This document shows, piece by piece, positions 1-48,520 of a stretch of DNA of 48,520 nucleotides. Below the pieces are notes generated by a model. It was not told where the DNA came from, did not search any database, and saw only the letters and a list, made by a program, of their open reading frames with translations. This DNA comes from Pseudonocardia sp. Its GTDB lineage: Bacteria; Actinomycetota; Actinomycetes; Mycobacteriales; Pseudonocardiaceae. Location of the stretch: the NCBI RefSeq assembly GCF_025965585.1, contig NZ_JAOPWR010000364.1:1-48520 (forward strand), read 5' to 3'. The position numbers and the translations under genes are program-made. How positions within the stretch are numbered: the first letter of the stretch is position 1; every line of letters begins with the position of its first letter.

Positions 1-139
1 CCGCGGCAAGATCGATCTTGGCCACACCACGGCCATAAGGCAGCAACAGCCGCTCCTCGATACCCATACCGGCCGCCACCTCACCCAACGGCCGAAGCGA
101 GGCAGCCTCCGCGATAGCCAGATCCGACGGGAAGGACAT
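1..139 (-). CDS. fhs: Formate--tetrahydrofolate ligase, N-terminal fragment cut by the window edge
   Basis: Only the first 46 residues are inside the window; the gene continues past base 1. The start [17 protein letters not shown], followed by a PYGRGVAKIDL stretch, matches the conserved N-terminus of formyl-THF synthetase (typically about 550 residues), which makes 10-formyl-THF from formate, THF and ATP in the cytoplasm, or runs in reverse to release formate and ATP. The ATG at 139-137 overlaps the metK stop by one base (TGATG), so translation is probably coupled to metK. As the last visible gene of the 5603-to-1 operon it links the MetF/MetV pair to formate. The identification rests on a short stretch but the motif order is characteristic. 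Confidence 0.8.
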   Translation of the reverse strand, partial: MSFPSDLAIAEAASLRPLGEVAAGMGIEERLLLPYGRGVAKIDLAA

Positions 140-1362
140 CAGTCGAGTCCCGCGGCCGCGCGCAGCTCGTCGGCCTTGTCGGTCTGCTCCCACGTGAAGT
201 CGGCGTCGTCGCGGCCGAAGTGCCCGTAGGCGGCGGTCTTGGCGAAGATCGGCCGGTTGAGCTGCAGGTGGCGGCGGAACGCGGCCGGGCGCAGGTCGAA
301 GTGCTCGTCCACGAGCTTGCGGATGGTGGCCAGCGGCACCTGCTCGGTACCGAACGTCTCCACCAGCAGCGACAGCGGGCGCGCGACGCCGATCGCGTAC
401 GCGACCTGCACCTCCACCTTCTCGGCCAGCCCCGCGGCCACGATGTTCTTCGCGACCCAGCGCGCCGCGTACGCGGCGGAGCGGTCGACCTTGGAGGAGT
501 CCTTGCCGGAGAACGCGCCGCCGCCGTGGCGGGCGAAGCCGCCGTAGGTGTCGACGATGATCTTGCGGCCGGTCAGGCCCGCGTCGCCCACGGGGCCGCC
601 GATCACGAACCGGCCCGTCGGGTTGACGTAGAAGTTCTCCTGCAGCTCCTCGACGGAGTACAGGTCCGCGGGGATCTCCGGGACCACGACGTGCTCCCAC
701 AGGTCGGACTTGATCTGCGCGGTCTCGACCTCCTCGGCGTGCTGCGTGGAGATGAGGACCTTCTCGACGCCGACCGGCTTGCCGTCGCGGTAGCGGACCG
801 TGACCTGCGTCTTGCCGTCCGGGCGCAGGTAGGGGAGCGTGCCGTCCTTGCGCACGGCGGCCAGGCGCCGCGAGAGCCGGTGGGCCAGCGCGATCGGTAG
901 CGGCATGAGCTCCGGCGTCTCCTTGCACGCGAAGCCGAACATCATGCCCTGGTCACCGGCGCCGTCGCTGTCGAGCTCGTCCTCCGAGAGCTTGCCCTCG
1001 ATGGCGCGGTTCTCGTACGCCTGGTCGACGCCCTGCGCGATGTCGGGCGACTGCTTGTCCAGGGTGATCATCACGGCGCAGTGGTGGCCGTCGAAGCCGT
1101 ACTCGCCGCGGTCGTAGCCGATGTCGTTGATCGTGCGCCGCACCACGTCCGCGAAGTCGATCTGCGCCGTCGTCGTGATCTCCCCGGCCACGACGACGAG
1201 CCCGGTCGTGATGAGCGTCTCACAGGCCACCCGCGAGGTGGGGTCGCCGGTCAGGGCGGCGTCGAGGATGGCGTCGGAGATCTGGTCGGCCATCTTGTCC
1301 GGGTGGCCCTCGGTGACCGACTCGGACGTGAAGAGGTGCTCGTTCTCGGCCAGCGGGATCAT
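139..1362 (-). CDS. metK: S-adenosylmethionine synthetase
   Basis: Makes SAM from methionine and ATP in the cytoplasm. The 407 residues are full length for bacterial MetK. Visible signatures are [13 protein letters not shown] at the N-terminus, the [10 protein letters not shown] hexapeptide region, and the glycine-rich [16 protein letters not shown] loop. The ATG at 1362 overlaps the stop of the upstream core metE (ATGA), and its own stop overlaps the fhs start. metK is usually a single housekeeping gene in actinobacteria, so its place inside a methyl-transfer operon is notable: it converts methionine made by the neighbouring MetE-type enzymes directly into SAM. Whether a second metK copy exists elsewhere in the genome cannot be seen. 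Confidence 0.97.
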
Positions 1363-2390
1363 GCGTGCTCCTTCTGGAGGCGGTCGCGGACCTGTGCGGT
1401 CGCGGTGGTCATGGCACGCAGTTTCGCGCGTGCGGCGGACGCCGGCAGGTGTCGGAGCCCGCAGTCGGGTGTGACGATCATCCTGTCAGCAGGCACGACG
1501 CGCAGCGCACGCTCGATCCTCCGTTCGACGACGCCGACCGGTTCGACCTCGGGCGTCTTGACGTCGAGCACACCCACGCCGAGCACGCGGTCCCAGCCGA
1601 AGCGCTCCACGAGCGCCAGGTCGTCGTCGCCCTTGCGCGCGAACTCCAGCAGCAGCTGGTCGACGTCCGCCTCGAGCACGGCGGGGAACAGGAAGTCGTA
1701 GTGGCCCTCCCACAGCGGGCGGGCGTAGCGGTTGCCGTAGCAGACGTGCAGGGCCCACGTGACCGGCACGTCCTTCACCACGATGTTGAGCGCCTCGATC
1801 GCGAGGCCCACCTGCTCGGGATGGCCCGCGAGGAACGGCTCGTCGATCTGCAGCAGCTCGGCGCCGGTGTCGGCCAGCGAGCGGGCCTCCGCGTTGAGCA
1901 CCCGGGCGAGGGCGCGGACGAGGTCGGCCCGGTCGGGGTAGGCCTCGGTGCGCAGCCGCCGCGACAGCGAGAACGGCCCGGTGAGCGAGAACCGGACGGG
2001 GCGGTCGGTGTGGTCGAGGGTGAACGCGAGGTCGGCGGCGAGCCCCAGGGGGGCCGGTGGCGGGTCGTCGAGCGGGGCGGGCAGGGCGAGGTCGAGGTAG
2101 TCGAAGTAGAACGCCTTGACCGGGTCCATCACCTGCACGCCGGGCACGCGGGCCAGCAGGTGGTCGACGTCGTTGTCGCGGCGCAGCTCGCCGTCGCTGA
2201 CGACGTCGATGCCGGCCACCTCCTGGTCCTTGAGCGCGGCCTTCACCGCCATGTCGTGCATCTCGGCGAGCTGGGTGCGGCTCACCGACCCGTGGTGGAC
2301 GCCCGTCTTGGCGCGCTCCAGCCAGTCGGGGACCGACCAGGACCCGATGACGGTCGTCGCCAGGAGGGGTCGGCTCGGCAGCTGTTGCAT
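1359..2390 (-). CDS. Core MetE-type zinc methyltransferase (methionine synthase II family, no N-terminal domain)
   Basis: At 343 residues this is only the catalytic barrel of cobalamin-independent methionine synthase; the N-terminal half of canonical MetE (about 750 residues) is absent. The zinc ligands of the family are all visible: His215 and Cys217 in ALHVCYGN, Glu249 in LLLEF, and Cys310 in [10 protein letters not shown], the last followed by the usual MetE context. The N-terminal [11 protein letters not shown] also matches the family. The expected role is methyl transfer to homocysteine or another thiol; the methyl donor of such core enzymes varies and cannot be read from sequence. It lies one base after the methyltransferase-like gene (stop/start TGAGATG) and overlaps metK by four bases, so product methionine would pass to MetK. 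The MesD partner DUF1852 was not recognised nearby. Confidence 0.85.
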
Positions 2391-2391
2391 C

Positions 2392-3849
2392 TCAGTCCCT
2401 CACGTCGGCCGTCATGGTCGTGATGCTGCTCCCGGCCCGGGCGAACGGGGTGAAAGCCACGTCGAAGCCCTTGCGGGCGCCGATGTGCGCGAGCAGCGGC
2501 CCGTTCACCCAGTTGACCACCGACCCGTCGTACTTGCCGGGACCACGGAAGCCGTCCCGGTACTGGTGCGGGTCGGTGGCGAAGAGGTCGTGGCACTGCA
2601 GCCGGCCGTAGGGGTGCAGCAGCGGCAGGGTCTCGGCGAAGCTCGCGGCCGCGCCGTTGGCCACGTGCATCCGTACGTCGCTGCCGGTGGCGAGCAGCGG
2701 CCGGAGCAGCTCACCGCTGATGCCCGGCGCGATCGCGTAGGTGTCCAGGCCGTGCAACGGCACGTAGCGCTCCTGCAGGCGCAGCGCGGCCCAGATCGCG
2801 CGCCAGAACTCGACGGCGGCACGGGTGTCGGGCACGTGCTGCGGCACGGCCTCGGCCAGCAGGGCGGGGCCCAGGCGCAGGAGCTTCTCGACCAGCCCGC
2901 CGAGGGCGTCCGGCGTGGTGTGCACGCTCGCCGCGACGGCCGCGGCGGCGTCCGCGGGCAGGTGGGCCCGGGACTCGACGAGGTGCTCGCGCTGCCCGAT
3001 CGTCGCGATCTCGTCGGTGGGCAGGTTGTCGTAGACGTTGGAGATGTAGACGAGGAACACCTTGAACCGCAGGAACCCCAGCGACGTGGTGGGGCGCAGC
3101 GCGTCGAGGACGAACGAGCTGACGCGCTCGGCGTGCTCGCTGACGGTCGCGCGCGCGAGCTCCAGGACGTGGGCCGAGTAGTCGCCCATCAGGTAGTGCA
3201 GCCGCCGGTAGTAGCCGCGGCCGTGCTCGTGGTCGAGCTCCCGGAACGCGTCGAGCCACGTCCGGGCCTGGTGGCCGTTGCCGACGCCGAGCTCCAAGAC
3301 GTAGAGCTCCTCGGGCAGCGCCCGGCGCTCGGCGAGACCGTCCCACACGGCGAACAGCTCCCGGATGGTCGTGCGCACCGGCTCGTCCTCGCGGGCGTCG
3401 CTGCGGCCGCCGGGCAGCGCCGACTCGTAGTCCTGCCCGGTGGCCTCCTCCCAGTCGCGAAGGTGACCCCAGTACAGCGCGTTGAACGCCCAGATCAGGC
3501 TGCGGCTGGTGGGCCCCCACTCCTCCAGGGTGAGCTGCCGGGCGCCCGCGCCGCCCGTGCGGTGGGCGTGCAGGGCGGAGGCCACCGCGGACGCGGTCGA
3601 GTCGGGCGCGCCGGCGATCCGCCGGAGGTCGACGGCGAGCTCCAACTGGGTGTCGCCGACCACCGGCCGCAGCTCGACGGGTGCCCGGAAGTTGTGGCGG
3701 TACTGCACCCAGTCGACCGTGACCCGCAGCCGCGACAGGTCGGTCGCCGCGCAGGCGGCCAGCGCCGTGAACACCGGGGCCAGTGCCCCGGTCAGGTCCA
3801 CCGCGTTCTTGCCGCGCAGCCGGGCCGCGGGCTTGACGTCAACCAGCAC
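2392..3849 (-). CDS. MidA-like class I SAM-dependent methyltransferase, substrate unknown
   Basis: The 485-residue protein has a SAM-binding motif I, LYVLELGVGNGHQART, near residue 195, and a later YISNVYDNLPTDE stretch that resembles the post-motif region of MidA/NDUFAF7-type enzymes. Beyond this Rossmann core (about residues 190-300) I do not recognise a substrate domain; the first 170 residues and the last 180 look family-specific. The start is GTG at 3849, preceded by GAGGAG and overlapping the end of metF by 11 bases, so it is co-translated with metF. Its place between MetF and core MetE suggests a job in methyl transfer or in modifying a partner of this operon. A true methyltransferase role is likely but the acceptor is not known. 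Confidence 0.65.
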   Translation of the reverse strand: MLVDVKPAARLRGKNAVDLTGALAPVFTALAACAATDLSRLRVTVDWVQYRHNFRAPVELRPVVGDTQLELAVDLRRIAGAPDSTASAVASALHAHRTGGAGARQLTLEEWGPTSRSLIWAFNALYWGHLRDWEEATGQDYESALPGGRSDAREDEPVRTTIRELFAVWDGLAERRALPEELYVLELGVGNGHQARTWLDAFRELDHEHGRGYYRRLHYLMGDYSAHVLELARATVSEHAERVSSFVLDALRPTTSLGFLRFKVFLVYISNVYDNLPTDEIATIGQREHLVESRAHLPADAAAAVAASVHTTPDALGGLVEKLLRLGPALLAEAVPQHVPDTRAAVEFWRAIWAALRLQERYVPLHGLDTYAIAPGISGELLRPLLATGSDVRMHVANGAAASFAETLPLLHPYGRLQCHDLFATDPHQYRDGFRGPGKYDGSVVNWVNGPLLAHIGARKGFDVAFTPFARAGSSITTMTADVRD

Positions 3850-4768
3850 GGAGCCTCCTCGTCAGTCCGGCCGTCTCCAGGATCTCCGGGACGCCGCGCT
3901 CGTACCCGAACGCCATGACGTGCACGCCCGCCAGGTGCGGGATCTCCCGCAGCGCGGCGATCGTCTCCGCGCACATCAGCACACCCTCGTCCGCGACGCG
4001 GTGGGCGGGCACGCCGCGCAGCCGGCGCCCGACCGACTCGGGGACGACCACCCCGGGCACCCTCGTGCGCAGGAACTCGTGGGCGCGCAGCGACCGGACC
4101 GGCCCGACGCCGGCGATCACCGCGCACCGCTGCGTGAGCCCCAGGTCCACCACCTGGCGCATCCACGCGGCGAACGCCGCCACGTCGAACACGAACTGGG
4201 TCTGGCAGAACTCCGCGCCCGCCGCCACCTTCTTGCCCAGCCGCGCGGCCCGGAACCGGGTGGGCGGGGCGAACGGGTTCTCCACCGCGCCGACGAGGAA
4301 CCGGGGCGGCGGGTCCACCACCCGTCCCGACAGCAGCCGGCCCTCGTCTCGCATGGTCCGGGCCGTCCGGACGAGCTGGACGCCGTCCAGGTCGAACACC
4401 GGCTTGGCCTCGGGATGGTCACCGTGGACGGGGTGGTCGCCCGTCAGCAGCAGCACGTTCGGGATGCCCAGGACAGCAGCGGAGAGCAGGTCCGACTGCA
4501 GCGCGATGCGGTTGCGGTCGCGGCAGGTCAGCTGCATCACCGGCTCGATGCCGGCCTCGGCGGCCAGCACGCATCCGGCGAGGCTCCCGACCTGCACGTG
4601 GGCACTGGGGTTGTCGGTGACGTTGACGGCGTCCACCCACCCCCGCAGGTGCCCCGCGGCGCGGGCGATCGCGTCGCGGTCGGCACCGCGGGGAGGACCG
4701 ATCTCGGCCGTGACGGCGAACCGGCCCGCGGCGAGCGCACCGCGCAGGCCCGGACCGGGACCGGTCAC
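3839..4768 (-). CDS. metF: 5,10-methylenetetrahydrofolate reductase (MetF)
   Basis: Interconverts 5,10-methylene-THF and 5-methyl-THF. The 309-residue TIM-barrel size is that of bacterial MetF. Motifs include TAEIGPPRG at the N-terminus, NVTDNPSAHV, LTCRDRNRIALQSDL, LLLTGDHP and AEFCQTQFVFD, where the Gln is the usual folate-binding position. The start is GTG at 4768, in a GTGA overlap with the stop of the MetV-like gene; a longer reading frame upstream has no MetF similarity and was not used. Pairing with a separate MTHFR_C/MetV protein is the arrangement of MetVF-type reductases in acetogens. The physiological direction (methionine synthesis or methyl oxidation) is not set by sequence. Confidence 0.93.
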   Translation of the reverse strand: MTGPGPGLRGALAAGRFAVTAEIGPPRGADRDAIARAAGHLRGWVDAVNVTDNPSAHVQVGSLAGCVLAAEAGIEPVMQLTCRDRNRIALQSDLLSAAVLGIPNVLLLTGDHPVHGDHPEAKPVFDLDGVQLVRTARTMRDEGRLLSGRVVDPPPRFLVGAVENPFAPPTRFRAARLGKKVAAGAEFCQTQFVFDVAAFAAWMRQVVDLGLTQRCAVIAGVGPVRSLRAHEFLRTRVPGVVVPESVGRRLRGVPAHRVADEGVLMCAETIAALREIPHLAGVHVMAFGYERGVPEILETAGLTRRLRAG

Positions 4769-5325
4769 GCCCGGGCCCCGGGCATCCCCAGGTCGACCGG
4801 CCCGCCGGCGCCGCGGCCGGTCGGTCCCGTCCGAGGCGCCGCGGACGGCTCCGTCCACAGGCCCTCGTCGCGGCCGAGCCAGTACTGCACCCAGGAGCTC
4901 GCTCCGGTCAGGCGGTGGTCGACGGGCCGCTGGAAGCGGGTGAGGTCGTCGGCGTGGCCGGCCTCCTCCGCGCGTTCCAGCGCGGTGACCCACACACACG
5001 TCACGCCGGGGTGCACCTCGCAGTCTCCGTTGGCCGCGACGCCGCCGCACGGGCCGTTGCGCAGCTGCTTGGGGCACGTCATCGGGCACGCGTACCCGGT
5101 GGCCGGCAGCGCGCACTGGCCGCACATCCGGCACCCGAACAGCGCCTCCTTGCCCCGGCGCTCCGCGGCGGTGAACAACCGCAGGGCCCGGGGGTGGCGC
5201 TCCAGCCGGGCGGCCAGCCGGCGGTACAGCGCGTTCGGTGCCACCAGCGGTGCGAGCCGGTAGGTCGCGCGGGCGGACGGGCGGGGGCGTGCCGGGCGGG
5301 GCCATCCGGGCGCCGTCTCCGCCAT
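4765..5325 (-). CDS. MetV-like protein, MTHFR C-terminal cysteine-rich domain
   Basis: This 186-residue protein matches the methylene-THF reductase C-terminal family (PF12225), known as MetV in acetogens. A cysteine-dense block holds C65, C68 and C71 (CRMCGQC), C80, C84 (CPMTCPKQ), C93 (RNGPCGGV), C102 and C110, enough for a metal or Fe-S centre. In acetogens MetV partners MetF and may bring in electrons from another carrier. The ATG at 5325 has a GGAGG 7-8 bases upstream. An alternative ATG at 5367 would add 14 residues and overlap the preceding stop in a TGATG coupling; I prefer 5325 for its ribosome site, but the longer form is possible. It overlaps metF by four bases. Confidence 0.82.
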   Translation of the reverse strand: MAETAPGWPRPARPRPSARATYRLAPLVAPNALYRRLAARLERHPRALRLFTAAERRGKEALFGCRMCGQCALPATGYACPMTCPKQLRNGPCGGVAANGDCEVHPGVTCVWVTALERAEEAGHADDLTRFQRPVDHRLTGASSWVQYWLGRDEGLWTEPSAAPRTGPTGRGAGGPVDLGMPGARA

Positions 5326-5366
5326 GACCCCGCCTCCGGCCGGGCACTTGTGGCTCGCGACAGGCA

Positions 5367-5603
5367 TCAGCCCGGACGGGCGGGCAGCTCGACGGCCGTC
5401 ATCGCCCTGGCGACGACCGGACGCAGCCGTCCGGGCAGGGGGGTGGCACCGGCCCGGAGGTGGGCGACGGCGGCCCGCAGCTCGGCCACCTCACGACGCA
5501 GATCGGTGATGAGTGCCTGGTCGGCGGCCGCCCGCTCGGTCTCGACGTGCCCGCTGATGCGTTCGAGCTCGGTGAGCAGGGGATGGACGATGCTCTGGGA
5601 CAC
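5367..5603 (-). CDS. Small coiled-coil protein heading the one-carbon operon, function unknown
   Basis: The 78 residues contain no recognised family. The middle (about residues 10-50, LLTELERISGHVETERA and LRREVAELRAAVAHLRAG) shows heptad spacing of Leu/Ala/Val typical of a short amphipathic coiled coil; the C-terminus is basic then Ala/Pro rich. The GTG start at 5603 has a strong GAGGAG upstream, and the stop touches the possible extended start of the MetV-like gene (TGATG). It is the first gene of the operon, opposite pucR. It could be a scaffold or a small regulator for the MetV/MetF pair, but that is only inferred from position. Confidence 0.6.
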   Translation of the reverse strand: MSQSIVHPLLTELERISGHVETERAAADQALITDLRREVAELRAAVAHLRAGATPLPGRLRPVVARAMTAVELPARPG

Positions 5604-5737
5604 CGGTGGCCTCCTCGGCGTGCGTGCCTGTCGATGACCACGCTAGGGCGCGCTGTGGCCCCGGACACATGTGCTCGACCACAAATCGGAGGGGCGAACA
5701 GTGGCCGCGGAGCCCAAGCGGCTCCTACGCTGCGCCC
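5604..5737. promoter_or_regulatory. Divergent promoter region between the metV-metF operon and pucR, with stacked inverted repeats
   Basis: This 134-base gap feeds both the minus-strand operon and the regulator. Two adjacent inverted repeats are visible: TGTGCTCGACCACA at 5670-5683 (12 of 14 positions symmetric) and TGTGGCCCCGGACACA at 5654-5669 (12 of 16). They are the natural candidates for the PucR operator. A minus-strand -10-like TAGCGT sits at 5645-5640, about 37 bases before the GTG start. On the plus strand TACGCT at 5726-5731 lies exactly six bases before the pucR ATG, which suggests a leaderless transcript. The -35 elements are weak on both strands. Confidence 0.5.
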
Positions 5738-7096
5738 ATGGCCGCGGCGGCAGGAGCGAACCCGGCTCCGGGGCTGCGGCTCGAGGCCGTGCCCCCCGAG
5801 CGCCGGGAGAACGTCCTGCTGCGCGAGCTCGTGGCCGCGTTCAGCCACCTGTCGGCGCTCGCGTCGCAGGACGCCGACGTCGACGGGGTGGTGCGGCTCG
5901 TGGCGCGCCGCACGGGCTGCTGGGTCGCTGTCGTGGGCCCCGACCCGGTCGGCGAGCCCGACGTCCTGTCCGCGGCGCCGCCCGACGCCGCCCAGCGGTT
6001 CACCGAGGCGGTCGGCGGCGACCGCCTCGCCGCGGTGCTCGGGGCGGCCGCGCAGAACCGGCGCGCTGTGTCGCTCTCGGGGCTGTCGCTCTCGGGGCCG
6101 GCCGCCGACGGGCCTCTACTCGACCGGGCCGGGCTCGCCGGGGCCGCGCTCGACCGGGCCGTGGTCGTGCCGGTGCTGGTCGGCCACGACGTCGCCGCGC
6201 ACCTCGTCACGGTGGCGTCGGACGAGCCCGAGCTCGGCGACGACCTGCTGCTCCTGCTCGCCGAGCACGCCGCCACGGTCTGCGGGATCATCCTCGGCCG
6301 CGAACGCGTGGTGGCCGCCGCGGCGGGCCGGGCCCGCACCGACCTCGTCGAGGGGCTGCTGCTCGCCCGCGACCGCGACGCCGCGGAGGCCGACCGCTGG
6401 GCCGGGCACCTCGGGTTCGCCCGCGGCACCGAGCACCATGTCCTCGCGGTCGGCGTCGTGGAGACCCCGGATCGGGCGCGGGTGCTCGCCACCGCCGAGC
6501 ACACCATCACCCGCGGGCGGTCCGCCGCGATCGTCGCGGTGCGCGAGTCCGAGGTCGTGGCCGTCGTGCCCGCCCCGGACGGCTCCCGGCCGGGGCTCGA
6601 CGCCGTCCGCGAGCTGGCGCAGCGGTGCCGGGCCGCCGTGCTCGACCGCCATCCCGGCGCCGACGTCGTCGCGGGCATCGGGGGGTGCTGCCGCGAGGCC
6701 GGGGAGATCGCGCGCTCCTACAGCGAGGCCCGCAGCGCCATCGACGCCGCGCGCCGGATGCCCCGCGCTCCGGCCGTCGTCGCGTTCGGGGAGCTGGGGG
6801 TGCTGCGGCTGCTGCTGCAGGTGCCCGACCTCGGCGAGCTGCGGGCGTTCGCGGACGACGTGCTCGGGGACGTCGCCCGCGACGGGCGCACCGGTGCCGA
6901 CCTGCTCGGGACGCTGGTGGAATGGTTCCGCTGCAACGGCAGCCCGCAGCGCACCGCGGGAGAGCTGCACGTGCACCCCAACACGGTCGCCTACCGGATC
7001 CGGCGGGTCGAGGAGATCTCCGGGCTGCGCCTGGACCACCACCGTGACCGGCTGCTCGCGCAGCTGGCCTGCGAGATCGTGCAGGTGCTGCCGTGA
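5738..7096 (+). CDS. PucR/CdaR-family transcriptional regulator
   Basis: The 452-residue protein has the layout of PucR/CdaR regulators: an N-terminal sensory GAF-like part (about residues 25-185), a GGDEF-like middle (about 200-360, with the SYSEARSAIDAARR stretch) and a C-terminal HTH_30 domain containing HPNTVAYRIRRVEEISG around residues 400-430. Such regulators usually control catabolic operons in response to a small ligand. I chose ATG 5738: it follows the leaderless-type TACGCT-N6 arrangement, while upstream codons in the frame lack support. It is divergent from the one-carbon operon and overlaps the next gene by four bases (GTGA), so it likely controls both. The ligand is unknown. Confidence 0.88.
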   Translation: MAAAAGANPAPGLRLEAVPPERRENVLLRELVAAFSHLSALASQDADVDGVVRLVARRTGCWVAVVGPDPVGEPDVLSAAPPDAAQRFTEAVGGDRLAAVLGAAAQNRRAVSLSGLSLSGPAADGPLLDRAGLAGAALDRAVVVPVLVGHDVAAHLVTVASDEPELGDDLLLLLAEHAATVCGIILGRERVVAAAAGRARTDLVEGLLLARDRDAAEADRWAGHLGFARGTEHHVLAVGVVETPDRARVLATAEHTITRGRSAAIVAVRESEVVAVVPAPDGSRPGLDAVRELAQRCRAAVLDRHPGADVVAGIGGCCREAGEIARSYSEARSAIDAARRMPRAPAVVAFGELGVLRLLLQVPDLGELRAFADDVLGDVARDGRTGADLLGTLVEWFRCNGSPQRTAGELHVHPNTVAYRIRRVEEISGLRLDHHRDRLLAQLACEIVQVLP

Positions 7097-8997
7097 CGGG
7101 CCCGGGGCTGCTCGGCGCCGGCGGGGTGCTGGTGGCGGACGGTGCCATGGGCACGGTCCTGCACGCGGCGGGTCACCCGCTGGACCGGGCGCTGCCCGAG
7201 CTGAACCTGTCCGATCCCGCGCTCGTCCGCCGGATCCACGACAGCTACCTCGCCGCCGGGGTCGGGCTCGTGCAGACCAACACGTTCGGTGCGAGCCGGC
7301 TCCGGCTCGAGGACCACGGCCTTGGCGAGGACACCGTGGCGATCACGACCGCCGGCGTGCGCGTGGCCCGCGACGCGGTCGCGGACTGCGGCCGGCAGGT
7401 GCTCGTCGGCGGGTCGGTCTCGCCGGCGGTGACGGTGCAGCAGCGGCGCCGGGTGGGCGCCGCCGACCGGGAGGCGGCGCTGCGGGAGCAGATCCACGCC
7501 CTCGCCGCGGCCGGGGTCGACGTCCTCGTCCTGGAGACGTTCGGGTACCTCGACGAGCTGGTGGAGGCCGTCGGCGTGGCGGGGGAGACCGGCCTGCCCG
7601 TGATCGCGTCCGCCACCTTCGCCCCCGACGGCCGCACGTTCGGCGGCGACACCCCGCACGACGTCTGCTCGGCGGTGGCCGGCCTGCCGGTCGTCGCGCT
7701 GGGCACGAACTGCACGCTCGGCCCCCAGGGTGTCCTCGCGGTGGTGCAGGAGCTTCGCGCGCACACCGACCTACCGATCGCGGCCCAGCCCAACGCCGGC
7801 CTGCCCCGGCGGGCGGAGGGCTCGCGCTTCTCCTACGACGTCGACGCGCAGTACGTCGCCCGGTACGCGCGGCTGCTGGTGGAGGCGGGCGCCGCCGTGG
7901 TCGGCGGGTGCTGCGGCACCACCCCGGCGCACCTCGCCGCCGTCGTCAGGGCGCTGGCGACGGCCCCTGCGCGGACGGGGCCAGGGCGGGCGGGGTCAGC
8001 GCGGACGGGGCTGGGGCGGACGGGGCTGGGACGGCCGGGGGTGGGGCGGACAGCGCCGGGGCAGGCGTCGGGGGCCGACCAGCTGTCCGCCCGGCGTCAC
8101 ACCGCCGGTGGGCTGGTTCGTCCGGAGCGGGCGCGGGAGGCGTCGCGGCCGCGGTTCCGGGTGCTCGCCGAGATCGAACCGCCCGAGGCCGGGCACGTCG
8201 CGGAGGTGGTGAGCCGGGCCGCCGAGGCGTGCGGACACGGCGTCGACGCGCTGTGGGTCCCCACGGGCGACGGGCCGCGCGCCCGGCTGGGCCCGGTGAA
8301 CCTCGCCGTCCACCTGCAGCACGAGCTGGGCGTCGACACCCTGGCCAGCGTCACCACCTGGGACCGCACGATCATGGCGCTGCAGGCCGACCTGCTCGGC
8401 GCCCACGCGCTGGGCGTGCGCCGGATCGTGTGTGAGACCGGCAGCCCGCCGCTCGTGGGCGACTACCCGAACGTCGACGGCGTGTGGGACGTCGACTCGA
8501 CCGGCCTCGTCGAGCTCCTGACCGGGCTCAACGAGGGCCGCGACCGCAACGGCCTGCGCCTCGCGGGCAAGACCGCGTTCGAGATCGGCGTGCGGGTCGC
8601 CCCGGGATCCCGCGACCGGGAGGTCGAGGCGCGGCGGGCGCTGCGCAAGGTCGAGGCCGGGGCGCAGTTCCTCGTGACGCGGCCGGTGTACGACCTGGAG
8701 TCGTGGCGGCGGCTGCGCGACGCGCTCGGCGAACCCGCGCCGGTGCTGGTGTCCGTGCGGCCGCTGCGCAGCTTCGCCCAGGCCGAGTACCTCGCCCACG
8801 AGGTGCCCGACACGGAGGTCCCGACGGCCGCACTGGCGCTGCTCGAGCGGGCCGGGAACGGGGCCCCGGAGGCCGGGATCGACCTGGCGGCGGAGCTCAT
8901 AGGACAGGTGCGATCCGATGCGGAAGGCGTCGTGATCCTCCTCCCAGAGGCGGCTGCCGCCGCCGAACAGCTCGTTCTCGCGGCCGGTGGATCATGA
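7093..8997 (+). CDS. Homocysteine S-methyltransferase / methylenetetrahydrofolate reductase fusion
   Basis: A 634-residue bifunctional enzyme of YitJ-like architecture. Residues 1 to about 290 form a homocysteine S-methyltransferase barrel with the zinc ligands Cys207 (GTNCT) and Cys273-Cys274 (GGCCGTTP). Residues about 350-600 form a MetF-like barrel (LAEIEPPEAG, SVTTWDRTIMALQADLLG, GAQFLVTRPVYD). The join (about 293-325) is a Gly/Arg/Thr repeat encoded by a 15-base tandem repeat. In classic fusions MetF produces methyl-THF, but the methyl donor used by the first half here is not clear. The GTG start overlaps the pucR stop by four bases. It is the second MetF domain in the region, so the cell invests twice in methylene/methyl-THF exchange. 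Confidence 0.9.
   Translation: MTGPGLLGAGGVLVADGAMGTVLHAAGHPLDRALPELNLSDPALVRRIHDSYLAAGVGLVQTNTFGASRLRLEDHGLGEDTVAITTAGVRVARDAVADCGRQVLVGGSVSPAVTVQQRRRVGAADREAALREQIHALAAAGVDVLVLETFGYLDELVEAVGVAGETGLPVIASATFAPDGRTFGGDTPHDVCSAVAGLPVVALGTNCTLGPQGVLAVVQELRAHTDLPIAAQPNAGLPRRAEGSRFSYDVDAQYVARYARLLVEAGAAVVGGCCGTTPAHLAAVVRALATAPARTGPGRAGSARTGLGRTGLGRPGVGRTAPGQASGADQLSARRHTAGGLVRPERAREASRPRFRVLAEIEPPEAGHVAEVVSRAAEACGHGVDALWVPTGDGPRARLGPVNLAVHLQHELGVDTLASVTTWDRTIMALQADLLGAHALGVRRIVCETGSPPLVGDYPNVDGVWDVDSTGLVELLTGLNEGRDRNGLRLAGKTAFEIGVRVAPGSRDREVEARRALRKVEAGAQFLVTRPVYDLESWRRLRDALGEPAPVLVSVRPLRSFAQAEYLAHEVPDTEVPTAALALLERAGNGAPEAGIDLAAELIGQVRSDAEGVVILLPEAAAAAEQLVLAAGGS
7971..8060 (+). repeat. 15-base in-frame tandem repeat encoding the HMT-MetF linker
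   Basis: Six consecutive 15-base units, with consensus GCGGACGGGGCTGGG, lie inside the fusion gene. Two units (8001-8015 and 8016-8030) are identical and the others differ by one to five bases. They encode repeats of Arg-Thr-Gly-Leu-Gly. Because the unit is a multiple of three, copy-number changes would alter linker length without a frameshift. Confidence 0.85.
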
Positions 8998-9009
8998 CAT
9001 CGGGCCTCG

Positions 9010-9038
9010 TTGACGTGACCTAGATCACGCGCTACGTT
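9010..9038 (+). promoter_or_regulatory. Sigma-70-like promoter with an embedded CRP/GlxR-type operator
   Basis: TTGACG (9010-9015) and TACGTT (9033-9038) are separated by exactly 17 bases, a near-consensus housekeeping promoter. Within the spacer, GTGACCTAGATCAC (9015-9028) fits the actinobacterial CRP/GlxR core GTGANNTANNTCAC at every fixed base. A factor bound there would cover the spacer and block RNA polymerase, so repression is the likely outcome. It drives the 9126 gene, with a leader of about 80 bases. Confidence 0.7.
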
Positions 9039-9125
9039 CGCGGTCCGTAGCTGCGCACGCTCGTTCCGCTACGCGCTCTGGGACGTCACCGTTCGGCTGA
9101 TCCGACTCGAGGAGAGCGCACCGCC

Positions 9126-10295
9126 ATGGCTGCTTACGACCCGCGGACCGCCACCGGCCTGCCCACCGAGCCGGTCGGCTCGCTGCCCCGCCCGGCGAAG
9201 CTGCAGGAGGCCTACGCCCGGTACGACGCCGGCGAGATCGGCAAGGGCGACCTCGAGAAGCTGCAGGACGCCGCGGTCAAGGACTCCATCGAGCGCTTCG
9301 AGGCCACCGGATCGCCGATCATCTCCGACGGCGAGCAGCGCTGGTCGTCGTTCGCCACGTACCCGATCGCCGACACCCTCGCCGGCACCGGTCTCGCGCC
9401 GGGCCTCGGCCCCGGCGGCCAGTTCTTCGCGATCTTCGCCGACGGCCACGGCCGCCAGCTGCCGAAGCTGGAGTCCGGCCCGTTCCACTACAACCAGCAC
9501 GCGGCCGACACGCTGCGCAAGTCGATCCCGTTCGCCACGAAGCCGATGAAGCAGGCCGTGATCGCGCCGTCGATGCTCGCGCTGCTCTACCCGCTGAAAG
9601 ACCCGGTGGAGGGCTACTCCCGTGAGGAGTTCGAGGCGGCGCTGATCGACGAGTGCGAGCAGGACATCCGCCAGGCCTTCGCGGCCGGCGCGGTGCGCGT
9701 GTCCGTAGACTTCACCGAAGGCCGCCTCGCCACCCGCGAGGACCCCCGCAACCCCTGGACCGGTGCCGGGCTGCTGCCGCACTTCATCGAGCTGAACAAC
9801 CGGGTCATGGCGCGGTTCACGGCCGAGGAGCGCGTCAACATCGGGATCCACACATGCCCCGGCGGCGACCGCGACTCCGTCCACTCCGCTGACGTGCCCT
9901 ACAACAACCTGCTGGGCTCGATGTTCGACATCAACGCCGGCTACTTCCTCATCCAGTGCGCCAGCGAGCGCGACAAGGACCCGGTGTTCCGGTCCATCGG
10001 TGAGCACCTGCGCTCCGACGCCGACGGCGTGGTGCAGATGGCGTACATCGGGTCGACGGTCACCCAGTCACCCCGCGTCGAGTCGCCGCAGGAGATCGCC
10101 GACAACCTGATCCGGGCGGCGAACTTCATCGACAAGAACCAGATCGGCTCCACCGACGACTGCGGCTTCTCGCCCTTCTCCATCGACGAGAAGCCCAACC
10201 ACGGCTCACCCGACTACGCGCGCGACGTGGCGTTCGGGAAGATCGCGGCCCGTGTCGAGGGCTCCCGGCTCGCCGCGGAGAAGCTCGGCCTCTAG
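9126..10295 (+). CDS. Cobalamin-independent methionine synthase II family protein (MetE-like zinc alkyltransferase)
   Basis: A 389-residue single-barrel member of the MetE superfamily, distinct from the core MetE at 1359. Zinc ligand candidates are His242 and Cys244 in GIHTCPGGDRDSVHSAD and Cys346 in STDDCGFSPF; the N-terminal PTEPVGSLPRPAKL and the DGEQR stretch also fit the family. This common actinobacterial subfamily is usually annotated as methionine synthase, but its substrate is not established. Epoxyalkane:coenzyme M transferase belongs to the same superfamily, so a thiol alkyl transfer other than methionine synthesis is possible. GAGGAG lies about 11 bases before the ATG. The gene stands alone between its promoter at 9010 and a strong hairpin at 10313. 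Confidence 0.8.
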   Translation: MAAYDPRTATGLPTEPVGSLPRPAKLQEAYARYDAGEIGKGDLEKLQDAAVKDSIERFEATGSPIISDGEQRWSSFATYPIADTLAGTGLAPGLGPGGQFFAIFADGHGRQLPKLESGPFHYNQHAADTLRKSIPFATKPMKQAVIAPSMLALLYPLKDPVEGYSREEFEAALIDECEQDIRQAFAAGAVRVSVDFTEGRLATREDPRNPWTGAGLLPHFIELNNRVMARFTAEERVNIGIHTCPGGDRDSVHSADVPYNNLLGSMFDINAGYFLIQCASERDKDPVFRSIGEHLRSDADGVVQMAYIGSTVTQSPRVESPQEIADNLIRAANFIDKNQIGSTDDCGFSPFSIDEKPNHGSPDYARDVAFGKIAARVEGSRLAAEKLGL

Positions 10296-10312
10296 CTGCG
10301 AGTGCGGATGAC

Positions 10313-10344
10313 GGCGCCCGGCTGGGGACTTCTCGCCGGGCGCC
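10313..10344 (+). terminator. Strong hairpin terminator after the MetE-like gene
   Basis: GGCGCCCGGC (10313-10322) pairs perfectly with GCCGGGCGCC (10335-10344) over ten bases around a 12-base loop, 18 bases past the stop codon. There is no T-run, as is common for intrinsic terminators in GC-rich actinobacteria. Confidence 0.65.
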
Positions 10345-10596
10345 GCCGCATGTGCCCTCGCCCCCCGGACCCGATCGGTGCGCGGGGCCCTGCACCCCCG
10401 ACGCCGGAACCGGAGCGGTCACGCGAGGCGTGAGCGCCGGCGACCGCACGAACAGGTGACCACCCCGACCACGAAGGGGTGGGGCTGTGGACACGGCTTG
10501 CCGAACGGGGACGAAGATCGGCCAGCGGTCGCCCGCTCCGGACGGCCGGTACGGTGCGGGGAGTTGTCGGAGTGGACGTCGAGTGAGGATGCGCAG
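10345..10596. other. Intergenic region upstream of the SDR gene
   Basis: No convincing gene lies in these 252 bases. Two small inverted repeats are visible: TCACGC-GAG-GCGTGA at 10419-10433 and CCACCCC/GGGGTGG at 10460-10482 (7-base stem). A -10-like TACGGT near 10551 would give a leader of about 35 bases to the SDR start at 10597. Their function is not clear. Confidence 0.4.
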
Positions 10597-11361
10597 ATGA
10601 CGGAGAACGTGCCCCAGCGGGTGGCCATCGTGACCGGGGCGGCCCGGGGGATCGGCGCGGCCACCGCGCTCCGGCTGGCCTCGGACGGCCTCGCGGTCGC
10701 CGTGATCGATCTCGAGGAGTCCGCGGCCAAGGGCACCGTCGAGGCGATCGAGGCCGCGGGTGGCACGGCCGTCGCCGTCGGCGCCGACGTCTCCGACGCC
10801 GCTCAGGTCGAGGCGGCCGTCGCCCGCGTGGCCGACGAGCTGGGCGCCCCCACGGTGCTGATCAACAACGCCGGCGTGACGCGCGACAACCTGTTGTTCA
10901 AGATGACCGAGACCGACTGGGACACGGTCATGGGCGTGCACCTCAAGGGCTCGTTCCTGATGGCGAAGACGGTGCAGAAGCACATGGTCAGCGCCAAGTG
11001 GGGCCGGATCGTCAACCTGTCGTCCACCTCGGCGCTGGGCAACCGCGGCCAGTCCAACTACTCCACGGCCAAGGCCGGCCTGCAGGGCTTCACGAAGACC
11101 CTCGCGATCGAGCTGGGCAAGTTCGGCGTCACGGCCAACTGCATCGCGCCCGGGTTCATCGTCAGCGACATGACCAAGGCCACGGCCGAGCGCATCGGCG
11201 AGGACTGGGACACCTACGTCGCCGTGCGCGCCGCGCAGATCCCCGTGGCGCGGCCCGGCCAGGTCGAGGACATCGCGCACACGGTGTCGTTCTTCGTGAG
11301 CGAGGGCGCCGGGTTCGTGTCCGGCCAGGTGATCTACGTGGCGGGCGGCCCGAAGGCCTGA
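10597..11361 (+). CDS. Short-chain dehydrogenase/reductase, FabG-like (3-oxoacyl reductase type)
   Basis: A 254-residue classical SDR with the cofactor motif TGAARGIG (residues 13-20), NNAG at 90-93 and the catalytic Ser142, Tyr155 and Lys159 (YSTAK). The C-terminal half has the PG(F)I-type loop and ends GGPKA. It resembles 3-oxoacyl-ACP/CoA reductases, but SDR substrates cannot be assigned from these motifs. ATG 10597 is preferred over upstream in-frame codons because a GAGG lies about 8 bases before it and homology starts at once. It is followed after 17 bases by the DUF4032 gene, which appears to have its own promoter. Confidence 0.85.
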   Translation: MTENVPQRVAIVTGAARGIGAATALRLASDGLAVAVIDLEESAAKGTVEAIEAAGGTAVAVGADVSDAAQVEAAVARVADELGAPTVLINNAGVTRDNLLFKMTETDWDTVMGVHLKGSFLMAKTVQKHMVSAKWGRIVNLSSTSALGNRGQSNYSTAKAGLQGFTKTLAIELGKFGVTANCIAPGFIVSDMTKATAERIGEDWDTYVAVRAAQIPVARPGQVEDIAHTVSFFVSEGAGFVSGQVIYVAGGPKA

Positions 11362-11378
11362 CGGCGGTACTCTCCCGC

Positions 11379-12623
11379 GTGCGTTTCATCTTCCGTCCCC
11401 CCGCGGCCCGGGCGGCCGGCCTGCTGTCGCTGCCCTGGGAGCAACCGCTCGAGGAGTGGAAGGACGACCGCCTCCTGGAGCTGGCCCACCGCGGCATCTC
11501 GCGGCACGTCGTCCGGTTCGTCGAGGTCGACGGCCTGGTCTACGCGCTGAAGGAGATCGACGAGCGGCTCGCCCGGCGGGAGTACCGCCTGCTGGGCGAG
11601 CTCGAGGCGATGGGGATGCCGGCGGTCTCGGTGCTCGGCGTGTGCGTGGAGCGGCCCCCGGCGCAGGGTCACGAGCAGGACGCGGTGCTCGTCACCCGGT
11701 TCCTCGACTACTCGATGTCCTACCGCTACGTCTTCTCCCACGGCCACACCACGCGGGCCACCGACCAGCTGGTGGACGCGATGGTGGAGCTGCTCGCCCG
11801 GCTGCACCTGGCGGGCCTGTTCTGGGGCGACTGCTCGCTGTCGAACACGCTGTTCCGGCCGGACGCGGGCAGCATCGCCGCGTACCTCGTCGACGCCGAG
11901 ACGGCCGAGATGCACCCGTCGCTGAGCGACGGACAGCGGCGCTTCGACATCGACTACGCCGCAGAGCGGGTCGGCGGGGAGCTGTTCGACCTGCAGTACG
12001 GCGGGCTGCTGCCCGACGACGTCGACCCCGTCGAGATCGCGGCCGAGATCCCGCGGCGCTACGCGGCGCTGTGGGAGGAGCTGACCCGCGAGGAGCTGCT
12101 GCAGCCCGACGAGCAGCGCTACCGCATCGCCGAGCGGGTGGATCGGATCAACGAGCTCGGGTTCGACGTCGACGAGATCGAGCTGAGCACCACCGAGGAG
12201 GGCACGCGGATGCGCGTGCACACCCAGGTGGCCGAGGTCGGACGGCACCGGATGAAGCTGTTCGCGCTGACCGGGCTGGAGGTCACCGAGAACCAGGCCC
12301 GCCGCCTGCTCAACGACGTGGTGAGCTATCGCGCCTACCTGGAGCAGAAGGAGGGCCGCGCCGTCCCCGAGACCGTGGCCGCGCACCGGTGGCGCGCCGA
12401 GGTCTTCGACCGCGTGATGGCGATGGTGCCCGAGGACCTCGACGACCGGCTCGCCCCTGCGGAGGTGTTCCACGAGATCCTGGAGCACCGCTGGTTCCTG
12501 TCCGAGCAGGAGGGCCGTGACGTGGGCACGACGGCGGCCGCCCGCTCGTACGTCGGGAGGATTCTGCCCGCCACCCCCGCGACGCTCACGGTGCTGCCCG
12601 ACATCCCGGGCGCACCCAGCTGA
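11379..12623 (+). CDS. DUF4032 protein with a kinase-like (Kdo/WaaP type) domain
   Basis: A 414-residue cytoplasmic protein. The N-terminal half carries protein-kinase-like features: a Lys in VYALKEID, a catalytic-loop-like GLFWGDCSLSNTLF and an acidic metal-site-like YLVDAETAEM. The C-terminal half (about 250-400) is the DUF4032 part, with LEHRWFLSEQEGRDVG near the end. The family is widespread in actinobacteria and its function is unknown. The GTG at 11379 has no ribosome site but lies five bases after TACTCT (11368-11373), which suggests a leaderless transcript starting within the SDR-DUF4032 gap. It converges on the lipoprotein gene with only 16 bases between the stops. Confidence 0.8.
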   Translation: MRFIFRPPAARAAGLLSLPWEQPLEEWKDDRLLELAHRGISRHVVRFVEVDGLVYALKEIDERLARREYRLLGELEAMGMPAVSVLGVCVERPPAQGHEQDAVLVTRFLDYSMSYRYVFSHGHTTRATDQLVDAMVELLARLHLAGLFWGDCSLSNTLFRPDAGSIAAYLVDAETAEMHPSLSDGQRRFDIDYAAERVGGELFDLQYGGLLPDDVDPVEIAAEIPRRYAALWEELTREELLQPDEQRYRIAERVDRINELGFDVDEIELSTTEEGTRMRVHTQVAEVGRHRMKLFALTGLEVTENQARRLLNDVVSYRAYLEQKEGRAVPETVAAHRWRAEVFDRVMAMVPEDLDDRLAPAEVFHEILEHRWFLSEQEGRDVGTTAAARSYVGRILPATPATLTVLPDIPGAPS

Positions 12624-12639
12624 TCCGACCCGGGCCGGC

Positions 12640-13983
12640 TCACTCGCTGCGGTCGGTGATCGTCGAGCTCCAGGCCGGGATCGGGGCGGTGCCGTCGGCG
12701 ACGGTGACCGCGCCGCCTGTGGGGTTCACGACGAGCGCGGCGCCGCCCTCGCGGAACGCCAGCAGCGGCGTGGTGGTGGAGTACCCGATCTCGACGTCGC
12801 CCTTGGAGAGGCGGGGTTCGAGCCACTGCCAGGCCGCGGTGAGCGGGGTGGGCTGCCCGCCGCCGGACGAGGTGGCGTCGGTCCACAGCGCGCCGTAGCC
12901 GAGGTCCTTGCTGCCGGTGCGGCCCTGAGGCCCCCACAGCAGCGCGGCCGAGGCACCGGACTGCGCGAACGCGGCGACGGCGGCGAGGGTGGCCGCGGCG
13001 CTGGCCGGGCTCGTGGACGCACCGTTCTGACCGGCGGGGAGATTCGGGTAGAACTCCGACCACCAGATCGGCAGGTCGGTCTGCTGCCGGATCCAGGCGT
13101 CGAGGTCGGCGAACTTCTGCGCGCCCTCCCGGAGCGACGTGGGCGGTGTCCTCTGGCGGGTCGCGGTGCCCCCGTCGACCGCGATGAAGTCGGCACCGAC
13201 CTTGTTGGCGAGCCAGTAGGTGATGACGTCGAGCGCGCGCTGGTCGGCCACCCCCCACGGGCCGCTGACGTCGGACCCGTTGGCCTGGCCGGGGTCGAGG
13301 CTGGTCAGCACGATGTAGGGCCCGCCGACCTGGACGTCGGGGCGCACGGCCTTCACCGCCGTGTAGACCTTGTTGTAGAAGGCGGTGTAGTCCTCGTAGC
13401 CCCAGCGGTTCCGGTCGTCGTCGTAGAAGCCCTTGAGCTCGTTCCACACCTGCACGCGCTCGATCTGCGGGTAGCGCTCCACGGCCGCGGCGGCGAGCGC
13501 GGCGAAGTCGTCGTAGTGGTCGGGGGTGGGGGCGACCTCGATCTTCGACCAGTCGGTCTGCCCCGCTGCGCCGCCCTTCATCCAGTCCGGCGAGCAGCAG
13601 AGGGTGAGGACGGTGTGCCCGCCGGTGTCCTTCACGAGCTTCATGCGCGTGTCGAGGCTCGACCACTCGAAGTCCCCGGGCGAGGGCTCGGGGTTGAGCG
13701 TGCCGAAGCCCATGAGGTGAACGTTCTGCCAGTAGGCGCCGTCGGCCGACAGGATGGCCTCGCCGCGCTGCCGGGCCGCGGCGGGTTCCTCGGGGTCCAG
13801 GCTGGACTGGGTGTGGCTGACACCGAGATCCAGCGGTGCGGCCTGCTTCTGCCAGCTCCACGCCCCGGACAGCGCCTGTTGCGCAGAGGCGGCGACCGAC
13901 TGCGGGGTGGGGGCGGCGGAGCAGGCTGCGGCGGCGAGGACAACCACCGCGAGCACTGCGGCGAGGACGCGGTGATCACGCAC
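12640..13983 (-). CDS. Secreted lipoprotein with a glycoside-hydrolase (GH39/clan A-like) domain
   Basis: The 447-residue precursor has a short basic N-terminus, a hydrophobic run and the lipobox LAAAAC with Cys21, so it is probably anchored outside the membrane. The rest looks like a clan-A (beta/alpha)8 glycosidase: VQVWNELKGF supplies a candidate acid/base Glu182 after Asn181, and PIWWSEFYPN supplies a candidate nucleophile Glu310. Spacing is as in GH39 xylosidase-like enzymes. The substrate is unknown. The start ATG lies nine bases after the end of the cydC stop region on the same strand, so it might be read through from the cyd operon, although function does not connect them. Confidence 0.75.
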   Translation of the reverse strand: MRDHRVLAAVLAVVVLAAAACSAAPTPQSVAASAQQALSGAWSWQKQAAPLDLGVSHTQSSLDPEEPAAARQRGEAILSADGAYWQNVHLMGFGTLNPEPSPGDFEWSSLDTRMKLVKDTGGHTVLTLCCSPDWMKGGAAGQTDWSKIEVAPTPDHYDDFAALAAAAVERYPQIERVQVWNELKGFYDDDRNRWGYEDYTAFYNKVYTAVKAVRPDVQVGGPYIVLTSLDPGQANGSDVSGPWGVADQRALDVITYWLANKVGADFIAVDGGTATRQRTPPTSLREGAQKFADLDAWIRQQTDLPIWWSEFYPNLPAGQNGASTSPASAAATLAAVAAFAQSGASAALLWGPQGRTGSKDLGYGALWTDATSSGGGQPTPLTAAWQWLEPRLSKGDVEIGYSTTTPLLAFREGGAALVVNPTGGAVTVADGTAPIPAWSSTITDRSE

Positions 13984-13992
13984 GGGCGGACC

Positions 13993-15723
13993 TTAGCGGG
14001 ATGCCGCCGACACGGAAGTGAGGTACCAGCCGGGCCGTTCCCGCAGCTCGGCGTCGGTGCCGCGCTGTGCCACGCGCCCGTCCAGGACGACGACCACCTC
14101 GTCGAGCCGGTCGAGGCCGGCGAGATCGTGCGTGACCAGGAGCATGGAGCGGCCCTGCGTGGCGGTGAGGAGATCGTCGAGCACGGCGTCGCGGGTGTTC
14201 GGGTCGAGGTGGGTCGTCGGCTCGTCGAGCACGAGGACGCGCGGGTCGGTGAGCAGGGCCCGGGCCAGTGCGAGGCGCTGGCGCATCCCGCCCGACAGCC
14301 GCGCCCCGTGCGCGCCGACCTCCTCCTCCAGGCCGGTGCTCCCCATTCCGACCCGGCGCAGGACCTCGCGCAGCGCCGCGTCGTCGGTGGGGGTGCCGTC
14401 GGCGGTGTCGGGGCGGGCGAGGCGCAGGTTCTCCCGCACGGTGCTCGCGAAGATGTGCGGGTCCTGCGGTACGCCGCTGACCCACGCGCGGACCTCGTAG
14501 GGCTCACGGGTCGTGAGGTCGACACCGTCGAGGTGCACGGTGCCCCCGCCGGGGTCGCGGAACCGGAACAGGACGTCGACCAGCGTGCTCTTGCCCGACC
14601 CGCTGGGCCCGACCACCGCGATCCGCCGGCCGGGAGCGAGGTCGAGGTCGAGCCCGTCGAGGGCCCAGGGCTCGTCCGGGCCGTAGCGGACGCGCAGGTC
14701 GCGCAGGTGCAGGCCGGCGTCCGTGGGACCGGCCTGGGGGGCGGCGCGGACGGTGACCGCGGGCGGGGTGTCCAGGACGTCGAACAGCCGCGTCCCCGAC
14801 GCCCGCACCGCTCCCAGCCGAGCTGCGGCGGCAGGCAGCGGCGCCACGATCTCGAATGCGGCCAGCGCCGTCAGCACGAGCACGGCGAGCGGGACCGTGC
14901 CGAGGGCTCCGGAGTCCACGGCGGCCACGCCGGCGAGCAGCGTCGCCCACAGCGTCAGGCCCGCGACCAGCGCGGACGCGCCTGCCCCGAGCCCGAGCAG
15001 CCCGGCGTCCCGGCGGGCGACGCGGGCCAGTTCGGCGTCGGCCGCGTCGATGCGGGCCACCGCACGGGGCATCGCCCCGTAGGCGACGAGGTCGGGCGCG
15101 CCGTGCAGGGTGTCGACGAGCGCGGTGGAGAGAGCGGCGGTGGCCGCGGCCCGACGCCGTCCGGGCCGACGTCCGGCGGCCGCGGCGGCGAACGGGACGG
15201 CGAGCCCGCCCAGCAGCAGACCCGTGGCCAGCACGATCCCGCCGGGCACCAGCACGGCGGTGGACAGCGTGACGACGCCGGCCCCGACGACGAGCGCGGC
15301 GAGCGGCGGGGTGAGGCCGCGGATGAGCAGGTCCTGGGTGGCGTCGGTGTCGCCCACCAGCCGTGTGACGAGGTCGCCGGAGCGGAACCGGTGGATCGGC
15401 TCGGTGCGGGCCAGGCGCGTGTACACCCGGTCGCGGACGTCGGCGAGCGTGCGCAGGGCGGCGTCGTGGGTGACGAGCCGCTCCAGGTAGCGCGCCACCC
15501 CGCGGGTCACACCCAGGGCCCGGGTCGCCACGACGGCCACGCTCAGCGCCGTTATTGACGGGTGGCCCGCGGCGGTGGCGATGAGCCAGGCGGCGGCGGC
15601 GAGCAGCGCCACGGCCGAGCCGGTGGCGACGGCGCCGGCGAGGACGCCGAGCGCGAAGCGGGCGCCGCGCGGCCGGGCGAGCGCGAGCATCCGCCGGAGG
15701 GGGTCGTGCCTGGGCGCCGTCAT
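13993..15723 (-). CDS. cydC: ABC transporter CydC (thiol reductant exporter subunit)
   Basis: A 576-residue half-transporter with an N-terminal six-helix membrane domain (about residues 20-310) and a C-terminal ATPase domain holding Walker A GPSGSGKST, signature LSGGMRQRLALARALL, Walker B VLVLDEPT and the H-loop THDLAG. With CydD it forms the heterodimer that exports cysteine or glutathione-type thiols and is needed to assemble cytochrome bd. The ATG at 15723 overlaps the cydD stop (ATGA). It is the last gene of the cydABDC operon. Confidence 0.92.
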   Translation of the reverse strand: MTAPRHDPLRRMLALARPRGARFALGVLAGAVATGSAVALLAAAAWLIATAAGHPSITALSVAVVATRALGVTRGVARYLERLVTHDAALRTLADVRDRVYTRLARTEPIHRFRSGDLVTRLVGDTDATQDLLIRGLTPPLAALVVGAGVVTLSTAVLVPGGIVLATGLLLGGLAVPFAAAAAGRRPGRRRAAATAALSTALVDTLHGAPDLVAYGAMPRAVARIDAADAELARVARRDAGLLGLGAGASALVAGLTLWATLLAGVAAVDSGALGTVPLAVLVLTALAAFEIVAPLPAAAARLGAVRASGTRLFDVLDTPPAVTVRAAPQAGPTDAGLHLRDLRVRYGPDEPWALDGLDLDLAPGRRIAVVGPSGSGKSTLVDVLFRFRDPGGGTVHLDGVDLTTREPYEVRAWVSGVPQDPHIFASTVRENLRLARPDTADGTPTDDAALREVLRRVGMGSTGLEEEVGAHGARLSGGMRQRLALARALLTDPRVLVLDEPTTHLDPNTRDAVLDDLLTATQGRSMLLVTHDLAGLDRLDEVVVVLDGRVAQRGTDAELRERPGWYLTSVSAASR

Positions 15724-17420
15724 CGGTGGGCCACCTCCCGTGCCTCGGTCAGCGCGCGACCGGCCTCCAGGTGGACCAGCTCGTCGGCGAGGTCGGACCA
15801 GCCCGCGTCGTGGGCGACGATCACGCCGGTCCGCCCTTCCAGCAGCCGGGCGACCCCGGCGCGGACGAGCGCGGCGTTCTCCGGGTCGAGGTGGGCGGTC
15901 GGCTCGTCCAGGAGGACGACGACGTCCCCGTCCGCCGTGGCGGTGCGCAGGAATGCGCGGGCCAGGGCGATGCGTTGCCGCTGACCGGCCGACAGGCGGG
16001 TGCCGCGCTCGCCGAGACGCGTGGCGTAGCCGCCGGGCAGGGCGGTGATCATCGCGTGGGCTTCCGCGAGCCGGGCCGCGGTCTCCACCTGCGCGTCCGT
16101 CGCGTCCGGGGCGCCGAGGCGGATGTTGTCGGCCACCGACGCGTCGAACAGGTACGGGCGCTGCGGCACCCACGCGAGCCGGCGCCGCCAGTCGTCGGCA
16201 GGGACGTCGGTGAGGCGCACGGGGGTGCCGTCGCGCCCGGTGACCGTGATCGTGCCGCGGTCCGGGTCGCCGAAGCGCAGCAGCAGCCCGAGCAGGCTGG
16301 TCTTGCCGGCGCCGCTGCGACCCGTGACGAGGGTGGTGGTGCCGGGGCGCAGCACCAGGTCCAGGTCGTGCAGCGCCGGGACCTCGCGGCCGGGATGGGT
16401 GAGGCCGACCCCACGCAGCCGGATCTCCGGTGCCGCGGCCGGCGCGGCCGGTGCGGCCGGGACCGGCGCCGGTCCGCCCGGGCCGTCGAGCACCGCGAAC
16501 ACGCGTTCCGCGGCCACCACGCCCTCCATGCTCGCGTGGAAGCGGGCTCCCACCTCGCGCAACGGCAGGTAGGCCTCCGGCGCGAGGATCAGCACGAGCA
16601 GCGCCGTCTCCAGGTCGAGCCGGCCGTAGAGCAGCCGCAGCCCGATCTCGACGGCCACGAGGGCCACCGCGACCGTCGAGAGCAGCTCCAGCACGAACGC
16701 CGACAGGAACGCGATCCGCAGGGTGCCCATCGTGGCGCGGCGGTGGTCGTCGGTGACCCGCCGGATCAGCGCGGCCTCGGCCTTCGCCCGGCGGAACAGC
16801 GCCAGCGTCGGCAGCCCCTCGACGACGTCGAGGAAGTGACCGCCGAGCCGCTCCAGCAGCCGCCACTGCTTCCGCGTGCGGTCCTGGGTGTGCCATCCGA
16901 CGAGGGCCATGAACACCGGGATCAGCGGCAGTGTCAGTGCGATGACCAGCGCGGAGATCCAGTCGGCCCGCGCCACCACCACGAGCACGGCCACCGGGAC
17001 GAGCACGGCGAGCACGAGCTGCGGGAGGTAGCGGGCCACGTAGTCGTCGAGGGCGTCGAGGCCGCGGGTGGCGAGCGTGGCGAGCTCGCCGGCGTCGGTC
17101 CGGACGGGGTCGGCGGCCGGCCCGGTCGCGTGGGCGACGAGCTGCCGCCGTAGGTCGGACTTCACCCGGGCCGCGCTGCGCAGGGCCGCGGTCTCGGCAC
17201 CGTGCGCCAGCGCGGTGCGGGAGAGGACGACCACGCCCACCGCCGTGACGGCCGCGGCGATCCCGGCCGCGCCCGTCGCGGCCCCGGAGATCACCCGCGC
17301 CACCAACCATGCCTGCGCCAGGATCAGCCCGGTGAGTGCCAGCCCGCAGGCGACCGTCACGACGAGGTGCACGCGCACCGACCGCGTGGTGCGGACGAGC
17401 CGGGGATCGAGGGGTTTCAT
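15720..17420 (-). CDS. cydD: ABC transporter CydD (thiol reductant exporter subunit)
   Basis: A 566-residue half-transporter: membrane helices in about residues 18-310, then an ATPase domain with Walker A GRSGAGKTS, signature LSAGQRQRIALARAFL and Walker B VVVLLDEPTAHLDPE. It partners CydC in assembling cytochrome bd oxidase. The ATG at 17420 overlaps the cydB stop in an ATGA; a long upstream reading frame is only a shadow of cydB. A Pro/Ala-rich linker (VPAAPAAPAAAPE) sits between the two domains. Confidence 0.92.
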   Translation of the reverse strand: MKPLDPRLVRTTRSVRVHLVVTVACGLALTGLILAQAWLVARVISGAATGAAGIAAAVTAVGVVVLSRTALAHGAETAALRSAARVKSDLRRQLVAHATGPAADPVRTDAGELATLATRGLDALDDYVARYLPQLVLAVLVPVAVLVVVARADWISALVIALTLPLIPVFMALVGWHTQDRTRKQWRLLERLGGHFLDVVEGLPTLALFRRAKAEAALIRRVTDDHRRATMGTLRIAFLSAFVLELLSTVAVALVAVEIGLRLLYGRLDLETALLVLILAPEAYLPLREVGARFHASMEGVVAAERVFAVLDGPGGPAPVPAAPAAPAAAPEIRLRGVGLTHPGREVPALHDLDLVLRPGTTTLVTGRSGAGKTSLLGLLLRFGDPDRGTITVTGRDGTPVRLTDVPADDWRRRLAWVPQRPYLFDASVADNIRLGAPDATDAQVETAARLAEAHAMITALPGGYATRLGERGTRLSAGQRQRIALARAFLRTATADGDVVVLLDEPTAHLDPENAALVRAGVARLLEGRTGVIVAHDAGWSDLADELVHLEAGRALTEAREVAHR

Positions 17421-18418
17421 GCCGCGCCGACGTGCGCCCGGGTGACCCGGCGGCGGAACACCCAGTAGCTCCACGACTGGTAGGCGATCACCACCGGGAG
17501 GAAGATCCCGCCGACCCAGCTGAGCAGCCCCAGCGTGTACGGCCCCGAGGCGGCGTTCGCCACCGTCAGGTCGAAGGCCGGGTCCAGGGTCGAGGGCAGC
17601 ACTGCGGGGTAGAGCGACCCGAACAGCACCACCGTGAACGCCGCGATCGTGACGACGGTGGCCACGAACGCCCAACCCTCCCGCCCGAGGGCCGCGAGCA
17701 CCGCACCGGCGAGCAGGGCCACGACGGCGCCGACCGCGGCGGCGGTGGTCCATCCCGCGCCGTGGGCCGTCTGTGTCCAGGCGAGGAAGCCCGCGAGCAC
17801 GGTGACGGCCACCGGCCCCGTCCGCCGCACGGCAGCGCGGGCGCGGTGCCGGACCGGTCCGTCGGTCTTGAGCGCCAGGAACACGGCGCCGTGCAGGGTG
17901 AAGAGTGTCAGCGTGGCCAGGCCGCCGAGCAGCGCGTACGGGCTGAGCAGGTCGGCCACGCCAGACCGCACGACGCCGTCGGGTCCGAGCTCGACACCCC
18001 GCACGAGGTTCGCGAGCACCACGCCCCAGACGAACGCCGGCACGACGCTGCCCACGACGATCCCGAGGTCGCAGCGGCGCACCCACGCGCGGTCGTCCAC
18101 CTTGCCCCGGTACTCCAGCGCGACCCCGCGCACGATGAGCGCGAGCACCACGAGCAGCACGGGCACGTAGAAGCCGCTGAGCGTCGCTCCGTACCAGGCG
18201 GGGAACGCGGCGAACATCGCGCCGATCGCGGTGATCAGCCAGACCTCGTTGCCGTCCCAGACGGGTCCGATCGCGTCGAGCACCACCCTGCGGTCGCCGC
18301 GCGAGCGACGGCCGAGCACCGGCAGCAGGATGCCGACGCCGAAGTCGAAGCCCTCCAGCACGAAGTAACCGGTCCACAGGACCGCGATGGCGACGAACCA
18401 GACGGTGGGGAGATCCAC
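17417..18418 (-). CDS. cydB: Cytochrome bd ubiquinol oxidase subunit II
   Basis: A 333-residue integral membrane protein with the CydB N-terminus MDLPTVWFVAIAVLWTGYF followed by LEGFDFGVGILLP, the conserved start of this family, and eight to nine hydrophobic helices. It is the second subunit of the high-affinity quinol oxidase that reduces oxygen in the membrane at low oxygen tension. The start is ten bases after the cydA stop region and the end overlaps cydD, so all four genes are one transcript. Confidence 0.95.
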   Translation of the reverse strand: MDLPTVWFVAIAVLWTGYFVLEGFDFGVGILLPVLGRRSRGDRRVVLDAIGPVWDGNEVWLITAIGAMFAAFPAWYGATLSGFYVPVLLVVLALIVRGVALEYRGKVDDRAWVRRCDLGIVVGSVVPAFVWGVVLANLVRGVELGPDGVVRSGVADLLSPYALLGGLATLTLFTLHGAVFLALKTDGPVRHRARAAVRRTGPVAVTVLAGFLAWTQTAHGAGWTTAAAVGAVVALLAGAVLAALGREGWAFVATVVTIAAFTVVLFGSLYPAVLPSTLDPAFDLTVANAASGPYTLGLLSWVGGIFLPVVIAYQSWSYWVFRRRVTRAHVGAA

Positions 18419-18428
18419 GGTCGTCCTC

Positions 18429-19853
18429 CTAGTAGCCGAGCGCGGGGACGAGGGGCTCGTCGCCCGAGTCGGAGCCCGCGACCGGGACGGGCTCGGGACC
18501 CTTCTTGACGTACCGCCACAGCAGCCGGGCCTCGACGACCGCGAGCGCGCCGTAGAGGGCGGTGAACACGGTGAGCGAGAGCGCCACCTCGGCGAGGCTG
18601 ACGCCGGGGGAGACGCTGGCCGCGGTGAGCAGCTCGCCCACGACCGTCCACGGCTGGCGGCCCATCTCGGTGAGGACCCAGCCGAAGATGTCGGCGGTGA
18701 GCGCCGCGGGCAGGGCGGCGACAGCCACCCGGTACATCCAGCGCTGCTCGGGCAGCCGCCCCCGGCGGGTGAGCCACAGGCCGGCCACGCCGACGCCGAC
18801 GCCGGCCAGGCCCAGCCCCATCATCAGCCGGAACGCCCAGTACAGGACGGGCACGTCCGGGACGTAGTCGCCGGGCCCGTACCGCGCAACGTTCTGGGCC
18901 TGGATCTCGGTGATGCCCTGCACGGGCGCGGAGAACGTGTCGGTGGCGAGGAAGCTGAGCAGGTAGGGGATCTGGACGTTGAGGTGGTTGCGGCTGCCCT
19001 CGACGTCGCCGACCGCGAACAGCGAGAACCCGGCGGGCTGCTCGGTCTGCCACAGCGCCTCGGCCGAGGCGAGCTTCATGGGCTCGTACTGCGCCATGAG
19101 CTGCGCCTGGTTGTGGCCCGAGAGCGCGACGACGATGCCCGCGATCGCGGTGGTGGCCAGACCGGCGCGCAGCGTGCGGCGGAACATCTCGTGGTCGGCC
19201 TGCGGGGCGTCCGCCTTGCCGTTGCGGGTGCGCAGGATCCGGATGGCGCTGACGGCGACGACGAACAGCCCCGCGACGACGAACGACGCGCCGAGCACGT
19301 GCACGTACGTCGAGAGCGCCTGCGGGTTCGTCAGCACCGCGACGATGTCGGTGAGGTGCGCGCGCCCGGTGGCGGGGTCGACCGTGAAGCCGACGGGGTG
19401 CCGCATCCAGGCGTTCGCCGAGAGGATGAAGAACGCCGACAGGTTGGAGCCGATCGCGGCGACCCAGATGGTGGCGAGGTGCACGCGCTTCGGCAGCCGG
19501 TCCCAGCCGAAGATCCACAGCCCGATGAACGTGGACTCCAGGAAGAACGCGAGCAGCGCCTCGAGCGCGAGGGGAGCGCCGAAGACGTCGCCGACGAACG
19601 TCGAGTAGGCGCTCCAGTTCATCCCGAACTGGAACTCCTGGACGATGCCGGTCACCACGCCCATGGCGAAGTTGATCAGGAACAGCTTGCCGAAGAACTT
19701 CGTGGCCCGCAGGTACTCGGCCCGGCCGGTGCGGTGCCAGGCGCTCTGCAGGGCCGCGACGACGACCGACAGGCCGATCGTCAGCGGGACGAACAGGAAG
19801 TGGTAGATCGTCGTGATCCCGAACTGCCATCGGGACAGGTCCAGGGCATCCAC
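18429..19853 (-). CDS. cydA: Cytochrome bd ubiquinol oxidase subunit I
   Basis: The heme-carrying subunit of cytochrome bd oxidase, 474 residues with about nine helices. Visible marks are FGITTIYHFLFVPLTIG with the family His near residue 17, the quinol-site sequence WVLTEMGRQPWTVVGELLT, and a short Q-loop. GTG at 19853 is preceded by CGGAGG six bases away. It leads the cydABDC operon and is divergent from the flavin/heme cluster at 19971; two palindromes in the shared promoter region probably control it. Confidence 0.96.
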   Translation of the reverse strand: MDALDLSRWQFGITTIYHFLFVPLTIGLSVVVAALQSAWHRTGRAEYLRATKFFGKLFLINFAMGVVTGIVQEFQFGMNWSAYSTFVGDVFGAPLALEALLAFFLESTFIGLWIFGWDRLPKRVHLATIWVAAIGSNLSAFFILSANAWMRHPVGFTVDPATGRAHLTDIVAVLTNPQALSTYVHVLGASFVVAGLFVVAVSAIRILRTRNGKADAPQADHEMFRRTLRAGLATTAIAGIVVALSGHNQAQLMAQYEPMKLASAEALWQTEQPAGFSLFAVGDVEGSRNHLNVQIPYLLSFLATDTFSAPVQGITEIQAQNVARYGPGDYVPDVPVLYWAFRLMMGLGLAGVGVGVAGLWLTRRGRLPEQRWMYRVAVAALPAALTADIFGWVLTEMGRQPWTVVGELLTAASVSPGVSLAEVALSLTVFTALYGALAVVEARLLWRYVKKGPEPVPVAGSDSGDEPLVPALGY

Positions 19854-19875
19854 GCAGTGCCTCCGTTCACCGAAC

Positions 19876-19910
19876 TTCTACGTCCGGTAGTAGTTCTACA
19901 CCCCGTAGAA
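19876..19910. promoter_or_regulatory. Two tandem TTCTAC-N5-GTAGAA operators between cydA and the redox cluster
   Basis: Copy 2 (19894-19910) is a perfect 6-5-6 palindrome, TTCTAC-ACCCC-GTAGAA. Copy 1 (19876-19892) is TTCTAC-GTCCG-GTAGTA, with one base breaking symmetry. Centres are 18 bases apart, close to two helical turns. They lie about 25-60 bases upstream of the cydA GTG and 60-95 upstream of the divergent ATG at 19971, so one dimeric repressor pair could control both. The half site shares TAC/GTA with BlaI/CopY-type sites, but the regulator is not in the window. Confidence 0.65.
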
Positions 19911-19970
19911 GAATCCTCCGCACAGGACCGGCACAGCCGACGCACAGGGAGCGTCGGCACCGTCGGGGAC

Positions 19971-20240
19971 ATGAACCGGACAGAGCGTGCAGCGGGGCGC
20001 CGCAGGGTCGTCGCCGTGACGGCCGCGATCGCGGGAGTAGGCGTCACCGGAGCCGTCGGCCTCGCTGTCGTCGCAGCTCACGGCTCCGCCGACGCGAGCA
20101 CCACCGCTTCCGGAACCGCCACCGACGGCTCCAGCAGCAGCGCGGACGGCTCCTCGTCGAACGCGTGGCAGCCCTCCGGCGCCACCGTCGGCCAGGGATC
20201 GGCGAGTGGCGGATCACACGCCTCGTCGGGCGGATCGTGA
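19971..20240 (+). CDS. Small membrane-anchored Ser/Gly-rich protein with an SGAT motif, possible flavinylation target
   Basis: The 89-residue product has a basic N-terminus (RTERAAGRRR), one hydrophobic segment (about residues 13-35, AVTAAIAGVGVTGAVGLAVV) and an outer low-complexity tail rich in Ser, Gly and Thr. Near residue 68 the tail reads QPSGATVGQGS. SGAT is the core of the ApbE flavinylation sequence in FMN-binding proteins such as NqrC, but the usual FMN-binding fold is absent. Its stop overlaps the apbE start (TGATG), which supports a functional pair. It may be the flavin carrier at the outer face; without the fold this is a hypothesis. The start has only a weak GGGGA nearby. Confidence 0.6.
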   Translation: MNRTERAAGRRRVVAVTAAIAGVGVTGAVGLAVVAAHGSADASTTASGTATDGSSSSADGSSSNAWQPSGATVGQGSASGGSHASSGGS

Positions 20241-21172
20241 TGCCGCTCCTGGAGACCCTCCCCCTGGGGCCCGGCACCGCACAGTGGCCGCTGTGGAGCA
20301 CCACCGCGCGGCTCGTCGCCACCGATCCCGGCGCGCTCCCGGTGGCGCGACGCGTCGTCGAGGACGTGACACGGCGCGTGGAGGCGGCGTGCAGCCGGTT
20401 CCGGCCCGACTCCGAGATCGCGATGCTCCCCGGCGACGGCACCCCGGCCCGGGTGAGCCCGCTGCTGGCCGAGCTCGTGCGGACCGCGCTGCTGGCCGCC
20501 CGTCGCACCGACGGCGACGTCGACCCGACGCTGGGTGCCGCGCTGGCCGCCGCCGGCTACGACCGCGACTTCTCCCTCCTGGGCGACGGTCCGCTGCGGA
20601 CGTTCCTGGCCGCGCCCGAGCCGGCGTGGCGGCGGGTCCAGCTCGACGGCGACGTCCTCACCGTGCCCGCGGGCACCCGGCTCGACCTGGGCGCGACGGC
20701 CAAGGCCTGGGCCGCCGACCACAGCGCGGCCGAGGTCGCCCGCGCCTGCGGGAGCGGCGTGCTGGTGGCTCTGGGCGGCGACATCGCCACCGCGGGCCCC
20801 GCGCCCGTCGACGGCTGGCAGGTGCTCGTCCGGGACCAGGCGGAGGACCCCGCCGCTCCCGTCACGCTCGGGGCCGGCGGCGCGCTGGCCACCTCCAGCA
20901 CCGTCAGCCGCACCTGGGAGAACGGTGGCGGGAAGGGCCGGGGAAGGACGGCCCACCACGTCCTCGACCCGCGCTCCGGCATGCCCGTGGCCGCGGTCTG
21001 GCGCACGGTCAGCGTCGCGGCCGGCACGTGCGTCGAGGCGAACACCCTCACCACCGCGGCGGTCGTCCGCGGGCTCGACGCGCTGCCCTGGCTGCGTGCG
21101 CTCGGCGTCCCGGCCCGCCTGGTCGGTGCCACGTTCAAGATCCTCACCCTCGGAGACTGGCCGTCCTCATGA
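20240..21172 (+). CDS. apbE: FAD:protein FMN transferase (ApbE family)
   Basis: The 310-residue protein has the ApbE motif series: VDPTLGAAL, LDLGATAKAWAAD, ALGGDIATAG, HHVLDPRSGMP and CVEANTLTTAAVVRG, which cover the FAD and Mg sites. ApbE attaches FMN covalently to Thr or Ser in an SGAT-type motif. No signal peptide or lipobox is seen, so this copy may act in the cytoplasm, unlike exported relatives. It starts in a TGATG overlap with the small SGAT protein and ends in an ATGA overlap with the heme protein; this tight order says it serves the local electron-transfer system. Confidence 0.88.
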   Translation: MPLLETLPLGPGTAQWPLWSTTARLVATDPGALPVARRVVEDVTRRVEAACSRFRPDSEIAMLPGDGTPARVSPLLAELVRTALLAARRTDGDVDPTLGAALAAAGYDRDFSLLGDGPLRTFLAAPEPAWRRVQLDGDVLTVPAGTRLDLGATAKAWAADHSAAEVARACGSGVLVALGGDIATAGPAPVDGWQVLVRDQAEDPAAPVTLGAGGALATSSTVSRTWENGGGKGRGRTAHHVLDPRSGMPVAAVWRTVSVAAGTCVEANTLTTAAVVRGLDALPWLRALGVPARLVGATFKILTLGDWPSS

Positions 21173-21750
21173 TCAACGCCCTGTGGTACCTCGGCCGCGG
21201 CACGGGGGTGGTGTCGCTGGTGCTGCTCACGCTCGTCGTCGGGCTGGGTATCGCGACGCGCTCCGGCCGCCCACTGCCGGGCCTGCCCCGCTTCGCCGTC
21301 ACCGCGGTGCACCGCAGCGCGAGCCTGCTCGCCGTCGCGTTCCTGGTGGTGCACGTCGGCACGCTGCTCTTCGACCCCTACGCGCAGCTCGACGTCCTGT
21401 CGCTCGTCGTCCCGTTCACCGCGGCGGCGCAGCCCTTCTGGTACGGCCTGGGCGCGCTCGCGCTCGACCTGATCCTCGCGCTCGTCGCGACGAGCCTGCT
21501 GCGCGACCGCATCGGGCCGCGCATCTGGCGTGGCATCCACTGGGCCGCCTACGCGGCCTGGCCGATCGCGCTCGCCCACGGCCTCGGCTCGGGCAGGGAC
21601 GCCGGCACCGGCTGGATGCTCACGACCACCGGCCTCTGCGTGGCAGCGGTGCTCGGTGCCGTCGGCTGGCGGGTGTCCGACCGCTTCGCCGAGGTGCGCG
21701 GGCCCGCTCCCGCCCCCGTCGTCCCCGCCCCCCTGATCGGTGTCCGATGA
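21169..21750 (+). CDS. Ferric-reductase-like transmembrane di-heme b protein
   Basis: A 193-residue integral membrane protein with about five to six helices and two His pairs: His48-x13-His62 and His124-x12-His137. The x13/x12 spacing is that of the two stacked b hemes in ferric reductases and NADPH oxidases, so electrons probably cross the membrane here. There is no attached flavin or NAD domain; the downstream NuoF-like protein and ferredoxin could supply electrons inside and the flavinylated tail could accept them outside. It overlaps apbE and the NuoF-like gene by four bases each. Confidence 0.82.
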   Translation: MINALWYLGRGTGVVSLVLLTLVVGLGIATRSGRPLPGLPRFAVTAVHRSASLLAVAFLVVHVGTLLFDPYAQLDVLSLVVPFTAAAQPFWYGLGALALDLILALVATSLLRDRIGPRIWRGIHWAAYAAWPIALAHGLGSGRDAGTGWMLTTTGLCVAAVLGAVGWRVSDRFAEVRGPAPAPVVPAPLIGVR

Positions 21751-22937
21751 CCGCTCTCACCACGGCCGCCGGGACGGTCCCGTCCCACCCCCTCCTCGAC
21801 GCCGCGCGGCTGCGGCTCGAGGACCACCTGCGCCACGTCGGACCGATCCCGTGGGCCGTCCCGCTCGTGCGCGAGCTGGAGGCCGCCGGGCTGACCGGCC
21901 GCGGGGGCGGGGGCTTCCCCGTCGCCCGCAAGCTCACCGTGGCGGCCTCGGCCGCGGCAGCCACCGGCCGCGTCCCACTCGTCGTCGCCAACGGGGCGGA
22001 GGGTGAACCGGCCAGCGCCAAGGACCGCCGGTTGCTCGCCCACGCCCCGCACCTCGTCCTCGACGGGCTACAGCTCGCGGCCGCGGCGATCGGTGCCGAC
22101 CGGGCGCACGTGCTCGTCGCGCCCGCCGCTCTGGTCGCCGTGCAGGCGGCGCTGGTGGAACGCGCCGGCGTCGACCGGGTCCCCGTGGAGGTCACGGTCG
22201 CCGCCGAGCGGTTCGTCGCGGGGGAGGAGTCGGCCGTCGTCGCCGCGCTGGAGGGACGGCCCGCGCTTCCCGGCGACAAGCTCCGCCGCGTCGTCGAGTC
22301 CGGGGTGCACGGCCGTCCCACTGCCGTGCAGAACGTCGAGACGCTCGCGCACCTGGCGCTGATCGCACGGTTCGGGGCGGGCTGGTTCCGCTCCCGCGGG
22401 ACGGCCACCGAACCGGGGACGGCGCTGGTCACGGTGAGCGGGGCGCTCGACCGGCCCGGCGTCGTCGAGGTGGCCCACGGGACCCCGCTGCGCGCGGTCC
22501 TCGACGGCGCGGGCCTTCGGCATCCCGCACCGGTGCTGGTCGGCGGCTTCCACGGCGCCTGGCTCGCCCCGCACGAGGTCGGCGTCGCGACCTTCTCCCG
22601 CGCGTCGCTCGGTGGATACGGGGCCGCGACGGGGGCGGGCGTGCTGATCGCGCTCCCGCCGGGCGTCTCCGGGATGGTCGAGACCGCCCGGATCGCGGCC
22701 TACCTGGCCGGGCAGAGCGCCCGCCAGTGCGGGCCCTGCCAGGGCGGGCTGCCGCGCATGGCCGACGTGCTCGGCCGGATCGCCGCGGGTGACCGCGACC
22801 CCCGGCTGGTCGCCGAGCTGCACCGGCTCGCCGGGCTCACGGCGGGCCGCGGCGCCTGCCACCACCCCGACGGCACCGTGCGGCTGGTCCGCAGTGCCCT
22901 GCGCGTCTTCGGAACCGACCTCGGAGCGATCTCGTGA
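21747..22937 (+). CDS. NuoF-like NADH-binding flavo-iron-sulfur protein
   Basis: A 396-residue relative of the 51-kDa NADH dehydrogenase subunit. It keeps the FMN/NAD stretch GRGGGGFPVARK, NGAEGEPASAKDR, VAGEESAVVAALEG and GRPTAVQNVET. In the cluster-binding region the canonical four Cys are reduced to three: Cys328 and Cys331 in QCGPCQGG and Cys371 in GACHHP; the first Cys of the usual CGKCTPC motif is replaced by Ala. It probably oxidises NAD(P)H and passes electrons to the adjacent ferredoxin, or runs in reverse. No other Nuo genes are nearby, so it is not part of a complex I operon. Confidence 0.82.
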   Translation: MTALTTAAGTVPSHPLLDAARLRLEDHLRHVGPIPWAVPLVRELEAAGLTGRGGGGFPVARKLTVAASAAAATGRVPLVVANGAEGEPASAKDRRLLAHAPHLVLDGLQLAAAAIGADRAHVLVAPAALVAVQAALVERAGVDRVPVEVTVAAERFVAGEESAVVAALEGRPALPGDKLRRVVESGVHGRPTAVQNVETLAHLALIARFGAGWFRSRGTATEPGTALVTVSGALDRPGVVEVAHGTPLRAVLDGAGLRHPAPVLVGGFHGAWLAPHEVGVATFSRASLGGYGAATGAGVLIALPPGVSGMVETARIAAYLAGQSARQCGPCQGGLPRMADVLGRIAAGDRDPRLVAELHRLAGLTAGRGACHHPDGTVRLVRSALRVFGTDLGAIS

Positions 22938-23146
22938 CCACCCTCCACATCGACTGGACCCGCTGCCAGGGCCGCGGCGGCTGCGTCGAGCTGCTGCCCG
23001 AGCTGATCGGCCGCGACGAATGGGGCTACCCGCTCACCGGCACCGACGTCGCCGTGCCCCGGGCGTTGCACGGCCACGCCCGGCAGGCGGTGCGCGACTG
23101 CCCGCGCCTCGCCTTGCGGCTGGAGCAGGGCCGGGATACCCCCTGA
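22934..23146 (+). CDS. Small ferredoxin with three cluster cysteines
   Basis: A 70-residue protein with Cys11-x5-Cys17 (CQGRGGC) and Cys56 followed by Pro (RDCPRLAL), the three-Cys pattern of [3Fe-4S] ferredoxins that serve P450s and similar partners. The GTG start lies in a GTGA overlap with the NuoF-like stop, and the protein is last in the 19971-23146 operon. It likely shuttles electrons between the NuoF-like protein and the heme protein. No P450 is close by. Confidence 0.85.
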   Translation: MTTLHIDWTRCQGRGGCVELLPELIGRDEWGYPLTGTDVAVPRALHGHARQAVRDCPRLALRLEQGRDTP

Positions 23147-23203
23147 TCGGGGCGTGCGCGGGGTCACGCTGCTCGGAGTGGAACGGTCAGTACCGCCGGT
23201 CAC

Positions 23204-23216
23204 TAGACTCCGCCCA
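23204..23216 (+). promoter_or_regulatory. Leaderless promoter of mutA
   Basis: TAGACT at 23204-23209 stands exactly six bases before the mutA ATG at 23216, and the intervening bases contain no purine-rich ribosome site. This TANNNT-N6-ATG layout is typical of leaderless transcripts in actinobacteria. The -35 region is not well conserved. Confidence 0.55.
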
Positions 23217-25180
23217 TGGTCGACGGCGACGCGAGCACCGAGACGGTCCCGGAACGCGCAGCACCGGCGGAACCCGACGAGCTGAGCCTGGCCGCGGAGT
23301 TCCCCGCCGCCACGCGCGAGCAGTGGGTCGGACTCGTCGACGGGGTGCTGCGGAAGTCCGGTCGGATCGGTGAGGACGCCGAGCCCGGCGCGGGCGTCGC
23401 GAAGCTGGTGAGGTCGTCCCTGGACGGCATCGGCGTCCGGCCCCTCTACACCGTGGACGACGTCGCCGGCCTGCCCGCGGCCGGCGTGCCCGGGCAGCGG
23501 CCGTTCGTCCGGGGCTCGCGGGCCACGGGCCCGGTCCCCGACGGCTGGGACGCGCGCCAGCGGCACGCCGAGCCCGACGCGGAGACCGCCCACACCGCGG
23601 TCCTCGCCGACCTCGAGAACGGTGTCAACTCGATCTGGCTCGCGGTGGGCGAGGGCGGCACGGCCGTCACGGACCTGCCTGTGGTGCTCGACGGGATGTT
23701 CCTCGACCTGGCCCCGGTCGTCCTGGACGCCGACGGGGCCGACGTGGGCGCCGCCGAGGCGTTCCTCGCGCTGGCCACCGACCGCGGCATCGACCCCGCC
23801 ACGCTGCTGGGCACGCTCGGCCTCGACCCGATCGGTGTCCGCGCCCGCACCGGCAGCGGCCCGGACCTCGACACCGTGGTGCCGCTCGCGCAGCGGGTCG
23901 CGGGAGAGTTCCCGCTGGTCAGGGCGATCGTCGTGGACGGGTTGCCGGTGCACTCCGCCGGCGGCTCCGACGGGCAGGAGCTGGGCTTCGCGCTCGCGGC
24001 CGGCGTCGCCTACCTGCGCACGCTGACCGCCGCGGGCCCGGACGGCGGCACCCAGGCGGGCCTGGACATCGATACGGCCGCGCGGCTGCTGGAGTTCCGC
24101 CTCGCGGCCACGGCCGAGCAGTTCCCGACGATCGCGAAGTTCCGCGCCGCCCGCAGGCTCTGGTCGCGCGTGCTGGAGGTCTCCGGGGCGTCCGCCGACA
24201 CGGCGCAGACGCAGCACGCCGTCGCATCGCCCACGATGCTCACCCGCCGCGACCCGTACGTGAACCTGCTCCGCGGCACCGTGTCCGGCTTCGCGGCCGG
24301 GGTCGGCGGGGCCGACGCCGTCACCGTCGCGCCCTTCGACGCCGCGATCGGGCGCTCCACGCCGTTCTCCCGCCGCATCGCGCGCAACACGCAGTCCCTG
24401 CTGGTGGAGGAGTCGCACCTGGCCCGGGTGATCGACCCCGCCGGTGGCTCGTGGTTCGTCGAGTCGCTCACCGACGAGCTCGCGCAGGCCGCCTGGGCGT
24501 TCTTCCAGGAGATCGAGGCCGCGGGCGGGGCCGTCGCGGCCCTCGACTCGGGGTTCGTGGCCGAGAAGGTCGCCGCGGTCCGGGCGAAGCGCGAGAAGGG
24601 CGTCGCCACGCGCAGGGTGCCGCTCACGGGCGTCAGCGAGTTCCCGGATCTCGACGAGAAGCCGGTCGAGCGCGATCCGCTGCCGGCCACCGAGTCCGGC
24701 GGACTGCCGGTCTACCGGCCCGCCGGGCCGTACGAGGCCCACCGCGACCACTCCGACGCCGTCCTCGCCGAGACCGGGTCGCGGCCACGCGCGTTCCTCG
24801 CCACGCTGGGCCCGCTCGCCGCCTACACCGCGCGGGCCGGGTTCGCCCGCAACGTGCTGCAGGCCGGTGGCGTCGAGGCGATCGACGCCGGCCCGACCGA
24901 GACCGCCGAGGACGTCGCCAAGGCCTATACGGCCGCGTCGAGCGACAGCGGAACGCGCATCGGCGCCGGCTGCTCGCCGGTGGCGGTCCTCTGTTCCACC
25001 GACACGATCTACACCGAGCGTGCCGAGGCCACCGTCGCCGCGCTGCGCGAGGCCGGGGCGCGGTACGTCCTGCTCGCGGGCAAGGCCGATGTGCCGGGCA
25101 TCGACGGGCAGCTGTTCGCGGGCGGCGACGCCCTCGCCACGATCGACGCCGTGTACGCGGCACTGGAGGGATCGCAGTGA
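23216..25180 (+). CDS. mutA: Methylmalonyl-CoA mutase small subunit
   Basis: The non-catalytic beta subunit of the adenosylcobalamin-dependent mutase, 654 residues. It has the mutase barrel ([50 protein letters not shown]) and a C-terminal B12-like domain (about 500-650) without the cobalamin His motif, as is usual for MutA. It supports MutB in converting methylmalonyl-CoA and succinyl-CoA, the end step of propionate, odd-chain and branched amino acid breakdown. Its stop overlaps the mutB GTG by four bases. Confidence 0.93.
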
Positions 25181-27345
25181 CCATCCCCGACTTCACGACG
25201 ATCTCCCTGGACAGCGAGGCACCCACCGGCGAGTGGGCCCCCGACCCGGCTCCCGAGACGTGGGAGGCGCCCGAGGGCATCGGCGTCAAGCCGCTCTACA
25301 CCGCGTCCGACCTCGAGGGCGTCGACTTCCTGAACACCTACCCGGGCGTCGCGCCGTACCTGCGCGGCCCCTACCCGGCGATGTACGCCACGCAGCCGTG
25401 GACGATCCGCCAGTACGCGGGCTTCTCCACGGCCACGGAGTCCAACGCGTTCTACCGGCGCAACCTCGCCGCGGGCCAGAAGGGCCTGTCGATCGCGTTC
25501 GACCTGGCCACCCACCGCGGCTACGACTCCGACCACCCGCGCGTCGCGGGTGACGTCGGCATGGCGGGTGTGGCCATCGACTCGATCTACGACATGCGCC
25601 AGCTCTTCGACGGCATCCCGCTGGACAAGATGTCCGTGTCGATGACCATGAACGGTGCCGTGCTCCCGGTGCTCGCGCTCTACATCATCGCGGCGGAGGA
25701 GCAGGGGGTGGCGCCGGAACAGCTCACGGGGACGATCCAGAACGACATCCTCAAGGAGTTCATGGTCCGCAACACCTACATCTACCCGCCGCAGCCCTCG
25801 ATGCAGATCATCTCCGACATCTTCTCCTTCACCTCGAGGAAGATGCCGAAGTTCAACTCGATCTCCATCTCCGGCTACCACATCCAGGAAGCCGGCGCGA
25901 CGAACGACCTGGAGCTGGCCTACACGCTGGCCGACGGGGTGGAGTACCTGCGGGCCGGGATCGACGCCGGGCTGGACGTCGACGAGTTCGCACCGCGTCT
26001 GAGCTTCTTCTGGGCGATCGGCATGAACTTCTTCATGGAGGTCGCGAAGCTCCGGGCCGCGCGGCTCCTCTGGTCGAAGCTCGTCAACCAGTTCGAGCCG
26101 CAGAACGCGAAGTCACTCAGCCTCAGGACGCACTCGCAGACGTCGGGCTGGTCGCTCACGGCGCAGGACCCGTACAACAACGTGATCCGTACCTGCATCG
26201 AGGCGATGGCGGCCACCCAGGGCCACACGCAGAGCCTGCACACCAACGCCCTCGACGAGGCGCTCGCGCTGCCCACCGACTTCTCCGCCCGCATCGCGCG
26301 CAACACCCAGCTGCTGCTGCAGCAGGAGTCGGGCACCACCGACGTCATCGACCCGTGGGGCGGCAGTCACTACGTCGAGCGGCTCACCTACGACCTCGCC
26401 CGCCGCGCGTGGGCCCACATCACCGAGGTCGAGCAGGCCGGCGGCATGGCGCAGGCCATCGACGAGGGCATCCCGAAGCTGCGCGTCGAGGAGGCCGCGG
26501 CCCGCACGCAGGCCCGCATCGACTCGGGCCGGCAGCCCGTCATCGGCATCAACAAGTACGTGGCCACGGCCGACGAGGCCCTGGAGGTCCGCAAGGTCGA
26601 CAACGCCGGGGTGCGCACGGAGCAGCTGGAGAAGCTGCGGCGGCTGCGCGAGGAGCGCGACGACCGGGCTGTCGACTCGGCGCTCACCGCGCTCACCAAC
26701 GCCGCGGCAATGATCGCCGAGGGCTCGCCACGCACCGACGAGCAGAACCTGCTCGCCCTCGCCGTCGACGCGTCCCGCGCGATGGCCACCGTCGGGGAGA
26801 TCTCCGACGCGCTGGAGAAGGTGTTCGGTCGGCACGCGGGACAGATCAGGATCATCTCCGGCGTGTACTCCAAGGAATCGGGCACCAGCCCGGCAGTCGC
26901 CAGGGCCCGCGAGGCAGTCGACGAGTTCGCCGGGGCCGAGGGCCGCCAGCCGCGCATCCTGGTGGCGAAGATGGGCCAGGACGGCCACGACCGCGGCCAG
27001 AAGGTGATCTCCACGGCGTTCGCCGACCTCGGCTTCGACGTCGACGTGGGCCCGCTGTTCCAGACCCCCGCCGAGGTGGCCCGCCAGGCCGTCGAGGCCG
27101 ACGTGCACGTCGTCGGGGTGTCGTCGCTCGCGGCCGGGCACCTCACCCTGGTGCCGGAGCTGCGTGACGAGCTGGCGAAGCTCGACCGCGCCGACATCAT
27201 GATCATCGTGGGTGGGGTGATCCCGCCCGCCGACGTGCCCACTCTGAAGGAGATGGGTGCGGCCGCGGTGTTCCCGCCCGGCACGGTGATCGCGGAGTCG
27301 GCCGTCGAGCTGCTGGCCAAGCTGACGGCCGCCCTGACGGACTGA
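25177..27345 (+). CDS. mutB: Methylmalonyl-CoA mutase large (catalytic) subunit
   Basis: The 722-residue catalytic subunit. The substrate barrel contains [21 protein letters not shown] and [16 protein letters not shown]; the C-terminal cobalamin domain has the lower-ligand motif GQDGHDRG with His604, followed by [19 protein letters not shown] 25177 is preceded by GGAGGG about six bases away and overlaps the mutA stop. The order mutA-mutB-meaB is a standard actinobacterial arrangement and no epimerase gene is adjacent here. Confidence 0.97.
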
Positions 27346-28325
27346 TGGCACGCGCGATCGACGTCCCCGCCCTCGCCAAGGGCGTGCTGGGCGGCAGCCG
27401 GTCGGTGCTCGCGCGGGCGATCACGCTCGTCGAGTCGTCGCGGGCCGACCACCGCGCCGCTGCGCAGCAGCTGCTGATGGAGCTCCTGCCGCACGCGGGC
27501 GGAGCGCACCGCGTCGGGATCAGCGGCGTGCCCGGCGTGGGCAAGTCGACGTTCATCGAGGCGCTGGGCACGCGGCTGACCGGCGACGGCCACAAGGTCG
27601 CGGTGCTGGCCGTCGACCCGTCCTCGACACGCACCCGGGGCTCGATCCTCGGCGACAAGACGCGGATGGCGAAGCTCGCCAACGACGAGAACGCGTTCGT
27701 CCGGCCGTCGCCCAGCGCGGGCACGCTCGGCGGGGTCGCCCGCGCCACCCGCGAGACGATCGTGCTCATGGAGGCCGCGGGCTTCGACGTCGTGCTGGTG
27801 GAGACGGTCGGCGTGGGGCAGTCCGAGGTGACCGTCGCGGGCATGGTCGACACGTTCCTGCTGCTCACCATCGCCCGCACCGGCGACTCCCTGCAGGGCA
27901 TCAAGAAGGGCATCCTCGAGCTCGCCGATGTCGTCGCCGTCAACAAGGCCGACGGCGACCACGAGCGACCGGCGAAGGCCGCCGCCCGCGAGCTGGCCGG
28001 GGCACTGCGGATGATGACCCCCACCAGCGAGAGCTGGCGCCCCCCGGTGCTGGCCTGCAGCGCCCAGACCGGCGGCGGGATGGGCGAGGTGTGGGAGAAG
28101 GTCACCGAGCACCGCACCGCCCTCGACGAGCACGGCGAGCTCGCCCCCAAGCGCGCCACGCAGCAGGTGGAATGGATGTGGGCGATGGTCCGCGACCAGC
28201 TCCTGGACCGCATGCAGTCCGACCCGGGCGTCCGTGAGGCGTTGCCGGGCCTGGAGCGCGACGTCCGCAGCGGCGCTCTCACGCCCACGTTGGCCGCGCA
28301 GCAGATCCTCGACGCCCTTCGCTGA
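27345..28325 (+). CDS. meaB: Methylmalonyl-CoA mutase chaperone GTPase MeaB
   Basis: A 326-residue G3E GTPase that protects the mutase and gates cofactor loading. The P-loop is GVPGVGKST (residues 61-69), followed by VDPSSTRTRGSILGDKTRM, ETVGVGQSE and NKADGDHERP, all typical for MeaB/ArgK. The ATG shares one base with the mutB stop (TGATG), which fits its role as a partner of the mutase made in step with it. Confidence 0.95.
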   Translation: MARAIDVPALAKGVLGGSRSVLARAITLVESSRADHRAAAQQLLMELLPHAGGAHRVGISGVPGVGKSTFIEALGTRLTGDGHKVAVLAVDPSSTRTRGSILGDKTRMAKLANDENAFVRPSPSAGTLGGVARATRETIVLMEAAGFDVVLVETVGVGQSEVTVAGMVDTFLLLTIARTGDSLQGIKKGILELADVVAVNKADGDHERPAKAAARELAGALRMMTPTSESWRPPVLACSAQTGGGMGEVWEKVTEHRTALDEHGELAPKRATQQVEWMWAMVRDQLLDRMQSDPGVREALPGLERDVRSGALTPTLAAQQILDALR

Positions 28326-28471
28326 CCCTGCCCGGTGCGCCGCTCCGCCGGTGCGTCGTGCTGGAGGTGCCAGAAGCGGCGGGGGAGTTGGTCACCGGAG
28401 GTCGAGGCGCCGGTACCCGGAGGGCGACGAAGGTCAGGTCTCGGCGACGCTGCCGGGACCGAAGGAGACCC

Positions 28472-29002
28472 ATGGCCGAGTTCCTCACCGACATCAAGAC
28501 GATTCGCGACCGGGCCCGGCAAGAGATGGACAAGGGCCCGGTGACTCCCGCCTACGGCGCCGACGTGGGCCGGGTGCTCGCCGTGCTCAACGAGGCACTG
28601 GCCACCGAGATCGTGTGTGTCCTCCGGTACAAGCAGCACCACTACGCGGCCAGGGGGCTCAATGCCCACGCGGTGGCCGACGAGTTCGCCGAGCACGCGG
28701 ACGAGGAGCAGGGCCACGCCGACCGGTTCGCCGAGCGGATCTCCCAGCTGGGCGGCACGCCGGACATGAACCCGGACACGCTGTCCGGCCGCGCGCACTC
28801 GGAGTACACCACCGCCCCCCAGCTGATCGAGATGATCAAGGAGAACCTGGTGGCGGAACGGATCGCGATCGCGTCCTACACCGAGATCATCAACTGGCTC
28901 GGGGACGGCGACGTCACGACGCGGCGGATCTTCGAGAACACCCTGGCGAACGAGGAGGAGCATGCCGACGACATGCTCACCTTCCTCGAACAGATGTCCT
29001 GA
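28472..29002 (+). CDS. Ferritin-like diiron protein (bacterioferritin type)
   Basis: A 176-residue four-helix bundle with ferroxidase-type ligands: NEALATEIVCVLRYKQHHY, DEEQGHADRF (ExxH), ENLVAERIAIASY and NEEEHADDM (ExxH). Length and motifs fit bacterioferritin or related Dps-like ferritins. I do not see a clear heme-ligating Met of classic Bfr, so heme binding is doubtful. The ATG has GAAGGAGA upstream. It leads a three-gene unit; the next GTG is two bases past its stop. Iron storage or detoxification is the expected role, and the tail proteins downstream may be its partners. Confidence 0.82.
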   Translation: MAEFLTDIKTIRDRARQEMDKGPVTPAYGADVGRVLAVLNEALATEIVCVLRYKQHHYAARGLNAHAVADEFAEHADEEQGHADRFAERISQLGGTPDMNPDTLSGRAHSEYTTAPQLIEMIKENLVAERIAIASYTEIINWLGDGDVTTRRIFENTLANEEEHADDMLTFLEQMS

Positions 29003-29004
29003 CC

Positions 29005-29724
29005 GTGACCGCCGCGGTACGGGACGTGGCCGTCCGGGACTACGACTCCGGCGTCTTCCAGAGGCTCAACGACTTCTCGGTGGCCCGCGGGTACCTCGGC
29101 CACAGCCGCGACTACGTGACGGAGCTGGGCGACCTGATCTGCCACCACGGCCTGCACGAGGTCCTCGGCGTGACGTTGCTGCACAAGCACTTCGAGATCA
29201 CCGGCGACGAGATGGTCGTGCGCGAGTTCGTCGACGGCGTCTCCTACATGAGGCCGTGGGACGTCGAGGCGCTCCCGCTGGTGCTGCCCTACCTGTGGAA
29301 GGCCGAGGTCGACGGGGGGCACGCCGACTACTTCCCGCTCGAGTTCTGCGCGTACCCGGCCGGGATCCAGGACGAGGTGGAGCGCGACCTGGACCGGCTG
29401 CGGGACTCCGTCGGCTTCCTCGCCGCGTTCGCCGAGGCGCTCGACGCGCTGGGCCTGCGCGAGGTCTTCGGCCTGGCGCACCTGCGCTCGCGCGACGGGC
29501 TGACCCTGGGTGCAGGCGAGACGCTGCTCGAGACCACCGACGAGGTGAACCGCATCCTCACTCTCCGCCCGGCGCGGGCGCAGGAGGTGGAGGGCCTCGA
29601 CACCACGCAGACGCTGTGGATCTACCGGCCGGCGCCCTCACGGGTCGGTGCGGTGCTCAACAGGGGCTCAGGTGGCGTGCACTGTGCGGCCCACTGCCAG
29701 GCGCACTGCACCGGCCATCACTGA
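29005..29724 (+). CDS. Unrecognised 239-residue protein ending in a HC-x2-HC-x2-HC tail
   Basis: I do not recognise a characterised family. The body (about residues 1-205) is rich in aromatic and acidic residues, with LGDLICHHGLHEVLGVTLLHKHFEI as its most distinctive part, a style seen in some uncharacterised fungal and bacterial proteins. It has no signal peptide or membrane helix. After a Gly/Ser hinge the last 14 residues carry H226-C227, H230-C231, H234-C235 and H238-H239. The same tail ends the next gene's product. The GTG lies two bases after the ferritin stop, so they are co-translated. A metal-binding or modified tail is plausible; an enzymatic role for the body is not shown. Confidence 0.7.
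   Translation: MTAAVRDVAVRDYDSGVFQRLNDFSVARGYLGHSRDYVTELGDLICHHGLHEVLGVTLLHKHFEITGDEMVVREFVDGVSYMRPWDVEALPLVLPYLWKAEVDGGHADYFPLEFCAYPAGIQDEVERDLDRLRDSVGFLAAFAEALDALGLREVFGLAHLRSRDGLTLGAGETLLETTDEVNRILTLRPARAQEVEGLDTTQTLWIYRPAPSRVGAVLNRGSGGVHCAAHCQAHCTGHH
29677..29721 (+). other. Cys/His tail coding segment, copy 1
   Basis: This segment encodes VHCAAHCQAHCTGHH, the C-terminus of the 29005 protein. It follows the pattern HC-x-A-HC-x-A-HC-x-G-H-H, with Cys at every fourth residue and His before each Cys. If helical, the Cys residues would lie on one face; if extended, they could wrap a metal or be post-translationally modified. Confidence 0.85.
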
Positions 29725-29779
29725 AGCGGCCCATCCGGCCGGAACGACCACGGGAATCACGGCGAACGGAGGACACCGA

Positions 29780-30061
29780 ATGACCACGGGTGGACGAGGG
29801 CGCGGACGTTCACAGACCGAGGGGAGCAGCCAGCCGTCCGAGAGCCAGACCAGTTCCGGGGAATCATCGTCATCCACCGAGCTGCGGGACTTCAAGACAC
29901 AGGCGCGGGCCATGTCCGAGTCCGATCGTGAGGCCGCTTTCTCGAGTGACGAGTTCCGGCGCCTGGTGGCCGCGGCGGCGGTGCCGACCGTCGTGGCCGA
30001 GGCGGAGTGCGCCAGCCACTGCTACTCGCACTGCGGCAGCCACTGCTTCGGCCACGGCTGA
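29780..30061 (+). CDS. Small Ser-rich peptide ending in a C-x3-HC-x2-HC-x2-HC-x-G-H tail
   Basis: A 93-residue protein not known to me. Residues 1-33 are low complexity (Gly/Arg, then Ser/Gln/Glu); residues about 34-72 (ELRDFKTQARAMSESDREAAF and so on) look like an amphipathic helix that could be a leader; residues 76-93 are the tail with Cys77, 81, 85, 89 and His80, 84, 88, 92. The tail aligns without gaps to that of the 29005 protein. ATG 29780 has GGAGGA at the correct distance. The layout (leader, Ala/Val stretch, short Cys-rich end) recalls ribosomal peptide precursors, but no known maturase is recognised next to it; a metal carrier is the alternative. It closes the ferritin unit before the hairpin at 30076. 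Confidence 0.72.
   Translation: MTTGGRGRGRSQTEGSSQPSESQTSSGESSSSTELRDFKTQARAMSESDREAAFSSDEFRRLVAAAAVPTVVAEAECASHCYSHCGSHCFGHG
30005..30058 (+). other. Cys/His tail coding segment, copy 2
   Basis: This segment encodes ECASHCYSHCGSHCFGHG, the C-terminus of the 29780 peptide. Relative to copy 1 it has an extra Cys three residues before the first His-Cys pair. The nucleotide sequences of the two copies differ at many codons, so similarity at protein level is not a recent DNA duplication. Confidence 0.85.
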
Positions 30062-30075
30062 GGTGCCCCTCGGGG

Positions 30076-30104
30076 CGGGGCCGGGCGCGTGGCGTCCGGC
30101 CCCG
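30076..30104 (+). terminator. Hairpin terminator after the ferritin/tail unit
   Basis: CGGGGCCGG (30076-30084) pairs perfectly with CCGGCCCCG (30096-30104) around an 11-base loop, 15 bases past the stop at 30061. There is no T-run. Confidence 0.6.
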
Positions 30105-30176
30105 TCCTGTGGTCCCGCGCCGAACGGGCGGCGCGCCTGCCGGACCCCGGCGGCCGACGTCGCTAGCGTCGACGGA

Positions 30177-30980
30177 GTGCTCGGGGTCAGTCATGCCACG
30201 TCCGGTGCGGCCCTCGGGCTCGCCGTCGCCGGGTTCGCGCCCCGGATCGCCGACGTCCAGCCCACCGCCGGCAGCATCCTCACCTTCGCCGGGGTGTGCG
30301 CAGGGGCGGCACTGCTGCCCGATCTCGACCATCCCTCCTCGGAGGCCACCCGCCGGTTCTCGGTGGCGTCGTGGCTGGCCAGCCGGGTGATCCGGCCCCT
30401 GTCGGCGCTCGTCTACGACCTCACGAAGGGCCGCCGCGACACCGGTCGCGGCACCCACCGCGGCCTCACCCACACGGTTGTCGGGGCGGTGCTGCTCGGG
30501 CTCGCCGTCAACCTCGCGTCGGCGCGGTGGGGCACGCCGGTGCTGCTGGGCACGCTGTTCGTCTGCCTCGCGCTGGCCATCAAGGGCCTGGACGCGATCG
30601 TGCCCGGGCCGCCGTCGCTGATGATCGCGGCGGGGCTGACGTTCGCGGTGCACGAGTACGTGCCCGGCGGCACGGCCGGCACCGCGGGCTGGCTGGGCAC
30701 CGCCGTCACGCTCGGGATGCTGGTGCACTCGGCGGGCGACGCGATCACGGAATCGGGTGCACCGCTGCTGTGGCCGCTGCGCATCCGGCAGCGCAGCTGG
30801 TACCCGGTGGGCACCCCCCGACCCCTGCGCTTCCGCACCGGTGGCACGGTGGAGGCCTGGGTGGTGGCGCCCGCCCTGACCGTGGCGGTGTTCCTGCTGG
30901 TGGCGCTCGTGGTGCCGGGCGTGGCCCCGGTCCTGGAGCAGATGCGCCACCAGGTTCAGCGCCTCCTCGCCGGCGCCTGA
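30177..30980 (+). CDS. YdjM-like membrane-bound metal-dependent hydrolase
   Basis: A 267-residue membrane protein of the LexA-regulated YdjM family (PF04307). It has the conserved DLDHPSS near residue 48 and GTHRGLTHTVVG near residue 95, the His/Asp residues expected to bind metal, plus LVHSAGDAITESGAPLLWPL; several helices follow. The GTG at 30177 is seven bases after TAGCGT (30164-30169), again a leaderless-type start. Substrates of this family are unknown. It is separated from the tail-peptide gene by a terminator and does not look functionally tied to it. Confidence 0.78.
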   Translation: MLGVSHATSGAALGLAVAGFAPRIADVQPTAGSILTFAGVCAGAALLPDLDHPSSEATRRFSVASWLASRVIRPLSALVYDLTKGRRDTGRGTHRGLTHTVVGAVLLGLAVNLASARWGTPVLLGTLFVCLALAIKGLDAIVPGPPSLMIAAGLTFAVHEYVPGGTAGTAGWLGTAVTLGMLVHSAGDAITESGAPLLWPLRIRQRSWYPVGTPRPLRFRTGGTVEAWVVAPALTVAVFLLVALVVPGVAPVLEQMRHQVQRLLAGA

Positions 30981-31165
30981 AACCCGTGGCGCCGGTCGGT
31001 GAGAGCATGGTCACCGGTTCGATGCGTTTCCGATCACATTGTTTCCGGCCGCATGTGGCCGTTCCCGCGCCCAGCCGGTGATCATGGGGCGGGTGGGCCT
31101 GCGCGTGAGCCCGCGGACCGGGGGCGCCCCGAGCGCCGCGCCCACGGTAGCGCGATGATGCCGAC
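30981..31165. other. Intergenic region with no gene seen
   Basis: These 185 bases include a less GC-rich patch (about 31018-31050). A 10-base self-complementary GGGGCGCCCC lies at 31121-31130. No clear promoter or RNA gene was found; the next gene's GTG has no strong ribosome site. Confidence 0.4.
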
Positions 31166-32053
31166 GTGAGCGAGCCCGCGAGCGAACCGTCAGCGCAGAG
31201 CCAGTACGTACTCCCCGGCCGCCCGGTGATCGGGATCCTGCACCCGGGCGTCATGGGGGCGGCGGTGGGATCGGCACTCAAGCCGGTGGCCGGGGCCGTG
31301 ATCTGGGCGGCGGCGGGTCGGAGCGTCACCACCTCGAAGCGGGCGGAGCTCGCCGATCTCGTCGGCGTGCCGGACCTCCCCGAGCTGGCCCGCCGGGCCG
31401 ACGTGATCATCTCGGTGTGCCCGCCCGAGGCCGCGCGCGACGTCGCCGAGCAGGTGGCGGCCGCGCTCGGCGACCGCCCGGAGCGGCCCCTCTACGTCGA
31501 CGCCAACGCGGTGTCGCCCGCGACCGTCCGGGGGATCGCGGAGCTGCTCGGCCCCGACCACGTCGTCGACGGCGCGATCATCGGGCCGCCGGCGTGGGAG
31601 CCGGGCCGCACGGTGCTGTGGCTGTCGGGCGCCGCGTCGCCGGTCGTCGCCGGGCTGTTCGAGGGCTCGCCGTTCACCGCGCGGCTGCTGGACGGCGGGG
31701 TGGGCGCGGCCAGCGGGCTCAAGGCGTGCTTCGCGCTGCAGAGCAAGGCGCTGCCGACGATCTGGCTCGCGATGGTCGAGGCGGCCCGGGCCTTCGGCGT
31801 GCAGGACGCGCTGCGCGACGAGCTGACGCGCACCGGCGTGGATCTGGCCGCAGCGCTGGACGGCGTGGACGCGCGGGCCACGGGCAAGGCCTGGCGGTGG
31901 GTGGGGGAGATGCAGGAGGCCGGAGACGCTCTGGCCGGGGTCGGCGTGCCGGACGGGTTCTCCCGCGCCGCGGCGGAGATGTACCGGCGGATGGCCGACG
32001 CCGACCCCGTGGACCGGGCCAACATCTGGGGGCTCCGCGGCGGCGCGGTCTGA
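31166..32053 (+). CDS. NAD(P)-binding dehydrogenase of the 6PGDH-like/DUF1932 type
   Basis: A 295-residue Rossmann protein. The N-terminal half has GILHPGVMGAAVGSALKP, a dinucleotide-binding variant of the beta-hydroxyacid dehydrogenase family; DVIISVCPPEAARDVAEQV follows. The C-terminal half (about 180-280, ASGLKACFALQSKALPTIWL) matches DUF1932, a 6-phosphogluconate-dehydrogenase-like helical domain. The substrate is not known. The start is GTG. The last codons and the stop fall in the first unit of a 16-base tandem repeat, so the C-terminus may vary between strains. Confidence 0.8.
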   Translation: MSEPASEPSAQSQYVLPGRPVIGILHPGVMGAAVGSALKPVAGAVIWAAAGRSVTTSKRAELADLVGVPDLPELARRADVIISVCPPEAARDVAEQVAAALGDRPERPLYVDANAVSPATVRGIAELLGPDHVVDGAIIGPPAWEPGRTVLWLSGAASPVVAGLFEGSPFTARLLDGGVGAASGLKACFALQSKALPTIWLAMVEAARAFGVQDALRDELTRTGVDLAAALDGVDARATGKAWRWVGEMQEAGDALAGVGVPDGFSRAAAEMYRRMADADPVDRANIWGLRGGAV

Positions 32054-32118
32054 GGGCGGCGCGGTCTGAGGGCGGCGCGGTCCGAGGGCGGCGCGGTCCG
32101 AGGGCGGCGCGGTCCGAG
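32039..32118. repeat. Five-copy 16-base tandem repeat crossing a stop codon
   Basis: Units start at 32039, 32055, 32071, 32087 and 32103 and read GGCGGCGCGGTCTGAG (copies 1-2) or GGCGGCGCGGTCCGAG (copies 3-5). Copy 1 contains the last codons and TGA stop of the 31166 gene. In later copies the TGA has become CGA, and because 16 is not a multiple of three, the frame shifts in each unit. Confidence 0.92.
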
Positions 32119-32206
32119 ACGGGACCACGTCCCGCCGAGGGTCGCCGCCGCCGCACCGGAGGGGGCCGTGCGCGGCGGCGGCGGGCTGGTCGGGAGCGTC
32201 CGGCGC

Positions 32207-32257
32207 TCGGGCGCTCCTGCTGGTCGGGCGCTCCTGCTGGTCGGGCGCTACTGGCGG
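32207..32257. repeat. 17-base tandem repeat, two exact copies and a diverged third
   Basis: TCGGGCGCTCCTGCTGG occurs at 32207-32223 and 32224-32240, with a diverged third copy at 32241-32257 that enters the end of the small secreted protein gene. With the repeat at 32039 it makes the stretch between two convergent genes almost wholly repetitive. Confidence 0.85.
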
Positions 32258-32424
32258 TCGAGCTGGGCGATGGCGTCGCGCGGTGGGGTGTCCCAGCCCC
32301 GGTTCCCGCCCGTGGTGGGGGCGGGCTGGTCGCCCGGCGCTGCGTACGCGGCCGTGGCGCCGGCCAGGACGGCGGCGGCGACGGCTCCGATCACGACGGT
32401 GATCGTCAGGGGCTTGCGTGACAT
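32248..32424 (-). CDS. Small secreted protein, function unknown
   Basis: A 58-residue product starting MSRKPLTITVVIGAVAAAVL, a typical signal peptide with cleavage likely after AYA (about residue 28), leaving a short hydrophilic peptide (APGDQPAPTTGGNRGWD and so on). ATG 32424 is chosen because the signal peptide begins there; a longer frame to 32463 adds a basic stretch that would spoil it. I recognise no family. Confidence 0.55.
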   Translation of the reverse strand: MSRKPLTITVVIGAVAAAVLAGATAAYAAPGDQPAPTTGGNRGWDTPPRDAIAQLDRQ

Positions 32425-32537
32425 GGCCCCAGCTTGGCGCGGGTTCCGCGCACGGTCGCGCACCCGCCACCGATATCACCCGAAAGTGTCGCCGCGTCGG
32501 CGCCCGATCGAGGCAGGTGAGGACGGATGGTGCACCG

Positions 32538-33305
32538 TCAGGGCGTCCACCGGCGGAAACCACCCTCCGCGTCCACCACCTGACCGGTGATCGTCGCCGC
32601 GTCCGGCCCGAGCAACAGCGCCACCACGGCCGCCGCCTCCGCGGGGGCGTTCCAGCGTCCGCGCGGCATGTGCCGTTGCACGAACGCGTCCAGCTCCGGC
32701 CCGGCCCAGCCGGTGTCTGTCGGGCCCGGGTTGACGCAGTTGACGGTGATGCCCCGGTCCGCGAGCCCGTCGGCGAGGGAGGCCGTGAGCTGGTGCAGCG
32801 CGCCCTTCGTGGCGATGTAGGGGATCTCGTCGGGCATCGGGCCGCGGTGCTGCCCGGAGGTGAACAGCACCACCCGGCCGTGCTCCCCGCGGAACTGCGC
32901 CGCGAACGCCTGCACCAGCAGCAGCGAGGCCCGGACGTTCACCGCCCAGGTCCGGTCCAGCTGCTCGGCGGTGATCTCGGCGAGAAGGCCGTTCTGGCTG
33001 CGGGCGTGGTTGACGACCAGCGTGTCGAGCGCCCCGAACCGCTCGACGGCCGCTGCCACGAGAGCCGCGGGCGCGGCCGGGTCCCCGAGGTCGGCGGACG
33101 CGTGCGCGAGCTGCGCTCCCTCGCCACCCAGCTCGACCAGCACGCCGTCGACGCCGCCGGGATCGGCGCCCCACGGCTCGGTGGCGTCGTAGGGGTGAAA
33201 GGAGTGGGCGAACACCCGGTGGCCGTCGTCGAGCAGCCGCCGCGCGATGGCGAACCCGATGCCCTTTCGGCGGCTGACCCCGGTGACGAGCGCGGTACGG
33301 ATCAC
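32538..33305 (-). CDS. Short-chain dehydrogenase/reductase
   Basis: A 255-residue SDR with an atypical cofactor loop TGVSRRKGIG (residues 9-18), NHARSQNG near 99, and catalytic Ser150, Tyr163 and Lys167. The end reads DAEGGFRRW as in 3-oxoacyl reductase-like enzymes. GTG 33305 directly begins the first beta strand; in-frame codons further upstream belong to a shadow of the flavin reductase. It sits ten bases after the reductase stop and is probably the last gene of the 34690-32538 transcript. The substrate is unknown. Confidence 0.8.
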   Translation of the reverse strand: MIRTALVTGVSRRKGIGFAIARRLLDDGHRVFAHSFHPYDATEPWGADPGGVDGVLVELGGEGAQLAHASADLGDPAAPAALVAAAVERFGALDTLVVNHARSQNGLLAEITAEQLDRTWAVNVRASLLLVQAFAAQFRGEHGRVVLFTSGQHRGPMPDEIPYIATKGALHQLTASLADGLADRGITVNCVNPGPTDTGWAGPELDAFVQRHMPRGRWNAPAEAAAVVALLLGPDAATITGQVVDAEGGFRRWTP

Positions 33306-33315
33306 GCGGTGATCC

Positions 33316-34044
33316 TCACCCCGACGGGCCGAAGCGCTCCACCCGGATAGCACCCACCGGCACGCCGGCCTGCTCCAGGACGGCGGTGGCGGCGTCGGCG
33401 AAGGCAGGCGACCCGCACACGTAGACGACCTGGTCACCGGTCACGAGCGGGGCCACGTCGTCGACGGTGAGCCGGCCGACCGGTCGCGTGGTGCCGGGCG
33501 GGGCCTCGCGGGTCCAGACGACCGTGGTCTCGGGGCCGGGCAGTTCGTCGGCGTAGTAGAGGTCCGCGGGCGTGCGGGCCGAGACGAGGAGCCGGACCAG
33601 GTCGCGGCGGCCCGACCGCCGGCCCTCGCGCAGCATCGCCATCAGCGGCACGACGCCGGACCCGCCGCCCACCAGCAGCGCGGGGGTGTCGCCCGCCCAC
33701 GCGAAGAACCCGCCGATCGGCCCGCGCACCTCCAGTTCGTCGCCGGGCTGCACGACGTCGTGCAGGAACTCCGAGACCTCGCCGTCGTCGAGCTTCTCGA
33801 CGGTCAGCTCGATCTCGCCGGTCTCGTCGGGGGCCGAGGCCACCGAGTACGACCGCTGCGCCGTGTAGCCGTCGGGGGCGGTCAGGCGCAGCACGTAGTA
33901 CTGCCCGGCCACGTGGACGCGCGGCTCGGGCAGTGCGAGGCGGAACGTCTTGGCGCGCGGTGTCTCGTCACGGACCGCCACGACCCGCGCGTTCTGCCAG
34001 CGCAGCGTCTTGCGGTGGGTGGTGCCACCCGGAGTGACGGTCAC
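33316..34044 (-). CDS. FAD/NAD(P)-binding ferredoxin reductase-like protein
   Basis: The 242-residue protein has the FNR fold: FAD site RSYSVASAP (about residues 64-72) and NAD(P) site GGGSGVVPLMAMLR (about 126-139), ending in VYVCGSPAFA. It has no 2Fe-2S domain of its own. GTG 34044 has GGAGG seven bases before it. It lies just after the sulfite-oxidase-like gene, a common actinobacterial pair in which the flavoprotein may pass electrons to or from the molybdoenzyme. Confidence 0.85.
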   Translation of the reverse strand: MTVTPGGTTHRKTLRWQNARVVAVRDETPRAKTFRLALPEPRVHVAGQYYVLRLTAPDGYTAQRSYSVASAPDETGEIELTVEKLDDGEVSEFLHDVVQPGDELEVRGPIGGFFAWAGDTPALLVGGGSGVVPLMAMLREGRRSGRRDLVRLLVSARTPADLYYADELPGPETTVVWTREAPPGTTRPVGRLTVDDVAPLVTGDQVVYVCGSPAFADAATAVLEQAGVPVGAIRVERFGPSG

Positions 34045-34081
34045 GATGCCGCCTCCGCGGGAACGACCACGTCGGCCGGCA

Positions 34082-34690
34082 TCAGTCGCCCTGGTAGCGC
34101 TGCTCGGTCCAGGGGTCGCCGCGGTCGTGGTAGCCGTTGCGCTCCCAGAAGCCCTGCTCGTCGTGGTCGAGCAGGCGCAGGCCGGACACCCACTTGGCGC
34201 TCTTCCAGAAGTACAGGTGCGGCACGATCATCCGGGCCGGTCCGCCGTGCTCGGTGGTGAGCGGCTTGCCGTCGGCGTCCCAGACCACCCACGCCTTGCC
34301 GTCCGTGACGTCGGCCAGCGGCAGGTTGGTGGTGTAGCCCGTGTGCGAGACGGCCACGACGTGCGTGGTGGTGGGCAGCACGCCGGCCGCGTCGAGCAGG
34401 ACGTCCACCGAGACGCCGTCGAAGGTCATGCCGAGCTTCGACCACGTGGTGACGCAGTGGATGTCGCCGGCGTAGCGCGAGCGGGGGAGCGCGTGGATCT
34501 CGTCCCAGGTCCACGTGGTCTCGCGCTCGACGAGCCCCTCGACCGTGAACGTCCAGCGGTCGGTGCCGATCCGCGGCGTGGCCTCGGCGTGCAGCACCGG
34601 CCAGTCGTCACGGGCGTCGTACTGCCCCGGGGGCAGCCGTGGATCGCGGTCGCGACGGCGCCCGGTGAAGCCCCTCGTGATGCCAGCCAT
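34082..34690 (-). CDS. Sulfite-oxidase-like molybdopterin oxidoreductase (YuiH type)
   Basis: A 202-residue single-domain member of the sulfite oxidase molybdopterin family. Cys79 in GDIHCVTTWSKLG is the expected molybdenum ligand, and GGPARMIVPHLYFWKSAKW is the conserved cofactor-side stretch. It lacks a heme domain, a dimerisation domain and a signal peptide, so it is likely cytoplasmic. The substrate of this short class is not established. ATG 34690 begins MAGITRGFTGRR; the flavin reductase follows after 37 bases. Confidence 0.85.
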   Translation of the reverse strand: MAGITRGFTGRRRDRDPRLPPGQYDARDDWPVLHAEATPRIGTDRWTFTVEGLVERETTWTWDEIHALPRSRYAGDIHCVTTWSKLGMTFDGVSVDVLLDAAGVLPTTTHVVAVSHTGYTTNLPLADVTDGKAWVVWDADGKPLTTEHGGPARMIVPHLYFWKSAKWVSGLRLLDHDEQGFWERNGYHDRGDPWTEQRYQGD

Positions 34691-34728
34691 GACGCTCCCA
34701 AGCCGATCGGCGGCCCGTTCATTCCGCG

Positions 34729-35295
34729 CTACTCCGCGCGCTTGCGCGCCCGCCGCAGCCGGTCGAGATCGCCGTCGGAGAGCGCGGTCCAGAAGCGTAG
34801 CGCCGCGTGCTCCATCTCCAGTCCCAGCTCGAGTGTGATCATGCGCGGTTCGGCGTCGTGGTCGCCGCCGAACCGCTCGACCATCCCGTCGTAGACGGCG
34901 ATGCGATGCCGGTGCTGACGGATCTGCTCGGCGGCCAGCGCCGCCACGTTGCCCGGGGCGCCGACCTCGTTGAAGAACAGCTTGAGCTCGGCGATGTCGC
35001 GCATCTGGAAGTGCTCGTCGGTGGCGGAGGCGAGCCAGTCGCGCAGCGCGTCGCGGCCGGCCCCGGTGATCGAGTAGGTCTTGCGGCGGCGGCCGGTGTC
35101 CTCCACCGACAGCGCGAGCAGCCCGAGATCGGCCAGCCGGTCGGGCTCGGAGTACAGCTGCGCGTGCGGGAAGTGCCAGAAGTAGCCCACGGAGTGCCCG
35201 ACGGCCCGCTTCAGGTCGTACGGCGTGGACGGGCCGCGCAGCGCAATCATGCCCAGCACCACGTAGGACGTGGTGGAGAGCCGCACCTCGGTCAC
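34729..35295 (-). CDS. PadR-family transcriptional regulator
   Basis: A 188-residue PadR protein: N-terminal winged helix (TTSYVVLGMIALRGPSTPYDLKR, LYSEPDRLADLGLL, RRRKTYSITGAGRDALRDWL) and a C-terminal helical dimerisation part (about 100-185). It is divergent from the acyl-CoA synthetase/molybdenum hydroxylase operon with two inverted repeats in between, the usual local repressor layout. GTG start. PadR proteins often respond to phenolic or related acids; the ligand here is likely the substrate of the operon or its CoA ester. Confidence 0.88.
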   Translation of the reverse strand: MTEVRLSTTSYVVLGMIALRGPSTPYDLKRAVGHSVGYFWHFPHAQLYSEPDRLADLGLLALSVEDTGRRRKTYSITGAGRDALRDWLASATDEHFQMRDIAELKLFFNEVGAPGNVAALAAEQIRQHRHRIAVYDGMVERFGGDHDAEPRMITLELGLEMEHAALRFWTALSDGDLDRLRRARKRAE

Positions 35296-35303
35296 GAGGT
35301 GGG

Positions 35304-35323
35304 ATCGTACGGGTACGGACGGT
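35304..35323. promoter_or_regulatory. Imperfect operator copy near the padR start
   Basis: ATCGTACG-GGTA-CGGACGGT is a diverged form of the perfect palindrome at 35354: each half matches 7 of 8 bases but the spacer is 4 rather than 3. Its centre is about 50 bases (near five helical turns) from the other, and it lies just upstream of the padR GTG, which would allow autoregulation. Confidence 0.45.
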
Positions 35324-35342
35324 CCGATCGGGATCGTTCGTC

Positions 35343-35372
35343 TTGCGTGTCATACCGTACGCACCGTACGGT
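35343..35372 (+). promoter_or_regulatory. Promoter and perfect 19-base operator of the molybdenum hydroxylase operon
   Basis: TTGCGT (35343-35348) and TACGGT (35367-35372) with an 18-base spacer form a plausible promoter. Overlying the spacer and -10 is the perfect inverted repeat ACCGTACG-CAC-CGTACGGT (35354-35372). A protein bound there must exclude RNA polymerase, so this is a repression site, presumably for the adjacent PadR. Confidence 0.7.
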
Positions 35373-35406
35373 CTGATTCAGATGGTGAGAGGTGGACGGA
35401 GGCTCC

Positions 35407-36909
35407 ATGGACGTGGCGACGACGCTGACCTGGGCTGCGGAGCGTTACCCGCACCGCCGGGCGGTGGGCGGTGCGGGTCGGCACCTGACCTACCGCGCGT
35501 GGGACGCGCGGACCAACCAGCTCGCCCGCGTGCTGGCGGCCGCGGGGGTCGGTCGCGGCGACCGCGTCGCGCTCGCGCTCGCCGGTGGCGAGCCCCTCGC
35601 CAGCCTGCATCTCGCCGTGCAGAAGCTGGGTGCGGTCTCGGTGCCGCTGTCCACCCGCTTCGGCCCCGAGGAGCTCCGCTACTGCATCGACGACGCGGCA
35701 GCCATGCTGGTCGTGGCCGACGAGGCCAACGCCGCGCGCGTCGCCGCCGCGGGGTCGGACCCCCGTTCCGTCACCGAGCTCGACGCCCTGGCCGAGCGGG
35801 AGTCCGACGCGGTCGTGCCCGGTGGGCCGGGCGAGGACGACACGAGTGTGATGCTCTACACGTCGGGCACCACCGGGAAGCCCAAGGGCGTGCCGCGCAG
35901 CCACCGCGCCGAGCACTCCGCGGCCGTCGCGCACGCCGTGCAGTCGCAGGCCCGCAACGGCGAGACCGTGCTCGGCGTCATGCCGATGTTCCACACGATG
36001 GGCCTGCGGACGCTGCTGGCCAGCATCGTCGTCGGCGGCACCTGGGTGGGCCAGCCCGCGTTCGACGCCGAGGAGTCGGCCGAGCTGATCGTCGCCGAGG
36101 GCGTGTCGTCGCTCTACCTCGTGCCCACCATCTACTGGTCGCTGCTGCGCACCAGCTGCTTCGAGCGCGCGCCGCAGCTCGACCACCTCGCCTACGCGGG
36201 TGCCGCCATGACCCCCGCGCTGGCCGAGCAGCTCGTCGAGGCCGTGTCGCCCACGGCGTTCGTCAACCACTTCGGGAGCACCGAGATCTACACATTCACG
36301 ATCGGCCCGGACGTGGCCGCGAAGCCCGGATCGGCCGGCCGCGCCGGGGTGTTCTCCCGAGTGCGGCTCGTGACCCCCGAGGTCGGGGCCCCGACGGACG
36401 CGCTCGTCGCCCCGGGTGAACAGGGCCAGGTGATCGTCTCGATGCAGAGCCCGGAGGCGTTCGCGGGCTACTGGCAGCGCCCCGACGCCGACGCCAAGGC
36501 CATCCACGACGGCTGGTACTACACCGGCGACCTCGCCGTCGCGGACGAGGACGGCGACCTCTGGGTGGCCGGGCGCGTCGACGACATGATCAATTCCGGT
36601 GGGGAGAACATCTACCCCGACGAGATCGAGGCCGCGCTGATCCGCTGCCCCGAGATCGACGACGTGTGCGTGGTGGGGATGCCCGACGAGCGCTGGGGCC
36701 ACGCGGTCACGGCGTTCGTGGTGCCGGTCCGCGGCCTCGACCCCATCGCCGCGGCCGAGAAGACGGCGGCCTACGCACGCGAGGTGCTGCCGTCGCTCAA
36801 GCGCCCGAAGCGCGTGATCGCCGTACGGGAGATCCCGCGCTCCGGCGTCGGCAAGACGCTGCGCCGCACACTGGTGGCCGGTGACTACGAAGGGCTGGCC
36901 AATGCCTGA
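35407..36909 (+). CDS. Acyl-CoA synthetase (AMP-forming), HmfD-like by context
   Basis: A 500-residue adenylate-forming ligase. Motifs are VMLYTSGTTGKPKGVPRSH (about 149-167), NHFGSTEIYTF, YYTGDLAVADEDGDLWVAGR and the C-terminal GVGKTLRR lysine region. It would activate a carboxylic acid with ATP and CoA before hydroxylation. Size and class fit 2-furoyl-CoA synthetase, but also many aryl- or acyl-CoA ligases. ATG 35407 follows GGAGG by four bases; a GTG at 35392 is in frame but not needed. It overlaps the next gene by eight bases and leads the operon. Confidence 0.85.
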   Translation: MDVATTLTWAAERYPHRRAVGGAGRHLTYRAWDARTNQLARVLAAAGVGRGDRVALALAGGEPLASLHLAVQKLGAVSVPLSTRFGPEELRYCIDDAAAMLVVADEANAARVAAAGSDPRSVTELDALAERESDAVVPGGPGEDDTSVMLYTSGTTGKPKGVPRSHRAEHSAAVAHAVQSQARNGETVLGVMPMFHTMGLRTLLASIVVGGTWVGQPAFDAEESAELIVAEGVSSLYLVPTIYWSLLRTSCFERAPQLDHLAYAGAAMTPALAEQLVEAVSPTAFVNHFGSTEIYTFTIGPDVAAKPGSAGRAGVFSRVRLVTPEVGAPTDALVAPGEQGQVIVSMQSPEAFAGYWQRPDADAKAIHDGWYYTGDLAVADEDGDLWVAGRVDDMINSGGENIYPDEIEAALIRCPEIDDVCVVGMPDERWGHAVTAFVVPVRGLDPIAAAEKTAAYAREVLPSLKRPKRVIAVREIPRSGVGKTLRRTLVAGDYEGLANA

Positions 36910-39316
36910 CTGGACCCCGTCGCGCATCGAGGACGCCCCGCTCGTCAGCGGCAACGGCCGCTTCCTCGACGACGTCGACCCGCTGCCCGGCACGCTGACC
37001 GCGACCGTCGTGCGCTCCACGCAGCCGCACGCCCGGATCCGCTCGGTCGATCTCTCCCGCGCCCGCGCCCACCCCGGCGTCGCCGCCGTGATCGGCCCGG
37101 ACGAGGTGCTCGCCGCGCTGCGACCGTTCCCGCTCTCCACGGGCGCCCCGATGCACTACTTCCCGACCGGCACCGACAAGGTGCGCTTCGTCGGGGAGCC
37201 GGTGGCCGTGGTGGTCGCGTCCGACCGCTACACCGCAGAGGACGCCGCCGAGCTCGTGGCGATCGACTACGAGCCCCTCGACGTGGTGATCGGGGCCCGT
37301 GCCGCGCTGGCCGAGGACGCCCCGCTGCTGCACGAGGCCGCCGGGTCGAACGTCGCCACCGACCGGACGTTCTCGTTCGGCGGGGTGGACGAGGCCTTCG
37401 AGAAGGCCGCCCACGTCGTCGAGGGCGAGTACGACTTCCCGCGCTACTCCTCGGTGCCGATGGAGTGCTACTCCGTCATCGCGCACTGGCGGTCACACGA
37501 GGGAGGGGCGGACCAGGTCGAGGCCTGGGCCAACTTCCACGGGCCCTTCACGATGGTGCCGGTCATGGCCGGGGCGCTGGGCATCCCCACCTCCGCGCTG
37601 CGCCTGCACGTGCCCGCCGACATCGGCGGCAGCTTCGGCATCAAGGCCGGCATCTACCCCTACGTCGTGCTGATGGCGTTGGCCAGCAAGCACTCCGGCA
37701 CACCCGTGCGCTGGACCGAGGACCGCGTCGAGCACCTCCTGGCCAGCTCGTCGGGTGCCGACCGCGCCATGCGGTTCGCGGCGGCCGTCGACGCGGACGG
37801 CGCGATCACGGCGCTGAAGACCGACCTCGTCGACAACGTCGGGGCGTACCTGCGCCCGCCGGAGCCGTCCACGCTCTACCGCTGCTTCGGCAACATCACC
37901 GGCCCGTACCGCATCCCGGCTGTCGAGATCCGGGCTCGTGCGGTGGTCACCAACGAGATGCCGACGGGGCTCAACCGCGGCTTCGGTGGCCAGCAGCTCT
38001 ACTTCGGCCTCGAGCGCCTCATGGACGCCGTCGCGGGCGCCACCGGGCTGGACGTGCTGGAGGTCCGGCGCCGCAACCTCATCGCGGGCTTCCCGCACGA
38101 GACGGCCACCGGCGGCGTCTACGACTCGGGCGACTACGCCGCCGCTGTCGACCTCGCCGTCAAGAACGCCGACATGGACGAGCTGCGCGGCCGCCAGGAG
38201 GCCGCCCGTGCCGACGGCGCGTTCTACGGCATCGGCGTGGGGCTGGTGGTCGACCCGTCGGGCACGAACATCGGTTACGTCGGCCTCGCCACCCCTGCCG
38301 AGGACCGCAAGCCCGGGCGTGACAAGTCCGGCTCCACCGAGCACGTCCGGATCTCCGTGGACGTGCAGGGCATCGTCACCGTGATGCTCGGATCGGTGCC
38401 GCAGGGCCAGGGCCACGCCACGGTCGCCCGGCAGGTGGCGGCGCAGCGACTCGGGCTGCCGGTGGACAAGGTCCGCGTGGTGGTCGACATGGACACCTCC
38501 ACCACCCCATGGACGGTCACGTCCGGCAGCTACTCCTCCCGTTTCGCGCCGCTCGTCACGAGCGCCGTGGTGCAGGCGGCCGACCGGATCGCGACCACGA
38601 TCCGCGCCGCCGCGTCGACGATGCTGGACGCGTCCCCCGAGGACCTGGAGCTCGTCGACGGCACCGTGCGCGCCCCCGACGGCACGTCGGTGCAGTTCCG
38701 GCACGCCGCCGGCGTCGTGCACTGGGACCCCACGTCGCTGCCCGAGGGCACCAGCGCCAGGCTCTACGAGGAGGCGGCGTTCACCCCGCGCGAGACGCGT
38801 GCGGCGACGCAGGACGACAAGATCAACTCGTCGCTCTGCTACGGCTTCGTCGCCGAGATCGTCGCGGTGCGGATCGACCCGGACACCCTCGAGATCAGCA
38901 TCGACCGCGTCTCCTCGGTGCACGACGCCGGCACGGTGCTCAACCAGCAGCTCCTCGACGGCCAGGTGCACGGCGCGCTCGTCCACGCGCTGGGCGGGGC
39001 GATGTACGAGGAGTTCACCTACGCGCCGTCGGGCCAGCCGACGTCGGGCACGTTCCTCGACTACCTGTGCCCCACGAGCGCGGAGATCGGGTACGACCTG
39101 CGCGCCGACCACGTCGTCAGCCCCTCGCCGCTCACCCCGCTGGGCGCGAAGGGCTGCGGCGAGGGATCGTCGATGAGCTTCCCCGTGGCGTTCGCGAACG
39201 CCGTGGCGGACGCACTGGCGCCCCGGGGCGTCGACATCACCAGCCTCCCGCTGCACGGCGAGGTGCTCCACCAACTGCTCACCACCACACCTGAGGAGAA
39301 GACAGCATGGCGCTGA
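36902..39316 (+). CDS. Molybdenum hydroxylase large subunit (xanthine dehydrogenase family), HmfA-like by context
   Basis: The 804-residue molybdopterin subunit has the family layout: an N-terminal a/b hammerhead (VSGNGRFLDDV, FVGEPVAVVVASD) and the molybdenum-binding part with IGGSFGIKAG, GLNRGFGGQQ, GSVPQGQGHATVARQ and GAKGCGEGSS, where the Glu is the expected active-site base. Such enzymes hydroxylate a ring or CoA thioester with water. With the FAD and 2Fe-2S subunits encoded downstream it makes a complete three-subunit enzyme; the co-operonic CoA ligase suggests a CoA-ester substrate such as 2-furoyl-CoA. The final substrate is inferred. Confidence 0.9.
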   Translation: MPDWTPSRIEDAPLVSGNGRFLDDVDPLPGTLTATVVRSTQPHARIRSVDLSRARAHPGVAAVIGPDEVLAALRPFPLSTGAPMHYFPTGTDKVRFVGEPVAVVVASDRYTAEDAAELVAIDYEPLDVVIGARAALAEDAPLLHEAAGSNVATDRTFSFGGVDEAFEKAAHVVEGEYDFPRYSSVPMECYSVIAHWRSHEGGADQVEAWANFHGPFTMVPVMAGALGIPTSALRLHVPADIGGSFGIKAGIYPYVVLMALASKHSGTPVRWTEDRVEHLLASSSGADRAMRFAAAVDADGAITALKTDLVDNVGAYLRPPEPSTLYRCFGNITGPYRIPAVEIRARAVVTNEMPTGLNRGFGGQQLYFGLERLMDAVAGATGLDVLEVRRRNLIAGFPHETATGGVYDSGDYAAAVDLAVKNADMDELRGRQEAARADGAFYGIGVGLVVDPSGTNIGYVGLATPAEDRKPGRDKSGSTEHVRISVDVQGIVTVMLGSVPQGQGHATVARQVAAQRLGLPVDKVRVVVDMDTSTTPWTVTSGSYSSRFAPLVTSAVVQAADRIATTIRAAASTMLDASPEDLELVDGTVRAPDGTSVQFRHAAGVVHWDPTSLPEGTSARLYEEAAFTPRETRAATQDDKINSSLCYGFVAEIVAVRIDPDTLEISIDRVSSVHDAGTVLNQQLLDGQVHGALVHALGGAMYEEFTYAPSGQPTSGTFLDYLCPTSAEIGYDLRADHVVSPSPLTPLGAKGCGEGSSMSFPVAFANAVADALAPRGVDITSLPLHGEVLHQLLTTTPEEKTAWR

Positions 39317-40086
39317 AGGGCGGAGAGGTCCTGCTGGACCACAGCGAGGACGGGCGCATCGCGTACCTGACGCTCTCGCACGGCAAGTTCACGGTGGTCA
39401 CCTGGGAGATGCGCCAGCTCGTGGCGGACCGGTTCGCCGAGATCGACGCCGACCCGCAGGTGCGCGTCGTCGTGGTCAAGTCGGACGGCGAGCACTTCAC
39501 GAGCGGCGGCGACATCGCCGGGTTCATGGAGGTCGACCCCATCGACTTCACCGACCTCGGCCACAACGTCACCGCGCCCGCGCGCAGCGCGAAGCCGGTG
39601 ATCGCCGCGATCGACGGCTACTGCTTCGGCGTCGGGTGCGAGATGGCGCTGTCGTGCGACATCCGCCTCGGCACCCCGCGCACCCAGTTCGCGCTGCCGG
39701 AGATGAACCTGGGCATGATCCCCGGCTCCGGCGGCACGCAGCGCCTGTCGCGGCTGATCGGGCTCTCGCGCGCGAAGTTCCACATCATGACCGCGACGCG
39801 GATCCAGTCCCAGCAGGCGCTGGACTGGGGCATCCTCGCCGAGGTCCACGAGGACCGCGCCTCGCTCTACGCGGCCACCGACGCGCTCGCCGCGAAGATG
39901 GCCAACTTCTCGCCGGCCGCGCAGCGCACCGCCAAGGAGGTGCTGGACAAGGGCATCGACGGCCCGCTGTACACCGGCATCGACCTGGAGCGGAAGGCCT
40001 ACGCGATGCTGCGCTCCACGCAGGACTTCGCCGAGGGCGTCAAGGCGTTCGGCGAGAAGCGGAAGCCGGAGTTCACGGGACGATGA
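39307..40086 (+). CDS. Enoyl-CoA hydratase/isomerase family protein (crotonase), HmfE-like by context
   Basis: A 259-residue crotonase: HFTSGGDIAGF forms the first oxyanion loop, AIDGYCFGVGCEMALSCDIRLG the second, and NLGMIPGSGGTQRLSRLIG follows. One of the two usual catalytic Glu residues is kept in the PEMNLGMIPGSGG context. Within the furoate pathway the crotonase acts as a 2-oxoglutaryl-CoA hydrolase; elsewhere it could be a hydratase. The ATG overlaps the end of the large subunit gene by ten bases and follows GAGGAGAA. Confidence 0.88.
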   Translation: MALKGGEVLLDHSEDGRIAYLTLSHGKFTVVTWEMRQLVADRFAEIDADPQVRVVVVKSDGEHFTSGGDIAGFMEVDPIDFTDLGHNVTAPARSAKPVIAAIDGYCFGVGCEMALSCDIRLGTPRTQFALPEMNLGMIPGSGGTQRLSRLIGLSRAKFHIMTATRIQSQQALDWGILAEVHEDRASLYAATDALAAKMANFSPAAQRTAKEVLDKGIDGPLYTGIDLERKAYAMLRSTQDFAEGVKAFGEKRKPEFTGR

Positions 40087-40940
40087 AGGCTGCTCCGTTC
40101 GCGTACGTCCGCCCGGCGGCGCTCGACGACGTGCTCGCCGAGCTGGCCGACGGGAACGGAAAGGTCCTGGCCGGCGGCCAGTCGCTGGTGCCCGTGCTGG
40201 CCATGCGGCTGGGCCGTCCGGCCACGCTGGTCGACATCGGCTCGGTCGCCGAGCTCGGCTCGCTCGACCGCGGCGCCGAGGTCGTCCGCGTCGGCGCCGG
40301 CGTCCGCCAGCGGCGGCTGGAACGGTCCGCCGAGGCGGGTGCCGTGCCGCTGCTGGGCCTGGCCCTGCCGTTCGTCGGGCACCGGGAGCTGCGCAGCCGC
40401 GGCACCGTCTGCGGCAGCCTCGCGCACGCCGACCCGGCCGCCGAGCTGCCCGCCGTCGCCTCCTGCCTGGGGGCGACGCTGGAGATCGCCGGGCCCGGCG
40501 GCCGGCGGCGCGTGCCCGCGAAGGAGTTCTTCGTCGGCGCGATGACCACGGGTGTCACGCCCGAGGAGGTGCTCGTCGGCGTCGAGTTCCCGGTCGCCGG
40601 GGCGGGGGAGGGCTTCGGCTTCGGCGAGATCGCCCGCCGCCACGGCGACTTCGCCCTCGCCGGCGTCGTCACCCGCGTGCGGGTCGGCGGCGACGGGGCC
40701 GTGACCGATGCGCGGCTGACCGGCTTCGGCATCTCCGACCGCCCGGTCACGTCCGACGTCACGTCGTGGCTGCAGGACACCACCGACGAGCAGAGGCTCC
40801 GGGCGGCGACGCGGGAGCTCGCGGAGCAGGTCGTCGACACCGGTGGCGACAGCCACGGCTCCAGGGGCTACCGGCGCCGCCTGTTCTCCGTCCTGGCCGC
40901 ACGAGAACTGGCGAACGCCGCGAGGAAGGCACGCGCATGA
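40083..40940 (+). CDS. Molybdenum hydroxylase FAD-binding medium subunit, HmfB-like by context
   Basis: A 285-residue CoxM/CutM-type flavoprotein. KVLAGGQSLVPVLAMRL is the first FAD loop, and RSRGTVCGSLAHADPAAELP is the second. It carries electrons from the Fe-S subunit to the final acceptor. ATG 40083 lies in an ATGA overlap with the crotonase stop; its own stop overlaps the next ATG. Confidence 0.92.
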   Translation: MKAAPFAYVRPAALDDVLAELADGNGKVLAGGQSLVPVLAMRLGRPATLVDIGSVAELGSLDRGAEVVRVGAGVRQRRLERSAEAGAVPLLGLALPFVGHRELRSRGTVCGSLAHADPAAELPAVASCLGATLEIAGPGGRRRVPAKEFFVGAMTTGVTPEEVLVGVEFPVAGAGEGFGFGEIARRHGDFALAGVVTRVRVGGDGAVTDARLTGFGISDRPVTSDVTSWLQDTTDEQRLRAATRELAEQVVDTGGDSHGSRGYRRRLFSVLAARELANAARKARA

Positions 40941-42205
40941 CCACCACAGAGAAGCGGATCGGCGCAGGGAAGACCGGCGCAGGGAAGACCGGCGCCACCC
41001 CGCCCGCGCGGGAGAAGGTGCCGGCCGGCGAGCTCGTCGAGGTCCCGATGACCGTCAACGGTTCGGACGTGACGGTGCGGGTGCCCGCCCGCATGCACCT
41101 CGCCGACGCGTTGCGCGAGCAGCTCGGCCTCACCGGCACCCACCTGGGCTGCGAGCACGGGGTGTGCGGGATGTGCACGATCCTCGTCGACGGCGACGCG
41201 GCCCGGGCCTGCCTGCTGTTCGCCGTGCAGTGCGAGGGCGCGGAGATCGTCACGGTCGAGGGGCTCGGCTCCGCCGACGACCAGCACCCGCTGCAGCAGG
41301 CGTTCTCCGCCCACCACGGCCTGCAGTGCGGGTTCTGCACGCCCGGGATGCTCATGAGCTCCTACGACCTGCTCGCCCACGAGCCGGACGTGGACGCCGA
41401 GGAGCTGCCCGAGCGGATGTCGGGTGTGCTGTGCCGGTGCACCGGCTACCGGGGCATCCTCGCGGCCGTCGCCGACGTGGCCGCCGAGCACCCCGGCGGC
41501 GTCCCCGCCCCGATGAACTGCGCCGCGCGGACTCTCGTCGGGCGGGGGAGCGGGTCCACGACCGGCACGGCCGACGAGGACGCCCCGGAAGCGCACGCGG
41601 AGGTCCCCGCCGAGGTGCGGGTGCCCATCGGCTCGCCCTCGGCGACCGTCGAGGTCACGAGCACGCTGAGCTCCCCGCTCGACGACGTGTGGCGCGTCCT
41701 GGAGGACGTCCCGCGGCTCGTGGCGTGCCTGCCCGGCGCGGAGCTGCTGGAGACGCTGCCCGGCGACCGCTACCGCGGGAAGGCCGGGGTGTCGCTCGGG
41801 CCCGTCAAGCTGTCGTTCGCGGGGCTCGCCCAGATCCTCGAGCGCGACGTCGCCGACCACCGGATCCGGCTCGTCGGGCAGGGCGCCGACACCGGTGGCA
41901 GCGCCACGCAGGCCGACATCCGGCTGCGTGCCGAGGCCGGCCCGGACGGCGGCACGGTGCTGCGGGCCGACGCCGACCTGTTCCTCTCCGGGCGCATCGC
42001 GCAGTTCGGGCGGGCGCTGGCGGGTGACGTCAGCAGGCGGTTGTTCGAGCAGTTCGCAGTGGCCGTGGACGAGACGGCGCGAACCGGCACGGCCCCCACG
42101 GCCGCGGCGGGTCCCTCGCCGGTGCGGCTCGCGCTGCTGGCCGCGGCCGACGGGCTCAAGCGGACGGTCGCGCGGGTGCGGGCGCGGCTGGCCCGGCGGT
42201 CCTGA
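40937..42205 (+). CDS. 2Fe-2S small subunit of the molybdenum hydroxylase fused to a CoxG/SRPBCC domain
   Basis: The 422-residue protein joins two units usually made separately. Residues about 33-195 are the CoxS part: plant-type cluster Cys72, 77, 80 and 92 (GCEHGVCGMC) and the second cluster Cys131, 134, 166 and 168 (CGFCTPGM, CRCTG). After a linker (about 195-220) residues about 225-385 form a CoxG-like SRPBCC domain (STLSSPLDDVWRVLEDVPRLVACLPGAELL and so on), linked in CO dehydrogenase to membrane recruitment. Near the N-terminus is GAGKTGAGKTGA, from a 15-base direct repeat. The C-terminal Arg-rich end is basic. It ends the hydroxylase operon. Confidence 0.9.
   Translation: MTTTEKRIGAGKTGAGKTGATPPAREKVPAGELVEVPMTVNGSDVTVRVPARMHLADALREQLGLTGTHLGCEHGVCGMCTILVDGDAARACLLFAVQCEGAEIVTVEGLGSADDQHPLQQAFSAHHGLQCGFCTPGMLMSSYDLLAHEPDVDAEELPERMSGVLCRCTGYRGILAAVADVAAEHPGGVPAPMNCAARTLVGRGSGSTTGTADEDAPEAHAEVPAEVRVPIGSPSATVEVTSTLSSPLDDVWRVLEDVPRLVACLPGAELLETLPGDRYRGKAGVSLGPVKLSFAGLAQILERDVADHRIRLVGQGADTGGSATQADIRLRAEAGPDGGTVLRADADLFLSGRIAQFGRALAGDVSRRLFEQFAVAVDETARTGTAPTAAAGPSPVRLALLAAADGLKRTVARVRARLARRS
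40961..40990 (+). repeat. 15-base direct repeat in the 2Fe-2S subunit gene
   Basis: GGCGCAGGGAAGACC occurs at 40961-40975 and again at 40976-40990, followed by a partial third (GGCGCC). It encodes Gly-Ala-Gly-Lys-Thr twice in a region before the iron-sulfur domain that is probably disordered. Confidence 0.85.
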
Positions 42206-42281
42206 CCACCCGGCAGGGGCACCGGCGCGTCGTCGGGCCAGGCGGTGCGGGAGGCACGACCGGATCGTAGAGTCCGAGATC

Positions 42282-43190
42282 GTGCTCGATCCCCAGTTCC
42301 GCACCGTTCTCGACACGCTCACCGCGGCAGGCGCCGTCCCGCTGGTCCGGGGCTCCGCCCCCGAGAGCCGCGACCACTACCGGGAGCTGTCGCTCTCCCG
42401 GCGCGGACCGGGGTTCGTGCCCGAGCAGGTGGCCGCGGTCCGCGACGCCACGGTCGACGGGCCGCGCGGGCCGATCCCGGTGCGGATCTACACACCGTCG
42501 CAGGACCGGGGCCGGGCGGTCACGTACCTGCACGGCGGTGGATGGGTGCTCGGCGACCTCGACACCCACGACCCGGTGTGCCGCCGCGTGGCCAACGCCG
42601 TCGGTGCCGTCGTCGTGGCGGTGGACTACCGGCTGGCGCCCGAGCATCCCCATCCCGCACCGCTCGACGACGCCGCGGCGGCCCTGAGCTGGACCGCGGC
42701 GGAGTTCGCCGGGCGGCCGCTGGGCGTCGCCGGCGACAGCGCGGGTGGCGGTCTCGCCGCGGGCGCGGCGCTGCGGGCCCGGGACGCGGGCGTGCTGTTG
42801 GCCGCGCAGCTGCTCTGGTACCCCACGATCGACCCGGCGCTGCGCTCGGCGTCGGTCACGGAGAACGGCGAGGGCTACTTCCTCACCGCGAAGGACATGC
42901 AGTGGTTCCTCGAGCAGTACGTGCCGGGCGGCACCGCGGACCCACACGTGGACCTGCTCGCCGCCGACGTCACGGGAGTGGCACCCGCTGTGGTGGCCAC
43001 GGCCGAGTTCGACCCGCTCCGCGACGAGGGCGACGCCTACGCCACGCACCTCTCCGCGGCGGGCGTCGAGGTCCGGCACGTGCCCGGACCGGGCCTCATC
43101 CATGGCTACGCCGCGTTCCTCGGGGCCGTCGCCGCGGCGGACACCCGGGCCGCGGAGGTGCTGGCGGCGTTCGACGCGCTGCTGGGCTGA
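42282..43190 (+). CDS. Alpha/beta hydrolase of the hormone-sensitive lipase family
   Basis: A 302-residue esterase with the oxyanion motif HGGG (residues 84-87), nucleophile motif GDSAGGG, an Asp in EFDPLRDEG and His in LIHGYAAF, the complete HSL triad. It would cleave short acyl esters or lactones. The GTG at 42282 lies eight bases after TAGAGT (42268-42273), possibly a near-leaderless promoter of its own; a 76-base gap separates it from the hydroxylase operon, so a role in that pathway is possible but not required. Confidence 0.88.
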   Translation: MLDPQFRTVLDTLTAAGAVPLVRGSAPESRDHYRELSLSRRGPGFVPEQVAAVRDATVDGPRGPIPVRIYTPSQDRGRAVTYLHGGGWVLGDLDTHDPVCRRVANAVGAVVVAVDYRLAPEHPHPAPLDDAAAALSWTAAEFAGRPLGVAGDSAGGGLAAGAALRARDAGVLLAAQLLWYPTIDPALRSASVTENGEGYFLTAKDMQWFLEQYVPGGTADPHVDLLAADVTGVAPAVVATAEFDPLRDEGDAYATHLSAAGVEVRHVPGPGLIHGYAAFLGAVAAADTRAAEVLAAFDALLG

Positions 43191-43221
43191 TCCGGGATCC
43201 GCGCGGGCCGCGGGGGCACGT

Positions 43222-43245
43222 GCCGCCGACCGCGTCCCCGGCGGC
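43222..43245 (+). terminator. Hairpin after the hydrolase gene
   Basis: GCCGCCG (43222-43228) pairs with CGGCGGC (43239-43245) around a 10-base loop, 31 bases after the stop at 43190. Confidence 0.45.
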
Positions 43246-43269
43246 GTGACGCATCACGAGTGCGCCTCA

Positions 43270-43297
43270 GCGTGGTTCGTTGACGGAACGACCACGC
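43270..43297. terminator. Bidirectional hairpin between convergent genes
   Basis: GCGTGGT plus CGTT (one bulged T at 43277) pairs with AACG plus ACCACGC around a five-base loop (43282-43286). It lies 20 bases past the acetyltransferase stop and about 80 past the hydrolase stop, so it can end transcription from either side. Confidence 0.6.
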
Positions 43298-43316
43298 CGA
43301 TGGCGCATCGGGCGGG

Positions 43317-43886
43317 TCAGAGGGCCCGCAGGCCGGTACCCGACCTCTCGTGGCGGGTGCCGCACTCGGGGCAGGTCAGGTCGTCGGCCAGGCGCTCGCC
43401 GCACGCGCAGACCCAGCCCTTCGCCCGTGCCGGGTTGCCGGCCACGAACGCGTGGGCGGGCACATCCTTCGTGACCACGGCACCCGCGGCGGCGAACGCG
43501 TGCTCGCCGATCTCGGTGCCGCAGACCACCACGGTGCCGGCCCCGAGCGTGGCGCCGCGGCGCACGGTGGTGGGCAGCAGCACCTCGGGCCCGCGCTTGA
43601 TCGCCGCTCGCGGGCGCAGGTCGTTGGTGAACAGCACGTTGGGCCCGAGGAACACGTCGTCCTCGCACGTCACGCCGGTGAACACGAGCGTGCCGTTCTT
43701 CACCGTGACGTTGTCGCCGAGGGTGGCTCCGGTCTCGACGAACGCGCAGTCGCAGATGTTGCAGTCGCGGCCGATGCGCGCGCCGGGCAGGACGTGGGCG
43801 AACGCCCAGACCCGCGTGCCCTCGCCGACCTCGTCGCTCTCGCACAGCCCCTGGGGGTGCACCCGGACCCCGGCCGCGAGCGTCAC
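43317..43886 (-). CDS. Left-handed beta-helix sugar N-acetyltransferase with a C-terminal zinc ribbon
   Basis: A 189-residue WbpD/FdtC-like acetyltransferase. The hexapeptide helix (about residues 8-150) includes VWAFAHVLPGARIGRDCNICDCAFVE, FLGPNVLFTNDLRPR and AGAVVTKDVPAHAFVAGNPAR. It acetylates an amino sugar nucleotide with acetyl-CoA. Unusually, the end adds a rubredoxin-like CACGERLADDLTCPECG knuckle, a probable zinc site. The start is GTG 43886, in a GTGA overlap with the aminotransferase stop. Confidence 0.85.
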   Translation of the reverse strand: MTLAAGVRVHPQGLCESDEVGEGTRVWAFAHVLPGARIGRDCNICDCAFVETGATLGDNVTVKNGTLVFTGVTCEDDVFLGPNVLFTNDLRPRAAIKRGPEVLLPTTVRRGATLGAGTVVVCGTEIGEHAFAAAGAVVTKDVPAHAFVAGNPARAKGWVCACGERLADDLTCPECGTRHERSGTGLRAL

Positions 43887-45010
43887 CGTGCGACGGCCTC
43901 GGCCAGCACGGAGACCACACGCTCCTGCTGGGCCGGGGTGATGTTCGGGAACATCGGCAGCGAGATGATCTCGTCGGCGAGCAGCTCCGCGTTCGGGAAC
44001 GAGCCCGAGCCCTTGCCGAGGTGGGCGAAGGCCTCGGTGCGGTGGACCGCGGTGGGGTAGTGGATGCCGGCGCCGATCTTGGCCTCGTGCAGCTCGGCGA
44101 GGACGCGGTCGCGCTCGGCGACGCGCACGACGTAGAGGTGCCAGACCGGGAGGTTGCCCTCGGCCACCACCGGGCCGGTGACGCCGTCGACACCCGCGAG
44201 GAGCGTGTCGTAGCGCTCGGCGGCGGCGCGGCGCTGCGCGTTCCAGCCGTCGAGGCGGCGGAGCTTGGCCGACAGGACCACGGCCTGCAGGGTGTCGAGG
44301 CGGCTGTTGAAGCCGAGCACGGTGTGCTCGTACTTGCGGGGCGAGCCGTGCTCGCGCAGCAGCGCGACGGTGGCGGCGAGGTCGTCGCTGTCGGTCAGCA
44401 CCGCGCCGGCGTCGCCGTAGGCGCCGAGGTTCTTGCCCGGGTAGAAGCTGGTGGCGGCGATGTCCCCGAGCTTGCCCGCCGCGACGCCGTGGCGCTGCGC
44501 ACCCTGGGACTGCGCGGCGTCCTCGAGGATGGCCACGCGGCTGGGCAGCGCCGCGCGCAGCTGCTCGACCGACGCTGTCTGGCCGTAGAGGTGCACCGGC
44601 AGCACCACGCGGGTGCGGTCGGTGACGGCGGCCGCGGCGGCGTCCACGTCGACCAGCGCGGTGTCGAGAAGGCAGTCCACCAGCACCGGGGTGGCGCCGG
44701 AGCGGGTGACCGCCTCGGCGGTGGCGATGAAGGTGTTGGCGGGCAGGATGCACTCGTCACCGGGGCCGACGCCCAGCGCGCGCAGCGCCATCTCGATGGC
44801 GTCGGTGCCGTTGCCGACCCCGACGCAGTGCGCGATGCCCGACCAGGTGGCGTACTCGGACTCGAAGGCCTTGATCTGCGGGCCGCCCACGAACGCGGTG
44901 CGGCCCACGACCTCGGCCCAGCCGGCCTCGACCTCGGCGGCCACCTCGGCGTGCGCGGCGGCGAGGTCGAGGAAGGGCACGGCCTCGACGGTCGGCAGGG
45001 TGCTGGTCAA
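43883..45010 (-). CDS. DegT/DnrJ/EryC1 sugar aminotransferase (first copy)
   Basis: A 375-residue PLP enzyme that transfers an amino group to a keto sugar nucleotide. VPFLDLAAAHAE and TAFVGGPQIKAFE fit the QdtB/FdtB-type N-terminus; the PLP Lys is in SFYPGKNLGAYGDAGA, and DAAQSQGA precedes it. The start appears to be TTG at 45010, with GAGGAG about seven bases before it. It precedes and overlaps the acetyltransferase gene, a pair that would make an N-acetylated amino sugar. Confidence 0.9.
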   Translation of the reverse strand: MTSTLPTVEAVPFLDLAAAHAEVAAEVEAGWAEVVGRTAFVGGPQIKAFESEYATWSGIAHCVGVGNGTDAIEMALRALGVGPGDECILPANTFIATAEAVTRSGATPVLVDCLLDTALVDVDAAAAAVTDRTRVVLPVHLYGQTASVEQLRAALPSRVAILEDAAQSQGAQRHGVAAGKLGDIAATSFYPGKNLGAYGDAGAVLTDSDDLAATVALLREHGSPRKYEHTVLGFNSRLDTLQAVVLSAKLRRLDGWNAQRRAAAERYDTLLAGVDGVTGPVVAEGNLPVWHLYVVRVAERDRVLAELHEAKIGAGIHYPTAVHRTEAFAHLGKGSGSFPNAELLADEIISLPMFPNITPAQQERVVSVLAEAVAR

Positions 45011-45033
45011 CGAACGCTCCTCGGAGTGGGGTG

Positions 45034-46173
45034 TCAGCCGGCGGCGGGGGCGGCAGCCGCCACCCCGATCGCGGCGGCGAGGGCCGCGACCACCGTGTCC
45101 TGCTCGGCGTCGGTCAGGTCGTGGTGCACGGGAAGGATCACCGAGCGGGTGGTGAGGTGCTCGGTGGCCGGCAGCGGCCCGTGCGGGTGCCCGGCGTAGG
45201 CGGGCTCCAGGTGCGCGGCCATGATCCCGCGACGGGCCGAGACACCGGCCTCGGCGAGTGCGGCGAGCACGTCGGCCACGGGCGGGGCCGCGTCGGGCAG
45301 CACCACCCAGAACGACTGGAAGTTCGACGTGGCGTACTCGGGGTCACGTACCGTCTGCAGCCCGAGCGGGGCCAGCAGCTCCTGGTAGCGGGCGGCGATC
45401 TCGCGGCGGCGCGCCACGATCGTCGGCAGCCGGCGCAGCTGCACGAGGCCCATCGCGGCCTGGATATCGGTCATCCGGTAGTTGAACGCCGTCTCGCCGT
45501 ACTCCTCGACGATGGCGCGGCCGGCGGCGTGCCGGTCGGCGGCCGAGACGCTCATGCCGTGCTCGCGCAGGCGCCGCATGCGGGCGGCGAGCTCCTCGTC
45601 GTCGGTGGTGATCATGCCGCCCTCGCCGGTGGTGAGCAGCTTGCGCGGGTGGAACGACCACGCGGCGAGCAGCGCGCCCTCGCCGGTGGGGCGCCCGTAG
45701 AGCGTGGAGCCGGCCGCGCACGCGGCGTCCTGGACGAGCGGCAGCCCGCCGAGCGCGGTGCGCAGCGCGTTGACGTCGGCGGGGACGCCCGCCTGGTGCA
45801 CGACCATGACGGCCTTGGTGGCATCGGTGCGCACGGCCGTGACGGTCTCGGCGGTGATGTTGCCGGTTGCCGGGTCGATGTCGGCGAACACCGGCGTGGC
45901 CCCGCAGTAGCGCACGGCGTTGGCCGAGGCGATGAACGAGAACGACGGCACGATCACCTCGTCGCCCGACCCGACGCCCAGCACGTACAGGCACAGGTGC
46001 AGCGCCGTGGTGCAGTTCGAGGTGGCGACGCCGTGGTCGGCCCCGACGGAGGCGGCGAACGCCTTCTCGAACTCGGCGACGCGCGGGCCCTGGGCCACCC
46101 AGCCGGAACGCACGGCCTCCGCGACGGCCTGGGCCTCCTCCTCGCCGAGCAGCGGGCGCATCACCGGGATCAT
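45034..46173 (-). CDS. DegT/DnrJ/EryC1 sugar aminotransferase (second copy)
   Basis: A 379-residue PLP aminotransferase of a different subgroup: MIPVMRPLLGEEEAQAV and SGWVAQGPRVAEFE at the N-terminus, TSNCTTALHLCLYVLG, and the PLP Lys in SFHPRKLLTTGEGGM. ATG 46173 is favoured over TTG 46179 because AAAGG is six bases upstream. Two aminotransferases in one cassette suggest a diamino sugar or two distinct amino sugars. Confidence 0.88.
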   Translation of the reverse strand: MIPVMRPLLGEEEAQAVAEAVRSGWVAQGPRVAEFEKAFAASVGADHGVATSNCTTALHLCLYVLGVGSGDEVIVPSFSFIASANAVRYCGATPVFADIDPATGNITAETVTAVRTDATKAVMVVHQAGVPADVNALRTALGGLPLVQDAACAAGSTLYGRPTGEGALLAAWSFHPRKLLTTGEGGMITTDDEELAARMRRLREHGMSVSAADRHAAGRAIVEEYGETAFNYRMTDIQAAMGLVQLRRLPTIVARRREIAARYQELLAPLGLQTVRDPEYATSNFQSFWVVLPDAAPPVADVLAALAEAGVSARRGIMAAHLEPAYAGHPHGPLPATEHLTTRSVILPVHHDLTDAEQDTVVAALAAAIGVAAAAPAAG

Positions 46174-46200
46174 GGGCAACCTTTCGGGGTGAGGACGGGG

Positions 46201-47190
46201 TCAGCTGGCGGTGGTGGTCGCCTCGGCGCTCCACCACTTCACGAGGTCGCGCAGGCCGTCCTCGAGCTCGATCTCGGGCGTCCAGCCGAGTTCGGACGCC
46301 GCCCGGGAGATGTCGGCGAGGCGGCGGGTGACGCCGTTGACCGCGCGCTCCGGACCGTGCTCCGGCAACAGGTCGGAGTCCATGGCCGCCAGCAGCGCGG
46401 ACGCGAGCTCCGCGAGGCTGGTCTCGGTGGCGGTGGCGATGTTGTAGACGGTATCGGTGACGTCGGCGCGCGCGGCGAGCAGGTTGGCGCGGGCGATGTC
46501 GTGCACGTGCACGAAGTCCATCGTCTGCTTGCCGTCGCCGAAGATCAGCGGGGCGTCGCCGCGGACGATGCGCTCCATCCAGCGGATCAGCACCTCGGTG
46601 TAGAGGCCGTGGACGTCCATGCGCGGGCCGTAGACGTTGAAGTAGCGCAGAGCCACGTAGTCGAGGCCGTTCATGGCGTGGAAGCTGCGCAGCATGCCCT
46701 CGTTGAACGCCTTCGCCGCACCGTAGAAGGTGTCGTTGTTGTAGGGGTGGTGGCGCTCGGTGGTCGGGAAGGTCTCGGCCAGGCCGTAGATCGACGCCGA
46801 CGACGACGCGACGACCTTCTTGACGTCGTTCGCAACGGCCGCCTCGATGACGGTGAACGTGCCGTCCACCAGCGACTCCAGCGCGAGGCGGGGCTGCTCG
46901 GCGCACTGGGTGATGCGCAGCGCGGCGAGGTGGAACACCACGTCGATACCCGCGGTGAGCTCACCCACCAGCTTCGGGTCGTTGATGTCACCGGTGACGA
47001 CGGTCAGCCGGTCGCCGCCGATGGCCTGCGCGTTCGCGAGGTTCTCCATCCGGCCGCGGGCGAAGTTGTCGAGCACCACGACCTCGGTGGCTCCGGCCTC
47101 CAGCGCCTGGTCGACGACGTGCGAGCCGATCGTTCCGGCCCCACCGGTGACGAGAATGCGCTGGCCGGTGACCGGCTGGGCAGTGCTCAC
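46201..47190 (-). CDS. NAD-dependent epimerase/dehydratase (extended SDR)
   Basis: A 329-residue nucleotide-sugar enzyme: ILVTGGAGTIGSHVV NAD site (about residues 12-26), HLAALR, SSSASIYG and the catalytic YGAAK near residue 155, then RYFNVYGPRMD. It would produce the keto or epimerised sugar for the aminotransferases. GTG 47190 follows AGGAGG at six bases; the longer frame to 47247 has no SDR similarity. It heads the sugar cassette. Confidence 0.9.
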   Translation of the reverse strand: MSTAQPVTGQRILVTGGAGTIGSHVVDQALEAGATEVVVLDNFARGRMENLANAQAIGGDRLTVVTGDINDPKLVGELTAGIDVVFHLAALRITQCAEQPRLALESLVDGTFTVIEAAVANDVKKVVASSSASIYGLAETFPTTERHHPYNNDTFYGAAKAFNEGMLRSFHAMNGLDYVALRYFNVYGPRMDVHGLYTEVLIRWMERIVRGDAPLIFGDGKQTMDFVHVHDIARANLLAARADVTDTVYNIATATETSLAELASALLAAMDSDLLPEHGPERAVNGVTRRLADISRAASELGWTPEIELEDGLRDLVKWWSAEATTTAS

Positions 47191-47259
47191 GAGCGTCCTC
47201 CTGCTGATCCCCCCTGCACCACGCAGAGTCGACGAAGACGATGTCATCCCGGTGATGCG

Positions 47260-47763
47260 TCACCGCACAGGGGGTGTCCCGCTCGCGGGACCGGAGGTGT
47301 CCCGCAACGACGCCAGCAGCCGGTCGACGAACGTCACCTGCCCGGCCACCAGCTTGCGCCGCGCGGTGTCGGGGTCGAACCAGGCGGCCCGGTCGATCTC
47401 GGGGAACGACGCGATGCGGCCCGAGCGCGGCGGCCACTCGATCGTGAAGGTGTTGCTGTCGATGTGGTCGGCGTCGAAGTCGCCCGCCAGGGCGAAGACG
47501 GCGACGACCTTGCCCCCGCGCTGCTTGACGCTGCCGAGGTCGCGCAGCCGCCCGTCGGGCGGTGGGGAGCCGGTCTCCTCGGTGAACTCCCGCCGTGCGG
47601 CGTCGCGCGGGTCCTCGCCGGGATCGTGCTCGCCCTTCGGGATCGACCACGCGGCATCGTCCTTCTTCGCCCAGAACGGCCCGCCCATGTGCCCGAGCAG
47701 CAGCTCGACGCCGCCACCGGTCGCGGGCCGGTGCAACAGCAGGCCCGCACTCAGTACGGTCAC
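47260..47763 (-). CDS. NUDIX hydrolase
   Basis: A 167-residue NUDIX protein. The box is GEHDPGEDPRDAARREFTEETG, preceded by GGPFWAKKDDAAWSIPKGE as in the mycobacterial-type family whose members start VxxSAGLLLxR. I chose GTG 47763 for that reason; the open frame extends to 47859, adding 32 residues of unclear value. It removes a nucleoside diphosphate or similar substrate. It is on the same strand as the sugar cassette, 70 bases upstream of the epimerase start. Confidence 0.85.
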   Translation of the reverse strand: MTVLSAGLLLHRPATGGGVELLLGHMGGPFWAKKDDAAWSIPKGEHDPGEDPRDAARREFTEETGSPPPDGRLRDLGSVKQRGGKVVAVFALAGDFDADHIDSNTFTIEWPPRSGRIASFPEIDRAAWFDPDTARRKLVAGQVTFVDRLLASLRDTSGPASGTPPVR

Positions 47764-47869
47764 GTCCCACCCCTCGTCGTCGCGCTGCAGGTACCGCACC
47801 GTCCGCGGCTTCCGCTGGACACCGATCCGGACGGGGTGCGTCACGCCCGATCCTGTCACCGTGATCCGG

Positions 47870-48517
47870 TCAGTGCAGTTGCGGGAGCGCCCGGGAAGAT
47901 CGGCCGAGCACGCGGTCGAGGCCGTGGATCCCGGCCGCGAGTGCGAGGAAGATCAGGGTGATCACCAGGCTGTTGAGGGCGACACGCCCGTAGCCCAGGT
48001 CCGTGACCTCGAGGAACGGGTAGGGGTACCAGGTGATGATCGCGCCGCGCACCAGCGTGAACGCCAGCCAGGCCAGCGGGTAGATCAGCGACAGCAGCAC
48101 GGTGCGCAGCGAGACGAGCCCCCGGGGCCCGAGCAGCAGCCAGCCGATGACGAACATCACCGGTGACACCTGGTGGAACATCCGGTCGGCGACCAGCGCG
48201 CCGCCGTGCAGGTCGTAGAGGCCGATGAGCACCGTGTTGTAGACGATGCCGGTGACGGTGATGCCGAGCAGCGCGTCGAGCCAGAGCACTGCAAGCGCGG
48301 TGGACCGCAGGGCGGGCCGAGCCACCAGCGCGATGCACACCCCCGCGACGAGCAGGTTCGACATGATCGTGAAGAACGTGAACAGGTTCGCCACTCGGGA
48401 GGCCGGCGTGGCGAACACACCTGTCGTGTCGGCAGCTGTGATCGGGATCTGGATCGCGAGCGCCACGATCACCACGAGTGCGTTGAGCGCGAGCCACAGG
48501 CGCGCCTGGCGGGACAC
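47870..48517 (-). CDS. Pr6Pr-like integral membrane protein, start close to the window edge
   Basis: A 215-residue protein with about six hydrophobic helices. The layout LFTFFTIMSNLL, DRMFHQVSPVMFVIGWLL and TWYPYPFLEV resembles the Pr6Pr family of unknown function. GTG 48517 is three bases from the end of the window, so the true start may lie outside. It is 10-100 bases upstream of the NUDIX gene, depending on that gene's start. Confidence 0.75.
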   Translation of the reverse strand: MSRQARLWLALNALVVIVALAIQIPITAADTTGVFATPASRVANLFTFFTIMSNLLVAGVCIALVARPALRSTALAVLWLDALLGITVTGIVYNTVLIGLYDLHGGALVADRMFHQVSPVMFVIGWLLLGPRGLVSLRTVLLSLIYPLAWLAFTLVRGAIITWYPYPFLEVTDLGYGRVALNSLVITLIFLALAAGIHGLDRVLGRSSRALPQLH

Positions 48518-48520
48518 GGG

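Follow-up and report, generated by a model that had tools for sequence, protein, structure and literature searches.

Organization of the mini-ferritin locus

On the + strand of the window, our term for the whole 48,520-nucleotide stretch of Pseudonocardia sp. DNA analysed here, open reading frames revealed three genes in a row at 28472-30061, in the order dpsL, p239, p93. The first (28472..29002, +) encodes DpsL, a PA4880-like mini-ferritin of 176 aa that matches the Pfam Ferritin model (2.6e-27) and PDB entry 8w1d (2.4e-60). Starting with a GTG codon 2 nt past the dpsL stop, the second (29005..29724, +) encodes p239, a protein of 239 aa in which profile comparison of the halves detects two copies of an LLHxHF domain, followed by a Cys/His tail. 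This tail, HCAAHCQAHCTGHH, reads as three CxxH units (29680..29721, +). The third gene (29780..30061, +) encodes p93, whose 93 aa comprise a Ser/Gly/Arg-rich N-terminus, a middle segment and a tail of four CxxH units, CASHCYSHCGSHCFGHG (30008..30058, +). A first-pass annotation had described a ferritin-like gene followed by proteins of 239 and 93 residues, and these three reading frames confirm that layout. In the window the trio is flanked by MeaB upstream and a YdjM-like gene downstream; its host is a soil bacterium.

Translation of p93 is very likely, as judged from a Shine-Dalgarno GGAGG (29768..29772, +) that lies 7 nt ahead of the ATG, a reading frame conserved between all three species that carry the trio, and tail differences that are mostly synonymous. 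The p93 genes of P. bannensis and P. acidicola are likewise preceded by GGAGG, and neither of these two intact close homologue sets gave any sign that the frame starting at 29780 is not translated. A strong hairpin of 18 pairs closes the trio (30071..30109, +). Within a 71-nt stretch it folds at -54.4 kcal/mol with a z of -4.97, far better than shuffles, and the hairpin noted earlier is thus real; its designation as a terminator is only likely, because it has no T-run and a terminator scan called none. Upstream of dpsL, alignment of 220 nt from five genomes showed a stretch (28380..28408, +) that by eye looks conserved in 5/5 Pseudonocardia genomes with this dpsL and may be a shared promoter or operator; a sigma-70 scan of the region found no consensus site.

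The best PDB sequence match of DpsL, 8w1d, aligns over residues 5-175 of 176, whole-chain homology that places the protein in the PA4880 type, and the Glu/His-rich helices of the two proteins align. Entry 8W1D is Pa DpsL of Pseudomonas aeruginosa (PA4880), a mini-ferritin that assembles as a 12-mer, has ferroxidase centres of the bacterioferritin type and nicks DNA, and iron storage is described there for a DpsL relative (PMC11150526, as excerpted). Pa DpsL is homologous to the first gene of the trio over that same span; no p239- or p93-like partner is mentioned in the excerpted portions of the article, and the word 'operon' is absent from its main text (PMC11150526).

Cys/His tails of p239 and p93

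The earlier annotation had pointed out that two proteins with unrelated bodies end in one Cys/His pattern, written as HC-x2-HC-x2-HC-x-G-H, and this likeness is borne out. Across six frames of the whole window, HC-x2-HC-x2-HC occurs twice, exactly at both C-termini. The motif appeared 0 times in 100 first-order Markov simulations of the window, which excludes a chance origin, and even the shorter HC-x2-HC arose at 0.03 per simulation. The unit itself needs revision. Read as CxxH, the C-terminus of p239 (...HCAAHCQAHCTGHH) holds three units and that of p93 (...ECASHCYSHCGSHCFGHG) holds four (C77/81/85/89, H80/84/88/92), and the sequences of both tails make most sense as tandem CxxH units whose number varies. 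Orthologues of p239 have 3, 4 and 4 units in Pseudonocardia; the orthologue of another actinobacterium, G877, with 38% identity, ends in 12 Cys and 12 His arranged as ten CxxH and one CxxxH. Two familiar functions were rejected for these tails. Heme c binding does not fit CxxH and HC pairs that include no CxxCH, and classical C2H2 zinc fingers, which follow C-x2-4-C-x12-H-x3-5-H, differ in spacing and gave no Pfam zinc-finger match.

Codon differences in the two tails were compared among the three trio species. For the 18-codon tail of p93, the three species pairs show 4, 4 and 5 synonymous versus 1, 1 and 0 non-synonymous differences, compared with 22/22, 20/25 and 27/12 in its body. Selection on the p93 tail is clear from these codons, and the spacer residues are nearly invariant too. 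The p239 tail yielded 6/3, 4/4 and 1/5 synonymous/non-synonymous differences against 56/57, 51/65 and 54/36 in the body; since its codons vary as freely as those of the body, the tail as a whole is no more conserved. Over 12 aligned columns of the three Pseudonocardia p239 tails, however, 6/6 Cys/His columns are common compared with 2/6 spacer columns, and judged by this pattern the p239 tail is under selection for Cys and His only. The claim that the tail is kept by selection therefore holds in full for p93 and, for p239, for its Cys and His but not for the tail taken whole. With the G877 orthologue added, the same columns give 6/6 for Cys/His and 0/6 for spacers; because G877 was included for having CxxH, its agreement at Cys/His was in part built in, and only the spacer half of the comparison is unbiased. 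This conservation pattern is compatible with metal binding through Cys and His.

A recent copy of one tail as the source of the other, which the first reading had dismissed on the ground of different codons, can be rejected as the sole cause. The codons do differ, and the p239 tail has a history of its own, being present also in relatives for which no p93 was found. At an older date, one tail may nevertheless have arisen from the other.

Distribution of the trio within Pseudonocardia

The trio with both tails intact is present in 3/62 Pseudonocardia genomes, namely that of the window, P. bannensis and P. acidicola, and decayed pieces occur in two more; the genomes searched are samples, some of them incomplete. 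Each of the three species has the p239 and the p93 tail, and neither intact close homologue set shows tail loss. The dpsL of this type was found in 5/62 genomes, the window's own and four others at 77-83% identity: the three trio genomes, G035 and G026. In G035, dpsL is followed by a truncated stub of p239 (41 bp at 83%, E 4.7e-7) beside a meaB fragment, whereas in G026 dpsL is present and neither p239 nor p93 was found. Searches with p239 returned 3/60 genomes. Intact p93 occurs in 3/62, with a frameshifted remnant in a fourth (G052) that has neither ferritin nor p239 within 17 kb; p93 matches in G075 and G112 have stops inside and were excluded from the family counts.

The linkage of p239 and p93 to dpsL gave a Fisher value of 2.6e-4 over 62 genomes, a calculation that ignores phylogeny. 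The gene order of the trio is the same in two genomic settings, for P. bannensis and P. acidicola share flanking DNA that differs from the MeaB and YdjM-like surroundings in the window. A neighbourhood shared with ferritin, as the earlier reading expected, is thus upheld within Pseudonocardia, where p239 and p93 travel together behind the ferritin gene, but not for the G052 remnant or for distant relatives of p239.

The p239 family

In one-to-one profile comparisons, the N-terminal half of p239-type proteins matched their C-terminal half (95.6%, E 1.2e-8); each half was also matched, at about 2e-20, by a profile built from ten single-domain relatives. By these comparisons p239 consists of two tandem copies, made by duplication, of an LLHxHF domain of ~100 aa; the protein at locus L013 was likewise matched twice by the single-domain profile. 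The repeat carries an HxHF motif and conserved acidic residues, and the second copy in two-domain proteins lacks HxH. Relatives contain the homologous domain in one or two copies, and the p239 of the window combines it with at least two tail Cys.

Neither p239 nor p93 had an above-threshold family match in Pfam, NCBIfam, PADLOC or PHROGs. In PADLOC and PHROGs, family matches were lacking up to E 0.1, and the PADLOC result rules out a defence system among those modelled there. Sub-threshold matches of p93 included C_tripleX (E 0.089) and Methanobactin (E 0.34), and profile matches to coagulation factor XI (best E 0.046), designed proteins (best E 0.013), RicR (E 0.084) and phrog_6085 (E 0.015) were discarded as chance. 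An AlphaFold2 model of p239 reached a mean pLDDT of 74 and a pTM of 0.73, with residues 200-239 below 50, and the tail is disordered in this model. Foldseek comparison of the model with PDB folds gave no confident match, none being better than E 0.21. The model of a single-domain relative (pLDDT 67.7, pTM 0.42) was too poor for a fold search.

Tails were surveyed in 40 family proteins, 38 of them distinct (two pairs are identical in the C-terminal 120 residues). By script, 39 of the 40 have at least two tail Cys and 37 at least two tail His; C-x3-C is present in 35 and is followed by His within 12 residues in 32, which is the usual tail of the family. The protein at L019, which ends in CASLCWPIDDSHFDGHQPVP (CASLCWPIDDSHFDGH), was missed by the script rule and by eye raises each count by one. 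L013 has an unusual tail, WCGGVHCYHYCWGC. The tail is not one fixed site, because L052 and L053 have tail Cys but no tail His and four relatives (L032, L033, L052 and L053) lack C-x3-C. C227 and C231 are invariant in a 21-row alignment of two-domain proteins, of which those from other genera are 22-28% identical to p239. Mycobacterial tails carry a conserved stretch beyond the last His.

A scan of 84,980 species in a genome collection with the p239 alignment returned 117 pattern matches, of which tblastn confirmed 21 loci: 16 in Mycobacterium or Mycolicibacterium, two in Pseudonocardia and one each in Paenibacillus, Dawidia and Mucilaginibacter. Profile searches found members in 4/397 genomes of the order and 8/394 of the class, both counts including the window's genome and one genome whose protein built the profile; one of the eight is a weak match, L054 (G892, E 1.3e-4), excluded from the family counts. 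The phylum of the Dawidia genome gave 1/296, the order of G877 1/35 and the order of the Paenibacillus genome 1/189, each single match being the genome that had supplied a query row. Altogether the family was seen in four phyla (Actinomycetota, Bacillota, Bacteroidota and Pseudomonadota), and the single LLHxHF domain occurs in Bacteroidota, Pseudomonadota and other actinobacteria. Plasmid searches recovered 12 records of the single-domain form, 10 from Pseudomonas and 9 with a query coverage of 80% or more; p239 itself as query had no match in plasmids, the single-domain relative none in viral contigs or phages, and p93 none in viral contigs, plasmids or phages at the sensitivity used. In G877, the GC3 of the p239 gene is low (0.60), and a phage-integrase-family gene occurs on either side of it, the two being some kilobases apart. 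Given the low genome counts and the plasmid records, the family is, by these searches, rare, patchy and partly mobile.

Such a distribution could also mean that p239 and p93 are an accessory gene pair that landed behind dpsL by chance, the ferritin being unrelated to them. The patchiness, the decay in G035 and G052, the plasmid copies of the family, the copy between integrase-family genes and the dpsL without the pair in G026 would all fit. We nonetheless regard such a coincidence as very unlikely, as the same gene order recurs in two genomic settings and p239 starts 2 nt past the dpsL stop.

Gene neighbourhoods outside Pseudonocardia

In 19 non-Pseudonocardia loci, the surroundings of p239 yielded neither a ferritin gene nor p93. 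Among 27 further loci with flanks of 1.5 to about 10 kb, there was again no ferritin, and the sole p93 match was to the tail of p239 in G877. As the tail survey shows, the Cys/His tail is a property of the whole p239 family and not of ferritin loci. These neighbourhoods bear on whether the tails are structural or binding modules, such as a small zinc knuckle or partner-binding tag, that join p239 and p93 to each other or to DpsL and in which metal would only hold the shape. A tail common to two proteins of one unit would suit this role, and the C-x3-C...H...H of most relatives resembles a compact Cys2His2 site. We consider it quite unlikely, however, since the tails carry anywhere from 3 to 11 units and searches around relatives in other genera detected neither p93 nor DpsL.

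The commonest neighbour of family members outside Pseudonocardia is an ABC exporter. ABC transporter genes adjoin p239 in 12/16 mycobacterial loci, L012 and L015 being among the loci that encode one; ten of the 12 neighbours belong to one orthologous group (L018 only in part), and the other two, Pfam-confirmed ABC proteins, to a clearly different group (22% identity). No such exporter neighbours p239 at L013, L014, L017 or L019, and SbmA/BacA-like ABC genes are nearby in 8/16 loci. We searched 158 mycobacterial genomes for the exporter and obtained 19 strong matches. With flanks of about 1.5 kb a side, p239 accompanied 9/10 exporters of at least 62% identity and 0/9 of those at 58-60.5%; the nine loci are not all independent, as at least L078, L079 and L085 carry the same genes as L021, L023 and L016. 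In G100, a TPR gene separates a single-domain member from two ABC transporter genes about 1.8 kb away.

This association raises a RiPP-like alternative, in which the tails would be core peptides, p239 a catalytic domain with its own core attached at the C-terminus, p93 a separate precursor of the same product, and the mycobacterial product would leave by the adjacent ABC exporter. Exporters next to p239 in 12 of the 16 mycobacterial loci, the SbmA/BacA-like genes in 8/16, and the 9/10 versus 0/9 split by exporter identity count in its favour. It would also account for one short C-terminal pattern on the unrelated bodies of p239 and p93, for tails that vary between relatives (such as that of L013, WCGGVHCYHYCWGC), and for a p93 tail kept almost residue for residue, spacers included. 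Against it, p239 matched no enzyme family and has no confident PDB fold, and none of the known RiPP maturases sought (radical SAM, YcaO, LanM/LanC, MNIO, methyltransferase) was found among the trio, MeaB, the YdjM-like neighbour or ten further window genes. NCBIfam precursor models gave nothing above cut-off for p239, p93 or the P. bannensis p93, the Methanobactin match of p93 (E 0.34) being sub-threshold, and no protease or exporter was identified beside the Pseudonocardia trio in the subset of neighbours scanned. We judge this reading possible, though on the unlikely side.

Its layout resembles that of borosins, without homology. In the fused borosin precursors, a larger protein bears a C-terminal peptide, as does p239; in split borosins the peptide recurs on a separate small protein. 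A borosin was rejected for p239, which has no methyltransferase match in Pfam and no Foldseek PDB match better than E 0.21.

Proposed function and relation to known systems

From the genes, their tails, the conserved Cys and His, the domain duplication and the linkage to dpsL, we propose that soft-metal-binding tails serve an accessory metal/oxidative-stress module, a reading that we find evenly balanced between right and wrong. DpsL would oxidize and store iron, like its close characterized relative. In this proposal p239 is a soluble protein with two copies of a new domain and a flexible C-terminal tail of tandem CxxH units, which would bind a thiolate-loving transition metal, probably zinc or copper(I) and less probably iron, with two units forming one Cys2His2 site. 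p93 would be a small separate carrier with a like tail, its four units making about two sites, encoded with p239 so that the two tails could buffer metal or hand it to each other, and possibly exchange it with the ferritin. Other lineages of the family have a shorter C-x3-C...H...H tail, and in mycobacteria the paired ABC exporter may export the metal or a metal-loaded product; some ABC exporters elsewhere transport metal-thiolate complexes.

Chelation by the p239 tail fits its free spacers, free unit number and fixed Cys/His, and with a mini-ferritin in the same unit, a role in metal handling or oxidative stress comes most naturally. Linkage also counts for the module, as the genomes with an intact pair are all among the 5/62 with dpsL and G035 keeps a p239 stub. 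That CxxH can furnish half of a tetrahedral Cys2His2 site is known from METP3, a designed 11-residue peptide that dimerizes to coordinate Zn, Co and Cd through Cys2His2 (PMC8434281); p239 and p93 differ from it in carrying 3 to 11 natural tandem units. Several observations weaken the module. The p239 tail as a whole shows no more conservation than the body, tails without His or without C-x3-C in some relatives speak against one fixed site, and the nearly invariant p93 spacers are more than plain chelation needs. No ferritin link was found outside the genus, G026 has dpsL alone, and G052 has a p93 remnant alone. The mycobacterial conservation past the last His and tail pLDDT below 50 likewise tell against it, and the subset of neighbours scanned around the trio yielded no metal regulator, efflux pump or metal box.

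The boldest reading is of a self-contained peptide system not described before. The LLHxHF domain would then be an enzyme of a new kind, modifying peptides or inserting metal, with its own fused Cys/His tail as substrate and, in Pseudonocardia, p93 as a second one; the outcome would be a secreted or stored CxxH-repeat metallopeptide, moved in mycobacteria by dedicated ABC exporters, often with a BacA-like ABC nearby. We hold this to be unlikely.

The first-pass annotation knew of no described system with such a layout, and we too found none in a body of 5.39 million open-licence papers, nor any paper there on the CxxH repeat itself. Metallothioneins, copper storage proteins and the His-rich tails of HypB, SlyD and UreE likewise repeat metal-ligand residues in small proteins or tails. 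Their pattern is, to our knowledge, not the period-4 CxxH, and p239 and p93 had no above-cut-off match among metallothionein and copper storage models in Pfam and NCBIfam. If the tails bind metal, they would represent a new natural type of metal-buffering peptide built from the unit that designers have used for tetrahedral sites, and soft-metal handling may connect to iron storage by the mini-ferritin. If they are instead modified and exported, they would found a new class of peptide natural products.

The family defined here was seen in four bacterial phyla, with a giant-virus protein as structural relative, and went unrecognized above threshold by four annotation libraries; its anchor is the C-terminal Cys/His tail, expandable into CxxH repeats. 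The viral relative, A0A7S7YEN9 of Medusavirus stheno, has a fold like that of p239 by model (TM 0.66, E 5.5e-15, 29% identity) and carries the database label ureidoglycolate hydrolase.

Two p239-type genes in a Mycolicibacterium sphagni record

The M. sphagni record, locus L029, carries two p239-type genes (1-813 and 4574-5473; here and below, coordinates are those of the named locus), which enclose SbmA/BacA-like and ABC genes. The initial 645 bp of the pair are identical, followed by sharp divergence that continues through the tail. Gene conversion with switching of the tail could be one explanation of this pattern. Alternatively, the pair could be an assembly artefact, as the contig start falls within the repeat.

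Genes near p93, p239 and single-domain family members

A rhodanese gene, assigned by Pfam (L007, 8579-8974; L038, 7732-8124), is convergent with p93 in P. acidicola and with the frameshifted p93 remnant in Pseudonocardia genome G052. In the window, the dpsL-p239-p93 unit is preceded, at a distance of 5 to 11 kb, by genes for cytochrome bd oxidase subunits, an ApbE-family protein and a 4Fe-4S domain protein (17420-23143).

At two Bacteroidota loci, a divergent gene of 171-179 aa lies upstream of the gene for the single-domain p239 family member (L020, 5336-5875; L027, 5397-5912). These two genes have no Pfam match, appear similar to each other by eye, and each matched one other locus. At L059, whose host genome we guess to be Streptomyces-like, the single-domain member is ~6 kb from a lasso-peptide-like cluster (13646-14909) comprising PqqD-like and transglutaminase-like genes and a precursor-like ORF recognized by eye. 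Plasmids of Pseudomonas (L033, 4133-5683) and Thiodictyon (L034) carry further single-domain members, whose surroundings include transposases, a DM13-domain gene or an integron integrase.
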